Source: Halobellus captivus
GTDB lineage: Archaea; Halobacteriota; Halobacteria; Halobacteriales; Haloferacaceae
Reading direction: 5' to 3'
Assembly: GCF_003697845.1 (NCBI RefSeq)
Contig: NZ_RDQE01000008.1
Location: forward strand, 124,001 to 188,000
Length of the DNA stretch: 64,000 nucleotides
Shown: in pieces, positions 1 through 64,000 of the stretch
Numbering within the stretch: position 1 is the stretch's first letter
How the letters are laid out: every line of letters starts with the position of its first letter
Notes under the pieces: generated by a model
What the model was told of the DNA's origin: nothing
The model's input: the letters and a program-made list of their open reading frames with translations, nothing else
Databases searched by the model: none
Position numbers and translations under genes: made by a program

Positions 1-1428
1 CTCCGAGGGGTAGACGTCGAGCCGCCGGAGGTCGACCGGCTCGTCCGTCTCGACGACGACCTCGTCCCCCAGCTCGCGGATCCGGCCGAGCTCCGCGTGG
101 CCGGTCACGGGGTCGCCGTCGCTCGCGAGCGCCACGTCGCCCTCGCGGAGCTTCGAGACCGCGTCGTCCGGCTTCCGGGCCCGAAGCTCCCAGCGGTTGT
201 CGTCGATCTCGGTCCGCGAGACGGGCTCCAGGTCGATCAGGGCGCGGTCGTCGGCCGCGCGTTCCTCGGGGGACTGTTCCCAGAGCTTCCGGTACTCGGC
301 GTGGGTCTCGCGACGTTCCTCCTCGATGGCGGTGTAGAACCGGTCGAAGTAGCCGCGTTCCTCCTCGGGGACGGGCGACCCGACCTGCCCCGCCTTCGAC
401 TCCTGGTCGAGGCGACCGGAGACGACCATACAGGTGTCCTGTTCGAAACAGTAGTTGCAGTTCGCGTCGGCCTCGTGTCCGGTCGGGACGGTCGGACGCT
501 CGCCGGGGTCGTTGAGCGCACGCCACTCCATCGCGGCGAGGGCGTTGCGCTCGCGCACGACGAACTTCAGCAGTCCGTCGCCGACGGTGAACTCCTTTGC
601 CGGCGCGAGATCGCCCGACGCCTCGTTGCGGTCGAGGGCGGTGTTCTTGGTGTACAGCAGGGTTCCGATGTCGGGGTCGACGCCGCGCTCGTCGAGCATG
701 AGGGCGTAACAGGCCGCCTGGATCTTGTCCTGGAACCGCGGCTCCCGGTTCGTGTTCTTGCCCGTCTTGAGCTCCACGGGAGTCCCGCGTCGGAGCGCGT
801 CGGCGCGCCCCTTCAGCCCGAACCTCGGCGAGAGGAGCGTGAACTCCGACCGCCAGGTGTCCTCGTCGGTCAGCGTGCCCTGCGCGAGCCAGCCCTCGAT
901 GGCGGCCGCGTTGCGCCGGACCTCGTCCTCGACCTCCGCGGTCTCGTAGCCGAGCAGGCCGAGTTCGAGCCCCGCCTCCTCGACGCGGTCGCGCACGGAC
1001 TCCTCGAGGTCCATCCCGCGGAGCAGGTCGCCGAACACCTCGTGGACGACCGTTCCCTTGACGACGGGGTAGTTGAGCGGGATCCCGGAGAGCTTGTTGA
1101 GGTAGTACATCCGCGGACACTGGACCCACGACCGGATCCCGGTCACGTCGACGAGGAAGTCCGGCTCGAGCACGACCCACGAGTCGCCCGTGGTCGCGTA
1201 CCCCGTCTCCCCGCCGTAGTCGTCCTCCTCGGCGTCGACCACGAGCAAGTCCATGCCGGGCTCGGCGTGCTCGGCCGTCTCCGTCCAGTCGCCCCACAGG
1301 GTCACGTCGACCGGGTCGCCCGCACCGCGTTCCGGGCGGACTCGAAGCTCGCGAAGTTCGCGCTCGCCGTACGACGTCGACACCGTCCGCGCCTCCCCGA
1401 CGGAGACGATCGGTCCCCGAACGTTCAC
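1..1428 (-). CDS. dna2: Dna2-type nuclease/helicase, N-terminal part (cut by window edge)
   Basis: The first 476 codons are visible and the C-terminus lies outside the window. Residues about 1-90 look like an OB-fold. A Cas4/RecB-type PD-(D/E)XK nuclease follows, with His129 (GTVVH), Asp210 (GRAD), Glu219-x-Lys221 (VELKTGK) and a QxxxY motif (QAACY). Four cysteines suited to a 4Fe-4S cluster are C104 (VQCPRMYYL) and C324, C327, C333 (NCNYCFEQDTC). This order is that of archaeal Dna2, which processes flaps and broken ends; the helicase domain would follow beyond position 1. The GTG start at 1428 is chosen because AGGAGG lies a few bases upstream and an upstream gene would need the short gap to 1537. 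A stand-alone Cas4-like nuclease is possible but the OB-like N-terminus argues against it. Confidence 0.75.
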   Translation of the reverse strand, partial: MNVRGPIVSVGEARTVSTSYGERELRELRVRPERGAGDPVDVTLWGDWTETAEHAEPGMDLLVVDAEEDDYGGETGYATTGDSWVVLEPDFLVDVTGIRSWVQCPRMYYLNKLSGIPLNYPVVKGTVVHEVFGDLLRGMDLEESVRDRVEEAGLELGLLGYETAEVEDEVRRNAAAIEGWLAQGTLTDEDTWRSEFTLLSPRFGLKGRADALRRGTPVELKTGKNTNREPRFQDKIQAACYALMLDERGVDPDIGTLLYTKNTALDRNEASGDLAPAKEFTVGDGLLKFVVRERNALAAMEWRALNDPGERPTVPTGHEADANCNYCFEQDTCMVVSGRLDQESKAGQVGSPVPEEERGYFDRFYTAIEEERRETHAEYRKLWEQSPEERAADDRALIDLEPVSRTEIDDNRWELRARKPDDAVSKLREGDVALASDGDPVTGHAELGRIRELGDEVVVETDEPVDLRRLDVYPSE

Positions 1429-1536
1429 GACACCCCTCCTCGGCGGCGGCGAAAAACGCTGTCGGTGTGGGGGATCGACCGACGCCCCTCGAGCCGAACC
1501 CGAGGGTTCCTTAGCCCCCGCCGCGTGGAGGCGGAC

Positions 1537-1905
1537 ATGAGCGATTCGTTGTACGACCGATACGGACGACCGCTCGTCGTCGGGTTCGTCGTCGTGCTGG
1601 CCGCGCTGTCCGTCGCGAGCGCCTACCTCCGGGTCGAGACCGCGGGAACCGCGGCCGTCGGCGACGCTATCGTCAGCCTCTACATCGCGGCGGTCGTGCT
1701 CTGGGGGACGTTCCGCGAGGGGTACGACACCCCCCGATTCCGGATCGCGCTCTACGGCGTCCTCGTCCTCTGGGGCTCGGCCGACCTGATCGCCGGGGCC
1801 GACGCGCCGCTCGCGTACCTCTTCCTGATCGGCGGTTCGCTGTTGATCGCCTGGGAGTCGTACTCCTACACGCGCGAGCGTCGAAAGCCGGTGTACGAGC
1901 GGTGA
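1537..1905 (+). CDS. small four-helix membrane protein, unknown function
   Basis: This 122-residue protein has four hydrophobic segments at about residues 9-31, 41-60, 66-88 and 90-110, with short charged loops and a basic C-terminal tail (RERRKPVYER). I do not recognise the family. It is transcribed divergently from the dna2-type gene, and the 108-base gap between them must hold both promoters. Start ATG 1537 follows a purine-rich stretch (GTGGAGGCGG). Codon use and composition match the neighbours, so it is likely a genuine haloarchaeal gene rather than a chance frame. Confidence 0.7.
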   Translation: MSDSLYDRYGRPLVVGFVVVLAALSVASAYLRVETAGTAAVGDAIVSLYIAAVVLWGTFREGYDTPRFRIALYGVLVLWGSADLIAGADAPLAYLFLIGGSLLIAWESYSYTRERRKPVYER

Positions 1906-2016
1906 AGCGGGTCGGATACGAGCGACGATATCGGGCCGGACGGTCGGACGCGTCCCCCCGGCCCGGTCGCCGCGACCGACACGCTCATGCGGGCTCCGGC
2001 GCAAGCTGACGCCGAC

Positions 2017-2568
2017 ATGCGCGTACGCGACTGGCAGGAGATCCTCGCGGACGTCGCGAGCGACTCGACCGACCCGGACGGCTGGCGCGCCGTCGCCGGC
2101 TCCCGACGCGGGGGGCTCGGCGAGGACCTCTACTTCGGCCACCCGAGCGTCGGCGTCTACCACCTGAAGACGTACGCGAAGAACCCGCGCGACCTCCGCG
2201 GAGTGGGGGCCCGTGTCGCCCGGAAGGTCGACGACGACCTCGACCCGCTGCTCCCCGACGAGGGGTCGCCGGGGCGGTTCGCGGTGCGGTCGCCACCCGA
2301 GGACGAGGACGAAGCGAAGGACGTGGCCACCCGCCTGGAGGAGACGCTGAAGGTCCACGCCGAGGCCCCCACGAAGCCCGACCACCTCTTCGAGGACGTG
2401 ATGGAGGCGATCGACTCGCCCGCGTTCGGCCCCATGGACTACGAGTTCGACGGGCGTCCGGAGGAGCTCGACGAGCTCGGCGACACCTTCGAGGAGGCCG
2501 AGGAGCTGCTCTCGGTGGAGCTCGACGACCTGATCGACGAGGACGACGTGGACCGCGGGTTCCACTAG
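2017..2568 (+). CDS. conserved-type acidic haloarchaeal protein, unknown function
   Basis: The product is a 183-residue, very acidic soluble protein (start MRVRDWQEIL). The middle contains DLYFGHPSVGVYHLKTYAKN, followed by an Asp/Glu-rich segment with little predicted structure and a highly acidic C-terminus (ELDDLIDEDDVDRG). An in-frame ATG at 1987 would add ten residues (MRAPAQADAD), but ATG 2017 fits better as the start of the folded part. No catalytic motif or membrane segment is visible. It stands between the small membrane protein gene and the convergent menC, with 30 bases to the menC stop. Confidence 0.65.
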   Translation: MRVRDWQEILADVASDSTDPDGWRAVAGSRRGGLGEDLYFGHPSVGVYHLKTYAKNPRDLRGVGARVARKVDDDLDPLLPDEGSPGRFAVRSPPEDEDEAKDVATRLEETLKVHAEAPTKPDHLFEDVMEAIDSPAFGPMDYEFDGRPEELDELGDTFEEAEELLSVELDDLIDEDDVDRGFH

Positions 2569-2598
2569 CGCCCGCCGGTCCCGACGGCGGGTCATCTC

Positions 2599-3696
2599 TC
2601 AGAGCAGCCCGTCGAACGTGCCGTCCGCGAGTCCCGGACCGTCGGGTACCTCTATCCGGCCGCCGTCGATCGCGCAGGGGTCGGCCGCAAGGTCCGAAGA
2701 GAGCAGCTCGGCGGTCGCGAGTCCACAGGGGAGGACGTCCGGAACCGCGCTCGCGACGTGGACGGCCGCGGTCCGCGCGACGACGGCGTCGATCGTCGTC
2801 GTGACCACCGGATCGACCCCGTTCTCTCGCGCCCGAAGCGCCGCGTCGAGCGCGCGGTCCGGCCCGCCGAGCGCCATCGGCTTGATAACGAGCACGTCAG
2901 CGGCGTCCGAATCGAGGACGGCCTCGACGGACCGCTCCGCGAGCGACTCGTCGAGCGCGATCGGCACGTCGCTCGCCGCGCGAAGGTCGGCGGTCCCGGC
3001 GAGGTCCGCCGCCGGCAGCGGTTGTTCGACGTACGCGGGATCGAGCGGCTCCAGCCGGTCGAGCGCGCGCCGGGCGCTCGACCGGTTCCACGCGCCGTTC
3101 GCGTCCACGCGGAGGGCGATCGCCGGACCGACCGCCTGCCGCACGGACCGAAGCCGGTCGAGGTCCTCCTCCAGCGTGCGTGCGCCCGCTTTCACCTTCA
3201 GACAGCGGTAGCCGTCCTCGACCGCGCGCTCCGCGGCCGCCGCCGTCGACTCCGGAGCGCCGTCTCCGACCGTGGCGTTCACCGGGACGGAGCCGGCCGG
3301 TTCCGGGAGTTCCGATCGGTCGACGCGGCGAACGCGCTCCGCGAGGTGGGCGGCCAGCGACCGGCCGGCGTCGCGGGCGGCCGCGTCGTCGAGCGCGAGC
3401 GCGAGTCCGTGGCGGGCGGCGGGCGTCTCGCGGGCATCGAGATCGGCGAGGACGGCTCCCTGACGGGTCGGCTCCGCGGCCGCCTCGCGGAGGGCGGCCT
3501 CACACGCCGGGAGCGACTCGGTCCAGCCGGGCAGCGGCGTCGCCTCGCCGATCCCGGTCGTGCGTGCGTCTCCGAACGCCTCTCCGTCGGCCTTGGGACC
3601 CCCGACCGCGACGAGGAACCCCTCCCGTTCGGTCAGTTCCTCGCGGGCGGTTCGCAGGGGACTCGCGAGCGCGAGGGAGAAGGGGCGGAGCCGCAT
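2599..3696 (-). CDS. menC: o-succinylbenzoate synthase (enolase superfamily)
   Basis: The enzyme dehydrates SHCHC to o-succinylbenzoate in menaquinone synthesis. The 365-residue sequence has an N-terminal capping domain and a muconate-lactonizing barrel: the KxK catalytic lysine (CLKVKAG), metal ligands at LRVDANGAW, VEQPL and ALDES, and the second lysine in VLVIKP. These are the marks of the MenC/MLE subgroup. The start ATG overlaps the TGA of menA by one base (TGATG), so the two are very probably one transcript and translationally coupled. An N-succinylamino-acid racemase activity cannot be excluded from sequence, but the pairing with menA supports MenC. Confidence 0.85.
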   Translation of the reverse strand: MRLRPFSLALASPLRTAREELTEREGFLVAVGGPKADGEAFGDARTTGIGEATPLPGWTESLPACEAALREAAAEPTRQGAVLADLDARETPAARHGLALALDDAAARDAGRSLAAHLAERVRRVDRSELPEPAGSVPVNATVGDGAPESTAAAAERAVEDGYRCLKVKAGARTLEEDLDRLRSVRQAVGPAIALRVDANGAWNRSSARRALDRLEPLDPAYVEQPLPAADLAGTADLRAASDVPIALDESLAERSVEAVLDSDAADVLVIKPMALGGPDRALDAALRARENGVDPVVTTTIDAVVARTAAVHVASAVPDVLPCGLATAELLSSDLAADPCAIDGGRIEVPDGPGLADGTFDGLL

Positions 3697-4625
3697 CAGA
3701 CCGCGAGGCCGACGGCGAACGCGACCGCGTACGCCGCGAGCAGTTTCCCCGTCGACTCCAGCGCCGGGTTGAGCGCGTCGCCGGAGGTCTCGGTCAGGAC
3801 GGTTCGGGCGACGGCGACCGCGAGCGGGAGGGTGACGAGCGGGAGGAGCGAAGCGAGGCCGTCCCCGTTCGCGTAGAACCAGAACGGGGTCGCGTACGCG
3901 AGCGAGAGGAGGCCGACGTACTGGGCCCGCGAGAACCGGTAGCCGAACCGGACGGCGAGGGTCCGCTTGCCGGTCTCGCCGTCCTCCTCGCGGTCGCGGA
4001 CGTTGTTGACGACGAGGATGTTCGTCGAGAGCGCGGCCACCGGGAGGCTGGCGACCGCGGCCGCGAGCGTGACGGTTCCGTCGGGGACCCACAGCGGGAA
4101 CGCTCCACCCACCAGCGAGGCCGCCTGGACGTAGTAGGTCCCCGTGACCGCGATCAGCCCGAAGAAGACGAAGACGAAGACGTCGCCGAGGCCGTGATAC
4201 CCCAGCGGGTAGGGGCCGCCGGTGTAGGCGATGCCCGCGGCGACGGACGCCAGCCCGATGACGAGGATCGGAACGCCGCCGACGTAGACGAGGTACGTGC
4301 CGACGCCGATCGCGGCCGCGAACGTCAGCCACATCGCGCGTTTGACCTCCGTCGGCTCGATGAGGCCGCTGGCGACGACGCGGGTGAACCCCTCGCGATC
4401 GTCGGTGTCCGCGCCCTGGATCGCGTCGTAGTAGTCGTTCGCGAAGTTGGTCCCGATCTGGATCAGCGCCGCGCCGACGAACGCCGCGAGCGCCGGGAGC
4501 GGGGCGAACGTCCCGGCCCCGATCGCGAGCCCGACGCCGACGATCACCGGGGCGGCCGCCGCGGGCAGCGTCTGTGGTCGCGCGGCGATCACCCACGCCC
4601 GCCGACGCGACACCTCCGTAGCCAT
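3696..4625 (-). CDS. menA: 1,4-dihydroxy-2-naphthoate polyprenyltransferase (UbiA family)
   Basis: This 309-residue integral membrane enzyme attaches the isoprenoid tail to dihydroxynaphthoate in menaquinone synthesis. It has about eight hydrophobic segments. The two Asp-rich prenyl-diphosphate motifs are visible: NFANDYYDAIQG (about residue 60) and NNVRDREEDGETGKR (about 200). ATG 4625 (MATEVSRRR) is chosen over upstream frames because a TTAAGG box lies about 29 bases upstream (4651-4658), giving a leaderless or nearly leaderless mRNA. Its stop overlaps the menC start, which identifies the substrate better than the sequence alone. Confidence 0.88.
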   Translation of the reverse strand: MATEVSRRRAWVIAARPQTLPAAAAPVIVGVGLAIGAGTFAPLPALAAFVGAALIQIGTNFANDYYDAIQGADTDDREGFTRVVASGLIEPTEVKRAMWLTFAAAIGVGTYLVYVGGVPILVIGLASVAAGIAYTGGPYPLGYHGLGDVFVFVFFGLIAVTGTYYVQAASLVGGAFPLWVPDGTVTLAAAVASLPVAALSTNILVVNNVRDREEDGETGKRTLAVRFGYRFSRAQYVGLLSLAYATPFWFYANGDGLASLLPLVTLPLAVAVARTVLTETSGDALNPALESTGKLLAAYAVAFAVGLAV

Positions 4626-4777
4626 TGCCGACGCTTGGAGCGTGCCGCCCCTTAAGCTTCCCATCGGCGGCCGATCTCTCTCCGCCGATCTCTCTCCGCC
4701 GAAACGACGAGCCGACGGTCGCGGCCAACGCGGCCGAATCACGTACAGCTAACTCGCCGGGAGCTGGCGTCGGAGAC

Positions 4778-5320
4778 ATGGCACGCGTTCCGTACGTCGA
4801 GGCGTCGGACGTCCCGGACGAACACGAGGAGCTGCTGGAGTCGGTGCTTCAGGGAAAGCCGCTCAACGTGTACCGCTCGCTCGGCAACAACCCGGCGGTG
4901 CTCGCGGGGATGCGGGCGTTCCTGCGCTCGCTGTGGCACGACAGCGGGCTCTCCGACCGCGAGCGGGAGCTCACGATCCTCACGACGGCGGCGGCGATCG
5001 ACAACCGCTACGAGTGGCACCAGCACGTCAACATCGCGCGCGACGTCGGCATCGACGACGCGGCCATCGCCGGGATCGGGACCGACGACCTGGCCGCGCT
5101 CGACGGCGACGAGCGGACGCTCGTCGAGTACGTCCGCGCCGTCGTCGAGGCGGACGTCGACGCCGTCACCCACGAGTCGATCGCGGCGCTGTACGACGAC
5201 GACGAGGTCGTCGGGATCGCCGCCACCGCGCAGGGGTACGCCGCGCTCGGCGGGCTCATCCGCGCGTTCGACCTCGAGCTGGAGTCGGGGACGACGTTCC
5301 ACGGGTGGGATCCGCGGTGA
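4778..5320 (+). CDS. carboxymuconolactone decarboxylase / AhpD-like family protein
   Basis: This 180-residue all-helical protein has the CMD core SLWHDSGLSDRERELTILTTAAAIDNRYEW in pieces, with the motif YEWHQHVNIARD at about residues 83-94. The AhpD redox CxxC is absent, so it belongs to the cysteine-free branch that acts in aromatic or unknown substrate chemistry rather than as a peroxidase partner. It is transcribed divergently from menA, and the two genes share a 152-base gap that contains two copies of a 14-base CCGATCTCTCTCCG-type direct repeat (about 4670-4700). The function is not assignable beyond the fold. Confidence 0.75.
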   Translation: MARVPYVEASDVPDEHEELLESVLQGKPLNVYRSLGNNPAVLAGMRAFLRSLWHDSGLSDRERELTILTTAAAIDNRYEWHQHVNIARDVGIDDAAIAGIGTDDLAALDGDERTLVEYVRAVVEADVDAVTHESIAALYDDDEVVGIAATAQGYAALGGLIRAFDLELESGTTFHGWDPR

Positions 5321-5378
5321 GTTCCCGGTCCGTATCGAGGACCGACAGATACGACAGGGTTCGGGTCCAACGTCGCGT

Positions 5379-5660
5379 ATGACGGACACGACGGCGACCG
5401 CCGAGTCGGCGGGGATCGCCGCCCGCTACGAGGAGACCGAGGCCGAGCGGCTGCTCACGTTCTCCGCGGACGGGCGGACGGCGACCGTGGCACAGAACCG
5501 CGAGGGCTACGCCATGCTCAAGGTCCGAACCGGGCCGGACGGCGACGAACTGGAGCGGTACTACGGGTTCGACATGGCGCTCGACCACGCCGCCGAGCTG
5601 CTCGGCGTCGCGGTTCACGACCTCCCCGTGCCGGAGGCCGCGGCCGACATGGGCATGTGA
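5379..5660 (+). CDS. small conserved-type haloarchaeal protein, unknown function
   Basis: The 93-residue acidic protein (MTDTTATAESAGIA...) has a compact core RLLTFSADGRTATVAQNREGYAMLKV that reads as two or three beta strands, followed by a helix (FDMALDHAAELLGV) and a Met-rich tail (AAADMGM). No domain is recognised. It begins 58 bases after the CMD-family gene on the same strand and may share its transcript. The alternating hydrophobic pattern and acidic codon use make a chance frame unlikely. Confidence 0.65.
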   Translation: MTDTTATAESAGIAARYEETEAERLLTFSADGRTATVAQNREGYAMLKVRTGPDGDELERYYGFDMALDHAAELLGVAVHDLPVPEAAADMGM

Positions 5661-5827
5661 CTCGCCCGCAACTCGACACCACGCTCTTTCGATCCTCCTC
5701 CCTCGTCGATCCTTCTCCCTCTTCGATGTTTTCGGCACCGACCACCTCTCGCCGGGATTCTCCCGCCATTCGCTCCGAACGCGAGCGTGAGTGATCGAAC
5801 GATCGGATCCCGATCGGGACGTAACCC

Positions 5828-5834
5828 TTAAGTA
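5828..5834 (+). promoter_or_regulatory. TATA box of leuA
   Basis: TTAAGTA, centred about 27 bases upstream of ATG 5858, with a C-rich/GTAACC stretch just before it. This is the usual spacing for a leaderless haloarchaeal transcript. It supports 5858 as the real translation start, even though that ATG is in a different frame from the rest of leuA. Confidence 0.55.
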
Positions 5835-5857
5835 GACAAACGTTCTGCTGTCAGTCG

Positions 5858-7079
5858 ATGACAGACATCACGGAGGCTTCGTCGGACACCCCGGCGGATC
5901 GAGTTCTTCCAGGGCACGATAGCTTCTAACATCGAAATCGGTCCTGTACGGATCTTCGACACGACGTTACGAGACGGCGAACAGTCACCACGTACTTCGT
6001 TCAGCTACGACGAGAAACGAGAGATAGCGGCGACGCTGGACGACATGGGGACCCACGTCATCGAGGCAGGGTTCCCGGTGAACTCCGAGGCGGAGTTCGA
6101 GGCCGTGAGCGATATCGCCGCCGCGACGGACACGACCGTCTGTGGGCTCGCCCGCGTCGTCGAGGGCGACATCGACGCCGCCATCGACTCGGGCGTGGAG
6201 ATGGTCCACGTGTTCGTCTCGACGAGCGACGTCCAACTCGAGGACTCCATGCACGCGACGCGCATGGAGGCGAAGGAACGCGCGGTCGACGCCGTCGAGC
6301 AGGTGAAAGACGCCGGCGTCGAGTGCATGTTCTCCCCGATGGACGCCACGCGGACCGACCCCGACTACCTGACGGAGATCGTCGAGGCGGTCAGCGATGC
6401 CGGCACCGACTGGATCAACATCCCGGACACGTGCGGCGTCGCGATGCCGACGAGCTTCGGGAAGACCGTGAAGGCGGTCGTCGAGGCGACGGACGCCCGC
6501 GTCGACGTCCACACCCACGACGACTTCGGGATGGCCGCGGCGAACGCGGTCATGGGCTTCGAGAACGGCGCGGAGCAGGCGCAGGTGTCGGTCAACGGGA
6601 TCGGCGAGCGCGCCGGCAACGCGGCCTACGAGGAGGTCGTGATGGCGGTCGAGTCGGTGTACGGCGTCGACACCGGCATCGACACGACCCAGATCACGAA
6701 GCTGGCCCGGATCGTCGAGGACGCCTCGGACATCCCGGTGCCGGCGAACAAGCCCGTCACCGGCCGGAACGCGTTCGCCCACGAGTCGGGCATCCACGCC
6801 GCGGGCGTGATCGAGAACGCGGACACGTTCGAGACGGGCGTGATGACGCCCGAGATGGTCGGTGCGGAACGCGAGTTCGTGCTCGGCAAGCACACGGGCA
6901 CCCACAGCGTGCGGAAGCACCTGGTCGAGGCCGGCTTCGACCCCAGCGACGGGGAGGTCCGCGAGATCACGAAGCGGGTCAAGGAGTACGGCGCCGGCAA
7001 GCGGCAGGTTACCGCCGGCGACGTCGAGCGGTTCGCCCGCGAGGCCGGCATCGAGCGCGAGGAGGAGGTCCGGATCTGA
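5858..7079 (+). CDS. leuA: 2-isopropylmalate synthase-type enzyme, with 5' frameshift
   Basis: The product condenses acetyl-CoA with 2-oxoisovalerate, the first step to leucine. The body is clear: VRIFDTTLRDGEQSP (catalytic Arg-Asp), DVHTHDDFGMAAANA (metal HxH), NGIGERAGNAA, and HESGIHAAGVIEN. The frame holding it is open from 5862 but has no ATG, GTG or TTG before the catalytic motif. ATG 5858, well placed behind a TATA box, reads 23 codons in another frame to TAA 5927. Homology-like sequence upstream of the barrel (IEFFQGTIASN) is in the leuA frame, so a small indel around 5897-5906 is inferred. Starting at ATG 6045 would delete the catalytic motif. The protein ends near 400 residues without the C-terminal leucine-feedback domain. 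Citramalate synthase is an alternative. Confidence 0.75.
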
Positions 7080-7294
7080 TGGCCCCCTCCGTGGTCGTCG
7101 AGACCCGCCAGCGACTGCCGAACGCGTCGATCGAGCCGACGGGATCGACCGTCGGACGGCGTTTCGGCGCCCCGGCGTTCGGAGGATCCTCACCCGACGG
7201 GCCCATCGAGGACCGGCCGGTGTCTGACGGATCCACGCCGGAAGCGGGGTACGGGCCGACGGGTCGCCACGTCGATCGCTCGCGTCGACAGGAA

Positions 7295-7300
7295 TTTATA
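7295..7300 (+). promoter_or_regulatory. TATA box of the ilv/leu operon leader
   Basis: TTTATA within GGAATTTATAGG, 26-31 bases upstream of the ATG at 7326. The spacing places transcription initiation at or next to that ATG, so the leader peptide would be read from a leaderless 5' end. Confidence 0.6.
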
Positions 7301-7325
7301 GGCGGGTCGCGTGGGTTCGGATCGA

Positions 7326-7400
7326 ATGCGACGCTCACGTCCCACGGTCGCGGAGGACGGTCGGACGGGAGCCGTCGCCGTAGCGATCGTAGGGGTTTGA
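7326..7400 (+). CDS. putative ilv leader peptide (24 aa)
   Basis: The frame encodes MRRSRPTVAEDGRTG followed by AVAVAIVGV and TGA. The last nine residues contain four Val, one Ile, three Ala and one Gly, the amino acids whose synthesis the downstream ilvBNC genes serve. Three of those four Val codons are GTA, GTA and GTT, which are uncommon in this GC-rich genome. The ATG lies at the position expected for the transcription start set by the TATA box at 7295-7300. The TGA (7398-7400) sits in the six-base loop of the 7389-7408 hairpin, so a ribosome at the end of the peptide would cover the 5' arm. Function as an attenuation leader is inference. Confidence 0.5.
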   Translation: MRRSRPTVAEDGRTGAVAVAIVGV

Positions 7401-7557
7401 TCCCCTACAGTACTACTTCCTCACCGACCCGACGTATCGACGGACGCCGGCGCGCCGCCGATCCCGAACCGCCGACCACCGACGGCGGCCCGACGGCGCG
7501 ACCCGCGTCCCGATCGATCGACGCTCGCATCCGAGAGACACCCACACACCACACACG

Positions 7558-9390
7558 ATGAGCGATTCAGCAGCACACCAACGAGAGGACGACCCCGACG
7601 CCGAGCCGGCGTCAGGTCCGGCCGACGCGGACGGCCCGGACGCGGCGGACCCGGCCGGCGAGGAGAACCGACCAGACGGCGAGCCGACCGAGGTGTCGAC
7701 CGGCGCGGAGTCGGTCGTCGCCGCCCTCGAGGCCGCCGGCGCGGAGACCGCCTTCGGCGTGCAGGGCGGAGCGATCATGCCGGTGTACGACGCGCTGTAC
7801 GGCTCGTCGATCCGCCACCTGACGATGGCGCACGAGCAGGGAGCCGCGCACGCGGCCGACGCCTACGGCGTCGTCACCGGCGAGCCGGGCCTCTGTCTGG
7901 CCACGTCCGGCCCCGGCGCGACGAACCTCGTCACCGGCATCGCCGACGCCGACATGGACAGCGACGCGATGTTGGCGCTGACCGGCCAAGTGCCGACCGA
8001 GTTCGTCGGCAACGACGCGTTCCAGGAGACCGACACGGTCGGCGTCACCCGCCCGATCACGAAACACAACTACTTCGCGGGCGACGCGGACGCCGTCGGC
8101 GACGTGGTCGGCGAGGCGTTCGAGCTCTCGAGGGTCGGTCGGCCGGGACCGACCCTCGTCGACCTCCCCAAGGACGTCACCCTCAGCGACACCGAGGAGG
8201 CGCCGGGGGAGGCCGAGGCACCCGCCGGGACCGACCCCGATCCGCGCGCCCGCCAGGACGCGGTCGAGGCGGCCGCCCGTGCGATCGAGGACGCCGACCG
8301 GCCGCTGTGTCTGTTCGGCGGCGGCGTGATCAAGGGGGAGGCGAGCGAGGCCGCACGGGAGTTCGCGCGCGCCTACGGGATCCCCGTGACGACGACCATG
8401 CCCGGGATCGGGTCGTTCCCGGAGGACGACGAGCTGTCGCTGTCGTGGGCGGGCATGCACGGAACCGGCTACGCCAACATGGCGATCACGCACACCGACT
8501 GTCTCATCGCGGTCGGGACCCGGTTCGACGACCGGCTGACCGGCGGGATCGACACGTTCGCGCCGGAGGCCGAGGTCGTCCACGTCGACATCGACCCGGC
8601 GGAGATCTCGAAGAACGTGTACGCCGACTATCCGCTCATCGGCGACGCCGGGACCGTCCTCGAACAGCTCCACGAGGCGATTCACCGCGCGCCCGACGCG
8701 GACGAGTGGCGCGAGCGGTGTCAAGAGTGGAAGGAGACGTACCCGATGACGTACGCGACGCCCGACGACGAGCCGCTCAAACCGCAGTTCGTCGTCGAGG
8801 CGTTCGACGAGGCGACCGACGACGACACCATCGTCACGACGGGCGTCGGCCAACACCAGATGTGGGCCTCCCAGTTCTGGACGTACACGGAGCCCCGGAC
8901 GTGGGTCTCCTCGCACGGACTGGGCACGATGGGATACGGCGTTCCGGCCGCGGTCGGCGCGCGCGTCGCCGCCGACGCGATGGGCGAGCCCGACCGCGAC
9001 GTGGTCTGTTTCGACGGCGACGGCTCCTTCCTGATGACGATGCAGGAGCTGTCGGTCGCGGTCCGTGAGGACCTCGACATCACCATCGCGGTGCTCAACA
9101 ACGAGTACATCGGGATGGTCCGCCAGTGGCAGGACGCGTTCTTCGAGGGACGACACATGGCGTCCGACTACAACTGGATGCCCGAGTTCGACAAGCTCGC
9201 CGAGGCGTTCGGCGCGCTCGGGATCCGCGTCGACGGCTACGACGAGGTCGCCCCGGCGGTCGAGGAGGCGCTCGCGTACGACGGTCCCGCCGTGATCGAC
9301 TTCCACGTCGACCCCGAGGAGAACGTGCTGCCGATGGTGCCGAGCGGCGGAGCGAACGGCCGGTTCGCGCTCGCGGAGGACCAGCTATGA
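7558..9390 (+). CDS. ilvB: acetolactate synthase large subunit
   Basis: This 610-residue ThDP enzyme makes acetolactate or acetohydroxybutyrate, the shared first step to Val, Leu and Ile. An acidic, low-complexity N-terminal extension of about 45 residues precedes the PYR domain with the catalytic Glu (MAHEQGAAHAADAYG). A central FAD-type domain follows, then the PP domain with the ThDP motif FDGDGSFLMTMQEL and NNEYIGM near residues 485-525. The C-terminus overlaps ilvN by four bases (ATGA), as expected for coupled subunits. Expression is probably governed by the long leader at 7080-7557. Confidence 0.93.
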   Translation: MSDSAAHQREDDPDAEPASGPADADGPDAADPAGEENRPDGEPTEVSTGAESVVAALEAAGAETAFGVQGGAIMPVYDALYGSSIRHLTMAHEQGAAHAADAYGVVTGEPGLCLATSGPGATNLVTGIADADMDSDAMLALTGQVPTEFVGNDAFQETDTVGVTRPITKHNYFAGDADAVGDVVGEAFELSRVGRPGPTLVDLPKDVTLSDTEEAPGEAEAPAGTDPDPRARQDAVEAAARAIEDADRPLCLFGGGVIKGEASEAAREFARAYGIPVTTTMPGIGSFPEDDELSLSWAGMHGTGYANMAITHTDCLIAVGTRFDDRLTGGIDTFAPEAEVVHVDIDPAEISKNVYADYPLIGDAGTVLEQLHEAIHRAPDADEWRERCQEWKETYPMTYATPDDEPLKPQFVVEAFDEATDDDTIVTTGVGQHQMWASQFWTYTEPRTWVSSHGLGTMGYGVPAAVGARVAADAMGEPDRDVVCFDGDGSFLMTMQELSVAVREDLDITIAVLNNEYIGMVRQWQDAFFEGRHMASDYNWMPEFDKLAEAFGALGIRVDGYDEVAPAVEEALAYDGPAVIDFHVDPEENVLPMVPSGGANGRFALAEDQL

Positions 9391-10040
9391 GCGGCGAGGA
9401 CGCGGCCGGCATGCCGGGACCGGCCCCGGACGAGCGCCCGCAGCCGGAGGGGCGACGGAACCTGGAGGGCCACCGGATCGACCCCGTCGTGGAGGCGGAA
9501 CACGACTCGCGACGCGCGGTCATCTCCGCGCTGGTCGAGGACGAGCCGGGCGTGCTCGCGCGCGTCTCCGGGCTCGTCTCCCGGCGACAGTTCAACATCG
9601 AGAGCCTGACCGTCGGCCCGACGACGGTCGAGGGTCACTCGCGGATCACGATGGTGGTCGAGGAGACCGATCCGGGGATCGACCAGATCGAAAAACAGAT
9701 GGCGAAGCTGAAGCCCGTTATCTCCGTGGGCGAAGTCTCCGGGAGCGCCGTCACGTCCGAACTCGTCCTGCTGAAGGTTCACGGCGAGGAGCCGGACAAA
9801 GTCCACGCGATCGCGGAGATGTACGACGGCGAGGCGCTCGACGCCGGGCCGGAAACGATCACCGTGCAGCTCACCGGCGACGAGTCGAAGATCGACGACG
9901 CGATCGATGCGTTCGACCAGTTCGGGATCATCGAGATCGCCCGGACCGGTCAGACCGCGCTCGCGCGGGGGAACATCCCCACCGCGCCAGGAGAGAAACC
10001 CGGAACGGCCGGCGAACCGACCACACCCAACACCCAGTAA
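9387..10040 (+). CDS. ilvN: acetolactate synthase small (regulatory) subunit
   Basis: This 217-residue regulatory subunit has an unstructured N-terminal 45 residues, an ACT domain (VISALVEDEPGVLARVSGL, then RRQFNIESLTVG) and a C-terminal ALS regulatory domain (ELVLLKVHGEE, FGIIEIARTG). The ACT domain binds valine and mediates feedback control of IlvB in the known family. It starts with ATG in the ATGA overlap with ilvB, and it ends six bases before ilvC, so the three form one operon. Confidence 0.92.
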   Translation: MSGEDAAGMPGPAPDERPQPEGRRNLEGHRIDPVVEAEHDSRRAVISALVEDEPGVLARVSGLVSRRQFNIESLTVGPTTVEGHSRITMVVEETDPGIDQIEKQMAKLKPVISVGEVSGSAVTSELVLLKVHGEEPDKVHAIAEMYDGEALDAGPETITVQLTGDESKIDDAIDAFDQFGIIEIARTGQTALARGNIPTAPGEKPGTAGEPTTPNTQ

Positions 10041-10046
10041 CCTACA

Positions 10047-11099
10047 ATGACGGAAGACGACACTCAGACGTTCGATTCGACAGTATACTACGACGACGAC
10101 GCCGACAGCGAGGCGATCGCCCACAAGACGGTCGCCGTGCTCGGCTACGGTTCGCAGGGCCACGCCCACGCACAGAACCTCGCGGACAGCGGGGTCGACG
10201 TGGTCGTCGGCCTCCGCGAGGGCAGTTCCTCCCGCGAGGCCGCGGAGGGCGACGGGCTCCGCGTGGCGACCCCCGCGGACGCGGTCGCGGAGGCGGACGT
10301 CGTGAGCGTGCTCGTCCCCGACACGGTCCAGCCGGACGTCTACGAGAACGCGATCGAGCCGAACCTGGAGGCCGGAGACACGCTCCAGTTCGCGCACGGG
10401 TTCAACATCCACTACAACCAGATCCAGCCGCCCGAGGACGTCGACGTGACGATGGTCGCGCCGAAGTCGCCGGGCCACCTCGTGCGTCGGAACTACGAGA
10501 ACGACCAGGGGACGCCCGGCCTGCTGGCGGTCTATCAGGACGCCACCGGCGAGGCGCACGACGAGGGGCTCGCGTACGCGGCCGCCATCGGCTGTACCCG
10601 TGCCGGCGTCGTCGAGACGTCCTTCCGCGAGGAGACGGAGACGGACCTGTTCGGCGAGCAGGCGGTGCTGTGCGGCGGCGTCACCTCGCTCGTGAAGCAG
10701 GGGTACGAGACGCTCGTCGACGCCGGCTACTCCCCCGAGATGGCGTACTTCGAGTGTCTCAACGAGCTGAAGCTCATCGTCGACCTGATGTACGAGGACG
10801 GGCTCGGCGGCATGTGGGACTCGGTCTCCGACACCGCCGAGTACGGCGGGCTCACGCAGGGTGACGTCGTCGTCGACGAACACGCCCGCGAGAACATGGA
10901 GGAGATCCTCGAGAAGGTCCAGAACGGCCAGTTCGCCCGCGAGTGGATCGCGGAGAACCAGGCGGGTCGGCCGTCGTACACCCAGCTGCGGACCGCCGAG
11001 AAGAACCACGAGATCGAGGAGGTCGGCGAGGAGCTCCGCGGGCTGTTCGCCTGGCAGGAGGAGGAGGACGAAGAGGAGTCGGCCGAGGTGAAGGCCTGA
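10047..11099 (+). CDS. ilvC: ketol-acid reductoisomerase
   Basis: This 350-residue class I enzyme converts acetolactate to dihydroxyisovalerate with NAD(P)H. The Rossmann motif is [17 protein letters not shown] at about residue 28. The metal and substrate region includes [30 protein letters not shown] and the knotted C-terminal helices ([28 protein letters not shown]). A short acidic tail ([13 protein letters not shown]) is a halophilic addition. It sits between ilvN and leuC, with a one-base TGATG overlap to leuC, so translation is likely coupled down the operon. Confidence 0.95.
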
Positions 11100-12520
11100 T
11101 GGGAGAGGGGACGCTGTACGACAAGGTCTGGGACCGTCACAAGGTGACGGAGCTGCCCACCGGCCAGGACCAGCTGTTCGTCGGGCTCCACCTCGTTCAC
11201 GAGGTGACGAGTCCGCAGGCGTTCGGCATGCTGCAGGAGCGCGGCCGCGAGGTCGCCTTCCCGAAGCGGACGCACGCGACGGTGGATCACATCGTCCCGA
11301 CCGGGAACCGCGACCGACCGTACGCGGACGAGGCCGCGGAGAACATGATGGCGGAACTCGAGGAGAACGTCCGGGGGTCCGGGATCGATTTCTCCGATCC
11401 CGACTCCGGCAACCAGGGTATCGTCCACGTCATCGGTCCGGAGCAGGGGCTCACCCAGCCCGGCATGACGATCGTCTGTGGCGATTCACACACCTCGACG
11501 CACGGCGCGTTCGGCGCGTTGGCGTTCGGGATCGGCACCTCCCAGATCCGCGACGTGCTGGCGACCGGCTGCGTCGCCATGGAGAAACAGAAGGTCCGGA
11601 AGATCGAGGTCACGGGCGAGCTCGGCGAGGGCGTCACCGCGAAGGACGTGATCCTCACGATCATCCGGAAGCTCGGCACCGACGGGGGCGTCGGCTACGT
11701 GTACGAGTACGCCGGCGAGGCGATCGAGAACCTCGGCATGGAGGGTCGGATGTCCATCTGTAACATGTCCATCGAGGGCGGCGCGCGCGCGGGCTACGTC
11801 AACCCGGACGAGACGACCTACGAGTGGCTGAAGGGGACGGACGCCTTCGCCGACGACCCCGAGAAGTTCGAGGAACTGAAGCCCTACTGGGAGTCCATCG
11901 CCTCCGACAACGACGCCGAGTACGACGACGTCGTCACGATCGACGGCTCCGAGATCGAGCCGGTCGTCACCTGGGGCACCACGCCCGGCCAGGGGATCGG
12001 CATCACCGAGGCGATCCCGCATCCCGACGACCTGCCCGCCGACAAGGCGGACACCGCGCGTAGAGCACAGGAGCACATGCGCGTCGAGCCCGGCGACACG
12101 ATGGAGGGGTACGAGATCGACGTCGCCTTCCTCGGGTCGTGTACGAACGCCCGTCTGAAGGACCTGCGGGAGGCCGCGGCCTTCGTCAAGGGCCGAGAGG
12201 TCGACGACGACGTCCGAGCGATGGTCGTCCCCGGTAGCCAGCGCGTCCAACGGGCCGCGGAGGCCGAGGGGCTCGACGAGGTGTTCACGGACGCCGGGTT
12301 CGACTGGCGTGACCCCGGTTGCTCGATGTGCCTCGGGATGAACGACGACCAGCTCCAGGGCGACGAGGCGAGCGCCTCCTCCTCGAACCGGAACTTCGTC
12401 GGCCGCCAGGGGTCGAAGGACGGGCGGACCGTGCTGATGAGTCCGATCATGGTCGCGGCCGCGGCGGTGACCGGGGAGGTCACCGACGTCCGTGAACTGA
12501 AGGAGGTGACCGTCGCGTGA
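11099..12520 (+). CDS. leuC: 3-isopropylmalate dehydratase large subunit
   Basis: This 473-residue aconitase-family subunit isomerises 2- to 3-isopropylmalate with LeuD. It opens with [16 protein letters not shown]. Iron-sulfur cluster ligands are visible as [12 protein letters not shown] and [15 protein letters not shown], and the substrate region includes HIVPTGN and [19 protein letters not shown]. The ATG at 11099 shares its A with the ilvC stop (TGATG). The last four bases overlap the GTG start of leuD. Length and motifs match the bacterial-type LeuC rather than the archaeal HacA type. Confidence 0.93.
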
Positions 12521-13212
12521 GCGACGCCGACGTCGACCACGACGGCTTCGCGGACGGCGAGGCGCCGGCGGAGCGGGTGACGGAGGTGTCCGGAACCGGG
12601 ATCCCGGTCCGCGGGAACGACATCGACACGGACCAGATCATTCCGGCGCGGTTCATGAAGGTCGTCACCTTCGACGGGCTCGGACAGTTCGCCTTCTTCG
12701 ACCAGCGGTTCGACGACGAGGACAACGAGAAGGACCACCCGTTCAACGAGCAGAAGTACAAGGGGGCGAACGTCCTCGTGGCCAACGCCAACTTCGGCTG
12801 TGGGTCCTCGCGTGAACACGCCCCGCAGGCGCTGATGCGCTGGGGGATCGACGCGGTCGTCGGCGAGTCGTTCGCGGAGATCTTCGCGGGCAACTGCCTC
12901 GCGCTGGGGATCCCGACGGTCACCGCCGGCACCGAGTCCATCGAGGCGTTACAGGACTTCGTCGAGGAGAACCCCGACGCCGAGATCGACATCGACGTCG
13001 AGGCCGAGACGGTGACCTACGGCGACGAGACGATAGACGCCGACGTCAGCGAGGCCCAGCGGAAGGCGCTCGTCGAGGGCGTCTGGGACACGACCGCGCT
13101 GATGGGCGCGAACGGCGACGCGGTGAAGGCGACGGCGCGCTCGCTGCCGTACGTTCCCGACGAACACGTGCCGGCCGACGACGCCGCCGAGGGCGCCGCG
13201 GGGGACGACTGA
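12517..13212 (+). CDS. leuD: 3-isopropylmalate dehydratase small subunit
   Basis: This 231-residue swivel-domain partner of LeuC carries [21 protein letters not shown] and the signature [17 protein letters not shown]. The halophilic version has about 25 extra N-terminal residues and an acidic C-terminus. The GTG start lies in a GTGA overlap with leuC, so the 1:1 subunits are coupled. Its TGA abuts the leuB ATG directly. It works with LeuC in the second committed step of leucine synthesis. Confidence 0.92.
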
Positions 13213-14205
13213 ATGGCCGACGAGGTCGTCGTCATCGAGGGCGACGGTATCGGCCGGGAGGTCGTTCCCGCGGCCGTGGAGGTCCTCGAGGCGTTCGACA
13301 TCGACTTCGAGTTCGTCGAGGCCGAGGCCGGCGACGCGGTGAAGGAGGCGACGGGCGAGGCGCTCCCGACGGAGACGTACGAAACGGTGGCGGACGCCGA
13401 CGCGACGCTGTTCGGTGCGGCCGGCGAGACCGCCGCCGACGTCATCCTCCCGTTACGGGACGCGGTCGACTCGTTCGTGAACGTCCGGCCCGCGAAGGCG
13501 TACCCCGGCGTCGACGCGCTGCGGCCGGAGACGGACGTGGTGTTCCTCCGTGAGAACACCGAGGGCGTCTACGCCGGCCACGAGGACCGGCTCAGCGAGG
13601 ACCTCTCCACGCTGACGCGCGTCGTCACCGCCTCGGCCTCCCGCGAGCTCGCCGAGTACGCCTGCGAGTTCGTCGGGGACGGCCGCGGCCCCGACGGCCG
13701 CGACGGGTTCACGGTCGCGCACAAGTCGAACGTGATGCGCGAGACGGACGGACGCTTCCGGCGGGAGGTGCTCGCCGTCGCCGAGGAGCGCGGCGTCGAC
13801 GCGGACGAGGAGCTGATGGACGCGTTCGCGACGAAGCTCCCGCTGGACCCCTCGCAGTACGGCGTGGTCGTCTGTCCGAACCTCGCGGGCGACGTGCTCT
13901 CCGACCTGGCCGCCGGACTCGTGGGCGGGCTCGGCCTGCTCCCCTCGGCGAACGTCGGCCACGAGAACGGCCTGTTCGAGCCGGTCCACGGGACCGCGCC
14001 CGACATCGCCGGCGAGGGGATCGCGAACCCGACGGCCGCGGTCCTCTCCGCGGCCATGCTTCTCGAGCACCTCGGCCACGTCGAGGAGGGCGGGCGCGTC
14101 CGGACCGCAGTCGAGTCGGTGTTGTCCGACGGCCCGCGGACGGGCGACCTCGGCGGCGACGCGACGACCGAGGAGGTCACCGCGGCGATCGTCGACCGGC
14201 TGTAG
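13213..14205 (+). CDS. leuB: 3-isopropylmalate dehydrogenase
   Basis: This 330-residue NAD-dependent beta-decarboxylating dehydrogenase starts with [17 protein letters not shown]. The catalytic region has [12 protein letters not shown], the lysine in [13 protein letters not shown], and the metal-binding aspartates in [19 protein letters not shown]. The NAD site is [17 protein letters not shown]. It completes the leucine branch and is the last gene of the ilvBNC-leuCDB run, starting immediately after the leuD stop. Isocitrate dehydrogenase is excluded by the shorter length and the position in this operon. Confidence 0.92.
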
Positions 14206-14277
14206 GCCTCGCTTCCCGACCGACTCTCGTGGCCGACGAACCACAAGAGACGAAACCCTGCGGCCCCTCGAACGGAT

Positions 14278-14655
14278 ATGAGCAACTACGCGGTCGCGAT
14301 GGAAGCGGCCTGGTTGGTTCGTGACGTCGAGGAGACCGACGACGCCATCGGCGTCGCGGTCAGCGAGGCAGGAAAGCGACTCAACGAGACGGACAAGCAG
14401 TACGTCGAGGTCGAACCCGGCGTCACCGGCTGTCCCGCCTGCGGGGAGCCCTTCGACGCGGCCTTCCTCGCGGCGAACACGGCGCTCGTCGGGCTCCTCC
14501 TGGAGATCGACGTCTTCAACGCCGACAGCGAGGAGCACGCGGAGCGGATCGCGAAGAGCGAGGTCGGCGGCGCGCTCCGGGACGTCCCGCTCGAGGTCAT
14601 CGACGTGATGGAGACCGAGGCCGACGACGAGGAGACGGACGGCGACGAGCGCTGA
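14278..14655 (+). CDS. UPF0212 (DUF555) family protein
   Basis: This 125-residue protein begins MSNYAVAMEAAWLVRDVEE and has a CPACG knuckle (about residue 59), followed by FDAAFLAANTALVGLLLEIDVFNADSEEHAERIA. These features match the archaeal UPF0212/DUF555 family, whose function is unknown. Only one CxxC pair is present, so a metal site would need a second protein chain. It lies 72 bases after leuB on the same strand with its own short leader. Confidence 0.8.
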   Translation: MSNYAVAMEAAWLVRDVEETDDAIGVAVSEAGKRLNETDKQYVEVEPGVTGCPACGEPFDAAFLAANTALVGLLLEIDVFNADSEEHAERIAKSEVGGALRDVPLEVIDVMETEADDEETDGDER

Positions 14656-14679
14656 ACGACCGAAGGGCCGAAACCTTTT

Positions 14680-14700
14680 CTAATAACCAGAGGTTATTAG
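14680..14700. promoter_or_regulatory. perfect operator-like palindrome before the XRE-CBS gene
   Basis: CTAATAACC and GGTTATTAG are exact inverted repeats of nine bases separated by AGA. They end four bases before the ATG at 14705 and cover the region where the TATA box and transcription start must be. The AT-rich palindrome stands out from the surrounding GC-rich sequence. Autoregulation by the XRE-type protein encoded next to it is the simplest reading. Confidence 0.6.
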
Positions 14701-14704
14701 ACGT

Positions 14705-15244
14705 ATGGAGCTTCCGACGCCACAGGACCTGCGCGAACGACGGACGTCGCTCGAGCTGACCCAGAGCGCGCTCGCGGACGCCGCGGGCGTCTCACAGCCG
14801 CTCATCGCCCGCATCGAGGGCGGCGACGTCGACCCGCGGCTCTCGACGCTGCGACGGATCGTGAACGCCCTCCAGGAGGCCGAAGGGGAGGTGGTGCGCG
14901 CGACCGACCTCATGAACGAGACCGTGATCAGCGTCGCCCCCGACGACGCCGTGAGCGACGCGGTCGAGCTGATGGAGCGGGAGGCGTACTCCCAGCTACC
15001 GGTCCTCCAGAACGGCGTCCCCGTCGGCTCGATCAGCCAGGGAGACGTGGTCCACGCGGGCGAGAACGTCGGGGACCACCCGGTCAGCGAGGTGATGAGC
15101 GAGTCGTTCCCCACCGTCGCGCCGACCGCAACCGTCGACGAGATCCGGAACCTGCTCGACCACTACAAGGCGGTGATGGTGACCGACGGCGGCGAGACCG
15201 TCGGGATCATCACCGAGGCCGACATCGCCGCGCACCTCTCGTAG
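14705..15244 (+). CDS. XRE helix-turn-helix regulator with two CBS domains
   Basis: The 179-residue protein has an N-terminal XRE/lambda-repressor HTH (LRERRTSLELTQSALADAAGVSQPLIARIEGG, residues about 6-38). Two CBS motifs follow: ETVISVAPDDAVSDAVELM to GSISQGDVVH (about 75-118), and EVMSESFPTVAPTATVDEI to GIITEADIAAHL (about 130-178). CBS pairs bind adenosyl ligands, so DNA binding is probably tuned by AMP/ATP, SAM or a similar metabolite. The gene sits directly behind a perfect 9-bp palindrome, which suggests a self-regulating switch. Target genes are not visible. Confidence 0.85.
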   Translation: MELPTPQDLRERRTSLELTQSALADAAGVSQPLIARIEGGDVDPRLSTLRRIVNALQEAEGEVVRATDLMNETVISVAPDDAVSDAVELMEREAYSQLPVLQNGVPVGSISQGDVVHAGENVGDHPVSEVMSESFPTVAPTATVDEIRNLLDHYKAVMVTDGGETVGIITEADIAAHLS

Positions 15245-15307
15245 ACGACATCGGGAGAGGATCGGCGTCCCGACCGCCCCCCTCGTCCCGTTTCGATCGC
15301 CGCGGCG

Positions 15308-15517
15308 TCATCCGTCGCGGTTCTCGGAGAGGTGTTCCCAGATCTCCGTACAGCCGGCACCGTCCTTCAGGTCCTCGAGATGGTCGGACTCCTCCGTCGG
15401 AGCTTCGCTCGGCCTGGGATCGGTCTCCCCGTTCTCGTAGTCGGTTCCCTCCGCGGTCGACTCGTTCTCTCGGTCGTCCTCGGCGACCAACGATCGCGAC
15501 TCGCTCGTTCCCGTCAT
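15308..15517 (-). CDS. small acidic protein, unknown function
   Basis: The 69-residue product starts MTGTSESRSLVAEDDREN and ends in DGAGCTEIWEHLSENRDG. The N-terminal 45 residues are Glu/Thr-rich and likely unstructured; the C-terminal 20 look like the conserved part, with one cysteine and a WEHL helix. The ATG forms a four-base ATGA overlap with the upstream small gene, which favours it over the longer frame upstream. Function unknown. Confidence 0.5.
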   Translation of the reverse strand: MTGTSESRSLVAEDDRENESTAEGTDYENGETDPRPSEAPTEESDHLEDLKDGAGCTEIWEHLSENRDG

Positions 15518-15696
15518 GGCTGGCTCCGGATCGGTTCGCGGTCCCGGACCGGTTCGTGACTCCGGGTCGGTTCCCGACCCCGGACGGACTCGAACAGTTC
15601 GGGCGCGACGTCGGCGGACGCGTGCTGGCGATGCGGTCGGTCGTCGTCTCCGCCGCCGCGGCGATCGATCGCGGTTTCGGGTGTCGTCTCGGTCAT
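15514..15696 (-). CDS. small hydrophilic protein, unknown function
   Basis: This 60-residue frame (MTETTPETAIDRRGG...) is rich in Arg, Asp and Pro. The only ordered-looking stretch is ASADVAPELFESVRG. A TTATGA element about 27 bases upstream (15721-15726) fits a leaderless start, and its stop overlaps the next small gene by ATGA. Together the two form a candidate mini-operon. The Arg-rich C-terminus is unusual for a halophilic protein, so the call is cautious. Confidence 0.4.
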   Translation of the reverse strand: MTETTPETAIDRRGGGDDDRPHRQHASADVAPELFESVRGREPTRSHEPVRDREPIRSQP

Positions 15697-15892
15697 CGAC
15701 GCGTCCTACCGTCGCGCCGATCATAAGGGACGCCACACGAGTAAATCGAACCACTACTCCCGGGTACCGGAACCGACCTCCGGTACCAGTGACGCGCCTT
15801 CGGCCCTCGATCCGGCCTCAGTCTGGCGATCGTCGCGGATCGGGGCGTCCCCGGAGCCGACGCGGTTTGCGGGGGGCGTCACCCATTGGGTC

Positions 15893-16222
15893 GTGGCCGC
15901 CCAACCGGGGAGCGTGACGACCCGTCTGCGCGTGCTCGACGACGGCGCATGGATATCGGTCGACGACCACCGCGAGGTCCGCGTGAGCGAACTCTGGCGG
16001 CTCGACGCGCCCGATTTCTGCGGCTGTGATCTGGCCGATCTCGTCGTCGAGAACTTCCAGGAGGTCGGCGTCGACGGGTCCCGGGTCGAGGTCCGCGTCT
16101 ACGGCCAGTGTATCGAATGCGGCGCTAGCGGGATCACGGGGTGGCTCCCGGTCGGCCGGGTTCGGGCCGACGAGTTCGTCGAACTCGACCGTTCCTGCGT
16201 TCGTCGGGAGCGACGCGAATAA
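15893..16222 (+). CDS. small Cys-containing protein, possible metal binder
   Basis: This 109-residue protein has a beta-rich pattern and two cysteine pairs, CGCD (about residue 44) and CIEC (about residue 73), that could form a zinc site. The frame opens with GTG 15893 (MAAQPGSV); GTG 15914 (MTTRLRVLDDGAW) is an equally good start. It is followed by the siroheme reductase gene after about 90 bases on the same strand. No family is recognised. Confidence 0.55.
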   Translation: MAAQPGSVTTRLRVLDDGAWISVDDHREVRVSELWRLDAPDFCGCDLADLVVENFQEVGVDGSRVEVRVYGQCIECGASGITGWLPVGRVRADEFVELDRSCVRRERRE

Positions 16223-16312
16223 ACCGGCAGAAGTTACCCGTTCGAGGGGGCACCGGGCAACGTTGACTCCACGGGGTCCCCTATGTGGTCGGAGGGCGTG
16301 TATCGGGACACG

Positions 16313-18061
16313 ATGCCAACGGACGTCGAAAACTGGAAGTCCGAGGTCTACGGGAACGAGATCCGAGACCACCTCTTCAGGTTCGCCGAGGAGGGGTTCG
16401 ACTCGATCCCGGACGACGAGCGGGACGCCTGGTTCGAGCGGTTCAAGTGGTGGGGACTGTACCACCAGCGGAACGGCCAGGAGGGCTACTTCATGATGCG
16501 GATCGGGACGCCGAACGGCGTCCTGGAGCCGGGACAGCTCCGCGTCGTCGGCGAGATCGCCGACGAGTACGCCCGCGGCCCGGGGACGAACCCGATCTTC
16601 GGCGACGCCTACGCCGACTTCACCACCCGCCAGTCGATCCAGCTCCACTGGATCGAGCTGTCGGACGTCCCCGCGATCTTCGAGAAGCTGGAGGCGAACG
16701 GGCTCTCCACCCAGCAGGCGTGTGGCGACTCCTGGCGGAACATCGTCGGGAACCCCGTCGCGGGCAAGGACGGCCAGGAGGTGATCGACGCCTGGCCCGT
16801 CATCCGCGAGCTCAACGAGACGTTCAAGGGCGACGACGACCACTCGAACCTCCCGCGGAAGTGGAAGGTGTCCGTGACCGGCTCCGCGGACGGCTCCGGG
16901 CAGGGCGACATCAACGACCTCGCGTTCGAGCCCGCGTACAAGGAGGTCGAGGGTGAGGACGTCGTCGGCTTCAACGTCCGGGTCGGCGGCGGGCTCGCGC
17001 GCAACGAGCCGCGCTTCGCCCGTGACATCGACGTCTGGGTCCCCCCGGAGCGGGTCTCCGACGTCGCCGGCGGCCTCTCCGCGCTGTTCCGCGACAACGG
17101 CGACCGCGAGGACCGCTACAACGCCCGGATCAAGTTCCTCGTCGACGAGTGGGGGCCCGAGCAGGTCCGCGAGACGCTCCAGGCCGAGTACGTCGACTTC
17201 GAACTCGAGACCGCCGGCCGCGACGTCCGCGAGGAGTACACCTACAACACCGGCGAGGGCGAGCGCAACGACCTCGTCGGCGTCCACGACCAGAAGGACG
17301 GGACCAACTTCGTCGGCCTGAACGTGCTCGTCGGCCGGATGGGCGCGGCCGACGTGCTCGACCTCGCCGACCTCGCCGACGAGTACGGCTCCGGCGAGGT
17401 GCGGCTCTCCCAGCGGCAGAACGTCATCGTCACCGACGTGCCCGACGACGTGCTCGACGACTTCCTCGCCGAGCCCCTCTTGGAGCACTACTCGCCGGAC
17501 CCGTCGCCGTTCATGCGCGGGTCCGTCGCGTGTACGGGCACCGAGTTCTGCTCGCTCTCCATCGTCGAGACCAAGAACCGGCAGGTGCGGTTCGCCCGGT
17601 GGCTGAAGGAGAACGTCGAGCTTCCCGAGGGCGTCGAGGAGTTCCATATCCACCTCTCCGGCTGTACCGCCTCCTGTGCACAGCCGCAGATCGCGGACGT
17701 GAGCCTCCGGGGCATGAAGACGCGGAAGGACGGGGAGCCGGTGGAGGCGCTCGACGTGGGGCTCGGCGGCGGCCTCGGCGACGATCCGGGGTTCGCCCGC
17801 TGGGTCACCCAGCGCGTGCCGGCCGACGAGATCCCGGGGGCGATCGCGAACCTGATCGGGAGCTTCGCCGCCGAGCGCGAGGAGGGCGAGTCGTTCCGCG
17901 CGTTCGTCGCGCGCCACGACGACGAGGAACTCGACGCGTTCGTCGACCCCGAGGAGACCGACTACGAGGACCCGATGATGCACAACACGAAGCGTACCTG
18001 GTACCCGTACGCCGAGGACGACGGGTTGGACGACGCCCCGCCCGCGCCGGCGGACGACTGA
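16313..18061 (+). CDS. siroheme/4Fe-4S nitrite or sulfite reductase
   Basis: This 582-residue ferredoxin-type six-electron reductase has two repeated NIR/SIR ferredoxin-like halves. The first half contains FTTRQSIQLHWIELSD and QACGDSWRNIVGNPV. The cluster/siroheme ligands are in ACTGTEFCSLSIVETKNR (C-x5-C) and HLSGCTASCAQPQIAD (C-x3-C). Haloarchaeal assimilatory nitrite reductases look like this. No nitrate reductase or transporter is adjacent, so sulfite as substrate is not excluded. ATG 16313 (MPTDVENWKSEVYG) is preferred; ATG 16283 would add ten residues. The next gene is a DUF6360-like small protein that may belong with it. Confidence 0.85.
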   Translation: MPTDVENWKSEVYGNEIRDHLFRFAEEGFDSIPDDERDAWFERFKWWGLYHQRNGQEGYFMMRIGTPNGVLEPGQLRVVGEIADEYARGPGTNPIFGDAYADFTTRQSIQLHWIELSDVPAIFEKLEANGLSTQQACGDSWRNIVGNPVAGKDGQEVIDAWPVIRELNETFKGDDDHSNLPRKWKVSVTGSADGSGQGDINDLAFEPAYKEVEGEDVVGFNVRVGGGLARNEPRFARDIDVWVPPERVSDVAGGLSALFRDNGDREDRYNARIKFLVDEWGPEQVRETLQAEYVDFELETAGRDVREEYTYNTGEGERNDLVGVHDQKDGTNFVGLNVLVGRMGAADVLDLADLADEYGSGEVRLSQRQNVIVTDVPDDVLDDFLAEPLLEHYSPDPSPFMRGSVACTGTEFCSLSIVETKNRQVRFARWLKENVELPEGVEEFHIHLSGCTASCAQPQIADVSLRGMKTRKDGEPVEALDVGLGGGLGDDPGFARWVTQRVPADEIPGAIANLIGSFAAEREEGESFRAFVARHDDEELDAFVDPEETDYEDPMMHNTKRTWYPYAEDDGLDDAPPAPADD

Positions 18062-18091
18062 GATGCGGGCCCCGACCACGGAGGGAGGGAC

Positions 18092-18382
18092 GTGAGCGAC
18101 CGGCTGCTGCGCGTGAACGCGTACACGACACTGGACCTCGTCGACGCCCGGGCGAGGGGACACGACTTCGAGGCGGACGCGCCTAGCGTGGTGAACGTCA
18201 CCACCTCACGAGAGGACCCGGACCACGTCGATCTCCAGGTCGAACTCGACGACACCGCGATCCCGATCCCGGCGCACGCCGACGAGATCGAGCTCTCGCC
18301 GGCGCAGGCACGGACGCTCGCCGAGGCGCTGGAGTCGGCGGCGGACCGCGTCGAGGCGGCGCAGGGCGACGAGGACGCCTGA
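18092..18382 (+). CDS. small DUF6360-like haloarchaeal protein
   Basis: This 96-residue protein reads MSDRLLRVNAYTTLDLVDARARGHDF, then a beta-rich centre and LSPAQARTLAEALESAADRVEAA, a helical C-terminus. It resembles haloarchaeal proteins grouped as DUF6360; the assignment is from memory of the pattern. The GTG start has a strong GGAGGGAGGGA ribosome site just upstream. It begins 30 bases after the siroheme reductase and probably shares its mRNA, which hints at a role in nitrogen or sulfur assimilation. Confidence 0.6.
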   Translation: MSDRLLRVNAYTTLDLVDARARGHDFEADAPSVVNVTTSREDPDHVDLQVELDDTAIPIPAHADEIELSPAQARTLAEALESAADRVEAAQGDEDA

Positions 18383-18412
18383 GACGCCGTCCCGTTCACA
18401 CTCCCGATGCGC

Positions 18413-18737
18413 CTACCGTTGATCGACACACTCGCCGGCCACCTCGACGAGGTCGTCGGTCACCCCGACCCGTCCGTCGAACAGCCGGCACGTGGCGGCG
18501 TTCCACGCGAGCTGTCCGCGAAAACCGTCACCGGAGACGGTCACTTCATGACGTCCCTCCTGGCCGCCGATCACCTCGAAGGCACGAGCCACTCCGCCGT
18601 CGATCCGATCGGATCCGTCCTCGTAGGTCGTTTCGAACGGTGAGATCGAGACGGCTGCTCTCTTCGGGACCGAAGGATCCCGTACAACCGGCTAACGACG
18701 TAGCGCCCGCGACGGCGAGGAAACGACGACGGTTCAT
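18413..18737 (-). pseudogene. frameshifted small lipoprotein gene
   Basis: The ATG at 18737 begins a good twin-arginine lipoprotein signal (MNRRRFLAVAGATSLAGC). The frame then becomes Arg-rich and stops at 18546. The +1 frame, open from the lipobox region, gives sensible protein: ISPFETTYEDGSDRIDGG, VARAFEVIGGQEGRHEVTVS, GQLAWNAATCRLFDG, and ends at TAG 18413. A one-base net indel between about 18690 and 18650 would join them into a lipoprotein of about 107 residues. It may be a true pseudogene or a sequencing error. Confidence 0.55.
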
Positions 18738-18846
18738 ACTGTGTATTCCCGGAAGTGACACTTGAACCCACGTCCTACCCGAACGAAACCGCCGACGATC
18801 GATGACGCTCTCGTTGGAGGGACGCACCGTCCATCCCTCGAACCGC

Positions 18847-19761
18847 TCATTCCCTTCCCGCTCGCTTCTCGTCCGATCGAGAACGAGCACGTCGGTAGCT
18901 CCGGAGAAACGCGTAGAGCGATCCGACGGCCGCACCAATGCCGAGCACGCCGGGACCAACGCTCATCGAGATCTCGTCCGGCGTCGACGAGAACGAGAAC
19001 AGGAAGCCGAGCGTGTCCGGCGTCCCGATCGTGAGGGAGTCAACCGCGAGGACGTCAAGGACGAGCGGGCCGCCGACCGCCAGTACGACGAACACGCCGA
19101 TCGCGGCGACGGCCGCCCCAGCGAGCGCGTCCCAGACGACGGCGGTCATCGAGAGCGTCCCACGGCGGTCGCTCTCCCGACCCACGATCCGGACGCCGTT
19201 CCGATGGTCCTCGATACGGACGTCCGCAGGGAACGCGAGCAGCGTCATCGTCATCCAGAGGTCGGCGATCGCCCCTGCGGCGTTCGCAGCCAGCGGGATG
19301 ACCAGCCAGCCCCACTCGAAGGCTAACATTACTGGCACGCCGACGCCGGTCATCACGACCAGCGGCGTCACGAGCACGACGACGAACTGGTCGCGGGTGA
19401 ACTCGTGGTTGGTCGTGGCGTACGCGTACGGGAGGATGAAGTGGGCGACACCGACTCCGTACTTCGGTTCGCCGCCGTAATACCGAATGGCGAGGCCGTG
19501 GAGCCACTCGTGGGGGACGAGGATCACGGTCACTAACAGGAGGATGACGAGGCCGTCCAGGGCGGTCGTCCACCAAGCGACGCCGGGCGCGAACCGGAAC
19601 GTGGCCGGCTGACCGGTGACGACTTGGAAGAGACCGCCGAGCGCGGCCGCGGCGACGAAGACGCCCAACGTACTCAGCGCCGCCATCTGGACCGTGAGCC
19701 CCCGCGTCAGTTCGAGCTCGGCGAGCACCATCTCCGCGTCACTGTCGCCGATCGATGCCAT
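18847..19761 (-). CDS. DUF3267-type membrane protein with HExxH motif
   Basis: The 304-residue protein has six or seven hydrophobic segments. It contains PHEWLHGLAIRYYGGEPKYG (about residues 80-99) in the second or third segment. HExxH plus following Tyr/Gly residues is the zincin-like signature of DUF3267 membrane proteins. Whether it is an active protease is unknown. ATG 19761 is chosen because an ATTAATTATT box lies about 28 bases upstream (19782-19791); a TTG at 19782 would lie inside that box. The C-terminus is basic (RRARSRSDEKR) and cytoplasmic. Confidence 0.7.
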   Translation of the reverse strand: MASIGDSDAEMVLAELELTRGLTVQMAALSTLGVFVAAAALGGLFQVVTGQPATFRFAPGVAWWTTALDGLVILLLVTVILVPHEWLHGLAIRYYGGEPKYGVGVAHFILPYAYATTNHEFTRDQFVVVLVTPLVVMTGVGVPVMLAFEWGWLVIPLAANAAGAIADLWMTMTLLAFPADVRIEDHRNGVRIVGRESDRRGTLSMTAVVWDALAGAAVAAIGVFVVLAVGGPLVLDVLAVDSLTIGTPDTLGFLFSFSSTPDEISMSVGPGVLGIGAAVGSLYAFLRSYRRARSRSDEKRAGRE

Positions 19762-19885
19762 ACGGTCGTGTCTCACGTCCAATAATTAATTGCTCGGGCC
19801 TGCGTGTCGTCCCGTCGGTGAACACGCGATCGGCGTCCACGTAACGAGAGGCCCTACCGTCGGTGGCCTCCGAGAGTGTCGGCGC

Positions 19886-20524
19886 TCACCGTGGTTCGAC
19901 GGTAACCGTCAGGTCGTCGACGTAGTGCGTGGCGTCTGCCTCCCAGATGACCGCGGTTCCGACCGCGAAGTGGAGCGTGTCGGTCGACAGTTCCGGCGTC
20001 GTCCACTCGAAGGAGTACTCCCGCCAGCCGTCGGCGAGCCACAGCGGCTCGCGCAGCCCGCCGATGGGCGTCTCTCCGAACTCGGTGGAGTTGACGCCGA
20101 GCTGTGGGAAGTCGTCCTCGACCTCGGCGGGTTCGGGGCCGAGTCGCATCACCGCGTGACGGATCGTGTTGAACGATTCCGATTCGCTCCAGAACCGGCC
20201 CGTGGCCTCGATCCCGTACGCCCGTCCGGACTCGACCGAGATCGGATGGGAGACCCACGTCACCCCGTCGTCGTGATCGCCCTCGTTCCACACCCGGAGC
20301 GACCGTTCCCCTTCGGCCGCTTCCGTCCCGGAGACGTCGACCTCCCATTCGAAGTCCGCAATATCGACCTCCGGGCCGATGGTCGCCTCGGGCCCCCATT
20401 CGCCGAGGCCCCCTTCGAACCCCTCGGCGAAGTTCGGACTCTCGCTCCGCCCGAGACAACCGGCGATGCCGGCGACGCCGATCGCTGCTCCTGCCCCTAC
20501 CCGGAGCGCATCACGACGGAACAT
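19886..20524 (-). CDS. secreted lipoprotein with carbohydrate-binding-like beta-sandwich
   Basis: The 212-residue product begins MFRRDALRVGAGAAIGVAGIAGC, a twin-arginine signal with a lipobox (AGC), so it is probably anchored outside the cell. The rest is acidic and beta-rich, with FEGGLGEWGPEATIG near the start and YSFEWTTPELSTDTLHFAVG and YVDDLTVTVEPR at the end. That pattern is typical of CBM-like jelly-roll domains. An AATTAT box about 27 bases upstream of 20524 supports the start. No catalytic motif is visible. Confidence 0.65.
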   Translation of the reverse strand: MFRRDALRVGAGAAIGVAGIAGCLGRSESPNFAEGFEGGLGEWGPEATIGPEVDIADFEWEVDVSGTEAAEGERSLRVWNEGDHDDGVTWVSHPISVESGRAYGIEATGRFWSESESFNTIRHAVMRLGPEPAEVEDDFPQLGVNSTEFGETPIGGLREPLWLADGWREYSFEWTTPELSTDTLHFAVGTAVIWEADATHYVDDLTVTVEPR

Positions 20525-20701
20525 GTCCGGTTCAAGCGGTCCGAGCGCGATAATTGTTGGGTAGCAGACAATATGGGACACTGGATTCTGGACACGGTCC
20601 GGACCCGAAACGGGATGCCGATCACGTTCAACGGAGGGAACTACCCCGCCGCGGCGGCGCCGCCATCACATTGATACGCCGACGGCTCGCACACCGGAAC
20701 C

Positions 20702-21496
20702 GTGAGCACCGTCGAGATCCTCGGAACCGCTCAGGACGCCGGCGTTCCCCACCTCGGGTGCCGGTGTGAGAACTGTGAGGCCGCACGCGAAGGCACTCGC
20801 CCGACGCGTTACGCGAGCGCCGTCCTGCTCGAGGACGCCGGCCGGTATCTGTTCGACGCGACGCCCGACGTTCGCCTTCAGATACCCGAGATCCCCGACG
20901 GAGCGTTCCTGACCCACGCCCATCTCGGACATCTGACCGGACTCCTATACTTCGGACGCGAGTCGGCCGACACGGACGAACTGCCGACGTACGCCACGCC
21001 CGGACTCGGGGACGTGATCGGGGACAACGACCCGTTGCGCTCGCTCGTTTCGGATCGGAACGTCGACCTGCGTTCGGTCGCCGACGGCTCCGCGATCTCC
21101 CTCGAGACGACCACGGTCACCTCGATCCGCGTCGACCACCGCGAATCGCTCCCGACCGGAACGCTGGCGTATCGCATCGACGGCCCGGACCGGTCGCTCC
21201 TGTACATGAGCGACGTCGACGCGTTGACCCCGCGCGCCGAGTCGCTCGTTCGGGACGTCGACGTCGCCCTCGTCGACGGGACCTTCTGGAGTCGAACCGA
21301 GATCGATCGCATCGAGGACGTCCCGCATCCGACGGTCCGGTCCTCGATGCGGGTCCTCGACGACGCCGACACCGAGGTCCTGTTCACCCACCTGAACCAC
21401 ACGAATCCGCTCTGTGATCCGGCATCGGACGCACGCGAGGAGCTGGAGTCGGCGGGGTTTCGCGTCGCCGAGCGCGGCGACGTTCTCGAGTTGTGA
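20702..21496 (+). CDS. PqqB-like metallo-beta-lactamase-fold hydrolase
   Basis: This 264-residue protein opens with ILGTAQDAGVPHLGCRCENC, the Cys-rich PqqB/PhnP start. The fold's metal site is HAHLGHLTG (about residues 72-80), and a late His is in LFTHLNHTNP. PqqB acts in PQQ synthesis in bacteria; no other pqq gene is in the window, so a general phosphodiesterase-type role is equally possible. GTG 20702 is the start, with a TTGATACG box at 20671-20678 giving a leaderless mRNA. Confidence 0.75.
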   Translation: MSTVEILGTAQDAGVPHLGCRCENCEAAREGTRPTRYASAVLLEDAGRYLFDATPDVRLQIPEIPDGAFLTHAHLGHLTGLLYFGRESADTDELPTYATPGLGDVIGDNDPLRSLVSDRNVDLRSVADGSAISLETTTVTSIRVDHRESLPTGTLAYRIDGPDRSLLYMSDVDALTPRAESLVRDVDVALVDGTFWSRTEIDRIEDVPHPTVRSSMRVLDDADTEVLFTHLNHTNPLCDPASDAREELESAGFRVAERGDVLEL

Positions 21497-21577
21497 GGGA
21501 CCGACCGTCGCCGTGGGGTCGAGCTCGAGCCGTCACCTCCTCGCTTTTTATAACCGATCGCGCCCAACCGTGAACAC

Positions 21578-21949
21578 ATGGTTCCGCCGACCGCGTCCCC
21601 CTCGACCGCGTCCCCCTCGACCGCGTCCCCCTTGACCGCCGCGTGGGGCGTCGAGGGCTCGCTCCCGATACTGGCCGTCGTCGTCGTGGCGGGGATCGGG
21701 ACGGGGCTCCTCTTCCTCGTGAGCCTGGTCGCGTACGGCCGCCGCCGAACCGGGCGACACCTGCTGATAAGCGTCGCCGTGGGGGCGCTACTGGCGCGCT
21801 CGGTCGTCGGCGCGGGAACCGTCCTCGGTTACGTGCCGATGCCGATCCACCACTTCCTCGCTCACAGTCTCGACTTCCTGATCGCGGCAACCGTGCTCTA
21901 CGCGGTGTACGCGTACGCGCCCGGATCGTTCTCGAGCGCGCCGGACTGA
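21578..21949 (+). CDS. small membrane protein next to the nos genes
   Basis: This 123-residue protein has three hydrophobic segments, at about residues 29-50, 61-80 and 92-112. Its N-terminus contains the repeat TASPSTASPSTASPLTA, encoded by a 15-base direct repeat (ACCGCGTCCCCCTCG, about 3 copies from 21589). A CTTTTTATAACC promoter lies about 29 bases upstream. It is convergent with nosY, 42 bases away. I know similar small membrane proteins near haloarchaeal copper or nos genes but cannot assign a role. Confidence 0.6.
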   Translation: MVPPTASPSTASPSTASPLTAAWGVEGSLPILAVVVVAGIGTGLLFLVSLVAYGRRRTGRHLLISVAVGALLARSVVGAGTVLGYVPMPIHHFLAHSLDFLIAATVLYAVYAYAPGSFSSAPD

Positions 21950-21991
21950 CCGATCTCGTCAAGGGCGTCGAGCGCGTCGGGGTGGATCGAC

Positions 21992-22912
21992 TCACTCGGC
22001 AGTCCGTGCCCGAGCGCCCTCGAGGAGGACCTCCAGCCGGTCGCCGTACGCCAGCGTCGCTGACGAGACGGCGACGCCGCCGAGGGTCCAGACGAGGAGC
22101 GACCCGACCGCCCGGCCGACGTCGACGAAGCCGCCCTCCGGCGCGAACGCCACCCCGACCACCCCCTCGAAGACGAGCCCGCGGAACGCGCCGTTTGGAG
22201 TGAGCGGGAGCAGTCCGGGGACCGTCGAGGGAGCGGTGCCGGTCGCAAGCGACCGCAGGATCGCGAGATCGCCGCCGAGAACGGCGACGACGAGCACGAG
22301 GACGCCGACCGCGACCGCGCCGCGCCGGCTCGAAGCGACCGCCGAGACGGCGGTCGCGAGCGAGAGGTACGCCGCGCCGAACGGGACGAGCAGGCCGAGG
22401 AACCGGAGGTACAGGAGCGGCGAGTCGATCCCGGAGTGCGTCGCGAAGATCGTCGTGTCGGGGGCGGCCGTGGCCCAGACGGCGACGCCGATCGTCGCGT
22501 ACGGGACGACGACGATCGCCAGGAACGCGAGGCCGCGCGCGAGAACGATCCCGACGACGTAGCCGGCGACGCTCACGGGATACGTCCGGATCACCGCGAG
22601 CTCGCCGGTTTCGGCGTCGGTGAGTAGCGCACGGTATCCGATCACGAACGCGACGAGCGGGACCACGACCTCCGTCACGAGAAGCAGATCGACGACCGTG
22701 GGCACGAATCCGGTCGCCGCGCCGCCTCCGACGGCGACGACTCCCCCGAGGACGGCGAGGAGTCCGACCGCCAGGGCCCCGTACCCCGGCGTTCGGAGAA
22801 CGGTCGCAAGTTCGCGACGGAACACCGTGGCGACGACGAGGACGCGACCTCGAACCGCTCCGAGACCGCCCATCACTCCGGGACGACCCGTCCCTCCGAC
22901 CGCGTCCATCAC
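21992..22912 (-). CDS. nosY: ABC transporter permease of the nos type
   Basis: This 306-residue integral membrane protein has six hydrophobic segments, including GYGALAVGLLAVLGGVV and LLLVTEVVVPLVAFVIG. It resembles NosY/ABC-2 permeases. The ATG at 22912 overlaps the TGA of the ATPase gene by four bases. It acts with NosF and NosD in copper-site assembly of nitrous oxide reductase in known systems, probably by exporting a sulfur species. The first Met may be 22912 or 22909; both fall in the overlap. Confidence 0.75.
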   Translation of the reverse strand: MMDAVGGTGRPGVMGGLGAVRGRVLVVATVFRRELATVLRTPGYGALAVGLLAVLGGVVAVGGGAATGFVPTVVDLLLVTEVVVPLVAFVIGYRALLTDAETGELAVIRTYPVSVAGYVVGIVLARGLAFLAIVVVPYATIGVAVWATAAPDTTIFATHSGIDSPLLYLRFLGLLVPFGAAYLSLATAVSAVASSRRGAVAVGVLVLVVAVLGGDLAILRSLATGTAPSTVPGLLPLTPNGAFRGLVFEGVVGVAFAPEGGFVDVGRAVGSLLVWTLGGVAVSSATLAYGDRLEVLLEGARARTAE

Positions 22913-23700
22913 TCCGAGACCCCCGTTACGTGAACCGCGGTCGGTTCCCCGCCGTCTCGGCCGTCCCCGCCGTCATCTTCGGCCGCGTCGCCGGCGACGA
23001 TCGCCCGATAGAGGCCGGAGACGTCGTCGACGCCGCGTTCCGAACACAGTCGATCCAGGGGACCCGCCGCGACGACCCGACCCCGGTCGAGGAGTACGAC
23101 GCGGTCCGCGTGCTCGTCCACGAGTTCGAGGTCGTGCGAACTCACGACGACGGCGGTGTCGGTTCCGGACGCGTCGGCCGCGGTCCGGAACGCCCGTTCG
23201 CGCGTTCCCGGATCGAGCCCGCTCGCCGGCTCGTCGAGCACGACGAGGGGAGGGTCGCCGACGGTGGCCTGTGCGATCCCGAGCAGCCGACGCATCCCGC
23301 CGGAGAGCGCCCCGACTCGTCTGTCGGCCGCGTCCGCGAGACCGACCCGCTCGAGCGCCTCCTCGGGGTCGGCCACGTCCTCGGGGCTCGTGGCGTCGAC
23401 TGCGGCGAGGCGGACGTAGAACGCGAGCGTCTCACTCGCGGTGAACTCCTCGCGGAACGGGACCCGTTGCGGGAGGTAGCCGATCGGCCTGGAAGCGTCG
23501 GGTCCGACGTACCGCGAGTGCCCGTCGGTCGGCTCGACCGCCCCGGAAAGGACGCCGAGCAGGGTCGACTTTCCCGACCCGTTCGGCCCGATAACGGCCG
23601 TCACGCCGGGACGAACGTCGAACGAGACGTCCTCGAGGACCGCGACGCCGCCGTAGGTCCGCGTGACGCCGGACAGTTCGGCGATCCGATCGTCGCTCAT
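22909..23700 (-). CDS. nosF: ABC transporter ATPase of the nos type
   Basis: The 263-residue ATPase carries Walker A GPNGSGKSTLL (about residue 40), Q-loop LPQRVPF, signature ALSGGMRRLLGIAQ, Walker B PPLVVLDEPASGLDPG and the switch His in VVSSHDLE. All catalytic residues are present. The C-terminal 25 residues are Asp/Gly-rich. ATG 23700 overlaps the nosD stop (ATGA), and its own stop overlaps nosY the same way. The three are therefore a tight transcription unit. Confidence 0.82.
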   Translation of the reverse strand: MSDDRIAELSGVTRTYGGVAVLEDVSFDVRPGVTAVIGPNGSGKSTLLGVLSGAVEPTDGHSRYVGPDASRPIGYLPQRVPFREEFTASETLAFYVRLAAVDATSPEDVADPEEALERVGLADAADRRVGALSGGMRRLLGIAQATVGDPPLVVLDEPASGLDPGTRERAFRTAADASGTDTAVVVSSHDLELVDEHADRVVLLDRGRVVAAGPLDRLCSERGVDDVSGLYRAIVAGDAAEDDGGDGRDGGEPTAVHVTGVSE

Positions 23701-25811
23701 CGGCGGTCCTCCGGTTCGGCCGACGTCCGGGGGCGTTCGGTCGGTCTCCGAGCTTCCATCCCGTTCCTCACGTTCGTCCCGTCCGTCGCGTTCAGATCGT
23801 GTGTGTTCATCGTGTCGGTGGATGCGGTGGTCGAGTCGTCGCCGGCGAGGCCGGACTCGACTCGCCATTCCGGGTGGACCGGTGACGGATCCGGCTCCCT
23901 CGCCGCGGCGACGCGGTCGGGGGCGTACGGTTCCGGGGCCGGCGACGGGTCGACGATGCTCCCGGACCGGGCCCCGGGAACGGTCCCGTGGAGCCGGTCG
24001 AGGAGGACGGCACCCGGCGACTCCCGGACCACCGCCGCGGCGGTTTCGTGGTGAAGCACCGCGTCGACCGGAGCGGTCGGCCGGTAGGCTCGCTCGCCGG
24101 GCTCGTGAAGCCCGACGTCCGCGCCCTCCCAGTGGTTCCCGCGGTCGCCGTCGGCCCAGATACGCAGCGCGCCGGCGCCGGCCTTCGCGTGGCGGTCGTT
24201 GCCGACGAAGTCGTTCGCGACCACTCGGCTCGAGGGAACCACCGTCGTCGCGTGCGCGCCCACCTCGTTGTCGACGGCGACGTTGTGCTCGTACAGCGAG
24301 CCGCGGGAGCTGGTCGAGAAGCCGAGTCGGTTGTCCGCGAGGGTGTTGTAGCCGACGTACGACCGCGTGCCGGACGCCTGGATCCCCGCACTGGAGTCGC
24401 GCACGTCGTTGCCGACGATCGCGTTCCCGGACGGACGGGTCATCACGGTTATCCCGCCGAACTCGGCGTCCCGAAAGCGGTTGTCCGCGATCAGGGCGTC
24501 CCCGGTGTACATGAGGTGGGTTCCGTACCGGTTGCCGACGAACGTCGAGTTCCGGATCGTCGACCCGTCGGCGCGGTGGAGGTAGACCCCGTCGCGTCCC
24601 CCCTCGAACCGGCCCTCAGTGATCGTCACCCGTGATTCCATTCCGATCACGCCCATGAAGCCGTCGCGCCAGTCGTCGCTGCCGTCGACGCGCAGGTCAC
24701 GGATCACCGCGTCGGATCCCTCCCGGAGGAGGACGCCGCTCGCGTTCGTCTCCACCGTGACGTCGTCGACGAGGAGGCCCGGTGCGCCGATAGCGCGGAT
24801 CCCCGCGTCGCCGTGGCCGTACCCGAGCTGGACGTTCGTGTCCCAGCCCTCCTCGGCGTCTCCGCCGGCCGACTCGCGTGCGGCCTCGGGATCGCGCGTC
24901 TCGTTGCCGACCCCGTCGACGGTTAGTCCGGAGACGGTCACGTTCGGCGCGCGGACCGTGACCACCGAGCCGTTCCCGTCGCCGCGGACGCGCGCGTCGT
25001 CCCCCGCGATCGTGACCGACTCGTTCACCGTGACCGTCTCCTCGTAGGTCCCCGAGGGGACGACGACGGTCCCGTTCGGCGGCGCGGCCGCGACCGTCGC
25101 GTCGATCGTCGGCGCGTCCCGGCCGACGACGACCACCTCGCCGGCGCGCTCGGCCGCGGATGCCTCCGCATCGGCCACTCGCCGGTCGGCCGCCGCCCAC
25201 CGTGCCGGCGCCATCGAGCGCACGGTCGCCGCGGAGTCGACGTCGAACGACCGGTTCCGGGCGGCCGTCCAGTCGCGGACGTGTCCCCCGTGCTCCGCCG
25301 CGAACGTCTCGGCGTTCGTCCGCTCCGAGAACGGCACGACCGTCTCGCCAGCGGGGCTCCGGGCCGTGCTTCCGACGACGTAGGCCGCCTCGTCGGCGGG
25401 GACCCAGTCGGTCGACCGCTCCGCTTCGAGGAGGCCGTCCTCCGTCACTCCGGGGTTGCCGCCGTCGAACGTCTCGACGTGGACGACGAGCGGGTAGCCG
25501 AACTGGCGTTCGGTCCGGCCGTCGTCGACGCTCGCCACGAACGACTCGATCCCGTTGTAGCCGACCACGTACTGGAGCTGCGAGTAGAAGACCTGGACGC
25601 GGGGAACCCGTGCCGATCCCGCCATCAGCTCGTCCGTCTCCGAGGAGAGCCCGAGTTCGACGGTGTCGTCGTAGGCGACGGGGTCGGGGGTCGCCACGGA
25701 GGGGTCCGCCGCGAACGCGCCGGCGGTCGCGATCCCGGCGACGACCACGAGGACCGCGACCGCGGCGAGTACCCGCCCGAACCGGTCGCCGAAGGGATCG
25801 AGGATCGCCAC
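23697..25811 (-). CDS. nosD: NosD-type beta-helix protein with an N-terminal NosL-like domain
   Basis: This 704-residue secreted protein has an N-terminal hydrophobic anchor (VLAAVAVLVVVAGIATAGAF). Residues about 60-200 resemble the NosL fold (YNGIESFVASVDDG, VVPFSERTNAETFAAEHGG) although without the CxxCGM site. A right-handed beta-helix follows, made of CASH-like repeats (SGVLLREGSDAVIRDLRVDG, YLHRADGSTIRNSTFVGNRYGT, and so on), the copper-binding NosD core. A disordered C-terminal tail of about 100 residues ends in PEDRR. It is the first gene of nosD-nosF-nosY. Confidence 0.8.
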   Translation of the reverse strand: MAILDPFGDRFGRVLAAVAVLVVVAGIATAGAFAADPSVATPDPVAYDDTVELGLSSETDELMAGSARVPRVQVFYSQLQYVVGYNGIESFVASVDDGRTERQFGYPLVVHVETFDGGNPGVTEDGLLEAERSTDWVPADEAAYVVGSTARSPAGETVVPFSERTNAETFAAEHGGHVRDWTAARNRSFDVDSAATVRSMAPARWAAADRRVADAEASAAERAGEVVVVGRDAPTIDATVAAAPPNGTVVVPSGTYEETVTVNESVTIAGDDARVRGDGNGSVVTVRAPNVTVSGLTVDGVGNETRDPEAARESAGGDAEEGWDTNVQLGYGHGDAGIRAIGAPGLLVDDVTVETNASGVLLREGSDAVIRDLRVDGSDDWRDGFMGVIGMESRVTITEGRFEGGRDGVYLHRADGSTIRNSTFVGNRYGTHLMYTGDALIADNRFRDAEFGGITVMTRPSGNAIVGNDVRDSSAGIQASGTRSYVGYNTLADNRLGFSTSSRGSLYEHNVAVDNEVGAHATTVVPSSRVVANDFVGNDRHAKAGAGALRIWADGDRGNHWEGADVGLHEPGERAYRPTAPVDAVLHHETAAAVVRESPGAVLLDRLHGTVPGARSGSIVDPSPAPEPYAPDRVAAAREPDPSPVHPEWRVESGLAGDDSTTASTDTMNTHDLNATDGTNVRNGMEARRPTERPRTSAEPEDRR

Positions 25812-25917
25812 GTCGTCGATTCGATCGGCCGGGGTATAGCCGATCTGGTTCGTTCCTCGAACGGGCGAGTGGATCCGTTCCCAGGGGCTAAGGCGGCCGG
25901 ATTCGAACGCTCAGCCG

Positions 25918-26499
25918 ATGAAAGAACGTACCGGATCGACGGCGTCGCGGCGACGGGTGCTGGACGGGATCGCGGGCGGGGCCCTGCTCACGCTCGCGGG
26001 GTGTCTGGGCGGCGGTGCGGGCGGCGGCGAGGGATCGATCGCGCCGATCTCGCTCGACGGGGAACGGGCCTGTGACCAGTGCGGGATGATCGTCCGGGAC
26101 CATCCCGGACCGGTCGGTCAGATCCACTTCGCGGACGACGAACCCGAGGGCGGCAGGCCGGCGCAGTTCTGTAGCAGCGTCTGTACGTACACCTACCGCT
26201 TCGACGCCGAGGACGGGGGTCGAGACGCGCTTGCGACCTTCCTCACGGACTACTCGAGCGTCGACCAGGAGGTCTTCGAGGAGGGCTCCGACGTCACGTT
26301 CTCCTCGCACGTCGAGTCGTCGGCGTTCGCGCGGACGACCGAGCTGACGGTGGTCGCCGGCAGCGACGTGGTCGGGTCGATGGGTCCGGACCTGATCCCG
26401 TTCGGCGAGGCGGCCGACGTCGAGACGTTCGTCACCGAGCACGGCGGCGAGCCGCTGGACGCCGAGGCGGTCGATCGCGGGACGCTCGAGGGGTTGTGA
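25918..26499 (+). CDS. nosL: NosL copper-binding lipoprotein
   Basis: This 193-residue lipoprotein has a twin-arginine signal (SRRRVLDGIAGGALLTLAGC, lipobox at about residue 29), a Gly-rich linker and the NosL signature ERACDQCGMIVRDH (Cu(I) ligands Cys and Met). A second Cys pair is in FCSSVCTYTY. It ends with PFGEAADVETFVTEHGGEPL, as in NosL homologs. NosL delivers copper to nitrous oxide reductase in known systems. It is divergent from nosD, 106 bases apart. The nosZ gene is not in the window. Confidence 0.85.
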   Translation: MKERTGSTASRRRVLDGIAGGALLTLAGCLGGGAGGGEGSIAPISLDGERACDQCGMIVRDHPGPVGQIHFADDEPEGGRPAQFCSSVCTYTYRFDAEDGGRDALATFLTDYSSVDQEVFEEGSDVTFSSHVESSAFARTTELTVVAGSDVVGSMGPDLIPFGEAADVETFVTEHGGEPLDAEAVDRGTLEGL

Positions 26500-26542
26500 T
26501 CGACGGGAGCAGCCGCGACCGGCCGATCCCGCAGTGACCTCC

Positions 26543-27733
26543 TCACCCGTCGATCTCGGCGAGCGAGTCCTCGACGTCACGGAGCAGGTCGTCGCGGTGT
26601 TCGGTGCCGACACTGAGCCGCACGAGTCCCGGCGGGATCCCCGCCCGCTCCAACTGCTCCCGCGAGAAGTCCTGGTGGGTCATCGTCGCCGGGTGTTCGG
26701 CCAGGCTCTCGACTCCGCCGAGGCTCTCCGCGAGGACGAACACGTCGAGGTCGGCGGCGAAGGTGGCCGCCGCCTCCCGTCCGCCGGCGAGTTCGACGCT
26801 CACCATCCCGCCGAAGTCGGCCATCTGCCTGCGGGCGACGGCGTGGTTCGGGTGCGACTCCAGGCCCGGATAGTAGGTCCGCTCGACCGCGTCGTGGCCG
26901 TCGAGAAGCGCCGCGATCGCCGTCGCGTTCCGGCAGTGTCGCTCCATCCGCGCCGAGAGCGTCTTGATCCCGCGGAGCGCCAGGAAGCACGCGAAGGGTC
27001 CCGGCGTCCCGCCGCGGGCGTACGCGTAGTAGGCGATCTCCTCGGCGAGGTCGTCGTCGCGCGTCGCGACCGCGCCGGCGACGAGATCCGAGTGGCCGCC
27101 GACGTACTTGGTGAGCGACTCGACGACCAGGTCGGCCCCGCACTCGAGCGGCCGCTGGAGGTACGGCGACGCGAAGGTGTTGTCGACGACGAGGAGGGGA
27201 TCGTCTGGGTGGTCGTCGACGACGGCCGCGGTCGCCTCGACGTCGACGATCCGGAGCGTCGGGTTCGTCGGCGTCTCGGCGTAGACCATCGCGGTCTCCG
27301 GCCGCATGGCGTCGGCGATCGCGTCGGGGTCGGTCGAGTCGACGACGGTCGTCTCGATCCCGTAGCCGGCGTATATCCGCGTCAGCAGTTCGTGGGTCTC
27401 GGCGTAGACGCTCTCGCCCACGACGACGTGATCGTCGGCGGTCAGAAGCGAACACACCGCGTCGATGGCGGCCATGCCGCTGGCGAACGCGCTCGCGTGG
27501 TCGGCGGCCTCCAGGTCGGCGAACGCCCGCTCCAACTCGCCCCTCGTCGGCCCCGAGATCCGCGAGTAGCGGTGGCCGCCGCGCGGCCCGTCCATCGTGT
27601 CGTACTCGTAGGTCGAGTTGGCGTATATCGGCGTCGCGAGCGCGCCGTACTGGTCGGTTCTCGCGCTCGCGTGGACCTCCCTCGTCTCGAACCGTCGATC
27701 ACGACTCGGTTCGGATCGTCGCTCGTCGCTCAT
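26543..27733 (-). CDS. cystathionine gamma-synthase/lyase family PLP enzyme
   Basis: This 396-residue trans-sulfuration enzyme has the PLP lysine in [15 protein letters not shown] and the conserved [26 protein letters not shown] and GTEHRDDLL segments. Members make or break cystathionine, or use O-acetyl/succinyl-homoserine; the sequence alone does not separate them. ATG 27733 ([12 protein letters not shown]) fits better than upstream frames because a run of unrelated residues precedes it. It may serve methionine or cysteine synthesis together with the cysteine synthase at 54572. Confidence 0.85.
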
Positions 27734-27838
27734 GACTACGACTGTCGCCCGGCCGCCATAAACTCCGGCGACCGGCGGGAGGACTCGAGTTCGCCCGGTT
27801 CGAATCGGCGGCACTCCCCGTCGACCTTCTCTCTCGCC

Positions 27839-29329
27839 CTACTCGTCGGGGTCCTCGCCGCGGGCGCGCTTGTACATCGCCAGTGCTTGCTCGCGTCGCG
27901 TCGAGTGGTCGACGATCGGGTCGGGGTAGTCGGGTGCCGCGTTCGCTCGCTGGGTCGGCGAGAGCTCGTGCCAGCCGTGGACGACCTCCGGTTCGACCCC
28001 GCGCAGTTCGGGGACGTACTCGGCGACGTACTCGGCGTCCGGGTCGTAGCGTTCGCCCTGCGTCATCGGGTTGAAGATCCGGAAGTACGGCTGTGCGTCG
28101 GTCCCGGTCGAGGCCGCCCACTGCCACCCGCCGTTGTCGTTTCCGGTCTCGTGGTCGGCCAGTTTCTCGCGGAAGTGGTCGTAGCCGTGTCGCCAGTCCG
28201 CGAGGAGGTCCTTCGTGAGGAAGGAGGCGACGATCATCCGAACGCGGTTGTGCACGTACGCCTCCTCCCGGAGCTGGCGCATCCCGGCGTCGACGATCGG
28301 GTACCCCGTCTCGCCGCGCTTCCAGGCCTCGATCTCCTCGGGATCGTCGCGCCAATCGATCCCCTCCTCGTACTCCTTGTAGTTCTCGGTGACGACCTCG
28401 GGGTTGTGAAACAGCACCTGCGTGTAGAACTCCCCCCACGCGAGCTGCGCCTGGAACTCCTCGACGCTCCCCTCGGCGTCGTCCTCGGCCCGGTCCGCCG
28501 CGGCCGCCATCGCCTCCTCCGTGGCGGCGTACACCTCCCGGATCCCGATCTCGCCGTACTTCAGGAACGTCGAGAGCCGGGAGGTCGCCCGTCGGGCAGG
28601 GTAGTCGCGGTCCGCCTCATAGCCGAACACGTCGTCGCCGAGGAAGCCGTCGAGCCGCTCTCTCGCCGCCTCGGTGCCTGCGGGACCGACCGCGGCGTCG
28701 GGCTCGGCGAACCCGAGGGAGTCGGGCGACGGGAGGTCGCCGACGGCGACGTCGATGGGACCTGCCGTCTCATCGGACTCCGTGGATTCGAGAGGGATCG
28801 CGGAGTCGGCGAGAACCGAGGAGTCGACGAGATCCCCCTCGTCGGGCGTCCCGACCGGCGGGTCCTTCTCGCGATCCCGCCACTTCTTCCAGTAGTAGGA
28901 GTACACGGAGTAGGGGTCGCCCGCGTTCGTTCGGATCGAGTCCGGCGTGTGTAGCACCCGGTCGTGGTGAGCCTCACGGGCGATCCCGGCCTCGGCGAGC
29001 GCGCGCCGCACGGCTGCGTCGCGCTCGCGGGCTAGTCCCGAGTAGTCACGGTTCCAGACCACGCGCTCGGCGTCGAGGCCGTCCGCGACGGTCGGGAGGA
29101 CGGCCGCCGGGTCGCCGTGAGCGACGAGGAGGTCGCTCCCGTGGTCACGGTAGGCGTCACGAATCGCCGCCAGCCCGTCGAGCAGGCGTCGCACGCGAAC
29201 GTCGCTCGCGTGCGCGAGCACGTCCGGATCGAGGACGAAGATCGGCGTGACCGGGCCGCGATCGGTCGCGGCGGCGAGCCCGACGTTGTCGGCGACCCGC
29301 AGGTCCCGTCGATGCCAGAACAGTTCCAT
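27839..29329 (-). CDS. phr2: deoxyribodipyrimidine photolyase
   Basis: The 496-residue flavoprotein begins with MELFWHRRDLRVADN, the photolyase N-terminal antenna-domain signature. The FAD-binding C-terminal half has RRATSRLSTFLKYGEIGIREV, QLAWGEFYTQVLF, GYPIVDAGMRQL, and NDNGGWQWAASTGTDAQPYF, including the Trp residues used in electron transfer. This repairs UV-induced CPD lesions with blue light. A loop of about 45 acidic residues near residue 180 is a halophilic insertion. The start is supported by the motif itself. Confidence 0.92.
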   Translation of the reverse strand: MELFWHRRDLRVADNVGLAAATDRGPVTPIFVLDPDVLAHASDVRVRRLLDGLAAIRDAYRDHGSDLLVAHGDPAAVLPTVADGLDAERVVWNRDYSGLARERDAAVRRALAEAGIAREAHHDRVLHTPDSIRTNAGDPYSVYSYYWKKWRDREKDPPVGTPDEGDLVDSSVLADSAIPLESTESDETAGPIDVAVGDLPSPDSLGFAEPDAAVGPAGTEAARERLDGFLGDDVFGYEADRDYPARRATSRLSTFLKYGEIGIREVYAATEEAMAAAADRAEDDAEGSVEEFQAQLAWGEFYTQVLFHNPEVVTENYKEYEEGIDWRDDPEEIEAWKRGETGYPIVDAGMRQLREEAYVHNRVRMIVASFLTKDLLADWRHGYDHFREKLADHETGNDNGGWQWAASTGTDAQPYFRIFNPMTQGERYDPDAEYVAEYVPELRGVEPEVVHGWHELSPTQRANAAPDYPDPIVDHSTRREQALAMYKRARGEDPDE

Positions 29330-29426
29330 GGAGATCCCACGGCGGCCGGGACCGTGAAACCACCGTCACGTTACTCGCCGATCGGCTCCCCCCGCCCGGA
29401 ACTCGGCGTCCGTCACCGTCAGCCGG

Positions 29427-30014
29427 TCAGAGCCGCCGGCCGCGCGTGTATCGGATGTGAGCGACCGCCGCGACGAGCAGGAGGAGCGTCATCGTGGCCA
29501 TCACGACGGCCGGACCGAACGCGCTGAACGGAGGCGTTCCCGTGGCATACGCGAGCGTGACGGCGGCGAAGAGTCCCGTCAGGCCGAGGTAGAACTCCGA
29601 CCAGGTGAACTCGTTCTCGCCGACCACCTCCAGGTACGCGTCGAAGTCGTCCGCGGCCGGCGCGAGCGTCACCAGCCCGCTGTTCCGGTCGTACTCGATC
29701 ACGCCGCTACGTTCCATTCGGGGGAGATGTGACTGGTACAACGAGGTGTAGAGCCGCTTCCGCTGCGTGTAGGTCACCTCGACCGGCTCGATCCCGTTCT
29801 CCTCGGCGGCGATGGTCGTCGCCAGCTCGCGGAGCTTGATCTCGCCACCGTTCTCCGAGAGGAACCGGAGGACGTGTCTGCGCCGTCCGTTGCTCAAAAG
29901 CGCGAACACCTCGTCGGTCGAGATGTGGTTCGACTCGCCGTCCGTCGTCGAGTCCGTTGATCCGTCGTGATCACCCTCCGGTACGTCCTCCCGTTTCGCG
30001 GATATCTGGTCCAT
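29427..30014 (-). CDS. DUF7344-type winged-helix membrane regulator A
   Basis: This roughly 195-residue protein has an acidic N-terminus, a winged helix (ISTDEVFALLSNGRRRHVLRFLSE, then YTSLYQSHLPRMERSGVIEYD) and two hydrophobic segments near the C-terminus (WSEFYLGLTGLFAAVTLAYA, VVMATMTLLLLVAAVAHIRY). That is the architecture of DUF7344-type haloarchaeal regulators tied to the membrane. The start is uncertain: ATG 30014 (MDQISAKRED) is preferred, but in-frame starts at 30104 and 30194 extend it. It is divergent from regulator B and closest to the left end of the fibre cluster. Confidence 0.7.
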   Translation of the reverse strand: MDQISAKREDVPEGDHDGSTDSTTDGESNHISTDEVFALLSNGRRRHVLRFLSENGGEIKLRELATTIAAEENGIEPVEVTYTQRKRLYTSLYQSHLPRMERSGVIEYDRNSGLVTLAPAADDFDAYLEVVGENEFTWSEFYLGLTGLFAAVTLAYATGTPPFSAFGPAVVMATMTLLLLVAAVAHIRYTRGRRL

Positions 30015-30499
30015 TTTGGGGTACTCGTCTCCCTTTCGCCCGTCGGATCGATCGGTCCGGCACGTCGGATCGGTTGCGTCCGGTAGGCGGAAAGCCCGTT
30101 TCATCGCGGCCGTTCGGTATCGCTCGCTGTGGAAAGCGTCGGTCGGCGGGTGCGTCTCCGTCCCCGCATGACTCGGCGACGGATCCGCGGACACTCACTG
30201 TCCACGGGATCCGACGCAGTGTCGTTGTACCGACAGACATCTCGTGACATATTAACATTTCCTATATTCCTGTTTTCTTATGTGATGGACGGTGGCGGGA
30301 GACGGGACGCCTCGCGTTCGGCTCATGGACGTTCGACGTCCCGATCGACTCAATCGCCTGTTTTCGGTGCTTTGAGGCGTTTTCATGGCCGGTCATCCAT
30401 GAGGTTCGCCATCGATTGAGGCTCGTTAACACTATTTATGGTCAGACAAATGTGAAATTAATTAAGTTTTTGTAACCGCCTTCTGTAGTCCTCGACGTG
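30015..30499. promoter_or_regulatory. AT-rich divergent intergenic region between regulators A and B
   Basis: This 485-base stretch holds no convincing gene beyond a possible 5' extension of regulator A. Two AT-rich islands stand out: around 30248-30285 (CATATTAACATTTCCTATATTCC and following T-rich bases), which is in position to serve the minus-strand gene, and 30424-30475 (GTTAACACTATTTATGG, AATTAATTAAGTTTTT), which holds the TATA element for the plus-strand gene at 30500. The low GC compared with the neighbourhood suggests several operators or nucleoid-protein sites. Confidence 0.5.
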
Positions 30500-31096
30500 A
30501 TGAGGGGATCTGCCGAACTCACCGCGATCGAGGAGACGACGGGCCCCTCAGACGCCGATTCCACCGAACCGGAGGGGCCGACGCGCGACGAGATATTCGA
30601 CGTCCTCTGTAACGAGCGGAGACGATACGTGATCCAGTATCTCCGGGAATCGACGGACGAACCGCTCCACCTCGGCGAGATGGTCGACACGATCGCCGCC
30701 TGGGAGAACGACAAGGAACTCGTCGAGACCGAGTACGCGGACCGAAAGCGCGTGTACACGGCGCTCCGGCAGACACACCTCCCGAAGCTCCACGAGGCCG
30801 GGGTGATCGAGTACGACCGTCGACGCGGCGAACTGCGACCGACCGAACGCATGGACGACGTCCGGCTCTATCTCGATTACGTCCCCGAACACGAGATCCC
30901 GTGGGGACAGTACTATCTCGGGCTCTCGCTGCTCGCGGCGCTGCTCTTTTTCGGGTCGGTACTGGTCGGGACGACCTTCGGCGTCGTCTCCTTGTCTACC
31001 GCGGCGGTCGTCGTCGCGGCGTTTCTCGTCTCCTCGAGCATCCACACGTATCGAACCCGCCGAAACGACGTCCACGGAACGCCTCGGGAGACCTGA
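30500..31096 (+). CDS. DUF7344-type winged-helix membrane regulator B
   Basis: This 198-residue protein has a winged-helix domain (TRDEIFDVLCNERRRYVIQYLRE, KRVYTALRQTHLPKLHEAGVIEYDRRRG) and two hydrophobic segments (WGQYYLGLSLLAALLFFGSVLVG and TAAVVVAAFLVSSSIHTY). TTAAGTTT at about 30462-30470 is about 30 bases upstream of the ATG. The gene is followed by regulator C after 10 bases, so the two are one unit. GTG 30497 directly precedes the ATG. The target genes are unknown; the fibre cluster is the obvious candidate. Confidence 0.72.
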   Translation: MRGSAELTAIEETTGPSDADSTEPEGPTRDEIFDVLCNERRRYVIQYLRESTDEPLHLGEMVDTIAAWENDKELVETEYADRKRVYTALRQTHLPKLHEAGVIEYDRRRGELRPTERMDDVRLYLDYVPEHEIPWGQYYLGLSLLAALLFFGSVLVGTTFGVVSLSTAAVVVAAFLVSSSIHTYRTRRNDVHGTPRET

Positions 31097-31106
31097 GTGA
31101 TCGACG

Positions 31107-31676
31107 ATGCGCACCTTCCGCCGCCCGAACCGGTCCCCGGCTGCGGAGGGGACGTTGCCCCGCGAGACGGTCTTCGAGATCCTTCGTAACGAGCGTCGTC
31201 GACACGTCCTCCGGTACCTGAAGGCGCACGACGGCGGCCCGGTCGCGTTCGAGGACCTCGTGGAGTACGTGGCCGCGAGCGAGAACGGCGTGGACGTCGA
31301 GGAACTCACCGCGACGCAACGCAAACGCGCGTACGCTGGACTGACGCAGACCCACCTCCCCATGCTCGAAGAGCGCGGCGTGATCCACCACGATCACGAG
31401 AGCCGACGGATCGAACTCACGGCGATGGCCCGACGGGTGGAGTTCTATCTCGAGCCCGTTCCCGAGAGCCGGATCCCCTGGAGTTACTACTTCCTCGGAC
31501 TCTCGCTCGTCTGTGTCGCCGCCCTCGTGATGGAGGCGCTCGCGTTCCCGCCCTTCGACTCGATCCCGGTGGCCGCCTTCCTGGGGCTCGTCGTCTTAGC
31601 GTTCCTGATATCGTCGGCCGTCTACGTCCGGGAAACCAACCGAAACCGGCTGGGTGCCGACCTCGGTGAGGAGTGA
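31107..31676 (+). CDS. DUF7344-type winged-helix membrane regulator C
   Basis: This 189-residue paralog of regulator B has the same layout: winged helix PRETVFEILRNERRRHVLRYLKA and KRAYAGLTQTHLPMLEERGVIHHD, then hydrophobic segments WSYYFLGLSLVCVAALVMEA and VAAFLGLVVLAFLISSAVYV. It starts 10 bases after regulator B. The tandem pair could form heterodimers. It ends just before the convergent end of the fibre cluster at 31744. Confidence 0.72.
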   Translation: MRTFRRPNRSPAAEGTLPRETVFEILRNERRRHVLRYLKAHDGGPVAFEDLVEYVAASENGVDVEELTATQRKRAYAGLTQTHLPMLEERGVIHHDHESRRIELTAMARRVEFYLEPVPESRIPWSYYFLGLSLVCVAALVMEALAFPPFDSIPVAAFLGLVVLAFLISSAVYVRETNRNRLGADLGEE

Positions 31677-31743
31677 TAGCGGCGACGCCTCTCCGATCCA
31701 CATCGATCCGGTTCGACACGGGACGGTCGGCTCCGCGTCGAAC

Positions 31744-31911
31744 TCAAAGACTTAGTAGGTAATCGACGACGGGAACGAGGATCAAGAGCAGGATCAACAG
31801 CCGGAGCACGTTTCGTTTCGTCACGAACCGTCGACCGATCCGGCCGCCGTCGACTCGAGCACGGCCGATCTCCGCGCGGCGCGGATCGTCGGGCGGGTCC
31901 TTCGGCGTCAT
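31744..31911 (-). CDS. 55-residue single-helix membrane protein, last gene of the fibre cluster
   Basis: This short frame reads MTPKDPPDDPRRAEIGR, a basic middle, and a C-terminal hydrophobic helix (VLRLLILLLILVPVVDYLL). Its ATG lies in an ATGA overlap with the stop of the preceding 206-residue protein, so it is translationally coupled. The positive-inside rule puts the N-terminus in the cytoplasm. It may be an accessory of the signal peptidase or of fibre export. No homology is claimed. Confidence 0.55.
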   Translation of the reverse strand: MTPKDPPDDPRRAEIGRARVDGGRIGRRFVTKRNVLRLLILLLILVPVVDYLLSL

Positions 31912-32528
31912 CGTTGATCCTCACCCGAGACGTCGTCCCGTGCGGTCCTCGAGACGGAGAGGACCGTAGCCACGTGACCGCTACGTCGGCTCGTCGAGTC
32001 CGATCGAACGCGGGCCGAGGTTCGATCGACGGTCGATCCGTCGCTCACCGACGGGCCGGTGGTCGATCCGTCGTTCACTGATGGATCGTGTGTCGACGTG
32101 TCGTTTGTTGACGTGTCGTTTCCGTCCGTCTCGTTCGTTGGCGTCTCCCGTGCCGTGTCGTCCGGCGTCGGATCGGTCGGCGCTTCGTCGTCCGTCCCCT
32201 TGTCGTCGCCCGCTTCGTCGTCCGTCACTTCGCCGTCGTGGGGGTCGCTGTCGTCGGGTGTCCCCCCGTTTTTCCGCTCCGCCTCCGAGGCCGGTCCCTC
32301 GTCCCCTTCGACCTCGGTTCCGGTCGCGGTCGTCTCCACGGTCGGCGTTCCATCCCCCGCGAAGTCCGGATCCGGGTCTTCCGGAACGTTCCCGACGGAG
32401 ACCGTCACGGCGACGTTTCCGGCGTCCGTGAACGTGGCGTGCGTCACGGCTCCACCCGAGACCGTGGCGAACACCAACGCGGCCGCGGAGGCGAGCGCCA
32501 GGAACTTCGAGGAGGTGTCGTCACTCAT
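31908..32528 (-). CDS. TasA/camelysin-like secreted protein with Thr/Asp-rich stalk
   Basis: The 206-residue protein starts with a hydrophobic signal (KFLALASAAALVFATVSGGA) followed by THATFTDAGNVAVTVSVGNV, the pattern seen just after the signal in TasA and camelysin-type proteins. The rest is a low-complexity, Asp/Thr/Glu-rich tail with NDTST/NDGST-like repeats and no visible domain. It overlaps the signal peptidase gene by eight bases, so it is likely one of its substrates. It has no twin-arginine motif, unlike the five paralogs upstream. Confidence 0.55.
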   Translation of the reverse strand: MSDDTSSKFLALASAAALVFATVSGGAVTHATFTDAGNVAVTVSVGNVPEDPDPDFAGDGTPTVETTATGTEVEGDEGPASEAERKNGGTPDDSDPHDGEVTDDEAGDDKGTDDEAPTDPTPDDTARETPTNETDGNDTSTNDTSTHDPSVNDGSTTGPSVSDGSTVDRTSARVRSDSTSRRSGHVATVLSVSRTARDDVSGEDQR

Positions 32529-33651
32529 CGTCAGCCCCCCGTGCCTCGTTTCCCTCCGTCTCGCTGCTCAGTGACGGACCCCGTGCCTCCTCGATACCCA
32601 GATCGTCAGGCGCCGGGATCGATCCGCCCTCGCCGTCGGCCCGGGCGATGTGCTTCGGGCGTCCCGTCTCACGTGAAACCCCGTCGTCGCCGTCCTGCGG
32701 TCGATCGTCGACGCGAGCGGCCGTCTCCCGTCCCGTGGTCCGGTCGTCGTCGCCGGGATCAGTTTCTCCCGCGGCGTAGTACATCCCGCCCACGAGCAGG
32801 AGTCCGAAGCCGGATCCGAACGCGACCGCGAACGACCACGCGGTCTGGACGTGGTACACGACCCAGCCGGCGTATGCGGTGGTTCCCACGAGGACGAGAC
32901 CCGAAAGGCGGAGGTCCGTTCGCGTGATCGCGATCGGCTCTCCGCTCGGCTCCGCGTCCTCGCTCGCGTCGACGGGCGTCCTCGCACTCGATCGATCGTC
33001 GGTCCCCTCGTCGTCGACCGATGCGGCCTCGAACGGTCCCATCGGTGGAGCCTCCGTGGAACCGGCGTCCGGATCCGACTCCCCGTCCCCTGCCGTGCGG
33101 TCGGAATCGGTCTCCTCGGCTGCTCCGGCCGCTCCGGTACCTCCGTCGTTCCCGAGCACGGATCGAACCTCCGAGAGCGCGAGCAGGACGAACGGGACCA
33201 CGACGAGCGCGAGGAAGCCCGTCGGCGTGTTCACGAACTCGATCACGTAGCCCATGTACGGGATCACGACGGCGACCTCGCCGAGGACCTGTGATTCCGG
33301 AACGGGCGCGGAGTCCGGATCGTCGTTGGCGTCGCCCTGGGTGATGAAGGCGCGTTCCCCGCTCCGTTCCGTGACGTCGATGACGCGGTGGGTCGTGGGC
33401 GTCTCCGCGTCGGTACGGAGGTACGTGATGACGTCACCCTCCTCGATCTCGGCCGGGGTCACGTCGTCGACGATGACGACGTCACCCACGCCGATCGACG
33501 GCTCCATGCTACCGGACAACACCACGTATCCCCCCTGCGCGCCGACGACTCCGGGGACCGCGTAGACGACGAACGGAGCTACGAGGGCGATCAGCAACAG
33601 CAGTCCGGCCCAGTCGAGCATTCGTCCGCGGTCGGGAAGATCCACCGTCAT
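32521..33651 (-). CDS. SipW-like (ER-type) signal peptidase I
   Basis: This 376-residue membrane protease has a TM helix at residues 13-38, the catalytic Ser48 in VLSGSMEPSIGVGDVVIV and the His88 dyad partner in PTTHRVIDV. The Ser-His dyad is that of archaeal and SipW signal peptidases rather than the Ser-Lys bacterial one. A second TM (about 135-155), then two more near residues 245-290, frame a long acidic linker. The C-terminal 85 residues are acidic and disordered. It is embedded among SipW-type signal proteins, so they are its presumed substrates. Confidence 0.82.
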   Translation of the reverse strand: MTVDLPDRGRMLDWAGLLLLIALVAPFVVYAVPGVVGAQGGYVVLSGSMEPSIGVGDVVIVDDVTPAEIEEGDVITYLRTDAETPTTHRVIDVTERSGERAFITQGDANDDPDSAPVPESQVLGEVAVVIPYMGYVIEFVNTPTGFLALVVVPFVLLALSEVRSVLGNDGGTGAAGAAEETDSDRTAGDGESDPDAGSTEAPPMGPFEAASVDDEGTDDRSSARTPVDASEDAEPSGEPIAITRTDLRLSGLVLVGTTAYAGWVVYHVQTAWSFAVAFGSGFGLLLVGGMYYAAGETDPGDDDRTTGRETAARVDDRPQDGDDGVSRETGRPKHIARADGEGGSIPAPDDLGIEEARGPSLSSETEGNEARGADDE

Positions 33652-33857
33652 GACGGACGTTCACCTCCCTTCGACTCCGGACGTCGGCCGGAAACCTCGT
33701 CCGCCTTCCCGCTCCTCATTCCCCGAGTCGTCGTCATTCCGATCGTCGTCCCTCTGCTCGTCGCCCCTCTGCTCGTCGCCCCTCTGCTCGTCGCCCCTCT
33801 GCTCGTCGTCTCGACGCGGTCTCGACGTCGTTTCGGTGTGGTCGGGTTCGGTCTCAT
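33648..33857 (-). CDS. 69-residue basic ORF overlapping both neighbours
   Basis: The frame starts MRPNPTTPKRRRDRVE and contains four near-copies of TSRGA, encoded by a 15-base direct repeat (about 33755-33814). Both ends have ATGA overlaps, with the upstream secreted protein (33854-33857) and with the signal peptidase (33648-33651). That double overlap is the main support. The composition is Arg/Thr/Gly-rich and basic, unlike the acidic neighbours; the alternative frame reads DEQRG repeats. It could be a linker without a stable product. Confidence 0.35.
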   Translation of the reverse strand: MRPNPTTPKRRRDRVETTSRGATSRGATSRGATSRGTTIGMTTTRGMRSGKADEVSGRRPESKGGERPS

Positions 33858-34495
33858 GGCTCGTCGGGTTTCTCGATGTGTCGACACTGTACGGCGGTGA
33901 ACTCGAACCGACAGGACAGCTCCTCTCCGGCGTACGCGGCGGGAACTTCCGGATCGAGTTCCCACTCGAGGTCGAGACACGACGGCGGCTCACAGCCGAG
34001 ACAGTCCTCGCCGAGCACCGTCGCCTCGTCGAATCGATCGAGCAGCCCGGCGAGCGTTCCGGCGAACAGCTCGATCCCGCCCCCGTCACAGGTCGGGCGG
34101 TGCATGAGCCTGACGTCGAGCCACGACCCGAGTCCGGTTTGGTTCGACGACTCGGCCCGAAACCGAACCCATCCCGGGCTCTCACAGAGCCGAGTTCCGA
34201 CCCTGAGCACGCCCGAGTCCCCGGGTTCGACCTCGGGGAACTCGACCGGGACCGTGGTGACGGTTCGGAAGTCGTCGTCCGCGACCGAGGGGGGATCTCC
34301 GCGACCGTCGCGCGGCACGGCCGCGATCTCGAGGCCGAACGACCCCGTTCGCAGGAGTGCGTCGCCGATCGGCTCCCAGTCGGAGAGGTACGCGCCGGTC
34401 GCGGCACCCCCGACCGCGCCGACCGTGCCGACCGCGGCGGTCCCCGTGACCGCCCGGAGCAGCCGTCGGCGCGAGTACTCCTCGTCATCGGACAT
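33854..34495 (-). CDS. twin-arginine SipW-type secreted protein, short fibre paralog (P5)
   Basis: The 213-residue product has the signal SRRRLLRAVTGTAAVGTVGA then GAYLSDWEPIG. The core repeats features of the larger paralogs: PEVEPGDSGVLRVGTRLCESPGWVRF, ELFAGTLAGLLDRFD, CLDLEWELDPEVP and FEFTAVQCRHIEKPD. No extra module is present. Six to eight cysteines could form disulfides. ATG 34495 (MSDDEEYSRRR) is preferred to an upstream GTG or ATG frame because CCGTCGGG and a GATCACGC stretch precede it as in the other leaders. Confidence 0.62.
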   Translation of the reverse strand: MSDDEEYSRRRLLRAVTGTAAVGTVGAVGGAATGAYLSDWEPIGDALLRTGSFGLEIAAVPRDGRGDPPSVADDDFRTVTTVPVEFPEVEPGDSGVLRVGTRLCESPGWVRFRAESSNQTGLGSWLDVRLMHRPTCDGGGIELFAGTLAGLLDRFDEATVLGEDCLGCEPPSCLDLEWELDPEVPAAYAGEELSCRFEFTAVQCRHIEKPDEP

Positions 34496-34671
34496 GCGTG
34501 ATCCCCCCGTCGGGTCGTCGGTTCCCGATCGCTCGAGCACCCACTTGTGTATGAGCCGGCTGTTCGACGCTCCGGAGCTCCCGTCGATCGACGATCGCGT
34601 TGAATCGGTCGTTATCGACGTGTAACGGATCGTTATGCGGCGCTAGCGTGGTCGCGTTCCGTCCGACCGCG

Positions 34672-35388
34672 CTAACACTGGGCGACATCGAACTCCAGAT
34701 CGAACTCGATCGTCTCGCCCTGTGCCGCGTTGATACCCGCTCGGTTCGGCGGGAACGACCAGCCGAACGTGACCGTCACCGCGCCGTCGCCCCCGAGACA
34801 GCTCGTTCCGGGGGTGTTCGGGGCGGCGTCGAGAGTGACGCCGTCCCCGAGCGCGTCGGCGACCTCCCCGAACGTCCCGTCCGCGTCTGGATGGACGAGC
34901 CCCTCGCCCGGGTCGCGCTCGGCGTTGTCCGATCCCAGCGCGTCGACGTCGAGGAGCCCCGTATCGTACCACACCGCGGCGTCGACGAACTCCCGCATCG
35001 CGCTCGAGTCCACGCCGTCGGCGAGCGAGAGCGTGAGGGTGGGCTCGACGGTCGGCGTGTCCGACTCGCTCGACCCGTCCGACCCGCCGGTCTCGATGCG
35101 GAGACGGACGCTAAGCGATCCGGCGTCGCCGGGAAGCACGTTGCCGAGCGAGATCGCCGGTCCGGACGGCGTGGGCGTCGCGGTCCCGGTCGTGTCCTCG
35201 AGCACCGCGCCGTTGTACGTCTCCCGCCAGTCGACGACGAGTTCCTCGACCGTCTCCGTCTGGAGCCGTATCGTGTCGGTGTACGCGCGGCTCCGCCCGG
35301 TCGACAGCGCGAGGCCGGCCACGGAGGTCGCCGCTCCGCCGCCGACCGCCGCGAGCAGTCGTCGCCGCGATATCCGCGTGTTCGTCAT
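34672..35388 (-). CDS. twin-arginine secreted protein, fibre paralog (P4)
   Basis: The 238-residue product begins MTNTRISRRRLLAAVGGGAATS. The core contains GNVLPGDAGSLSVRLRIETG, FVDAAVWYDTGLLDVDAL, TVTFGWSFPPNRAGINAAQG and FDLEFDVAQC. Those match the KPGDSG, LWYD, GFEWE and FDLGF segments of the larger paralogs, but the spacing differs and the signal lacks the YFSDEE box. It is likely a more diverged member of the same fibre family. It lies 117 bases after the P1 gene and 176 bases before P5, so a separate promoter is possible. Confidence 0.55.
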   Translation of the reverse strand: MTNTRISRRRLLAAVGGGAATSVAGLALSTGRSRAYTDTIRLQTETVEELVVDWRETYNGAVLEDTTGTATPTPSGPAISLGNVLPGDAGSLSVRLRIETGGSDGSSESDTPTVEPTLTLSLADGVDSSAMREFVDAAVWYDTGLLDVDALGSDNAERDPGEGLVHPDADGTFGEVADALGDGVTLDAAPNTPGTSCLGGDGAVTVTFGWSFPPNRAGINAAQGETIEFDLEFDVAQC

Positions 35389-35505
35389 GTCGTATGCGTT
35401 CCCGTGTTTCGTCCCGTCCGGATCCACCGGTTAGCTCGGCGAGGGAGGGGCGAATCGACCGCCCCCGTACCGGTGCGGGTCGTCAACGCTCCGCTACACT
35501 GACGT

Positions 35506-37134
35506 CTAGTTCGTACCGTTGCCGTCCGGGCCGCTTCCGTCGTTGTGGCGGCACTGTTCGGTGTAGAACCCGAGGTCGAACCCGACGGAATCTCCCTGGA
35601 TGACGTTCCCGACTTCCGTCGAGACCTCCCACTCGAAGCCGATACAGAAGCCCTCCTGGGCGGGGAAACACTCGACATCGTCGCCGTCGTTCGGATCGGC
35701 GTCCAACCCGAGCATCCCCGAGAAGTCGTCGGATTCCTCGTCGGCACCCTCCGCGACACCGAGTTCGTCCATCAATCCGGCGAGCGTGCCCTCGAAGATC
35801 GGCGTCTCCATCTCCTCGTCGTAGGTGTTGTCACAGTCGTCGTCGTACCAGAGCGTCACGTCGACGTAGTCGGCGAGGGTTCCGGTGTCGTCGCTCTCCG
35901 TGACCGAGCCCGGATCCGATTCGTTCATCGCGACGCGCTCCGGCTCGGTCAGCGTTCCACCGTCCTGCGAGAAGTTGCCCGCCATGAACCAGACGTAGCC
36001 GGGGTTGTCACACAGGTGAAGCGAGAACGTTATCTCGCCCGTGTCTCCCGGTTTGACGTCGTCGAGCTCGACCAGGTGTTCCTGATCCGGGTAGTTCTGA
36101 CTCCGGAAGACGGCGGGCGTGTCAAGTTCCGCACCGCTGTCGATGCCGCAGGAGCTGTGGATGACGATCGGGTCGAGATCACCGTCTGTTCCGACAGTAT
36201 CCTCGAGGACTACCTCTGTGGATGTATCTCCATCAAGGAGCACCAATCGTTCGATATCGGTCTGATCCTGGAAGACCGAGTTTCCATCATACGTAGCCGC
36301 GTTGTTCAACGCCGGAGTAACCCGTAGAGCGAAATCTTCATCTAATGTACCGAGAACGCCGCCGTCGGTTTTCCTATTCTGCCAAGCCCAGTCAGCCGTC
36401 GCGACGTTGCTTCCATTGGCGTCCTGATATGCGTCGATGTCGGTACCAGGTTCGTCCTGATCTATCCACGCCGCGTTTAACCACTGGCTACCCTCAGCAC
36501 CTTCGACAGTGACTGAAGCGACGAATCCGTTATCGGAGCTCCTGGTGTTGTCGAGTTCATTGTTGATTATGAATAGGTGTATATCACCCTCATCGTCTTC
36601 ATACAGGAAGAGAACGGTCGTGTTCCGTCGCTGAATGTCATCATTCAGTGACGACCACTCCCCCGTATCGTAATCGTAGAATTCATCCGTGCTTTCGTCC
36701 CCCGAGATAGCGCTGACACAGTACGACTCGCCGCCGTACGTGACGTAGTACTCGTCCTCCGCACAGTCACAGCAGGCGGGGACGTCGGCCGCGTCGAACA
36801 CGGGATCCAACTCGCCGGCACCGGAGTACCGGACGCCGTCGAGGTCCTGGAGTCCGTCGCCGTAGCTCTGGCCGTCGACCGCGGTATCCGGGTAGGCGTT
36901 CACCGGGTGTTCGCCGACCTCGCCGTCACCGTTCGGGATCGGCCCGTTGTAGGTCTGTTGCCAGTCGACCTTCAGGTCCAACTCCCCCGCGGACAGCGAG
37001 TTGTTCTCGAACGATTCCTCGTCGCTGAAGTAGGCGCTCGTGCCGAGGCCGGCACCGGCGCTCGCGACGCCGACCCCACCGAGGGCCGCCAGCGCCTTCC
37101 GACGCGAGAGTTGAAATCCGTCGTTGCGTTCCAT
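35506..37134 (-). CDS. SipW-type secreted protein with Cys-rich inserted domain (P1)
   Basis: The 542-residue product opens with a twin-arginine SipW signal (LSRRKALAALGG, then GTSAYFSDEESFE). The core has VELDDVKPGDTGEITFSLHLCDNPGY (about 355-380), DVTLWYDDDCDN, FEGTLAGLMDELG and FCIGFEWEVSTEVGNVIQGD-like end segments with LGFYTEQCRHN. Residues about 120-335 are an extra module beginning PACCDCAEDEYYVTYGG; its DNA (about 36180-36720) is visibly poorer in GC. I do not recognise the module. ATG 37134 is used; ATG 37143 would add three residues. Confidence 0.68.
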   Translation of the reverse strand: MERNDGFQLSRRKALAALGGVGVASAGAGLGTSAYFSDEESFENNSLSAGELDLKVDWQQTYNGPIPNGDGEVGEHPVNAYPDTAVDGQSYGDGLQDLDGVRYSGAGELDPVFDAADVPACCDCAEDEYYVTYGGESYCVSAISGDESTDEFYDYDTGEWSSLNDDIQRRNTTVLFLYEDDEGDIHLFIINNELDNTRSSDNGFVASVTVEGAEGSQWLNAAWIDQDEPGTDIDAYQDANGSNVATADWAWQNRKTDGGVLGTLDEDFALRVTPALNNAATYDGNSVFQDQTDIERLVLLDGDTSTEVVLEDTVGTDGDLDPIVIHSSCGIDSGAELDTPAVFRSQNYPDQEHLVELDDVKPGDTGEITFSLHLCDNPGYVWFMAGNFSQDGGTLTEPERVAMNESDPGSVTESDDTGTLADYVDVTLWYDDDCDNTYDEEMETPIFEGTLAGLMDELGVAEGADEESDDFSGMLGLDADPNDGDDVECFPAQEGFCIGFEWEVSTEVGNVIQGDSVGFDLGFYTEQCRHNDGSGPDGNGTN

Positions 37135-37143
37135 GATTGTCAT

Positions 37144-37155
37144 CCCCGTCCGGGG
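37144..37155 (-). promoter_or_regulatory. GC hairpin before the P1 start
   Basis: CCCC-GTCC-GGGG forms a four-base stem whose 3' arm (GGGG in the mRNA) lies about ten bases before the P1 start. The arm is also the best Shine-Dalgarno-like stretch, so the stem could hide the ribosome site. The same arrangement is seen before P2 (38791-38802). Confidence 0.4.
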
Positions 37156-37157
37156 AA

Positions 37158-37196
37158 ACCCACCGGCGGAGTCGAACCGCCGTACACCATGTGGGT
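37158..37196 (-). ncRNA. tRNA T-arm-like structured element in the P1 leader
   Basis: Read on the minus strand, an outer stem ACCCAC/GTGGGT (6 bp) encloses an inner stem GGCGG/CCGCC with loop TTCGACT. The inner hairpin has all tRNA T-arm consensus positions (TTCRANY, closing G-C). No D-arm or anticodon arm precedes it, so it is not a tRNA gene. The same element lies in the P2 leader with substitutions confined to the linker. Confidence 0.5.
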
Positions 37197-37207
37197 CGAG
37201 ACCGCGT

Positions 37208-37236
37208 TTCGGGTTCCGGCTCTGCCGAAACCCGAA
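37208..37236 (-). terminator. intercistronic hairpin between P2 and P1
   Basis: TTCGGGTTCCGGC and GCCGAAACCCGAA form a 13-bp stem with a three-base loop (TCT on the plus strand), with one G-U pair in the minus-strand RNA. It lies 16 bases after the P2 stop. No U-tract follows, so RNA processing or 3'-end protection is as likely as termination. Confidence 0.4.
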
Positions 37237-37251
37237 GGTCGCATACACTGT

Positions 37252-38781
37252 TCAGTCGGATGCGTTTGCGGTCCCGTTGGACGGGAGTCCGTTGTCGTCC
37301 TGGTACGTCCCGTTGAACGGCTCCGCCGGCGGGTCGTCGTTGTGCCGGCTCTGGAGCGCGTAGAACCCGAGATCGAAGGCGACGGAGTCCGTCTGGACCT
37401 CGTTGCCGACGTCGGCCGGAAGCTCCCACTCGAAGCCGAGACAGTGGGTCATCCCGCCCGCGAACGGTTCGTCTTCTTCGGTGGAACGATTCCCATCGAG
37501 TGCGATCCCCTCCTCGAGTTCAGCCATGACCTCCGCGAGCGATCCCGACTCGATCACTTCTTCACCTTCGGTAATCGTCTCACTGACCTGACTGAAGAGC
37601 GACTCAATATTACCTGTTGAAGTACCCGAGAAGACGTGAGAGTCCACAGGCTCACTTGCAATATTTTCAAGTTGACTCTGATTAGCACCAGCAACCCCGA
37701 TCGCGAACACCTCAATATCGTTGTCTTTTGCGGTCTGTGCTTGTGATTCAGCTACACTCGGATCGTCAAACCCTCCATCAGTGAAGACGACCATTATACG
37801 GTCATGTCCTTCCGGACAGTTCTCAAGATCCTGCCTCGCAAGCTCGATGCCCTCACCTGCGTACGTCTGCTGTCCACTCACTGGGCTAATATCAGCAGAC
37901 GTATATGGGTCAGTGACACTGTTGGCAACGTTTGCTTCACCCGTACTTTGGAACGTAGTGTAACCCACGCTGCTATCGTCGTTATTGTTCAGTACTGTGT
38001 TCGCTAACTGATCGGCTCCAGTTTCAACGTCGTCTTCAGCGTCACTTCCACCGACCACGAGTGATCCGGACTCATCGAGAACCATCTGTACACAGAGCGG
38101 GTTTCCTCCCGACTCCTCACCGCCATCCAGGACGTTGTTACAGTTCTCGTCGTACCAGAGCGTGGTCTCGATCTTGTCGGCGAGCTCGCCGTCACCGTCG
38201 ATCGAGGTATCTGTCTCGTCGTTATTCTCCTCGTCCGATTCCGCCTCCGGTTCCGTCACCGTGTTCTCATCGTTGGCCGTCAACTCCCCGTTCATGTACA
38301 TCCACGCGGGATTGTCACAGATGTGGAGACTGACGGTGACTTCGCCGGAATCACCGGGTTTGACGTCGTCTAGCGTGAAGACGGGGATCTCGTCGCCGTT
38401 GATCAGGCCGAGATCGGGCGCACAGAGGTCCGTCTCTTGGACCTCGTCTTCCCAGATGTCGTCCGTTGCGTCCGGAACTTCACCGATAAGGTAGGTTCCT
38501 TCCTCACCATCGACCTCCGTGACATTGAACGGCTCGCCGGGTCCTTCGTCGCTGTACCAGCCGTCTATCTCGTCGAGCCGCCCGGGACCGCCCGCGTACG
38601 TCGCCTTGTAGTCGAGTTTTAGGTCGAGCTCGCCAGCCGTCAGCGAGTTGTCCTCGAACGATTCCTCGTCGCTGAAGTAGGCGCTCGTGCCGAGGCCGGC
38701 ACCGGCGCTCGCGACGCCGATCCCGCCGATCCCGGCGAGTGCCTTCCGCCGTGATATTTCGAGTCCGTTTTTGTCGCTCAT
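37252..38781 (-). CDS. SipW-type secreted protein with von Willebrand A domain (P2)
   Basis: The 509-residue product has the signal EISRRKALAGIGG and GTSAYFSDEESFE, and the fibre core (FTLDDVKPGDSGEVTVSLH, KIETTLWYDENCNNVLDG, CLGFEWELPADVGNEVQTD, FDLGFYALQSRHND). Between LDGGE (about 222) and SGSLAEVMAELEEG (about 412) a vWA domain is inserted: MIDAS DESGS at 236-240, YTTF near 275 and FTDGG at 333-337. vWA domains bind ligands through a metal ion and often mediate adhesion. The inserted DNA (about 37580-38100) is poorer in GC than the flanks. P2 is thus the candidate adhesive subunit. Confidence 0.72.
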   Translation of the reverse strand: MSDKNGLEISRRKALAGIGGIGVASAGAGLGTSAYFSDEESFEDNSLTAGELDLKLDYKATYAGGPGRLDEIDGWYSDEGPGEPFNVTEVDGEEGTYLIGEVPDATDDIWEDEVQETDLCAPDLGLINGDEIPVFTLDDVKPGDSGEVTVSLHICDNPAWMYMNGELTANDENTVTEPEAESDEENNDETDTSIDGDGELADKIETTLWYDENCNNVLDGGEESGGNPLCVQMVLDESGSLVVGGSDAEDDVETGADQLANTVLNNNDDSSVGYTTFQSTGEANVANSVTDPYTSADISPVSGQQTYAGEGIELARQDLENCPEGHDRIMVVFTDGGFDDPSVAESQAQTAKDNDIEVFAIGVAGANQSQLENIASEPVDSHVFSGTSTGNIESLFSQVSETITEGEEVIESGSLAEVMAELEEGIALDGNRSTEEDEPFAGGMTHCLGFEWELPADVGNEVQTDSVAFDLGFYALQSRHNDDPPAEPFNGTYQDDNGLPSNGTANASD

Positions 38782-38790
38782 GCTTGTCAC

Positions 38791-38802
38791 CCCCCAAGGG
38801 GG
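38791..38802 (-). promoter_or_regulatory. GC hairpin before the P2 start
   Basis: CCCCC-AA-GGGGG forms a tight GC stem, in the mRNA CCCCC-TT-GGGGG. The 3' arm is followed by GTGACAAGC and the ATG, so it overlaps the likely ribosome site. Compare the P1 leader hairpin at 37144-37155. Confidence 0.4.
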
Positions 38803-38803
38803 A

Positions 38804-38844
38804 AACCCACCGGCGGAGTCGAACCGCCGTGCTCCAAGTGGGTT
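38804..38844 (-). ncRNA. tRNA T-arm-like structured element in the P2 leader
   Basis: The minus strand shows outer stem AACCCAC/GTGGGTT (7 bp) around inner stem GGCGG/CCGCC with the loop TTCGACT, the same as in the P1 leader. The linker between outer and inner 5' arms is nine bases in both (TTGGAGCAC here, ATGGTGTAC there). It starts 12 bases after the P3 stop codon. Confidence 0.5.
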
Positions 38845-38855
38845 AAATTCCGACT

Positions 38856-40193
38856 CTACGATTCGCTAACTTCGACGTATTCGGTGCTCTCCGTGAAGTT
38901 TGGACTATTGTCCGAATCGGTCGAGATCTCCACGACGGGGCCTTCTCCTCCGGTTGAACCCCAAGTGGATAGCTTGAACGACGATCCGAGTTCGCTCCTC
39001 GGAACTCCCCACGTTATACTGTCACCGGTTTTGACAGCATTCCAGTTATTCGGGAGCTCCACGTACGCGCCGGGCGAGCCGTCACTGTTGTCGTGCTCCC
39101 GCTTCGCAAACGGTGCGCTATCGAGTGGATCGACGTTCTGTGGAGAGTTCGTATTCCAGATGAGTTGGAAATCAGTGAACCCGTTCTCGTCGGCATCGAT
39201 CATCACAGGGAGATTCGTGCTCGAATAGTCCGACGTGTCGGCGAAATCGACGCCGTCGTCGTCGTCTTGGAAGTCGAACCTGAGGGCCACTGTATCGTCG
39301 CTCCAGCTAACGTTCGCCACAAGAGTCCCATTGGTCGGGTTACCGTGCCCACTGGGATTGTAGTAATCCGCGGTGGCGACCGCATCGACGTAGGGGTTGT
39401 TCGGGTCGTCGTTGTGACGGGACTGCTGAGCCGTGAATCCGATGTCGAACTCGACCGAGTCGGACTGGATCACGTTGCCGACGGTGGTCGGCACGTTCCA
39501 GTCGATACAGAGACACGGTCCCGTCTGGGTGTCAGAATCGGGACTAGCCGGATACGCGCCGTCGTCCGTCGGCACCCACTGGTCGTCATCCTCCTCCAGC
39601 CCATCCAACAGATAGCCCGTCTGAAGTTCCAGGAGGAGGTCCGCGAGCGTGTAGTCTTCCGGATTGTTGAGTTCGCGGACCGTCTCGAAATCGTCGGGGG
39701 CGCTCGGTTCGTCAACGGTCGGTTCACAGTACGCGACCGTGACTTGGATGTTATCCGCGAGTTCACCGTTGCCCGGGCCGGGGTCACCGCCCGTGTCGTC
39801 GACGTCCTCCTCGGGCTCGGTCAGGCCGTTCTCGTACTGGGTGAACCCGGTACTCCCCGCCCACAGCCACGCGGGGTTATCGACGATCTTCGGACAGAAC
39901 ACCAGCTTGCCCGAGTCGCCGGGCTTGACGTCGTTGAGGACGTACTGCGCCGACACGCCGCCGTCGTTCTGGCCGCTTCCAGTCGTTCCTCCGGCGATCG
40001 CCTCGGAGTTGGCGTCCGTCCAGTAGTCGACGAAGAGGTCCAACTCGCCCGCCTCGAGCGTGTTGTCCTCGAAGCCCTCCTCGTCGCTGAAGTACGCGCT
40101 CGTTCCGAGGCCCGCACCCGCGGAGGCGGCCCCCACGGTCCCGAGCCCGATCAGTGCGTTCCGCCGTGACAGTTCGAATCTCTTGTCTGACAT
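38856..40193 (-). CDS. SipW-type secreted protein with C-terminal beta domain (P3)
   Basis: This 445-residue protein is the first gene of the cluster in transcription order. The signal is ELSRRNALIGLGTVGAASAG with GTSAYFSDEEGFE. The core runs to about residue 262 (VLNDVKPGDSGKLVFCPKIVDNPAW, DNIQVTVAYCEPTVD, LCIDWNVPTTVGNVIQSD, FDIGFTAQQSRHND). About 180 residues follow with a beta-sandwich look (VANVSWSDDTVALRFDF, PVMIDADENGFTDFQLIWN, GSSFKLSTWGS), which recalls DOMON/CBM9-type domains; that is a guess. The DNA of the extension (38870-39330) is low in GC. Confidence 0.66.
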   Translation of the reverse strand: MSDKRFELSRRNALIGLGTVGAASAGAGLGTSAYFSDEEGFEDNTLEAGELDLFVDYWTDANSEAIAGGTTGSGQNDGGVSAQYVLNDVKPGDSGKLVFCPKIVDNPAWLWAGSTGFTQYENGLTEPEEDVDDTGGDPGPGNGELADNIQVTVAYCEPTVDEPSAPDDFETVRELNNPEDYTLADLLLELQTGYLLDGLEEDDDQWVPTDDGAYPASPDSDTQTGPCLCIDWNVPTTVGNVIQSDSVEFDIGFTAQQSRHNDDPNNPYVDAVATADYYNPSGHGNPTNGTLVANVSWSDDTVALRFDFQDDDDGVDFADTSDYSSTNLPVMIDADENGFTDFQLIWNTNSPQNVDPLDSAPFAKREHDNSDGSPGAYVELPNNWNAVKTGDSITWGVPRSELGSSFKLSTWGSTGGEGPVVEISTDSDNSPNFTESTEYVEVSES

Positions 40194-40699
40194 CGTGGAT
40201 CGTCCCCGACGCTTCCGTCGGGCGTGGTAGATGCCCACAACAGCCACCCCCTTAGCCAATCACACCATTTCTCTCGAAACGTGGCCGTTGACGCCGCTAA
40301 CCCCGGATTCGATCTCGAAAACGGATCGTTTCGTAAAGTGAAAACCGCGTTTGAGCCTCCGTTCGGACGAGTGACAGTACGGCCCCGACGGAAACCGAGT
40401 CCGATCGCGAAAACTCCGTGAAGACGCCGGTTTTCGGAGCGGAACGTCGTCCCCGATATTCGTTCGTCCTTCCACGGGATCCAGCCATAACGGGCGGTTA
40501 CGGATCGATCCGTGACCTGCAACGTCTACGGAAGCCTGCCGCGGGTATCGCACTCGAACCGCGATCAAGCGACAAGCTTTGCTTGTAGTCTGTCAAGGGG
40601 TGCCTGACGCGATCCGGCCGTTTGCAGGCTGTGATTACTTACCTGGGGGGGATGTGTGGGTATCGACGACCTCGGACGTGGGGGGAGAGATCACGACAC
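40194..40699. promoter_or_regulatory. divergent regulatory region before P3 and regulator D
   Basis: This 506-base gap has no credible gene. On the P3 side a perfect hairpin CCCGACG/CGTCGGG with loop CTTC lies at 40205-40222, 12 bases before the P3 start. In the middle, ACAAGC-TTT-GCTTGT (40572-40586) is an exact six-base palindrome. Before regulator D, TTACTTACC (about 40635) could be a promoter element and GGGGGGAGAG (40681-40690) a strong ribosome site. T-rich tracts near 40260-40330 are the AT-richest part. Confidence 0.5.
40205..40222 (-). promoter_or_regulatory. perfect 7-bp hairpin before the P3 start
   Basis: CCCGACG and CGTCGGG form a 7-bp stem with a CTTC loop (GAAG in the mRNA, a tetraloop of the GNRA-like size). 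It is followed by GGACGATCCACG and the ATG at 40193. It may play the same part as the GC hairpins before P1 and P2. Confidence 0.4.
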
Positions 40700-41233
40700 A
40701 TGGCGATAACCGATCGATACGGGGGAATCCCCGAAACGGAGATACACGACCTGCTTCGAAACGAACGCAGACGCCAAACACTCAAACACTTACAGGACAC
40801 CGTCGGGACGACCACCCTGCGGGACCTCGCGGAGAGCATCGCCGAGGCGGAGACCGGTCAGTCGCCGCCGCCGAAGAACATCCGCAACAGCGTCTACAAC
40901 TCGCTCCACCAGACGCACCTCCCGAAGCTCGACAGACGGGGAATAGTCGAGTACGAGTCCGACCGGAAGACCATCCGGCTCACCGAGGAGGCCCGCTCGG
41001 TCGACGTCTACATGGAGGTCGTCACTCCCTACGGGATCACCTGGAGCGAGTACTACAGCATGCTCGGCACGCTCTCGTTGTTCGTCGTTCTCGCGGCACT
41101 CATCGACGTCCCGCTCGTCTCCGCGCTCGAACCGATCCTCTGGGTTACCGTCTTCCTGGCCGTCTTCGCGGCCTCGCTCGGCTACCAGCTGTGGACGGAC
41201 CGCTGGGTGTACCTCAACGCGCTGTTCGGGTGA
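40700..41233 (+). CDS. DUF7344-type winged-helix membrane regulator D
   Basis: The 177-residue protein has a winged helix (ETEIHDLLRNERRRQTLKHLQD, NSVYNSLHQTHLPKLDRRGIVEYE) and C-terminal hydrophobic segments (WSEYYSMLGTLSLFVVLAALID, ILWVTVFLAVFAASLGYQLW). It resembles regulators A-C at the other end of the fibre cluster, with the closest match in the SLHQTHLPKL box. It diverges from P3 across a 506-base regulatory region. ATG 40700 has a purine-rich site (GGGGGGAGAG) ten bases upstream. Confidence 0.72.
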   Translation: MAITDRYGGIPETEIHDLLRNERRRQTLKHLQDTVGTTTLRDLAESIAEAETGQSPPPKNIRNSVYNSLHQTHLPKLDRRGIVEYESDRKTIRLTEEARSVDVYMEVVTPYGITWSEYYSMLGTLSLFVVLAALIDVPLVSALEPILWVTVFLAVFAASLGYQLWTDRWVYLNALFG

Positions 41234-41494
41234 GTCGGATCCGCCGATCCCTTCTCCGGCGTCGTGTCGGTCGTGTCGTGTGCCCCAGCCGCGACGCCGG
41301 GGACGTATCACCGGACGACGTCGACCGAGAGACGGGGCGATTCTCCGGATCAATCACCCGTTAGCCTCGATCCGGATCGGCGACTTTCGGTGACGGCGGA
41401 GCGGTCGTCGGGATCGACCCGTCGACCCGATCGGGGACGGATCCTGGACGGTAAGGATGTCATACCTATGTCTCGTCGGCGCCTCCCAGGGGGT

Positions 41495-42379
41495 ATGGAC
41501 GCGCTATCGCGACTTCCCGTCTGGCTCAGAGATCCGCGTTACACGGGGTCGAACCGCTGTCTTCCGTGTACGATCGTCAACCTCGTCATCGCCGCCGCGC
41601 TTGCGCTCGTCGTCGCGACCGTCTCGATCGGCTGGGCGATCGCGACGTTCGCCGCCGCCGCGGTGACGATCGGCGTCCGGGGCTACCTCGTTCCCGGGAC
41701 GCCGACGCTGACGAAACGATACCTCCCGGATCGGGTGCTTGCCCGGTTCGACAAGGGGCCGGAACGCGGGGGAGTCGCGAGCGGCGGGGCTGCCGCGAAC
41801 GGCGCGGCCGATCACGGGATCGTGGCCGACGACGGGGAGCCGTTCGACCCCGCGACCGCCCTCGTCGAGGCGGGGGTCCTCCTCGAGGACCCGGCGGTCG
41901 ACGACTTCGTCCTCGAGGAACGGTTCCACGACGCGTGGCGGCGGGAGGCGAGAACTCTCGCCGACGCCAACGCCGACGAGGAGGTGCTCGCCGACTTTCT
42001 CGAGGTCGACGACCCCGAATCCGTCGCCCTGGTCGACCGCGGCCGCGCCTACGCCGCGTACATCGAGGACGAACCCGCGGGCCGATGGGAGTCGAGACAG
42101 GCGTTCCTCGCGGACCTCGCCGCCGCCGCCGTCCTCGACGACCGCTGGGACGGGTGGAGCGAGCTCTCGACCGCGCGGCGCAGCGAGTTGCTCGGTAGCC
42201 TCCGGCTGTTCATCGAGACGTGTCCGACCTGCGACGGGACCGTGACGCTCGATACGACCGTCGTCGAGTCGTGTTGCCGGACCTACGACGTGCTCGCCGC
42301 GACGTGTGACGCCTGCGGCGCGCGGCTCTTCGAGGCCGACGTCGACCCCGCGGCGCTCGAACGCGCCGCCGAGGCGTAG
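41495..42379 (+). CDS. membrane protein with C-terminal zinc-ribbon-like cysteines
   Basis: This 294-residue protein begins MDALSRLPVWLRDPRYTG and NRCLPCTIVNLVIAA, with two hydrophobic helices in the first 75 residues. A long acidic helical region follows. The C-terminus has four Cys pairs, including CPTCDG and CDACGAR, suited to one or two zinc sites. ATG 41495 fits a TCATACCTAT element about 27 bases upstream; ATG 41468 would add nine residues. It is a conserved-looking haloarchaeal protein, but its role is unknown. Confidence 0.65.
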   Translation: MDALSRLPVWLRDPRYTGSNRCLPCTIVNLVIAAALALVVATVSIGWAIATFAAAAVTIGVRGYLVPGTPTLTKRYLPDRVLARFDKGPERGGVASGGAAANGAADHGIVADDGEPFDPATALVEAGVLLEDPAVDDFVLEERFHDAWRREARTLADANADEEVLADFLEVDDPESVALVDRGRAYAAYIEDEPAGRWESRQAFLADLAAAAVLDDRWDGWSELSTARRSELLGSLRLFIETCPTCDGTVTLDTTVVESCCRTYDVLAATCDACGARLFEADVDPAALERAAEA

Positions 42380-42446
42380 CCGGCCGCTCCGAGCGCGTCG
42401 AACGCCCGGCGTCGCACGTACGACGATCGCGGCGGTTCCTCCGAGT

Positions 42447-43238
42447 TCAGAGCGTTGAGGACCCCGAACCACCGTCGATCGTCACGGCCTGTCCGTTGAC
42501 GTAGCCCGAGAGGGGCGAGGAGAGGTACGCCACGAGGTTTCCGAGTTCCATCGGGTCGCCCAGCCGACCGAGCGGAACGTCTTCCGCCCGTTCCTCGAGG
42601 CCGGCCTCGTAGCTCTCGATCTCGCCGCGGTCGACGGCGTACTCGATCAGGTCCTCTATCCGGGGCGTCTCGTGTGAGCCGGGGAGGACGGCGTTCGCCC
42701 GCACCGCCGGTGCCAGCTCCTTCGAGAGCGTCTTCTCGAGACCGATGACGCCCATGCGGACGGAACTCGAGAGGACGTTGCTCGGCGAGGCCTCCTTGAC
42801 GGTTCTGGACGTGACGTTGACGATCGTGCCGCCGCCGTCCGCCCGGAGGTGGGGGGCCGCGGCCCGTACCGCCCGGACGACGCTCATCACCAGCAGGTCG
42901 TACGTGTCGTACCACTCCCCGTCGTCGGCCTCCAGGGGTCGATACGGCGCCGGACCGCCCGCGCTCGTCACGAGGTGATCGAGGCGGTCGAACTCCTCGA
43001 CGGCCCGCGCGACGAGCCCCTCGACCTCGGCTTTCTCGGTGACGTCCGCAGCGTGGCCGACGACCTCTCCGCTCGCGACGGATCCGATCTCGTTCACGGC
43101 CTCCTCCAGCCGCTCGGGGTCGCGGCCGTTGACGAGCACGTCCGCACCCTCGCGGGCGAGCGCCTTCGCCGAGGCCTTTCCCAGGCCGCTGCTCGATGCC
43201 GTCACCAGCGCCGCGTTGCCGTCGAGTTTCAGGTCCAT
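42447..43238 (-). CDS. SDR-family oxidoreductase with altered active site
   Basis: The 263-residue protein has the SDR cofactor motif ASSSGLGKASAKALA, the NNAG-equivalent VTSAGGPAP, and the Rossmann core. The usual catalytic YxxxK is replaced: the expected place reads NVLSSSVRMGVIG, with Ser and Arg at the Tyr and Lys positions. The C-terminal MDIGG-type segment is AVTIDGGSG. I recall related SDRs with the same change. ATG 43238 (MDLKLDGN) follows a clear gap to the helicase gene 74 bases away. Confidence 0.75.
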   Translation of the reverse strand: MDLKLDGNAALVTASSSGLGKASAKALAREGADVLVNGRDPERLEEAVNEIGSVASGEVVGHAADVTEKAEVEGLVARAVEEFDRLDHLVTSAGGPAPYRPLEADDGEWYDTYDLLVMSVVRAVRAAAPHLRADGGGTIVNVTSRTVKEASPSNVLSSSVRMGVIGLEKTLSKELAPAVRANAVLPGSHETPRIEDLIEYAVDRGEIESYEAGLEERAEDVPLGRLGDPMELGNLVAYLSSPLSGYVNGQAVTIDGGSGSSTL

Positions 43239-43311
43239 GACGTTCGCTTCCCGCCGAGAGCACAAAAGGGTACGTCGCAACGCCGGAAGTGGGAGGAAAG
43301 TGCTCCGTCCC

Positions 43312-45741
43312 TCACTCCGCGGGTTCGGCCTCGCTCGCGTCCGCCGCCGTCGTGCCCGTCAGCGACTCCAATAGATGGATCGCCGGGGCCTTCGCGAGCG
43401 GCTCGTTGGCGTTGCCACAGTGGGGCGACTGGACGCAGGAGGGACAGCCGTCCGCGCAGCCACAGCCGTCGATGAGCCGCGCAGTCCGCTCCATCAGCTC
43501 CTCGATCCGGGCGTGTCCTCGGCGGGCAAGTCCGACCCCGCCGGGGTAGCCGTCGTAGACGAACACCGCCGGACCCTCGACGTGGGGGTGATACGGGGTC
43601 GAGATGCCGCCGATGTCGCCGCGGTCACACAGCAGGTGGAACGGGAAGAGCGAGATGATCCCGTGTTCGGCCGCGTGGATCCCGCCGTTGAACGCGTACT
43701 CGCCGCCCGGTACCGCGGCGTCGTCGGACTCGTCGGCTTCGTCGGAACCGTCGGCGTCGTCGGCCGCCCCGATCGTGCGCATCTCCGACTCGACGTCCTC
43801 GGGTACCGGGAAGTACAGCGCTCGCGTCCGGAGCGTCGTCTCCGGCAGGTCGAGTGCGGACTCGCCGAGCGAGTCGCCGGTCGCCGCGTCCCGCCTGAGG
43901 AACCCGGTGACTCGCTCGGTGACGGTCACGTCGGCGAACCGGATCGGGACGTCCGGGCGCGCGGACGGCGTCCGCTCCGCGAGGTCCTCCTCGACGACGA
44001 TCGACTTCTCGGTGAGCGGCCGGGTGTAGTAGTCCGCCCACGACGACCGAAGCTCCGCGACGTTCCGGTCGAGGTCGAGGTCGGCGACCTCGTAGGTGCG
44101 TCCCTGCTGGTGGTAGATCGCGCCGGGGTGAGCGTCCCGGAGCGCGTCGGCGAACCCCAGCGACGCGATCGAGTCGCCGTTCGAGCCGTCGACCAGTTCG
44201 ATCTCGCGTTCCTCGGCGGTTCGGAGGTTCATCGCGTGTTGGGGGCTCTCCGAGCCCGCGTACGTCCAGCGGGTCCCGGCCGCGGCCTCGCGGCGGGCCA
44301 GCGTTCCGTCCGCCGTGAGGTCGGCGACGACTCCCGGGAACGACCCGCCGAAGTACGCCTCGTCGGCGGGCGAGAGCCAGCCCTCGTCGGCCGCACAGGC
44401 GACGTGTCGCGGGAGGAGCCGGTCGTTCTCGGGGTCGCAGATCGCGTCCTCCGGCGGGGCCTCGAAGAAGTCCGCGGGGTGATTCATCAGATACTGGTCC
44501 AGCTGGTCCTCGCCGCCGACCATGACGACGAGGGCGGGGTCCGACCCCCGGCCCGCGCGGCCGGCTCGCTGGTGGGCCGACATCCGCGTTCCGGGGTAGC
44601 CGTCCAGGACCACGGCGTCGAGCCCGCCGACGTCGACGCCGAGTTCGAGCGCGTTCGTCGACCAGACGCCGCGGAGGTCGCCCGCGTGGAGGTCGGCCTC
44701 GATCTCGCGACGCCGGTCGTCCTTCAGTGCGGCCTGGTACGCGCCGACCTTCGCGGCGAGGTCGTGTTCGCCCCGCTCGCGGAGGTCGCTCGCGCTGTCC
44801 GTGGCGTACTGCTCTGCGGTCTGTCTCGCCCGCGTGAACGCCAGCGTCTGGCGGCCGCTCGCGACCAGGTCGACGAACAGGCGTTTGCTTTCCGTGTGGC
44901 TCGACTTCCGGCGACCGCTCCCGCGCTCCGCCCAGTCGTCGTCGTACTCCGGCGGGTTCCACAGGACCCAGTCGCGGGGGCCGCGCCCGGAGGTGTCCTC
45001 GTCGACGAGCGTGATCCCCGAGGGGTCGCGGCCGGTCACCGTCGCGGCGTGTTCGACCGGGTTGCCGATCGTCGCCGAACAGCAGACGAACGTCGGGCTC
45101 GATCCGAAGCGCTCGCACGTCCGTACGAGTCGACGCATCGCGAGCGCGACCCCGGTGCCGAAGACGCCGCGGTAGCCGTGGACCTCGTCGACCACGACGT
45201 ACTCGAGCGAGGAGAGGAACCACTCCCAGAGCCGCCCGGCGTGCGGCAACAGCGCGTAGTGGAGCATGTCGGGGTTCGATAGCAACACCGTCGGACGGGC
45301 GTCCCGCACCTCGCGTTTCTCCGCCCGCGAGAGCCGTCCGGTGTACGACGCGACGGAGACCCGGCTGCCGAATCCGAGCCCGCGTGCGAGTTCCGAGAGC
45401 GACTCCTCCTGGTCCGCGATCAGCGCGTTCTGCGGGCCGACGTAGAGGGTCCGTCCCCTTCCCTCCATCGCGGTCTCGAACGCCGGGACGGTGTACGCGA
45501 GCGACTTCCCGCTCGCGGTCTCGGTCGCCAGGACGACGTCGTCGCCGTCCCGGACCGCCTCGATCGCCTCGGCCTGGTGGCGGTAGAGCCGGTCGATTCC
45601 CCGATCGGCGAGCGCGTCCGCGAGCCGCGGCTCGAGATCGACGTCGCGATACTCGGGCTCGCGGGCCGGCAGCCGGCGGTGTTCGGCGATCTGTCCCGCG
45701 TAGTAGGGTCGGCTCCGGAGCCACTCGACGGCGTCGTCCAC
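43312..45741 (-). CDS. MrfA/YprA-type DEAD/DEAH helicase with DUF1998 cluster domain
   Basis: This 809-residue SF2 helicase has Walker A ATETASGKSLAYTVP (about residue 77), the DEVH box VVVDEVHGYRG, motif III CSATIGNP, and motif VI HQRAGRAGRG. The C-terminal DUF1998 region has the cysteine cluster GCGCADGCPSCVQSPHCG near the end, a zinc or iron site. Bacterial MrfA removes mitomycin-type lesions. GTG 45741 (MDDAVEWLRSRPYY) is used. It lies in a run with GNAT, mscS and dacZ genes on the same strand. Confidence 0.85.
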   Translation of the reverse strand: MDDAVEWLRSRPYYAGQIAEHRRLPAREPEYRDVDLEPRLADALADRGIDRLYRHQAEAIEAVRDGDDVVLATETASGKSLAYTVPAFETAMEGRGRTLYVGPQNALIADQEESLSELARGLGFGSRVSVASYTGRLSRAEKREVRDARPTVLLSNPDMLHYALLPHAGRLWEWFLSSLEYVVVDEVHGYRGVFGTGVALAMRRLVRTCERFGSSPTFVCCSATIGNPVEHAATVTGRDPSGITLVDEDTSGRGPRDWVLWNPPEYDDDWAERGSGRRKSSHTESKRLFVDLVASGRQTLAFTRARQTAEQYATDSASDLRERGEHDLAAKVGAYQAALKDDRRREIEADLHAGDLRGVWSTNALELGVDVGGLDAVVLDGYPGTRMSAHQRAGRAGRGSDPALVVMVGGEDQLDQYLMNHPADFFEAPPEDAICDPENDRLLPRHVACAADEGWLSPADEAYFGGSFPGVVADLTADGTLARREAAAGTRWTYAGSESPQHAMNLRTAEEREIELVDGSNGDSIASLGFADALRDAHPGAIYHQQGRTYEVADLDLDRNVAELRSSWADYYTRPLTEKSIVVEEDLAERTPSARPDVPIRFADVTVTERVTGFLRRDAATGDSLGESALDLPETTLRTRALYFPVPEDVESEMRTIGAADDADGSDEADESDDAAVPGGEYAFNGGIHAAEHGIISLFPFHLLCDRGDIGGISTPYHPHVEGPAVFVYDGYPGGVGLARRGHARIEELMERTARLIDGCGCADGCPSCVQSPHCGNANEPLAKAPAIHLLESLTGTTAADASEAEPAE

Positions 45742-45769
45742 GGATACGGATCCGTGGGCGCGGCCGGGC

Positions 45770-46453
45770 CTAACCGTTGTGGTCGGGGTGAAGCGGGGAG
45801 TCCCTCCGTCTCGAATCCACCTCCGGGAGATCGGTCGGCCCCTCGCGGACGACCGGGGGCCACCGGACCTCGGTCGCGATCGGATCGTCGAGCGGGAGCA
45901 CCATGTGAAGGTCGCCGTCGCGCTCGACGGTCTCGAACCCGAGCGTACCATAGACGTGCCGGGCAGCCTTGTTGCCGGCCGTCACGTACAGATCGAGCGC
46001 CTCGCGCCCGGCGGCGGCGGCGTCCGCGATGAGGCGTCGACAGAGCTCCGTTCCGACCCCGCGACCCTGCGCGTCCGGGTGGACGAAGACGGCGATCTCG
46101 GGGCGGGCGACGTCGGTCGGGGTGTACACTGCGTGACCGAGCAGGCGGCCGCCGAGTTCGGCCACGACGTTGTTGCCGCCGTCGAACAGCGACTCGATCC
46201 ACTCGACGCGTCGCGCGCGAGCAGCCGGCGGGAGCCCCTGTGCGCGGTGCTCGATCGTGAACGCGTCGTACATCTCGACGAGCCGATCGGCGTCGCCCGG
46301 CTCGACCGAGCGGACCGTCCACCGGTCCCCGAGCTTGTCGACGAAGCGCGGACAGCGCGGGGGGCAGTGGACCGTCCCCTCACACTCGCTGCCGTCCCAC
46401 CCCCCGCAGGCGACGTTTCGAACGTCGTCGATGTCGTCGGCGTCGGCGCTCAT
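45770..46453 (-). CDS. GNAT N-acetyltransferase with N-terminal Cys pairs
   Basis: The 227-residue protein has a short N-terminal segment with four cysteines (VACGGWDGSECEG, HCPPRCPRF), possibly metal-binding. A GNAT domain follows (DRLVEMYDAFTIEHRAQG, then the acetyl-CoA motif HPDAQGRGVGTELCRRL). The C-terminus is basic/polar. The substrate is unknown. ATG 46453 (MSADADDIDD) is used. It is followed after 28 bases by the helicase gene and may be cotranscribed. Confidence 0.75.
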   Translation of the reverse strand: MSADADDIDDVRNVACGGWDGSECEGTVHCPPRCPRFVDKLGDRWTVRSVEPGDADRLVEMYDAFTIEHRAQGLPPAARARRVEWIESLFDGGNNVVAELGGRLLGHAVYTPTDVARPEIAVFVHPDAQGRGVGTELCRRLIADAAAAGREALDLYVTAGNKAARHVYGTLGFETVERDGDLHMVLPLDDPIATEVRWPPVVREGPTDLPEVDSRRRDSPLHPDHNG

Positions 46454-46529
46454 ACGTTCCCCTCGACTCCCCGCCCGCATAAGCGTGACAACGACTTTCA
46501 CGCCATGAGAATCCGGACGTACGGGCGCG

Positions 46530-47327
46530 TCACTCCCGGATCAACACGATCCCGTCGCGAAAGACCGCGTGGTTCGGGAGGACGTGTTCGCCGTCGTCGG
46601 TCTCGACGTGGGTGACGAACAGGTCGACCTCCTGGACGATCCCGCGCCGGCCGGCGACGCGAACCTCGTCGCCGATGCCGTACGGCTGGCGCAACAGGAG
46701 GAAGATACCGGCCGCGCCCGCCGCGAGGAGGTCCTTCGTCGCCAGCGCGGTCAGGAGAACGACCGCGAAGGAGTACGCCGCGAGCAACACGACGAGCGCG
46801 AGCGTCTGGACGCCCACCTGTCCGAGCGCGATGAGCGCGGCGACGTAGACGACGCTGTACTTCACGAGCGTCGGGAGCACGCCCACCTCGGGGAGCTTGA
46901 CTCCGCGGAGCCGCTCGGCGACGAGCAGTTCGGCCTTGTCCCCGATCACGACGCCGACGATGAGCACGAGGACCGCGACGAACAGGCGGGGGACGAACGC
47001 CGCCACGTCCGACCAGAAGAGGTCGACGTACCGCACCTCGGCGACCGTGAGCGCGACGAGGACGGTGACGGCGACGATGAAGTACGTCGACAGCTTCGCG
47101 ACGATCCGGACGGTCGAGGTGTCGAACTCGCGTGCGGTGCGCTCGAAGGTCGTCCCCTCTATCGCCTCCGGAACGCCCGCCCGGATCAGCAGCCGGCGGT
47201 TGACGATCCCGACGATGACGGCCAGCACGAGTCCGAGCACGAGCACGAACAGCGCGAGCCAGACGCGATCGGGGACCGCGTCGATCAGTCCGCTTACGGT
47301 CCCTGCGGGAGTCGTCGACGACGACAT
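46530..47327 (-). CDS. MscS-type mechanosensitive channel
   Basis: This 265-residue channel protein has four or five TM segments (VWLALFVLVLGLVLAVIVG, STYFIVAVTVLVALTV, FVPRLFVAVLVLIVGVVIGD, LVKYSVVYVAALIALG, TLALVVLLAAYSFAVVLL) and the start of a C-terminal MscS beta domain (QPYGIGDEVRVAGRRGIVQEV, HVLPNHAVFRDGIVL). The pore helix is the last TM (ATKDLLAAGAAGIFLLLRQP). Its ATG shares a base with the dacZ stop (TGATG), giving coupled translation. Channels of this kind release solutes on hypo-osmotic shock. Confidence 0.78.
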   Translation of the reverse strand: MSSSTTPAGTVSGLIDAVPDRVWLALFVLVLGLVLAVIVGIVNRRLLIRAGVPEAIEGTTFERTAREFDTSTVRIVAKLSTYFIVAVTVLVALTVAEVRYVDLFWSDVAAFVPRLFVAVLVLIVGVVIGDKAELLVAERLRGVKLPEVGVLPTLVKYSVVYVAALIALGQVGVQTLALVVLLAAYSFAVVLLTALATKDLLAAGAAGIFLLLRQPYGIGDEVRVAGRRGIVQEVDLFVTHVETDDGEHVLPNHAVFRDGIVLIRE

Positions 47328-48160
47328 CAGTACTCCTCCGGATCGATCTCCAGGACGAGCCTCCCGCCCTTGAACGCCCGAACGAGGCCGTCGGACTCCG
47401 AGAGGACGATCGCGGTCGCGTTGGTGTCCTGGGTGATCGCGCCGCCGGCCATGTGCCGGGCCCCGAGACCCTTCGGAATGTCGACTCCCTCCGCGGCGGG
47501 CTCGAGGTAGCGGTACGCGGAGACGATCTTCCCCGAATCGGAGATCACGAACGCGCCGTCGAGCCGGGAGAACTCCTTCAACATGACGTTCACGATGGGG
47601 TCGCCGACGTGGACGTGGGACTTCTCGAAGGGGTTGTACGACAGCGAGCGGGACTTGTTCATCACCTTGCCCGCGTCGCCGACGACGAACAGCGCGCCGA
47701 CCGGCTTGCCCTTCTGGCCCTTCTTGCCGAGCTCGATGGCGACCTCGAGGACGTCGCGGATGACGCCCGGGTCGGCCCGGGACTCGACGAAGAGGTCGTA
47801 GATGCCGGTGTGGACGGTCTCGTCGACGGTGACGCGGATCACCGCGTCGGACTCGCCCTCGAAGACGGAGACGACGCAGACGACCTCGTCGCCCTCGGCC
47901 ACGAGGTCGGCCTCCATCGACCCCTCGACCCCGAACCGGATCCGGTCGCGAACGTCACGGAAGGGGATCGGCAGCTCGACGAACGGGTCCGCGTCGACGT
48001 CGTTGTCGGGCGCGACGACGACGATATCGGTCCGTTCGTCGCTCCGACCGCCCGCCTCGTCTCCGGTGAAGCGGTCGTGAAACGAGGCGGTCGGCGAGAA
48101 CAGGAGCACCGCGTCGGCGTCCTCGACGAGTTCGGACAGGTGGTCGGTGAGTGACGCCAT
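47327..48160 (-). CDS. dacZ: diadenylate cyclase (c-di-AMP synthase)
   Basis: This 277-residue DisA_N-type enzyme has the two catalytic motifs LDGAFVISDSGKIVSAYRY (DGA, about 204-222) and GLGARHMAGGAITQDTNATA (RHR-like, about 235). Haloarchaeal DacZ is the only known c-di-AMP synthase in these organisms, and c-di-AMP is essential in osmotic regulation in Haloferax. N-terminal 120 residues form a domain of the archaeal type (ELVEDADAVLLFSPTASFHD). ATG 48160 is the start. It is cotranscribed with the downstream MscS channel. Confidence 0.88.
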   Translation of the reverse strand: MASLTDHLSELVEDADAVLLFSPTASFHDRFTGDEAGGRSDERTDIVVVAPDNDVDADPFVELPIPFRDVRDRIRFGVEGSMEADLVAEGDEVVCVVSVFEGESDAVIRVTVDETVHTGIYDLFVESRADPGVIRDVLEVAIELGKKGQKGKPVGALFVVGDAGKVMNKSRSLSYNPFEKSHVHVGDPIVNVMLKEFSRLDGAFVISDSGKIVSAYRYLEPAAEGVDIPKGLGARHMAGGAITQDTNATAIVLSESDGLVRAFKGGRLVLEIDPEEY

Positions 48161-48311
48161 CGTCCTGTCACGACTCCGGGAGGACGTAAAATCGTTTTGA
48201 CGGCGTCGTACGGGCGTCTGACGCTCGAAGCGCCGACGAACTCCTCGGGGTCGGTGCCACCGCCGGCGGTCGCACACGTTTTAGGTGCCACGGTCGTCGA
48301 TCCGGACGACC

Positions 48312-49418
48312 ATGGCCACCCGCGACGCCCTCTGGGGCTACCGCGACGCGTTCGGCGACGCCTTCGGGCGGACCTACTTCAGGCGGTTCGGGCCGGGTGT
48401 CGCCTCCAGCGTCGGGCTGGGGACGTACCTCGGGGAGCCGACCGACGCCGTCGACGACGCCCTCCGGAGGGCCGTCCGGCTCGGGATCGAGTCGGGAACG
48501 AACCAGATCGACACCGCCGCCAACTATCGATGCGGGCGGTCGGAGCGGGTCGTCGGCGAGGCGATCCGGGACGCGAGCGTCGACCGCGAGGCGGTCGTGG
48601 TGTCGACGAAGGGGGGGTTCCTCCCGTTCGACGGGGAACGCCCCGACGACCCGGCCGCCTACCTCCGTGAACGGTTCGTCGAGCCGGGGATCGTCGACCC
48701 GGCCGACCTCGTCGGCGCACACTGTCTCGCGCCGGCGTTCCTCGAGTGGTCGCTCGACCGCTCGCTCGACCGGCTCGACGTCGGTTCGATCGACTGCTAC
48801 CACGTCCACAACCCGGAGACGCAGCTCATGGAGCGGTCGCACGGGGCGGTCTACGACGCCCTGGAGGCCGCCTTCGAGACGCTCGAGCGCCGGCGGGCCG
48901 CGGGCGACCTCGGGGCGTACGGGGTCGCGACGTGGGACGCGTTTCGCGTCGCCGAGGACGCGGACGCGTTCCTCTCGCTCCGCGAGGTCCTCTCACGCGC
49001 GGAGGCGGCCGGCGAGGCGGTCGGTCCGGACGACGATCACGGCTTCGCGGCGATCCAGCTCCCCTTCAACGTCCACATGGCCGACGCGTTCACCCGGGCG
49101 AACCAGCGTCCACCCGATGATCCGGACGGCGAGCCGGTCTCGACGCTGGCGTTCGCCCACGAGGCCGGCCTGTCGGTGGTCACGAGCGCGAGCATCGGAC
49201 AGGGCGAACTGGCGGCGGCGGGGTCGATCCCGGCGGGCATCGACGCGAAGCTCTCCGGCGACACGCCGGCCCAGCGCGCGCTCAACTTCGCCAGAAGCGC
49301 GCCGGCCGTGACCTGCTCGCTCGTCGGCACGACGGATCCCGACCACCTGCGGGAGAACGTCGCCGCGGGGACGTTCGACCCGCTCGGCGCGTCGGCGTTC
49401 GACGCCGTCTTCGAGTGA
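48312..49418 (+). CDS. aldo/keto reductase
   Basis: This 368-residue TIM-barrel oxidoreductase has the AKR residues Asp and Tyr in QIDTAANYRCGRSE, Lys in VVVSTKGGF and His in CYHVHNPETQ. The cofactor end is SCSLVGTTDPDHLREN-like (TCSLVGTTD). The substrate is unknown. It is divergent from dacZ, with 151 bases between. Length is slightly above the usual 300-340 because of two loop insertions. Confidence 0.85.
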   Translation: MATRDALWGYRDAFGDAFGRTYFRRFGPGVASSVGLGTYLGEPTDAVDDALRRAVRLGIESGTNQIDTAANYRCGRSERVVGEAIRDASVDREAVVVSTKGGFLPFDGERPDDPAAYLRERFVEPGIVDPADLVGAHCLAPAFLEWSLDRSLDRLDVGSIDCYHVHNPETQLMERSHGAVYDALEAAFETLERRRAAGDLGAYGVATWDAFRVAEDADAFLSLREVLSRAEAAGEAVGPDDDHGFAAIQLPFNVHMADAFTRANQRPPDDPDGEPVSTLAFAHEAGLSVVTSASIGQGELAAAGSIPAGIDAKLSGDTPAQRALNFARSAPAVTCSLVGTTDPDHLRENVAAGTFDPLGASAFDAVFE

Positions 49419-49471
49419 GCGAGGTCGGGAGAAGGTCGAGAGACGGCGGGAGGGCGGTCCCCGACCGGCGT

Positions 49472-49642
49472 TTATCGCAGTTCCTTGAACTCGGCGCCGC
49501 ACTCCGGACAGGTCCGGACCGAGAACACCTCGTCGGGGTCGTTCTTCTTCTTCAACACCTTCTCACAGGTCGCGCAGTTGAGCCGCTCGTAGGTGTCCTT
49601 GAACAGGTCACCGTCGCGTAGCGCCTTGCGCGTGGATTTCAT
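49472..49642 (-). CDS. HVO_0649-type small zinc-finger protein
   Basis: This 56-residue protein has two CxxC knuckles, NCATCEKV and RTCPECGAEF, enough for one zinc ribbon. A basic N-terminal helix (MKSTRKALRDGDLF) precedes them. The ATG at 49642 is used; an upstream frame would start in unrelated sequence. Its small size and strong Cys spacing match haloarchaeal HVO_0649-like proteins. Role unknown, but these are often tied to transcription or translation. Confidence 0.8.
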   Translation of the reverse strand: MKSTRKALRDGDLFKDTYERLNCATCEKVLKKKNDPDEVFSVRTCPECGAEFKELR

Positions 49643-49824
49643 GTGGTGGCGTTCGTCGCCGGAGGGTATAAAAACCCCGCACGGCGGCCGACGGGCGTCA
49701 GACGTTCGAGAGGTTCCGCCCTGGCGGGCGCACCGTGAGGGACCGTGTCGGGAGGATAGCGACCGAACCGGGAGCAAGCGGCCGCTTCCGCAACGTTTGT
49801 ACTCGCCCCCCGGAAACGGTCACC

Positions 49825-50997
49825 GTGTCTCGGAACCGGCTGTTCGGATCGCTGTGTGCGATGGTCTTCCTCGCGAACTTCGCGCGGGTGGTGTTCGCGC
49901 CGCTCGTCGGCGAGTTCATCGACGAGTTCACGATCCGCGAGGGGACCGCCGGACTCGTCGTCACGCTCGCGTGGCTCGGGTCTGCCTCCCCACGGATCCC
50001 GACCGGCTGGGTTCTCACCCGTACCTCCCGCGTGGGCGTCGTGCTCGTCTCGGGCGTGACCCTCGTCGTCGGCGCGCTCGGCGTCGCGCTCGCGCCCGGC
50101 GTTCCGACGCTGATGCTCGCCGCGTTCGTCGTCGGGAGCGCCTCGGGCGTCTACTTCGTCGCCGCCAACCCGTTCGTCTCGGAGCTGTTCCCCGAGCGAG
50201 TCGGCCGCGTCATGGGGATCCACGGGATGGCGAGCCAGCTGTCGGCCGTCATCGCCGCGCCGGTGGTCACCGTCACCCTGTGGTACGACTGGCGCTACGC
50301 GTTCTACGGCCTCGCGGTCGCGGCCGCGCTCACGACGGTCCTGATCGTCGTTCTGGCCCGCCGGACCGACCTCCCCGAGGCCGGACGCGGCGACACCGAC
50401 TTCTTCGGCGGCGCGCGCTCGGAGTGGAAGATCATCCTCTCCGGCGTCGTGCTCGTCGGGGCGACGGCCTTCGTTTGGCAGGGACTGTTCAACTTCTACG
50501 AGCTGTACATGATCGACAAGGGTCTCCCGCCGACGACCGCCCGCAACCTGCTAACCGTGATCTTCGCGGCCGGCGTTCCCGCCTTCCTCGTCTCCGGCGA
50601 GATCGCGGACCGGCTCCCGAACGTCCCGTACCTCCTCGGGATCGTGACCGCCTTCCTCGTCAGCGTCGTCCTCGCGGTCCTCGCGTCGGGAACCGTCGCG
50701 ATCGTCCTCGCCAGCCTGCTCGTGGGGTTCTCGGTTCACATGCTGTTTCCGGCCAGCGACACGTACCTGCTCGCGTCGCTCCCGGACGAGTCGCGGGCGT
50801 CGGCGTACGCCGTCTACTCCGCCGGCATGATGACGACGCAGGCGGCGGGGTCGTGGGTCGTCGGCGAGGCGATCGAGGCCGGCGCGAGCTACGACGCCGT
50901 CTTCCTCGTCTCGACGGCCGGGGTCGCCGTCCTCGTGGTCGTCTACGCCGTCCTGAACGCGTTCGGAAGGGTTCCCGGCGGGACCGCACACGCCTGA
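49825..50997 (+). CDS. MFS transporter
   Basis: The 390-residue carrier has 11-12 hydrophobic segments. MFS signature-like loops are seen as GWVLTRTSRVGVV (after TM2) and NPFVSELFPERVGRVMG (after TM4-5). GTG 49825 (MSRNRLFGSLCAM) is chosen because the preceding 30 codons are not conserved-like. The substrate is unknown. It lies in its own unit between a zinc-finger gene and the GPGS-like gene. Confidence 0.78.
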   Translation: MSRNRLFGSLCAMVFLANFARVVFAPLVGEFIDEFTIREGTAGLVVTLAWLGSASPRIPTGWVLTRTSRVGVVLVSGVTLVVGALGVALAPGVPTLMLAAFVVGSASGVYFVAANPFVSELFPERVGRVMGIHGMASQLSAVIAAPVVTVTLWYDWRYAFYGLAVAAALTTVLIVVLARRTDLPEAGRGDTDFFGGARSEWKIILSGVVLVGATAFVWQGLFNFYELYMIDKGLPPTTARNLLTVIFAAGVPAFLVSGEIADRLPNVPYLLGIVTAFLVSVVLAVLASGTVAIVLASLLVGFSVHMLFPASDTYLLASLPDESRASAYAVYSAGMMTTQAAGSWVVGEAIEAGASYDAVFLVSTAGVAVLVVVYAVLNAFGRVPGGTAHA

Positions 50998-51099
50998 CGC
51001 TCGAGGGCCCGAACGCGGTCGTCGAACGGGTCCGAACGTCGTCGCCGCGGATCCCGGGTATCGTACGTCTTTAGGGGCTCGTTCCCTTTTGATCGGCTA

Positions 51100-52302
51100 A
51101 TGGAGTACGTACAAGAGCGCGTGACCACGCTCCACGCGCTGACGGACCACCGCCCGGACGCGCCGACCGGGCGTGCGGCCGTCGTGGTGCCGATGACGGA
51201 ACGCGAGTACGGGACGCTCGCGGCCGAGCGGGTCCTCTCCACCCTCGAGAGCGTCGATCCCGCGAGAGTGATCGTCCCCCTGCGTGCCACGCCGGACCGG
51301 GCGGGGTCGTTCGCGTCCTGGCTCGACGGGTTCGACCTCGACGTGGAGACGCTGTGGTGTGACGGTCCGCGGCTCGCCGACCTCCTCGCCGCACACGACC
51401 TCGACGGCGACCGCGGCAAGGGCCGGGACGTGTGGCTCGGTCTCGGGAGGGCGCTCGGCGAGGAGTTCGTCGTCGTCCACGACGCCGACACGGCGACGTA
51501 CTCGCCCGCGTTCGTGAACCGCCTCCTGTTCCCGATCGCCCACGGCCACGAGTTCGCGAAGGGGTACTACGCCCGCGTCGAGGACGGCGCGCTGTACGGT
51601 CGACTGTTCCGGCTCTTCTTCCGGCCGCTCGTCCGCGCGCTCGCGGACGCCCACGACGCGCCAGTCGTCCAGTTCCTGGAAGCCTTCCGCTACGCGCTCG
51701 CCGGCGAGTTCGCGGCGACGACGGACCTCGTCTCGAGGCTCCGGATCCAGCGGGGCTGGGGCCTCGAGATCGGGACGCTCGGCGAGGCGTTCGACCACGC
51801 CGGCTTCGCGGGAAGCGCACAGGTCGACCTCGGTCGATACGAACACGACCACCGCTCCGTGGACGGCCCGACCGGGCTCGCCGACATGAGCCGCGCGGTC
51901 GGCGCGGCGACGCTTCGCGTCGTCGACGACGCCGGCGTCGACGTCGAGTACGACGCGCTCGTCGGGCGCTACCGCGAGGCCGCGGAGGAGCTGATCCGCC
52001 GGTACGCGACCGACGCCGCGTTCAACGGACTCGAGTACGACCGTGCCGACGAGCGCGACCAGGTGGAAACCTACGCCGACGCCGTCTCGGAGCCCGGGCC
52101 GGACGACCGTCTCCCGGCGTGGGACGACGCCCCGCTCTCGCCCGCGGCGGTGGCGACGGCGGCCGGTGCGGACCTCGAGGCGGTCGCGGACTCCGAGGGA
52201 GGCACGGATCCGGAGGGGGTCACGGATTCGCCCCCCGACGCGACGCTGGGCACGACTCCTCCGCGACGCGACGGCTCGCGAACCGGCGGTGGCGACCGAT
52301 GA
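51100..52302 (+). CDS. glucosyl-3-phosphoglycerate synthase-like glycosyltransferase
   Basis: The 400-residue GT-A enzyme of the GT81-like kind has PLRATPDRAGSFASWLDGF-like donor region, the metal-binding motif VHDADTATYSPAFV (about residues 126-139) and the acceptor region FVVV...FAKGYYARVEDGALYGRL. RIQRGWGLEIGTLGEAF is a further conserved block. Homologs make glucosyl-3-phosphoglycerate on the way to glucosylglycerate, a compatible solute. Its last four bases overlap the next gene (ATGA). The last 50 residues are low-complexity. Confidence 0.78.
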   Translation: MEYVQERVTTLHALTDHRPDAPTGRAAVVVPMTEREYGTLAAERVLSTLESVDPARVIVPLRATPDRAGSFASWLDGFDLDVETLWCDGPRLADLLAAHDLDGDRGKGRDVWLGLGRALGEEFVVVHDADTATYSPAFVNRLLFPIAHGHEFAKGYYARVEDGALYGRLFRLFFRPLVRALADAHDAPVVQFLEAFRYALAGEFAATTDLVSRLRIQRGWGLEIGTLGEAFDHAGFAGSAQVDLGRYEHDHRSVDGPTGLADMSRAVGAATLRVVDDAGVDVEYDALVGRYREAAEELIRRYATDAAFNGLEYDRADERDQVETYADAVSEPGPDDRLPAWDDAPLSPAAVATAAGADLEAVADSEGGTDPEGVTDSPPDATLGTTPPRRDGSRTGGGDR

Positions 52303-52826
52303 CCGAGGGGGCCGGACCGAGCGTCGCCGCCCGCGACGACCTCGCGGGCGTGGTCGACCTCTTCGGCTGGCTCACCCGTGAGGAACTCTCGCGGGCGGTC
52401 TCCGAACTCGCGTTCAAGCGGCGGGCCGAGGCGGATGCCGCCGCGATCGACGACGCCATCGACGTCGCGGTCGCGGAGTACGCGCTGGTCCCGGCCCCCG
52501 TGGAGGCGGTCTCGACCGGGGGGGCGGGTGACGAACTCGGAGAGGACGACGACTTCCTCGCCGTCGGTCCGGCGGCGTTCCCCTCCCTTCCGGAGGGCGC
52601 GGCGGACCTCCCGCACATCCTCGACGTGCCGGACCGCGACGTCGACCGGGAGGTCCTCTCCGGAGCGGTCCTCGAACGGCTCTCCGCGGACGCCGTCGAC
52701 GCGATCACCGAGAGCGACGCGGAGCGGCTGGAGGTCCTCGCGGACGTGACCTACGACGTCGAGGCGTGGGCCTCGGTCGACGCCGCTCCGATCCGCGAGC
52801 GGATCGTGGCCGAGTTGGACGGGTGA
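52299..52826 (+). CDS. conserved-type haloarchaeal protein, coupled to the GT gene
   Basis: The 175-residue protein opens with a helical block DLAGVVDLFGWLTREELSRAVSELAFKR and continues with acidic helices and a short Pro-rich middle. No domain name is certain. The ATG is in an ATGA overlap with the glycosyltransferase, implying shared regulation. It may help in solute synthesis or be an unrelated passenger. Confidence 0.65.
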   Translation: MTEGAGPSVAARDDLAGVVDLFGWLTREELSRAVSELAFKRRAEADAAAIDDAIDVAVAEYALVPAPVEAVSTGGAGDELGEDDDFLAVGPAAFPSLPEGAADLPHILDVPDRDVDREVLSGAVLERLSADAVDAITESDAERLEVLADVTYDVEAWASVDAAPIRERIVAELDG

Positions 52827-52908
52827 TCGACCCCGACCGCGAACGCCGCTCGTATCGATCGTCGTGACGTTCCGTGACGTGAGAAAGAGTCGATCGCTGA
52901 CAAAATGA

Positions 52909-52916
52909 TTTAATAT
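52909..52916 (+). promoter_or_regulatory. TATA box of the wHTH/DICT operon
   Basis: TTTAATAT, centred 27-28 bases upstream of ATG 52940, in an AT-rich patch (CAAAATGATTTAATATCC). This fits a leaderless start for the winged-helix gene. Confidence 0.6.
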
Positions 52917-52939
52917 CCAACACGTACGAATGGGCTCGA

Positions 52940-53335
52940 ATGAACGACGGGCGGGACGTCTCGAGGGAATTCGACGTCGGTTCGAAGCCCGCGGGAGCGG
53001 TGCGGCTGTCCGACGACCGTCTCTACCGCGCGCTCGCCTCGACGCGGCGGCGACGGCTGTCGTGGTTCCTGCTCGAGGAGGGACGATGTACGGTCGAGGA
53101 GTCCGTGAACGTCCTCCTCGGGTGGGCCGCGGCCGAGGCCGACACGATGAGGACCCCGGACGATCGCCGACGACTCGTCATCGAACTCGTCCACGTCCAC
53201 CTCCCGATCCTCGAGGACTCGGGGATCGTCTCCTACGACCGGACGGACGGTATCGTCGAACTCGAGACCCTCGACCCGCCGGTCGAGGAGCTGATCCGGC
53301 GGAGCGTCGGATCCGAGCCGTCGGCGCGACCGTGA
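52940..53335 (+). CDS. soluble DUF7344-type winged-helix regulator
   Basis: The 131-residue protein has only the winged-helix part: DDRLYRALASTRRRRLSWFLLEEG, then ELVHVHLPILEDSGIVSYDRTDGI. No membrane segments follow, unlike regulators A-D. It is followed 25 bases later by a DICT-domain gene. A strong TATA box precedes it. It probably controls transcription in response to what the DICT protein senses. Confidence 0.7.
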   Translation: MNDGRDVSREFDVGSKPAGAVRLSDDRLYRALASTRRRRLSWFLLEEGRCTVEESVNVLLGWAAAEADTMRTPDDRRRLVIELVHVHLPILEDSGIVSYDRTDGIVELETLDPPVEELIRRSVGSEPSARP

Positions 53336-53360
53336 CCGCGTCAGAGCCGTCCCCGTAGCC

Positions 53361-54053
53361 GTGTTCGACGACCTGTTCGCCCGGATCGCGGGCCGTGGGC
53401 GCCGCCTGATAGTGTATCGAACCGAGGACGATGACGGTTCCGAGGGAGTGTTCACGACCCGCAACGTCACCTTCGACCGCCGGACGATCCCGGCCGGGGG
53501 CCCGGAGCCGTTCGTGGTGATCCGGGAGAACGAAGAGTTCGCCGGAGTGCTCGGGCTCGAGGCCGTCGAGGAACTCCTCGATCCCCCGGCGTTTCCGCCG
53601 GTGGAGCGGGCGGACGTCTCCCGGGGATACCGCGTGCTCCTCGAGGTGCTCGACGACACGATGTTCGTCTCGATGGATCGCCGTCGACTCCTCGCCGTCA
53701 CCCGGGAGATAGAGGACCGGGCGCACCGCGTCGGGAGGGGGACGCTCCGCGTGGCGTTCCAGACCCCCTCGACGTTCGACCCGCAGGCGGACGGCTACCG
53801 GCGGTTGGCCGCCGAAACCGACCTCAGTATCCACCTCTACGGCGTCGGAGGACGGATCGATCCGGAACTCGAAGGGATCACCTCCCATCGGCGGACCGAC
53901 GACCGGTACTGGGTGCTCGCGTTCGAGGACGGCGACGACGGGAGCCAGAACTGCGCGCTCGTCGCGCGGGAGCGATCCGACGGATATCAAGGGTTCTGGA
54001 CCAACGACCCCGACACGGTGAGAGAGGTTTCGTCCCGCCTCACGGACGGGTGA
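53361..54053 (+). CDS. DICT-type sensory protein
   Basis: The 230-residue soluble protein has an alpha/beta pattern with RGRRLIVYRTEDDDG, GPEPFVVIRENEEFAGVLG and VAFQTPSTFDPQADGYRRLA near the middle. It ends HLYGVGGRIDP and WVLAFEDGDDGSQNCALVAR. This layout matches DICT domains, which sense signals in light- or redox-related systems. GTG 53361 is the start. Cotranscription with the winged-helix gene suggests a regulator plus sensor pair. Domain assignment is from pattern memory. Confidence 0.6.
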   Translation: MFDDLFARIAGRGRRLIVYRTEDDDGSEGVFTTRNVTFDRRTIPAGGPEPFVVIRENEEFAGVLGLEAVEELLDPPAFPPVERADVSRGYRVLLEVLDDTMFVSMDRRRLLAVTREIEDRAHRVGRGTLRVAFQTPSTFDPQADGYRRLAAETDLSIHLYGVGGRIDPELEGITSHRRTDDRYWVLAFEDGDDGSQNCALVARERSDGYQGFWTNDPDTVREVSSRLTDG

Positions 54054-54062
54054 ACCCCTTCC

Positions 54063-54446
54063 CTACGCGGTCGCTTCGACGTCCGCGAGCTGGCGTGCGA
54101 GCGCCTCGGCGAGGGAGACGTCCGCGTCCTCGACGAACCGGGCGACCTCCTCGCCGTCGGCGTCCTCGACGACGACCGTGGGGATCAGTTCGATCCCGTA
54201 CGCCTCGACGCCGGGACCCTCCTTTCCGTCCGGGCCCTTCGTCACGGGGAACGACTCGATCCGGTCGTCGGGGACCCCCGCGGCGGCGAGTGCGGCCCCG
54301 AACGCCGGGAGCTGTCGCTGGCAGTCGACACACCAGTCGCCGCCCCACACCTTGTATCGGTAGTCTCCGGCGAGCGCGTCGAGGACGGCCTGGTCGAGCG
54401 AGTCCGGGTCGAACGACGGGTCGGGCGAGAGCGTTTCGAGCGTCAT
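54063..54446 (-). CDS. thioredoxin-like protein
   Basis: The 127-residue protein has the CxxC motif GGDWCVDCQRQLP (about residues 35-47) and the cis-Pro segment LIPTVVVEDADG. It has no signal peptide, so it is cytoplasmic. WCVDC differs from the WCGPC of classic thioredoxins; the pair resembles halophilic thioredoxin-like reductants. The gene is convergent with the DICT gene, ten bases apart, and divergent from cysteine synthase. Confidence 0.78.
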   Translation of the reverse strand: MTLETLSPDPSFDPDSLDQAVLDALAGDYRYKVWGGDWCVDCQRQLPAFGAALAAAGVPDDRIESFPVTKGPDGKEGPGVEAYGIELIPTVVVEDADGEEVARFVEDADVSLAEALARQLADVEATA

Positions 54447-54571
54447 GCCCGCGTCTTGGGCGGCAAGGGTAATGAACGGCGCGGCGGCGGCGAGGACGGC
54501 CGTCCCCGACGACCCGCGGGCCTTGCCGGAGTCCGCCGAGCATTTGAATCGCCGGTGCCACCTGTGAACCG

Positions 54572-55486
54572 ATGGAAGACGACATCCTGGAGGGACTCGG
54601 ATCGCCGTTGGTCCGAGTCGATTCGCCGCCGGGGACGACGGTCGCCGCGAAGGTCGAGTCGCGCAACCCGGGCGGGTCCGCGAAGGACCGTCCGGCGCTG
54701 TACATGATCGAGGCCGCGGAGCGCGACGGCGAACTCGACCCGGGGGACGGAATCGTCGAGCCCACGTCGGGAAACACGGGAATCGGCATGGCGATGGTCG
54801 GCGCGGTGAAGGGGTACGACGTGACGCTCGTGATCCCCGAGGGGAAGTCCGTCGAGCGCCGTCGGCTCGCGAGGGCGTACGGCGCGACCGTCGAACTGGT
54901 AGACGGCGACATCTCCGACGCGAAGGCGCGTGCGGACGAACTCGAACACGAGGCGGGGATGGTCCAGCTCCGCCAGTTCGAGAATCCGTCGAACCCGCGG
55001 GCCCACTACGAGACGACCGGACCGGAGGTGCTCGACCAGGTCGGCGACCGGACCGTCGACGCGCTCGTCGCCGGCGTCGGCACGGGCGGGACGCTCTCCG
55101 GCACCGGCCGCCGACTCCGCGAGGCGTTCCCCGACGTGCGGATCGACGCGGTCGAGCCCGCCGGCAGCGCCGTCCTCTCGGGCGAGGACGTCACCGGCGA
55201 CGAGTTCCAGGGAATGGGCCCCGGATTCGTCGCGGAGAACCTCGACCGCGAGCTGATCGACGACGTCCACGTGGTCGACCTCGACGAGGCCGAGGCGGAG
55301 TGTCGCCGGCTGGCGCGCGAGGAGGGGATCCTCGTCGGGCAGTCCTCCGGCGGGTCGAACCTCGCCGCGAAGGCGGTCGCGGCCGAACTCCGCGACGCCG
55401 GGGAGTACGTCGGCGAGGAGCCGCTCGTCGTCACCGTGTTCTGGGACAGCGGCGAGCGGTACCTCACGGCCGGAACGTTCGATTGA
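54572..55486 (+). CDS. cysteine synthase family PLP enzyme
   Basis: The 304-residue enzyme has the PLP lysine in NPGGSAKDRPALYMI, the Asn loop EPTSGNTGIGMAMVG and the phosphate loop GVGTGGTLSGTGR. The final Ser site is GQSSGGSNLAA. It makes cysteine from O-acetylserine or O-phosphoserine. Whether it is CysK or CysM type is not clear. ATG 54572 (MEDDILEGLGSPLVRV) is preceded by 125 bases shared with the divergent thioredoxin-like gene. Confidence 0.88.
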   Translation: MEDDILEGLGSPLVRVDSPPGTTVAAKVESRNPGGSAKDRPALYMIEAAERDGELDPGDGIVEPTSGNTGIGMAMVGAVKGYDVTLVIPEGKSVERRRLARAYGATVELVDGDISDAKARADELEHEAGMVQLRQFENPSNPRAHYETTGPEVLDQVGDRTVDALVAGVGTGGTLSGTGRRLREAFPDVRIDAVEPAGSAVLSGEDVTGDEFQGMGPGFVAENLDRELIDDVHVVDLDEAEAECRRLAREEGILVGQSSGGSNLAAKAVAAELRDAGEYVGEEPLVVTVFWDSGERYLTAGTFD

Positions 55487-55574
55487 TCGACGGGCTCGAA
55501 GGCGTCGACCGGGGCGATCGCTACGGGCCATTCGGTCGGGTCGGTTTTAACCTCGCTTCCGACGATTCGCCGGT

Positions 55575-56132
55575 ATGGACGCCCGATCGGAGAACGATAC
55601 CCGCGAGGGGGTCGTAGCGGCACTGTTCACCGCCCCCGAGAGCGGCGCGCCGCCGATCGAGCGGGAGACGGTCGAGGTCGTCGACGGCGGGATCGAAGGC
55701 GACCGCTACCGACGTGGGTCGGGCCACTTCCAACTCGACGCCTGCGCTGTCACGCTCGTCGCCGACGAGGCGATCGACGCGGTCCGCGGGGAGACCGGGA
55801 TCGACGTCTCGGACGGTCGCCACCGGCGGAACGTCGTCGTCCGCGGCTTCGGGACGGGCATGGACGGCCTCCTCGACGCGAGCGTCCGCGTCGGCGACGC
55901 GCTCCTCCGGCCGACCCGACGGCGGCCGCCGTGTGCGCACGTCGAGGCCGTCGCCGGCGAGGCGGGACTCGCGACCGCGCTGCGGAACCGCGGCGGACTC
56001 TGCTGTGACGTGCTCGAACCGGGAGCGGTCGCCGTCGGCGACGCGGTCACGATCGAACGCGCGGATCCGAGACGGGCGGGGGAAGCGATCGCGGAGCGGC
56101 TGCGGGACCGCTCGACCGACTCGGGTGTGTGA
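55575..56132 (+). CDS. MOSC domain protein
   Basis: The 185-residue protein has the MOSC core GGIEGDRYRRGSGHFQ, VTLVADEAIDAV, RRNVVVRGFG, and CAHVEAVAGE to RGGLCCDVLEPGAV. The conserved MOSC cysteine is plausible in LCCDV. These proteins carry sulfur or metal sulfides, often with molybdenum cofactor. It lies downstream of cysteine synthase, which could be functionally linked as sulfur supply. A 53-base gap precedes the DUF3179 gene. Confidence 0.78.
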   Translation: MDARSENDTREGVVAALFTAPESGAPPIERETVEVVDGGIEGDRYRRGSGHFQLDACAVTLVADEAIDAVRGETGIDVSDGRHRRNVVVRGFGTGMDGLLDASVRVGDALLRPTRRRPPCAHVEAVAGEAGLATALRNRGGLCCDVLEPGAVAVGDAVTIERADPRRAGEAIAERLRDRSTDSGV

Positions 56133-56185
56133 AGTCCTCGCATAGCCGCTTCGCCCTTTACCCGGTCGGGGCCCGAGTGGAGGCC

Positions 56186-57370
56186 ATGAAACGCACGCGA
56201 CGATCGACCGTCGGATCCCTCACAGTCCTCGGGATCGCCGGACTCGGCGGCTGTCTCGACGGAGGGGTCGTCGGCTCCGTCCGGGAGAGCGAGAAGACCA
56301 AGAACGCCGAGGCGTCGACCGACGGGGAAGACACCTCGACCGACGGGGACGACGACTCGATCGCCGACAACGCCCCGCCGACCGCGGACGGTTCACCGTA
56401 TCTGGCGTACGGACTCGAACGCCTCCGGGAGGAGTCGTTGAGCGGCGGCGTCGGGGTCGACGGGATCCCCTCGATCGACGACCCGACGTTCGCCCCGATC
56501 GGCGAGTCGGGGCTCGTCGACGACGCACCCGTCTTCGGCGTCGTCCGCGGCGGCGAGGCGAAAGCGTACCCCCAACACGTGCTCGTCCACCACGAGATCG
56601 TCAACGACACGATCGGGGGCGACCCGGTCGCGGTGACGTACTGTCCGCTGACCGGCACGGCACAGGGGTTCGAGCGCGGTGACACGACGTTCGGCGTCTC
56701 CGGGCAGCTGGTCAACTCGAACCTGATCATGTACGACCGGGAGACGGAGAGCCGGTGGCCGCAGATGCTCGCGACGGGGATCGACGGGCGGATGCGCGGC
56801 GAACCCCTCCGGGAGTTCCGCGTCGTCTGGACGACCCTCGGCGAGTGGCGTACGGCACATCCGAACTCCGGACTGCTGACCGACGACACGGGATACGCGC
56901 GCCGATACGAGAACGACCCGTACGGACTCTACGCGCCGCTCGGCGGCTACTACGCCACCGACGAGACGATGTTCCCCGCGCTCTCGACTCCCGATGAGGG
57001 CCACGCGAAGTCCGTGGTGATCGGGGCGCGAACCGCCGACGGCGCGGTCGCGTTCGACAAGGAGACGCTGCTCGCGGAACGGGTCCTCGAAGGGAGCGTC
57101 GAGCCGTCCGGCGACGGGGTGGTCGCCGTCGCGGACTCCGCCCTCTCGACGGGATACGTGTACCGGAACCCCCGGGACGCGACCGTGGAACCGGACGGGA
57201 GCGGCTACCGAGTGGAGGGAGGCGAAGCCGGTTCCGAGGACGAACTCCCCGCCGACGACCTGCCGCTCGAGCGGGTGCTCGCGTTCGACGCGATGTGGTT
57301 CGCGTGGGCGGGGTTCTACCCCGGGACCGGCTTCGTCGGCGCGCACACCGAGGCCGGGTATGGCCGCTGA
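56186..57370 (+). CDS. DUF3179 lipoprotein
   Basis: This 394-residue protein has a lipobox-containing signal (LTVLGIAGLGGC, about residues 12-23), an acidic Ser/Asp linker and the DUF3179 core with VTYCPLTGTAQGFERG and YDRETESRWPQML. It ends DAMWFAWAGFYPGTGFVGAH. Family members are secreted with unknown function. ATG 56186 has AGTGGAGG upstream. The last 11 bases overlap the following membrane gene. Confidence 0.82.
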   Translation: MKRTRRSTVGSLTVLGIAGLGGCLDGGVVGSVRESEKTKNAEASTDGEDTSTDGDDDSIADNAPPTADGSPYLAYGLERLREESLSGGVGVDGIPSIDDPTFAPIGESGLVDDAPVFGVVRGGEAKAYPQHVLVHHEIVNDTIGGDPVAVTYCPLTGTAQGFERGDTTFGVSGQLVNSNLIMYDRETESRWPQMLATGIDGRMRGEPLREFRVVWTTLGEWRTAHPNSGLLTDDTGYARRYENDPYGLYAPLGGYYATDETMFPALSTPDEGHAKSVVIGARTADGAVAFDKETLLAERVLEGSVEPSGDGVVAVADSALSTGYVYRNPRDATVEPDGSGYRVEGGEAGSEDELPADDLPLERVLAFDAMWFAWAGFYPGTGFVGAHTEAGYGR

Positions 57371-58007
57371 GACCGCTCCGCCGACCGTGAACCCGGTGAC
57401 GTGGCTGTCCGGACTCGTCCGGCGGACCGCCTTCGCCGCCCGCGTCTCGGTCTCGCGTCGGGACGGGCAGGCGACCCTCTCGGTCGTCTCGGCGACCTAC
57501 TTCGTCCTCTACGTCGTCGGCCTCGGACACCTCGGACGGGTCGGCGGTGGGGCCGGCCGGAGCGGGGCGGGCGATGCCGAACCGGCCGTGGACCTGTTCG
57601 TCGTGAGCGACCCGTTCGCGACCGCGATCCGTCGGGTCGCGCCGTTCCAGTACGAACCGGTCGCGCTGCTCACGCTCGGCCCGGTCGAGTACCTGTTCGC
57701 TCCCGTCAACGCCGCGATCGGTCTCGGTCTCGCGGCGCTCGTCGGCGTGACCCTCGCGGTCTCGGTCGTCGCCTGGCGCGGTCCGTCGGCGTGCCGGATC
57801 GGCGCCGGTGCGGGCGCGGCCGCCGGGATCCCCGGTCTCGTCTCGGGGTTCGTCTGCTGCGGACCGACGATACTGCTCGTGATCGGGGTCCAGGCGTCGG
57901 CGGGGCTGCTCGCGGTCCTTCAGTGGTTCCTCCCGCTGGCGGTGGCGGGCCTCCTCGTCACGCTGTTGTGGGTCGGAAGCCGTGTCGACCCCGAAACGAT
58001 CCGATAG
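57360..58007 (+). CDS. membrane protein with CCGPT motif
   Basis: The 215-residue protein has five hydrophobic segments. The conserved-looking segment is SGFVCCGPTILLVIGVQASAG, with an adjacent Cys pair in a membrane helix that may bind metal or undergo redox. It overlaps the DUF3179 gene by 11 bases and is probably cotranslated with it. No family name is certain. Confidence 0.65.
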   Translation: MAAETAPPTVNPVTWLSGLVRRTAFAARVSVSRRDGQATLSVVSATYFVLYVVGLGHLGRVGGGAGRSGAGDAEPAVDLFVVSDPFATAIRRVAPFQYEPVALLTLGPVEYLFAPVNAAIGLGLAALVGVTLAVSVVAWRGPSACRIGAGAGAAAGIPGLVSGFVCCGPTILLVIGVQASAGLLAVLQWFLPLAVAGLLVTLLWVGSRVDPETIR

Positions 58008-58060
58008 GCGACGGCCGGTTTGTCCAGTAGGCGACGGTCGGTTCGGCCGGTAGACGACGG
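58005..58060 (+). repeat. 23-bp direct repeats before the MFS promoter
   Basis: TAGGCGACGG recurs at 58005, 58028 and (as TAGACGACGG) 58051, exactly 23 bases apart. The second copy is followed by TCGGTTCGGCC and the third runs into TTTATTA (58061-58067), the TATA box. Three same-face sites upstream of a TATA box suggest binding sites for a regulator. Confidence 0.5.
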
Positions 58061-58217
58061 TTTATTACCGGGTCTCGGTACGACCAACGTAGAGCGTGAA
58101 CCGTACACTCGAACCGTCGAACCGACGCCTCCCCGACCGCGATCGACCGATGGATCGGCGACGACGACCGAACGGGCGGAGCCGCACGGACCGACGGAAC
58201 GGAGCGCACCGGGGGCG

Positions 58218-59399
58218 GTGGTCGACGTGAACTGGCGGTACCGTTACACGGTCCTGACGCTGTGTATGCTCGCCTTCTTCGTGACGTACTTCGCCCGGCT
58301 GGCGATCAGTCCGGTCGTCCCGTTCATCACCGCGGACTTCGCCGTCTCGAACACCGCGGTCGGGGTGGCGCTCTCGGGAATGTGGCTCGCGTACGGCGTC
58401 TCGCAGTTCCCGAGCGGGATCCTGGCCGACCGATACGGCGAACGACGGGTGATCCTCGTCGCGGTCGGCGGCACGTCGGCGGCGAGCCTTCTGCTCGCGT
58501 TCGCGCCGGTGTTCCCCGCGTTCGTCCTGATCGCGTTCCTCCTCGGACTCGTCGCCGGGCTCCACTACGCGGTGGCGACGACGCTGCTCTCGCGGACGTT
58601 CGACGACCTCGGGACCGCCGTCGGACTCCACTCGATCGGCGGCCCGCTGGCGGGGCTCGTCGCCCCGGTCGCCGCCGCGTGGGTCGGCGTCCGGTACGGC
58701 TGGCGGCCGGGCGTGGCGCTCGCCGCGGTCGTCGGGATCCCGATATTCGCGCTGTTCGCGTGGCGGATCCGTCCCACCGAGCCGCGTCGCCCCGACCAGC
58801 CGATGCGCGATCGGCTGCGGCTCGGGCCGCTCGTCGAGCTCCTCTCGCGTCCGAGCGTCCTCCTCCCGCTCGCGATCGCGACGATAGGAACCTACGTCGC
58901 ACAGGGCGTCATCTCGTTTCTCCCGACGTTCCTCGTCGACTTCCGTGGCTACTCGCCGTCGTTCGCGGGCGGCGTCTTCTCCGCGTTCTTCGTCGTCCGC
59001 GCGGGCGCACAGATCGGGATCGGCCGGCTCTCCGATCGGATCGGCCGCGACGCCGTGATCGGGGGAGCGATGCTCTCGGGGGCGCTCGGGCTCGCCGGCG
59101 TCGTCGTCCTCCCCGGTCTCGCCGGACTCGCGGTCGCGGTGCTCCTCGCCGGCGTCGGATCCAGCTTCTTTTCGGCCATCGATCCGCGGTTCATGGACGC
59201 GATGAGCGAGTCCGAGCGCGGCGCCGGCTTCGGGCTCGTCCGGACCGTCTACACCGTCATCGGCTCGGCCGGATCGGTCGGAGCCGGCCTCATCGCCGAC
59301 CTGTTCGGCTGGGGCGTCTCCTTCGCCGTCCTCGCCGGCCTCTTCGGCGTCGCGTTCCTCGTCCTCGCCGGCAACGCGGCGCTCGGCACCGGCTACTGA
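58218..59399 (+). CDS. MFS transporter
   Basis: The 393-residue carrier has 12 hydrophobic segments. The MFS motif A loop is GILADRYGERRVILV (after TM2), repeated as GRLSDRIGRDAVIGG (after TM8). GTG 58218 (MVDVNWRYRYTV) or GTG 58227 is the start; upstream frames contain only Pro/Arg-rich sequence. A possible 44-codon leader ORF from GTG 58096 ends in a GTGA overlap with GTG 58227. Regulation through the 23-bp repeats before the TATA box is likely. Substrate unknown. Confidence 0.8.
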   Translation: MVDVNWRYRYTVLTLCMLAFFVTYFARLAISPVVPFITADFAVSNTAVGVALSGMWLAYGVSQFPSGILADRYGERRVILVAVGGTSAASLLLAFAPVFPAFVLIAFLLGLVAGLHYAVATTLLSRTFDDLGTAVGLHSIGGPLAGLVAPVAAAWVGVRYGWRPGVALAAVVGIPIFALFAWRIRPTEPRRPDQPMRDRLRLGPLVELLSRPSVLLPLAIATIGTYVAQGVISFLPTFLVDFRGYSPSFAGGVFSAFFVVRAGAQIGIGRLSDRIGRDAVIGGAMLSGALGLAGVVVLPGLAGLAVAVLLAGVGSSFFSAIDPRFMDAMSESERGAGFGLVRTVYTVIGSAGSVGAGLIADLFGWGVSFAVLAGLFGVAFLVLAGNAALGTGY

Positions 59400-59423
59400 G
59401 GTTCTGTCCGCGCGGCGTCCCGA

Positions 59424-60446
59424 CTACTCCTCCGGGAAGATGCTCTCCGGGATGTACGCCGAGACGGTCCAGTTCGGCGCGTCCACCACCTCGCTCACCT
59501 TCAGGTCCATCGCGGCCGAACAGAGAATGTACGCCTCCCCGCGGGTGAGCCCGCGGTTCTCCGCCAGGTGGTCGATCATGTGTCGGGTCGCCTTCTTCGT
59601 CGCCTCCATCAGGTCGTCGCTGATCCCGGTCGTGCCGTACATCGGCTCGTCGCGGCCGGTCGGAGTGAACGGGCCGGTCGTCTCGAACTGCGGCTGTTCG
59701 ATCGACATGTCCGTCCGGAGGGAGAGGCGGGCGGTGACGAACATCGGCGCCTCGATCCCGGTGACGCACACCTCGCCGTCCCCCTGCGCGGCGTGACAGT
59801 CCGCCGTCGAGAAGAGCCCGCCGGCGACCTCGACGGGGAGGTACACCGTCGACCCCGCGGTCATGTGTTTCACGTCCATGTTCCCGCCCACTGACCGCGG
59901 CGGGAGCGTGTCGTGTTCGCCGTCCTCGCCCGGTGCGAGCCCGATCACGCCCGGGAAGGGGTCGAGCGGCACCTCGATCCCGTTCACGAAGCGGCCCACG
60001 TCGCCCTGGAGGTCCCAGACGTGGACGTCGGCCTCGGGGAAGTCCTCCGGCAGCAGACCGAGCCCCATCTCGCCCGGCATGAACCCGGTGTATCCCCACC
60101 CCTTGTGCTGGAAGTCGAGGAGGTCGACCTGGATGGTGTCGCCCGGCTCCGCGCCCTCGACGGCGACGGGGCCGGTGAGGGGGTGAACCGGGTCGAAGCT
60201 CACGTTCGCGAAGTCCTCGGCGGTCGACTCCGCGTCGAGCTGGCGGTCGACCGCGTCCCGGCACTCGAACCTGACCACGTCGCCGTCGTCAACCGTCAGG
60301 ATCGGGTCGAGCGAGTTGTCCCAGGCGCGGTGGACGTTCCGCTCCGCGTCCGAGAGGTGATGATCGACCGTGTACTCGCGTTTGCCGCTTCCGCCGTCGG
60401 TCCGTAGTTCGTCACTCCCGTCGTCGCCACCGTCCGTGCGTGTCAT
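59424..60446 (-). CDS. acetamidase/formamidase family protein
   Basis: The 340-residue protein has the acetamidase core: GPVAVEGAEPGDTIQVDLLD, VGGNMDVKHMTAGSTVYLPV, CHAAQGDGEVCVTGIE and LTRGEAYILCSAAMDLKVSE. The family hydrolyses short amides to release ammonia. The first 20 residues (DGGDDGSDELRTDGG) are acidic and disordered. It is convergent with the MFS gene and divergent from the PHP hydrolase. Confidence 0.88.
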   Translation of the reverse strand: MTRTDGGDDGSDELRTDGGSGKREYTVDHHLSDAERNVHRAWDNSLDPILTVDDGDVVRFECRDAVDRQLDAESTAEDFANVSFDPVHPLTGPVAVEGAEPGDTIQVDLLDFQHKGWGYTGFMPGEMGLGLLPEDFPEADVHVWDLQGDVGRFVNGIEVPLDPFPGVIGLAPGEDGEHDTLPPRSVGGNMDVKHMTAGSTVYLPVEVAGGLFSTADCHAAQGDGEVCVTGIEAPMFVTARLSLRTDMSIEQPQFETTGPFTPTGRDEPMYGTTGISDDLMEATKKATRHMIDHLAENRGLTRGEAYILCSAAMDLKVSEVVDAPNWTVSAYIPESIFPEE

Positions 60447-60565
60447 ACACTACCGGGTAGTCGCCGACCGACTTAAAATCGACCGACTCCGCACTCCTCG
60501 CGCGGTTCTCCGTCCGACGACGGAGTCACCGCAAGGTACGTGTTCCCGGCGCGCCCATCCCCGAC

Positions 60566-61360
60566 GTGTACGACTACCACGTCCACTCGACGTACTCGGA
60601 CGGGTCGTTCCTCGAAGCGATGGTCGGGGCGGCGGAGACCGCCGGCCTCGACGGGGTCGGTATCGCCGACCACTGCTCCGTGATCCCGGACGAGAGCGCG
60701 GAACGGCGGAAGCGACTCCTCGGGTTCAACCTCGATGCGACCTACGAGCGACGCCGGGAGGCGATCGGGGTCGCCCGCGAGCGCGCCGACATCTCCGTCT
60801 TCGACGCGATCGAGATGGATTACCATCCCGACCACGAGGCGACGATCGAGGCGTTCCTCTCCGAGGCCAGCTTCGACTACGCGGTCGGCAGCGTCCACGA
60901 CCTCGAAGGAGTCAACGTCCACGCGCGGTCGTACTTCTCGGAGCGCTCGGAGGGGGAACGTCGCGACCTCGTCGACCGCTACTTCGAGAAGTTGGTCGCG
61001 CTGATCGACTCCGAGCTGTTCGCGATCGCCGCGCATCCGGACCTGGTCGAGCGGAACCCGCACCTCCGCGGGTTCGCGACGAGCGAGCACTACGAACGGA
61101 CCGCGGCGGCGTTCGAGCGGTCTCGGACGGTCCCGGAGATCAACGCCGGTCGGCTGCTCGACGACTACGGCGAGTTCCACCCCGCGCCGACGTTCCTCGA
61201 CGCGCTCGTCGATCACGGCGTGGAAGTGACCGTCGGAACGGACAGCCACGACCCGGCGGAGATCGAGCCGCGGGCGGCCGGGATCCGCGAGGAACTCGCG
61301 GAGCGCGGGCTCGAGTCGGTCGAGATCGATGTCCCGACGCCGGGGACGCGGCCGGACTGA
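60566..61360 (+). CDS. PHP-domain phosphoesterase (histidinol-phosphatase-like)
   Basis: The 264-residue protein has the PHP metal motifs YDYHVHSTYSDGS (HxH), GIADHCS, the Glu of DAIEMDYHPD, AAHPDLV, and the late TVGTDSHDPAEI. It resembles HisK-type histidinol phosphatases. GTG 60566 (MYDYHVHS) is the start. No his genes are nearby, so the substrate may be another phosphate ester. Its TGA overlaps the first copy of the 50-bp repeat. Confidence 0.83.
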   Translation: MYDYHVHSTYSDGSFLEAMVGAAETAGLDGVGIADHCSVIPDESAERRKRLLGFNLDATYERRREAIGVARERADISVFDAIEMDYHPDHEATIEAFLSEASFDYAVGSVHDLEGVNVHARSYFSERSEGERRDLVDRYFEKLVALIDSELFAIAAHPDLVERNPHLRGFATSEHYERTAAAFERSRTVPEINAGRLLDDYGEFHPAPTFLDALVDHGVEVTVGTDSHDPAEIEPRAAGIREELAERGLESVEIDVPTPGTRPD

Positions 61361-61508
61361 CTTCGCTACCGCTCAGTCGAACAGCGCGAATCGGAGATTC
61401 GCTAGCCCGACTTCGCTACCGCTCAGTCGAACAGCGCGAATCGGAGATTCGCTAGCCCGACTTCGCTACCGCTCAGTCGAACGCCGGAAATCAGAGATTT
61501 CCGAGCTC
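61359..61508. repeat. 50-bp tandem repeat with covarying hairpins
   Basis: Copies lie at 61359-61408, 61409-61458 and 61459-61508. The first two are identical (GACTTCGCTACCGCTCAGTC start). Each holds a 7-bp hairpin: GCGAATC-GGA-GATTCGC in the first two (61386-61402, 61436-61452), and GGAAATC-AGA-GATTTCC in the third (61486-61502). Two base pairs changed together, so pairing is selected. A fourth stem, GACGAGGC/GCCTCGTC (61509-61527), spans the last codons of the dehydratase gene. Confidence 0.8.
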
Positions 61509-61515
61509 GACGAGG

Positions 61516-62754
61516 CTAAGCCTCGTCGAACAACTCCTCGCCTTCGACCATGTGTTCCTCGACGGCGTCCATGTCGAGGGTGACGCCGAGGCCGGGCTCC
61601 TCGGGCACCTCGATGTAGCCGTCCTCGATGACCTCCTCCTCGACGAGGTCGCTCCACCAGCCGAGCTCGTAGGAGTGGTACTCGACGGCCAGCGAGTTCG
61701 GGATGGACGCCCCGACGTGGGCGGCCGCCATCGTCGCGACCGGGGAGGCGACGTTGTGCATCGCGACCGGCACGTAGTACTGGTTCGCCACGTCCGCGAT
61801 CTTCCGCGTCTCGCGCATCCCGCCGACCTTCGGCAGGTCGGGCGCGACGATGTCGACCGCCTGGTTCTCGATCAGCCGGCGAAGTTCGGTGACGCGGTAC
61901 CGGTTCTCGCCCACCGCGATCGGCGTGGTCGTGTTCTTCGTGACCTCCTCTTGAACCTCCAGGTTCTCCGGCGGCACGGGATCCTCGAGCCACCAGACGT
62001 CGTACTCCTCGATGGCGTCCGCCAGTCGCTTCGCGGAGCCGCCCGAGAACGTCCAGTGACAGTCGAAGGAGACGTCCGCCTCGTCCTTCACGCGTTCCGT
62101 GACTCGCTCGACGATCTCCGCCTTGTGGCGGATCTCGCCGGGACGGAGGTGGCGGTTCGCGCGGTCCTTCTCGAGACCCGACGGAACGTCGAGGTCGAAC
62201 TTGAGCGCGTCGTAGCCCAGTTCGTCGACGACGCGTTCGGCCTCGTCGGCACACGCCTCGGGGTCGGCCTCCTCCTCGGTGTGACAGTCGCAGTAGACGC
62301 GCATCCGGTCGCGGTACTTCCCGCCGAGCAGCTGGTAGGCGGGCACCTCGAGGACCTTGCCCGCGAGGTCGTGGAGCGCGACTTCGATCCCCGAGATGGC
62401 GGTGACGGTGACGCCCTCGACGGAGCCCTCGCCGGACATCTTCTGGATCAGGTGTTCGTACAGCCGGTCGATGTCGAGCGGGTTCTCGCCGACGACGAAC
62501 GGCTTCATCCGCTCGATCAGCTCGGGAACGCCCGCGCCCCAGTACGCCTCGCCGGTGCCGACCACGCCCGCGTCGGTGTAGACGCGCACGAGCGTCCACG
62601 GGAAGTTGCCGTCGACCATCGTCGTCTGGACGTCCGTGATCTCGAGGTCGCGGCCGCCGCCGCGTGACCGGGTTGCGTCCATCGTCTCGGCGGAGAGCTC
62701 ACGCATCGTGTACTCCGCGTTCGGGTCGTGAAGCGACTCGTAGTTCCTGCTCAT
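61516..62754 (-). CDS. sugar-acid dehydratase (gluconate/galactonate or xylonate type, enolase superfamily)
   Basis: The 412-residue enzyme is close to haloarchaeal gluconate dehydratase and xylonate dehydratase. It has ISGIEVALHDLAGKVLEVPAYQ, LKFDLDVPSG (KxK-equivalent region), CHWTFSGGSAKRLADAI, WWLEDPVPPENLE, APDLPKVGG and AVEYHSYELGWW. The reaction removes water from a sugar acid, feeding a semi-phosphorylative Entner-Doudoroff-type route. Which sugar acid is uncertain. The start MSRNYESLHDPNAEYTMREL is typical of the family. Confidence 0.82.
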   Translation of the reverse strand: MSRNYESLHDPNAEYTMRELSAETMDATRSRGGGRDLEITDVQTTMVDGNFPWTLVRVYTDAGVVGTGEAYWGAGVPELIERMKPFVVGENPLDIDRLYEHLIQKMSGEGSVEGVTVTAISGIEVALHDLAGKVLEVPAYQLLGGKYRDRMRVYCDCHTEEEADPEACADEAERVVDELGYDALKFDLDVPSGLEKDRANRHLRPGEIRHKAEIVERVTERVKDEADVSFDCHWTFSGGSAKRLADAIEEYDVWWLEDPVPPENLEVQEEVTKNTTTPIAVGENRYRVTELRRLIENQAVDIVAPDLPKVGGMRETRKIADVANQYYVPVAMHNVASPVATMAAAHVGASIPNSLAVEYHSYELGWWSDLVEEEVIEDGYIEVPEEPGLGVTLDMDAVEEHMVEGEELFDEA

Positions 62755-62840
62755 ACCGAGACGTTAATTCGGATCACAGTAAGCGTTTATGCTCGGATCC
62801 GATGCGAGCGTTTTCCTTGACCCCCCTCGAACGGGGTGGC

Positions 62841-63296
62841 ATGGTCGAAGTAACCGATTCGCTCACCTGTCTGTTCACCGCCGAACTGGAGACCGACGAC
62901 GAGGACCGATACGTGATCTCGGTGCCGAAACGCGAGGTCGAACACGAGTCCGTGGCCGTCGGCGGGACGTACCGGATCGCGATGATCGATCGCGACGGGC
63001 GGGAAGCCGACGATGGGACTCGAACGCGGACTTCGAAGGGATCGAGCGGTCCCGCTCGATCCGCCGACGGAAACGCCGGATCCGGAACGAACCACGCCGC
63101 CTCCGGCCCACCCGTCGAGGAGGGGGAGGTCCGCGAGGTGACCATCGAGACGCTCGGCGACAAGGGCGACGGCATCGCCAAGATCGAGCGTGGCTACGTC
63201 GTCATCGTCCCCGACGCCGAGCTCGGCGACGAGGTCACCGTGGAGATCACGAGCGTCCGCGAGAACGTCTCGTTCGCGTCCGTCCTCGCGGAGTAA
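62841..63296 (+). CDS. TRAM domain protein
   Basis: The 151-residue protein ends with a TRAM domain (VEEGEVREVTIETLGDKG, DGIAKIERGYVVIVPDAELG, DEVTVEITSVRENVSFASVL). TRAM domains bind RNA and tRNA and are common in small haloarchaeal proteins that may act as RNA chaperones. The first 60 residues form a separate beta-rich part (LTCLFTAELETDDEDRYVIS), joined by a Ser/Gly/Thr linker. ATG 62841 is used. It diverges from the dehydratase gene. Confidence 0.8.
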   Translation: MVEVTDSLTCLFTAELETDDEDRYVISVPKREVEHESVAVGGTYRIAMIDRDGREADDGTRTRTSKGSSGPARSADGNAGSGTNHAASGPPVEEGEVREVTIETLGDKGDGIAKIERGYVVIVPDAELGDEVTVEITSVRENVSFASVLAE

Positions 63297-63344
63297 CGTC
63301 TCCTCGACGTCGGGAATGACGACACGCTAAGGGGTGACGACACG

Positions 63345-64000
63345 CTAGGACAACAGCTGGCGGAGGTGATCGCGGGAGAAGAACGACGACGGCCGGTCCA
63401 TGTGGACGCCGATCTCGCCAGAGAGCGCCCGCAGACCGAGGTGTTGGACCGGCTCGGGAAGCGAGTAACACGCCCGGACGAGCTTCCCGAGCCGGATCTC
63501 GGTCGCCAGCTCCTCGCGCCAGCCCGCCTCGTAGTCGGCGAGCGTCGACGGGTCGGTCGGGTCGATCCGCCGGACGGCGACGTCCGCCGCGGTCATCCCG
63601 TAGAGGATCCCGCCCCCGGTGAACGGCTTCGTCTGGGCCGCGGCGTCGCCGATCAGGAAGACCCGATCGGTCGTCACGGAGTCGGGCGGCCCGATCGGGA
63701 TCGCCCCCGAACAGAAGTCCTCGGTGTCGACCTCGTAGGCGTCGGTCAACCGGTCGAACCGTGCCGACACGTCGTCGCCGGGCGGCGCGGCGAGCCCGTA
63801 CTCGACGCCGGCGTCGCCGCGCGGGATCCGCCACGCGAAGAAGCGCGGTGCGGTGAGGTGGACGTCGACGTAGTCGCGGTCGTCCGGCTCGGGATCGAAC
63901 GCGAGCACGCCGTGGAGGATCTCGTCGGGCTCGTCGATCCCGACCTCGCGGCGGACGCGCGAGGTGGGCCCGTCACAGCCCGCGACCATCCGCGCCTCGA
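63345..64000 (-). CDS. geranylgeranyl reductase-type flavoprotein, C-terminal part (cut by window edge)
   Basis: Only the last 218 or so residues are visible; the gene enters from beyond 64000. The FAD-binding motif VGADG-type appears as VAGCDGPTSRVRREVG, followed by GDAAAQTKPFTGGGILYGM, the hallmark of geranylgeranyl reductase-family proteins. These saturate isoprenoid chains of archaeal lipids or menaquinone tails. The Rossmann N-terminus is missing only because of the window. Link to menA is possible but not shown. Confidence 0.78.
   Translation of the reverse strand, partial: EARMVAGCDGPTSRVRREVGIDEPDEILHGVLAFDPEPDDRDYVDVHLTAPRFFAWRIPRGDAGVEYGLAAPPGDDVSARFDRLTDAYEVDTEDFCSGAIPIGPPDSVTTDRVFLIGDAAAQTKPFTGGGILYGMTAADVAVRRIDPTDPSTLADYEAGWREELATEIRLGKLVRACYSLPEPVQHLGLRALSGEIGVHMDRPSSFFSRDHLRQLLS

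Follow-up and report, generated by a model that had tools for sequence, protein, structure and literature searches.

A leader ORF and stop-enclosing hairpin upstream of ilvB and valS in Halobacteria: a likely ribosome-mediated sensor of tRNA charging

The window, by which we mean the whole 64,000-nucleotide stretch of Halobellus captivus DNA analyzed here, carries ilvB, coding for the large subunit of acetolactate synthase, and 5' of it a compact element in which a TATA box, a short open reading frame (ORF), a hairpin and a pyrimidine-rich tract follow one another:

7295..7300, + strand: TATA box (TTTATA) of the leader/ilvB promoter, 31 nt 5' of the ATG, a spacing common to the loci of the genus
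7326..7400, + strand: leader ORF MRRSRPTVAEDGRTGAVAVAIVGV and its stop; ATG at 7326-7328, 24 codons plus stop, C-terminus AVAVAIVGV
7386..7391, + strand: core, putatively regulatory codons ATC (Ile) and GTA (Val), directly 5' of the stem and at its base
7389..7395, + strand: 5' arm GTAGGGG, made of the Val-Gly codons and base 1 of the last sense codon; the GGGG is invariant
7396..7401, + strand: loop TTTGAT, enclosing the stop codon TGA at 7398-7400
7402..7408, + strand: 3' arm CCCCTAC, the partner of 7389-7395 in a perfect 7-bp stem
7401..7425, + strand: pyrimidine-rich, G-poor tract 3' of the stop, with a single G at 7410 in the window genome
7558..9390, + strand: ilvB, the first gene of the putatively controlled set, 3' of the leader

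In Haloferax volcanii, a transposon mutant of ilvB1 is auxotrophic for Val, Leu and Ile (PMC4300041). The terminal Val codons of the window leader are, in order, GTC, GTA, GTA and GTT. Across the six ORF segments of the operon (n = 230 Val codons) GTC is used 158 times, GTG 66, GTT 5 and GTA once; GTA and GTT are thus rare there, at 1/230 and 5/230. A sequence-only reading of the window had claimed a TATA box at 7295-7300, a 24-codon ORF from ATG 7326 ending AVAVAIVGV-TGA, a perfect 7-bp GTAGGGG/CCCCTAC hairpin with the TGA in its loop, and the rarity of GTA, GTA and GTT among the four terminal Val codons; all of these held, the ORF and the hairpin exactly. Its further claim that the transcript starts at ATG 7326 rests on the spacing of the TATA box and remains an inference for us too, in the absence of transcript data. 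Translation of the leader ORF, from a leaderless mRNA, is likewise inferred without ribosome data, and we consider it likely. As a separate observation, the segment following the hairpin (CTTCCTCACCGACNCGACGYAYCGACGAACGC; 7409-7450 in the window) is strongly conserved within the genus and reaches past the G-free tract.

The genus of the window is represented by 52 sampled genomes, from which 30 loci were fetched first. All 30 have the TATA box and an ORF of 23-24 codons whose stop falls in the loop, and their C-termini resemble one another closely, most being A-V-A-x-I-I-V-G-V (in locus L012 the 24-codon ORF reflects a refined choice of ORF, an earlier ATG being also present). The class set combined a family sample (60 genomes, 28 genera), a class sample (59 genomes, 31 genera) and the remaining genus loci. 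It comprises 144 ilvB upstream regions, of which 139 have GTAGGGG, then a stop in frame and, beyond the stop, CCC(C). In these leaders the start codon usually lies about 30 nt 3' of the TATA box, and the stop between the arms, which is part of the motif definition and hence present in 139/139, is TAG in 68, TAA in 45 and TGA in 26. Outside the genus the leaders are mostly 15-62 codons long and their frame at the hairpin is always the same. The peptides end mainly in I-V-G-V, I-V-G-A or I-V-G-A-x before the stop; across families we found no conserved N-terminal sequence, and peptide conservation between families is limited to the last 4-5 residues. The sequence-only reading had held that a lack of conservation of the ORF or stem in relatives would refute it. 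The opposite was found, as the C-terminus, the rare Ile and Val codons, the stop in the loop and the paired stem are all conserved across the class.

This conservation does not depend on the search motif alone. A motif-blind detector, requiring a TATA-like motif 5' of an ATG or GTG, an ORF of 8-70 codons and a stop that a perfect stem of 5 bp or more encloses in its loop, matches 138/144 ilvB upstream regions against 9/720 dinucleotide shuffles; raising the minimum stem length to 7 bp gives 87/144 and 1/720. The genomes are related, so these counts are not independent. The five regions without the motif are individually accounted for. Two are second ilvB paralogs that keep the plan of ATT-ATT-GGG, stop and paired stem with other bases: L119 reads ATT ATT GGG GTT CAC GCC TAG with a GGGGTTC/GAACCCC stem, and L141 reads ATT ATT GGG GCT TCC TAC TAG with a GGGGCT/AGCCCC stem. 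L132 has a diverged leader whose stop lies 3' of a short hairpin; in L147 (family f5) leuA adjoins ilvB with no leader between them; and in L115 a leuA-type element, described below, replaces the GTAGGGG leader. Beyond the class, none of 27 ilvB upstream regions from other families of the phylum carries the module, and the detector gave two chance-like matches there; of the seven closest ilvB loci outside the class, most have leuA directly 5' of ilvB.

The conserved core is an Ile-Val codon pair just 5' of the GGG, rather than the run of Val codons to which the sequence-only reading had drawn attention. Of the 139 ilvB leaders, 134 have Ile before the V-G, three have Val, and one each has Leu and Arg. 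The Val codon is GTA in 139/139, although GTA makes up just 0.4% of the 3591 Val codons in the ilvB genes; the Ile codon is ATT in 90/134 and ATC in 44/134, with ATT accounting for 5.6% of Ile codons in the same genes. The invariance of GTA is in part a matter of construction, as GTA belongs to the search motif; only 5/144 regions failed that motif, and two of these, the paralogs, have ATT at that position, again a branched-chain codon. GTA is also retained where it does not pair: of the 139 loci, 74 show full outward GTA-TAC pairing beyond the GGGG stem, 43 show it in part and 22 not at all. In the 30 nt before the GTA, the leader frame encodes Ile at 17.8% and Val at 16.0% of codons, with Ile at 0.0-0.1% in the other two frames, and within the genus the third positions of these codons are the most variable (mean entropy 0.70 versus 0.51 and 0.46).

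In an alignment of 107 sequences the stem pairs in 83.9% of cells, and every slid register stays at or below 58%. There are 13 double-change cells, a number that none of 500 shuffles reaches; the covariation score of 0.069 is reached by 3/500 shuffles, and one slid register scores similarly (0.076). The innermost pair is C-G in 72 sequences and U-A in 10, and in the valS locus L236 (see below) the stem is re-paired as AGGGCC/GGCCCT. Three GC pairs never vary and are uninformative on covariation. The stem thus covaries modestly, with the caveat that the shuffles do not correct for relatedness. The arms are 5, 6 or 8 nt apart in most loci. With the stem overlapping the last codons and the loop holding the stop, a ribosome translating the leader would stand in the way of the hairpin.

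A further feature that the sequence-only reading had missed is the tract 3' of the stop, which is rich in C and U, G making up 3.2% of its first ten nucleotides and 1.9% of the next ten. The longest G-free run after the stop has a median of 23 nt versus 6 in control windows, of which 0.14% reach 23. There is no T-run, the longest stretch of T in the 57 nt 3' of the stop being 1-5 and mostly 2, and the criterion for an intrinsic terminator is unmet. Seven single-sequence folds gave no shared alternative structure and yielded only large genus-specific helices, such as that of ATGCGACGG with CCGTCGC in Halorubrum-like loci. Given the absence of both a T-run and a consistent alternative structure in these seven folds, a classical terminator/antiterminator switch is not shown. 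No Rfam model, the T-box models included, matched at the gathering threshold or at E<=1. In Halorubrum-like loci, the start of the leader (GCGACGG) can pair with the Ala-Val-Ala codons (CCGTCGC), at positions corresponding to about 7326-7334 and 7369-7377 of the window. This pairing is imperfect in the window and in some relatives, and may be an extra switch helix in that genus.

A second copy of the module, also missed by the sequence-only reading, lies upstream of valS, where its codons are Val-only. The strict pattern GTAGGGGC-N1-5-TAGCCCC occurs in 86/145 genomes of the class, many of which have two copies, and a reversed control pattern is rare. When 20 pattern stretches were fetched, 16 lay before a valyl-tRNA synthetase gene, identified as an open frame containing HMGH, and three before ilvB; the remaining one, L223, was rejected as a chance match having no in-frame stop in its loop. 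In all, the leader is found 5' of valS in 25/26 loci (families f3, f4, f7 and others), of which eight were picked for matching, so this is not an estimate of prevalence. In the window's own family, f1, 0/12 valS upstream regions read have it. Because valS promoters have weak TATA boxes, behind which the detector misses most leaders, the valS counts come from the motif search instead. The residue before V-G in the 25 valS leaders is F in 17, V in five, R in two, L in one and never Ile. Ile at this position in 0/25 valS leaders versus 134/139 ilvB leaders (Fisher, 6e-25, uncorrected for relatedness) means that the codons match the amino acid of the downstream gene. Applied to other genes, the detector gave 2/30 for ileS, 1/30 for trpC and 0/30 for ilvD, with no sign of the module; the trpC match, a single ORF containing Trp, was judged incidental. 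From these near-zero counts, obtained with a detector of low sensitivity at weak TATA boxes, it appears that the module is not general to amino-acid genes. Separately, 15 valS loci (L224-L237 and L253) carry a second block, TTCGACGGATGTATTG, just 3' of the leader hairpin; it stands in no constant frame with valS and could be an element of the RNA or of the DNA.

The promoter-ORF-hairpin geometry, the position of the stop, the codon choice, the modestly covarying stem and the presence of Ile at ilvB and not at valS are shown by these comparisons. Our reading of them, to which we give a probability of about 0.72, is that the module is a ribosome-mediated sensor of charged tRNA-Val and tRNA-Ile; here we infer, without expression data, that the leader is translated and that tRNA charging is what it senses, as well as which way the switch works and what its effector step is. 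In this proposal, transcription would begin at or next to the ATG, so that a ribosome could load at once and translate the short leader ending Ile-Val-Gly-Val/Ala-stop. Footprint reasoning places a ribosome whose A site holds ATT/ATC or GTA on top of the 5' arm and loop. When charged tRNA-Ile or tRNA-Val is scarce, the ribosome would wait at the ATT/ATC-GTA codons, covering these elements and blocking the hairpin, and the transcript would be extended into, or protected for, ilvBNC-leuCDB. When charged tRNA is ample, the ribosome would reach the stop and leave, upon which the hairpin would close, the pyrimidine tract would be exposed and expression would fall. A ribosome that has reached the stop sits on both arms, so closing would require its departure; for this reason we assign the closed hairpin to the OFF state and the stalled ribosome to the ON state. 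This direction, itself inferred, suits both a biosynthetic operon and valS.

The fall in expression would most likely occur via premature termination of the FttA/aCPSF1 type or via mRNA decay, with the pyrimidine tract as a candidate site of action for the termination or decay factor. FttA (aCPSF1) is an archaeal analog of Rho that cleaves nascent RNA, prefers U-rich RNA and has been hypothesized to compete with the coupled ribosome (PMC11616081), and archaeal polarity is likely due to it (PMC12548453). It remains only a candidate, because the tract is richer in C than in U. The likeness to bacterial ilv leaders and the Val/Ile-sensing reading that the sequence-only reading put forward are supported, notably by the class-wide conservation of the ORF C-terminus and stem; attenuation in the sense of premature termination is still an inference, as expression data are lacking and neither a T-run nor a consistent alternative fold was seen. 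A result that counts against sensing is that mutation of the candidate regulatory codons in the ilvB leader of Streptomyces coelicolor was without effect (PMC1262725). We lean, with reserve, towards a bolder reading in which these leaders form an archaeal tRNA-charging attenuator regulon across Halobacteria, responding to Ile- and Val-tRNA at ilvB and to Val-tRNA at valS, probably leaderless, without an intrinsic terminator and probably acting via FttA-type termination or decay, and possibly the first such to be described.

Several other explanations can be considered. The palindrome could be a DNA operator just 3' of the start site, bound by a regulator responsive to branched-chain amino acids, with the ORF being incidental. 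The element is indeed palindromic and promoter-proximal, and, as of 2021, the regulation known in archaea operated at the recruitment step (PMC8448881). However, the constant half-site spacing and symmetric conservation expected of a palindromic operator are not seen: the spacing of the arms varies, which a dimer would tolerate poorly, and the arms are unequally conserved, GTA being invariant and TAC not. In addition, an in-frame stop of any of three kinds lies between the arms, and the rare codons fit the amino acid of the gene at both ilvB and valS. Hence, we regard an operator as unlikely. Equally doubtful is an arrest peptide, in which the nascent IVGA/V or FVGA end would stall the ribosome in response to free Val or Ile rather than tRNA charging. 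The near-invariant V-G-(A/V)-stop end is in its favor, and TnaC provides an example of stalling at a stop codon. Against it, only the last 4-5 residues are conserved between families and arrest peptides usually need a longer motif; the V-G-A is moreover dictated by the GTAGGGGC arm, and exact conservation of rare codons is unexpected of a peptide signal. Least probable of all is a functional microprotein with a hairpin that merely protects the mRNA; the ORF is conserved and probably translated, but its length varies mostly over 15-62 codons, its N-terminus is unconserved across families and the conservation resides in codons and RNA.

The closest competitor retains a leader ribosome sensing Val and Ile and places its effect on translation or mRNA stability instead of transcription elongation, with release of the ribosome exposing or hiding a nuclease or initiation site. 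It overlaps the main reading, whose effector step stays undecided. It is favored by the lack of an intrinsic-terminator T-run and by FttA/aCPSF1 being itself a ribonuclease (PMC11616081). Also listed for it is the position of the ilvB start about 140-210 nt 3' of the hairpin in the genus, beyond the range of 30-40 nt reported for coupling by termination-reinitiation (PMC12548453). On the other side, we noticed no conserved structure over the ilvB start, and nothing found distinguishes this alternative from transcriptional attenuation; on balance we put it well below an even chance.

The neighboring leuA presents a distinct problem of reading frame. In the window, its own frame has no ATG, GTG or TTG 5' of the TTLRDGE motif (regions 5858-5929 and 5900-5911). 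The promoter-proximal ATG at 5858 opens a 23-codon frame (MTDITEASSDTPADRVLPGHDSF and stop), to which the LeuA frame is +1, and the junction reads CGA GTT CTT CCA, with CTT and CCA as rare codons. In all 40 haloarchaeal leuA loci read, a promoter-proximal ATG about 100 nt before TTLRDGE opens a short non-LeuA frame; LeuA is in phase 1 to it in 38/40 automatically and in L180 and L200 by eye, using a nearer ATG in the same phase. Many of these loci, the window included, have a LeuA frame without ATG, GTG or TTG from the preceding in-frame stop to TTLRDGE, and the junction CG[A/G]GTTCTTC is present in 39/40. This suggests, as a possibility inferred from sequence, a class-wide programmed +1 frameshift at leuA. 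The start-codon problem was already noted by Pfeiffer and Dyall-Smith, who proposed slippage with a possible link to leucine (PMC8305020). Upstream of ilvB in L115/L203 (G060) lies a copy of the leuA-type element (CCGGCGGATCGAGTTCTTCC, PADRVLP), whose stop falls within a GAGCCG/CGGCTC hairpin; we detected no LeuA motif in that 2.2-kb stretch. L115 had been considered as an ilvB leader stem of wholly new sequence, which was set aside as it carries this element.

If the sensor reading is right, a leader-peptide sensor found throughout the class would contribute a layer of control coupled to translation and, together with the possible leuA +1 frameshift, would place haloarchaeal branched-chain amino-acid synthesis under codon-reading control. 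With a leader probably translated from the extreme 5' end and a switch without a bacterial terminator, two questions would become directly testable in Haloferax: whether transcription-translation coupling controls elongation in archaea, and whether FttA acts close to promoters at sites under regulation. Nature offers a codon swap in the valS and ilvB leaders, which differ at the Ile codon.

Measured against bacterial-type attenuators, the module has its short ORF where expected, 3' of the promoter and 5' of the first gene (motif present in 139/144 loci), the regulatory codons for the amino acid of the product (Ile and Val at ilvB; Val, and no Ile there, at valS) and rare synonymous codons at the sensing position, a frequent and not obligatory trait. 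It lacks the intrinsic-terminator feature, and we accordingly call it an attenuator-like variant and not a member of the bacterial class. We found no report of leader-peptide control of haloarchaeal ilvB, or of such a sensor in Archaea, in the open-license literature searched; subscription papers and preprints were outside its scope, and novelty is provisional. The leuA2 start-site anomaly (Pfeiffer and Dyall-Smith 2021, PMC8305020) concerns a neighboring pathway gene with proposed translational control by leucine, but the proposed slippage there leads into leuA itself, without a separate leader ORF and hairpin. The ilv, leu and trp attenuators of E. coli similarly set rare end-product codons beside an RNA hairpin, but have a three-stem switch, an intrinsic terminator, an SD-initiated leader and the bacterial RNA polymerase. 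With Streptomyces leuS attenuators and actinobacterial ileS T-boxes (PMC1262725), the valS copy would share tRNA-charging control of a synthetase gene; T-boxes, however, read uncharged tRNA directly and have no ORF, and the haloarchaeal element has no Rfam T-box match. The Corynebacterium ilvB-II motif, or ilvBNC attenuator (PMC10272879, PMC11857589), is comparable in its upstream ORF rich in branched-chain codons about 150 nt 5' of ilvB, ORF lengths divisible by three and a reporter that is high in minimal medium; it differs in having a two-stem terminator/antiterminator with a U-run once per genome, as against the single haloarchaeal hairpin that recurs at valS. Nearest in kind, alongside this Corynebacterium motif, are the ilvB leaders of actinobacteria (Seliverstov et al. 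2005, PMC1262725), which likewise have a short ORF with Ile, Val and Leu codons 5' of ilvB that overlaps a candidate hairpin. Their poly-U runs have no haloarchaeal counterpart, and the haloarchaeal leaders are set apart from them by the TATA promoter, the probably leaderless ORF, the single Ile-Val pair in place of codon runs, the G-free tract and the copy at valS.

Follow-up and report, generated by a model that had tools for sequence, protein, structure and literature searches.

A few systems are known in which an mRNA contains tRNA-like structures, and tRNA mimicry within longer transcripts is also found in viral 3′ tRNA-like structures and mascRNA-type RNAs, which mark the 3′ ends of eukaryotic transcripts, whereas the element considered here is internal and stands before a start codon. 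In tRNA itself, G18 and G19 of the elbow dock on T-loop positions 55 and 56, and the stack of acceptor and T stem comprises 12 bp. The t-elements of Haloferax volcanii (Hoelzle et al. 2008, 2012, as cited in PMC4326828) are likewise tRNA-like within longer haloarchaeal transcripts, and both RNase P and tRNase Z are reported to act on them (PMC4326828); the t-element described there lies upstream of the 5S rRNA, while the present one lies between protein genes. The yjdF riboswitch and cis-tRNA leaders (PMC9142559) likewise stand upstream of the ribosome-binding site, possess an elbow of GG and T-loop, and enhance translation. However, yjdF is a bacterial four-helix-junction aptamer, called a tRNA-Lys homologue (PMC9142559), whereas the element reported here has about 40 nt and two helices and is placed between genes.

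While tRNA-like cis elements are thus already known, a minimal intercistronic elbow module present across archaea and phages is new as far as we have seen. No prior description of the element was found in the open-licence literature, and a literature search for haloarchaeal Taf fimbriae found nothing. No Rfam family reached its gathering score in the window (the whole 64-kb stretch of Halobellus captivus DNA that was analysed), and none matches the element elsewhere, the sole gathering-level match being a separate tmRNA gene on locus L201. A known RNA family, be it yjdF or another Rfam entry, was therefore ruled out by the lack of a covariance-model match.

The two elements and their genes

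The window contains two copies of the element inside a cluster of genes on the minus strand, here given in the direction of reading:

38856–40193, minus strand: first SipW-type gene of the cluster, upstream of element 2 and itself without a preceding element
38804–38844, minus strand: element 2, with stem P1 AACCCAC/GTGGGTT, linker TTGGAGCA containing GG, and T-arm CGGCGG-TTCGACT-CCGCCG
38790–38802, minus strand: second hairpin of element 2, CCCCC-ttg-GGGGG, with a Shine-Dalgarno (SD)-like GGGGTGA in and after its 3′ arm
37252–38781, minus strand: gene P2, behind element 2, with a SipW-type signal peptide and a vWA domain; ATG at 38781
37157–37197, minus strand: element 1, with stem P1 GACCCAC/GTGGGTT, linker ATGGTGTA containing GG, and the same T-arm as element 2
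37144–37155, minus strand: second hairpin of element 1, CCCC-ggac-GGGG
35506–37143, minus strand: gene P1, behind element 1, with a SipW-type signal peptide and a stretch resembling Peptidase_M73; ATG in frame at both 37143 and 37134
32521–33651, minus strand: signal peptidase of the archaeal/SipW type, last in the cluster

An earlier note on this DNA had described two elements sharing an outer stem and a hairpin with the T-loop consensus, and both are present with their ends shifted by one or two bases; the inner hairpin was also confirmed, its six pairs (CGGCGG-TTCGACT-CCGCCG) replacing the five first reported. Each element is 41 nt long, with a common outer stem and a perfect T-arm, and reads 5′ to 3′ as the P1 5′ strand, an 8-nt linker, the T-arm and the P1 3′ strand GTGGGTT. 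The second hairpin begins almost directly after it, and the start codon follows 22 nt past element 2 and 13 or 22 nt past element 1, which has the choice of two in-frame ATGs. The covariance model introduced below (R1) scores element 2 at 60.8 bits and element 1 at 57.7 bits, both being among its seeds. The 45–48 nt cores are more stable than shuffled sequences (z = −2.34 and −2.19), and the whole leaders of about 100 nt are unremarkable against shuffles (z about −0.1). The SipW-dependent signal peptide model TIGR04088 matches genes P1 and P2 and the gene preceding them (E 2.6e-7 to 9.2e-6), and the cluster proteins are predicted TasA/Taf-like SipW-dependent exported proteins.

The genome holds seven TIGR04088 genes, three in the window cluster and four on another contig, where a second SipW cluster (L012) carries three further copies of the element. 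Two of these stand 22–23 nt before SipW genes; no downstream ORF was found for the third (L012:6178-6240), in which the early GG is missing. The L012 stems are altered with compensation (TCCCAC/GTGGGA outer, GAC/GTC inner), and one copy has a long hairpin inserted between linker and T-arm. By reading of the sequences, the first gene of both clusters has no element. ARAGORN found no tRNA anywhere in the 64-kb window, at the window elements or at those of L012, and 14 short loci around the other GGTTCGACTCC sites of the genome yielded none either; a genuine or degenerate tRNA was ruled out on these grounds.

Covariation, elbow and gene context in haloarchaea

The covariance model R1 was built from 16 seeds gathered by a T-loop pattern, so that the invariance of the T-loop is partly built in. 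At E values up to 0.001 it matches 137 of 392 Halobacteriales genomes, in 47 of 95 genera, and in a phylum-wide set of 196 genomes it matches 16, all within Halobacteriales. The 195 haloarchaeal matches analysed further come from 110 sources picked among the better R1 matches. In the best 150 of them (143 distinct), standard pairs fill 94.6% of the cells, and 9 of 13 pairs show double-sided changes. These amount to 121 cells, compared with 31 after shuffling, and none of 500 shuffles reaches that value; sliding the pairing partners abolishes the signal. The 143-element alignment was fitted to R1 and is hence biased towards the structure, but an alignment of the 16 seeds by MAFFT also covaries (4 pairs, 9 cells). 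The earlier note had proposed a covariation search across haloarchaeal genomes, with its failure to count against the element, and the covariation it looked for is there. Low-scoring R1 matches may be due to chance, and ARAGORN flags four of the 195 as tRNA, apparently owing to long linkers. A chance repeat is ruled out by covariation and distribution together, and the predicted fold is well supported by sequence.

The loop sequence TTCGA is present in 143 of 143 elements, partly by model selection, and agrees with the T-loop consensus TTCRANN, and all T-stem cells are paired in the R1 alignment. In 125 of the 143 distinct elements the linker has its first GG beginning at position 3–5, against a mean of 37 and a maximum of 53 in shuffled linkers; by reading, a GG also falls within the first eight linker positions in 22 of 24 elements collected ahead of any modelling. 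The statement of the earlier note that no D-arm precedes overlooked this D-loop-like GG. Since GG and T-loop are both kept, the element retains the elbow nucleotides and little else, and we infer that the GG, at the place of the D-loop, meets the T-loop as G18-G19 do. Linkers of at least 18 nt occur in 46 of 166 usable elements (of 195); the GG stays near their start in 36 of the 46, while an inner hairpin is found in 25 against 13.6 expected (maximum 22), the other 21 being without a strong one. One copy (L506, genome G100, before the gene at 4159) has two extra hairpins between GG and T-arm and so comes close to a cloverleaf. Such a copy could reveal by which route a tRNA gave rise to the minimal form, or the minimal form is developing into a tRNA.

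Downstream of the 195 matches, the gene belongs to the class defined by a SipW regular expression in 111 cases and to the related GAFTS class in 21; 50 have another gene and 13 no ORF, so that 63 are not placed before the two main classes, and the 50 others comprise some exported proteins and some chance-like ORFs. NCBIfam models run on the downstream N-termini of a half sample (91 of 182) gave TIGR04088 in 55 and, among the fimbrial models, TafA in 18, TafE in 9 and TafC in 9. The distance from element to start codon is tight, with medians of 23 and 22 nt for the two classes, and that from the upstream stop codon to the element is loose (quartiles 24–56 nt, median 37 nt). Position was counted on the 132 elements before the two classes minus 5 too near the end of their locus; a co-directional ORF lies just upstream of 118 of these 127, and 96 of the 118 ORFs belong to the same classes. 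The elements are therefore intercistronic, and a simple leader at the start of an operon is ruled out: the earlier note had rightly placed them just before the starts of genes P1 and P2, while its term leader does not fit elements in gaps between cistrons.

A hairpin scoring at least 4 lies between stem P1 and the ATG in 104 of the 110 elements placed 15–36 nt from a start (of 129 unique), against 33% of shuffles, and by reading it usually begins 0–3 nt past stem P1. An SD-like motif is found near the start in 64 of the 110 and overlaps the 3′ arm of the hairpin in 57 of these 64. Compared by genome (n = 146, assumed to be the identical set G000–G145 for element and SipW searches), element and SipW genes occur together in 20, the element only in 18, SipW genes only in 24 and neither in 84 (Fisher P 8e-4), which leaves 24 of 44 SipW-bearing genomes without an R1 match.

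Several loci depart from the common arrangement. Some SipW clusters have no element or have degenerate T-loops, as in L503 (genome G052), where the gap and the second hairpin are kept before the genes at 3611 and 5210 and the loop is degenerate (TTCACGA or CTCACGA); this form is perhaps a decayed or different version of the element. In a subgroup (L053-L056, L058, L097, L175) the T-stem is mostly GGGGG/CCCCC, the second hairpin is lacking and the end of stem P1 is 4 nt away from the ATG, which opens the gene of an exported protein of no known family. At L047:737-1360 the gene that directly follows the element encodes a SipW-type signal peptidase itself, and in L071, L075, L089 and L092 it precedes TafF/DUF1102-like proteins without an RR-type signal, pointing to a wider set of targets.

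The element in viruses and phages

Haloviruses, prophages of Lactobacillaceae, T7-like cyanophages and other phage contigs show the same predicted layout. A strict pattern (CCCAC, GG, T-arm, CGGTGGG) retrieved 57 stretches from a species-genome collection, by title 53 from haloarchaea and 4 from Lactobacillaceae, where by a rough estimate less than one chance match is expected. Three of the 4 Lactobacillaceae stretches recur among viral contigs (L233, L235, L236) and are therefore taken as prophages, and two further phage contigs match the pattern in the viral contig collection. BLAST and R1 found the element in the haloarchaeal tailed viruses HRTV-4, BLv36 and HRTV-7 (R1 E 1.5e-6 to 3e-4), while Lactobacillus phage Lv-1 gives a weak R1 match (E 0.096) with an outer stem that is wholly different yet paired (ACCAAG/CUUGGU). 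The T-stem of the Lactobacillaceae prophages has one mismatch (L179, L201, L226), and in a Latilactobacillus phage copy (L239) the stems do not form.

Two looser patterns gave at least 120 matches each, and 115 were left among the matches listed, including a few haloarchaeal loci, once tRNAs had been removed and a T-stem of at least 4 required. Among these listed matches stem P1 scores at least 5 in 42 of the 115, against a mean of 6.0 (maximum 14) with the 5′ strands re-dealt, and at least 6 in 27 against 1.9 expected; it scores below 5 in 73, and the haloarchaeal L242, L245 and L247 are within the 42. The outer stems of phages vary freely yet stay paired, and near relatives have compensated stems (AAGUGA/UCACUU in L335, AAGUAA/UUACUU in L355); S-RIP1 (L502) joins the stem form of L355 to a hairpin inserted between GG and T-arm. 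A correlation of −0.36 between phage stem P1 and T-stem lengths (permutation 0.017) was left unused because the split between the two stems is ambiguous.

Viral contigs L441, L374 and L407 hold 4, 3 and 2 near-identical intercistronic copies, respectively, each about 11–25 nt before an ATG. In these three contigs P1 is UCCCA/UGGGA and the 7-bp T-stem shows a C-G to U-A exchange, the copies precede small genes without known function, and a BLAST search of annotated phages with the L441 element gave no match. No ORF of at least 35 aa runs across the element in 46 of 51 viral elements (two of the 51 being haloarchaeal plasmid loci), and distances to the start codon are looser in phages than in haloarchaea. 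Of ten classified downstream phage proteins, three are major head proteins (L261, L326, L335) and one is a DNA primase (L253), and the other six fall into families without known function or into no family; in cyanophage S-TIP37 (L500) psbA precedes the element and the capsid gene follows it. L261, L326, L335, L500 and L502 all belong to T7-like (cyano)phages in which the element precedes the gene of the major head protein, behind psbA in three named or typed cases.

Translation, processing or regulation

The earlier note had proposed T-arm and acceptor mimicry with control of processing or translation, a proposal that is supported so far as a conserved, covarying and gene-linked RNA is concerned. 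The reading that we regard as best, tentatively and with somewhat less than even confidence, is that of a minimal tRNA-elbow mimic by which the downstream cistron is better translated. Stem P1 (mostly 5–7 bp), the counterpart of the acceptor stem, runs on into the T-arm (5–6 bp and a TTCGANT loop); the strand between them holds the GG, which would dock in the T-loop like G18-G19 of tRNA, and some copies have an added arm at the place of the anticodon arm. Placed between neighbouring genes of an operon, with a small hairpin and then the next start codon behind it, the elbow would bind the ribosome at its mRNA-exit/E-site side and increase initiation on the downstream gene, so that each fibre-subunit or phage capsid gene would be translated independently of the preceding one. 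What is observed directly is the sequence with its conservation, covariation, position and linkage to genes, and from it we infer transcription of the element, its binding to the ribosome and its effect on translation; covariation, the pairing of P1 in phages, the place of the GG, the tight spacing to the start codon as opposed to the loose spacing from the stop codon, the hairpin before the ATG with its overlapping SD-like motifs, the intercistronic position, and the phage copies before capsid genes, which need high translation, all argue for this reading. Against it stand the looser spacing in phages, the SD-like motif in only 64 of 110 elements, the SipW-bearing genomes without an R1 match, and the expectation that RNase P and tRNase Z would also act on a tRNA-like fold carried by an mRNA.

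Such cutting is the most credible alternative, possible in our judgement and held with less confidence: as a t-element, the RNA would be cut by RNase P before stem P1, by tRNase Z after it, or by both, and the operon mRNA would be split into pieces with stable ends, in the manner of tRNA punctuation. The kept elbow and the intercistronic position are consistent with it, and so is the stack of acceptor and T stem, which measures 11–13 bp in 107 of 129 elements from haloarchaea and in 37 of 39 from viruses, close to the 12 bp found in tRNA; the stack is, however, not fixed at this value, 13 bp being commonest in haloarchaea without a sharp peak at 12. In Haloferax, RNase P and tRNase Z are reported to cleave t-elements, and at one of these the cleavage generates the 5′ end of 5S rRNA (PMC4326828, PMC4946936). 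On the other hand, the second hairpin 0–3 nt past stem P1 leaves scant single strand for tRNase Z, and a tight spacing to the start codon is unexpected for a cutting site. According to PMC9142559, tRNAs placed upstream of an SD sequence raised translation 2- to 6.3-fold in vitro, exchange of GG for UU in the yjdF aptamer abolished the enhancement, and binding to the ribosomal E-site was suggested for tRNA-like leaders. It is because the elbow is kept, the element lies between genes and its distance to the next start is better conserved than that to the last stop, and because of this precedent of tRNA-like leaders and of the need for GG in yjdF, that we favour translation over cutting, and the two roles could be exerted at once.

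A riboswitch-like or protein-controlled switch, in which a ligand or protein on the elbow would free or hide the start region via the second hairpin, seems improbable. Overlap of this hairpin with most SD-like motifs (57 of 64) would suit it, as would the sharing of the element by an exported-fibre regulon, once also before the signal peptidase (L047), and the ability of the tRNA-like yjdF fold to sense ligands (PMC9142559). The downstream phage genes are nevertheless unrelated (capsid, primase, unknown), which speaks against a single metabolite, the subgroup L053-L058 has no second hairpin, and by reading the 5′ arm of the hairpin has no complementarity to stem P1 in L062 and L049. A general switch between stem P1 and the second hairpin was discarded, no common complementarity being seen by reading. 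The remaining explanation, first raised in the earlier note as a duplicated tRNA 3′-end fragment and here extended to an integrase attachment remnant spread by tandem gene duplication without RNA function, is very improbable: integrases do use tRNA 3′ ends and tandem paralogues do share the element (96 of 118 upstream genes of the same classes), but no tRNA was found at the 14 loci with the same T-arm, in the window or at L012, the stems covary by compensatory changes, including in unrelated hosts, the GG, the second hairpin and the start spacing are conserved, and the element recurs before genes of unrelated phages.

Returning to the translational reading, a bolder form of it, which we consider rather unlikely, would see in these RNAs a prokaryotic internal initiation module, that is, an unnamed minimal tRNA-elbow class of haloarchaea, their viruses and bacterial phages whose elbow recruits the ribosome, with the downstream gene (fibre subunit or capsid) translated independently. 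A tRNA-like version of about 40 nt recurs in 47 of 95 sampled Halobacteriales genera and in several unrelated phage groups, its elbow nucleotides conserved and its stems varying freely. Should the element drive translation, it would account for the way in which operons of tandem fibre or capsid genes give each gene its own expression level with no promoter of its own, and it would be a compact part for portable use in expression. Should it instead be a site of processing, prokaryotes and their viruses would be using tRNA punctuation as a general strategy for their mRNAs.
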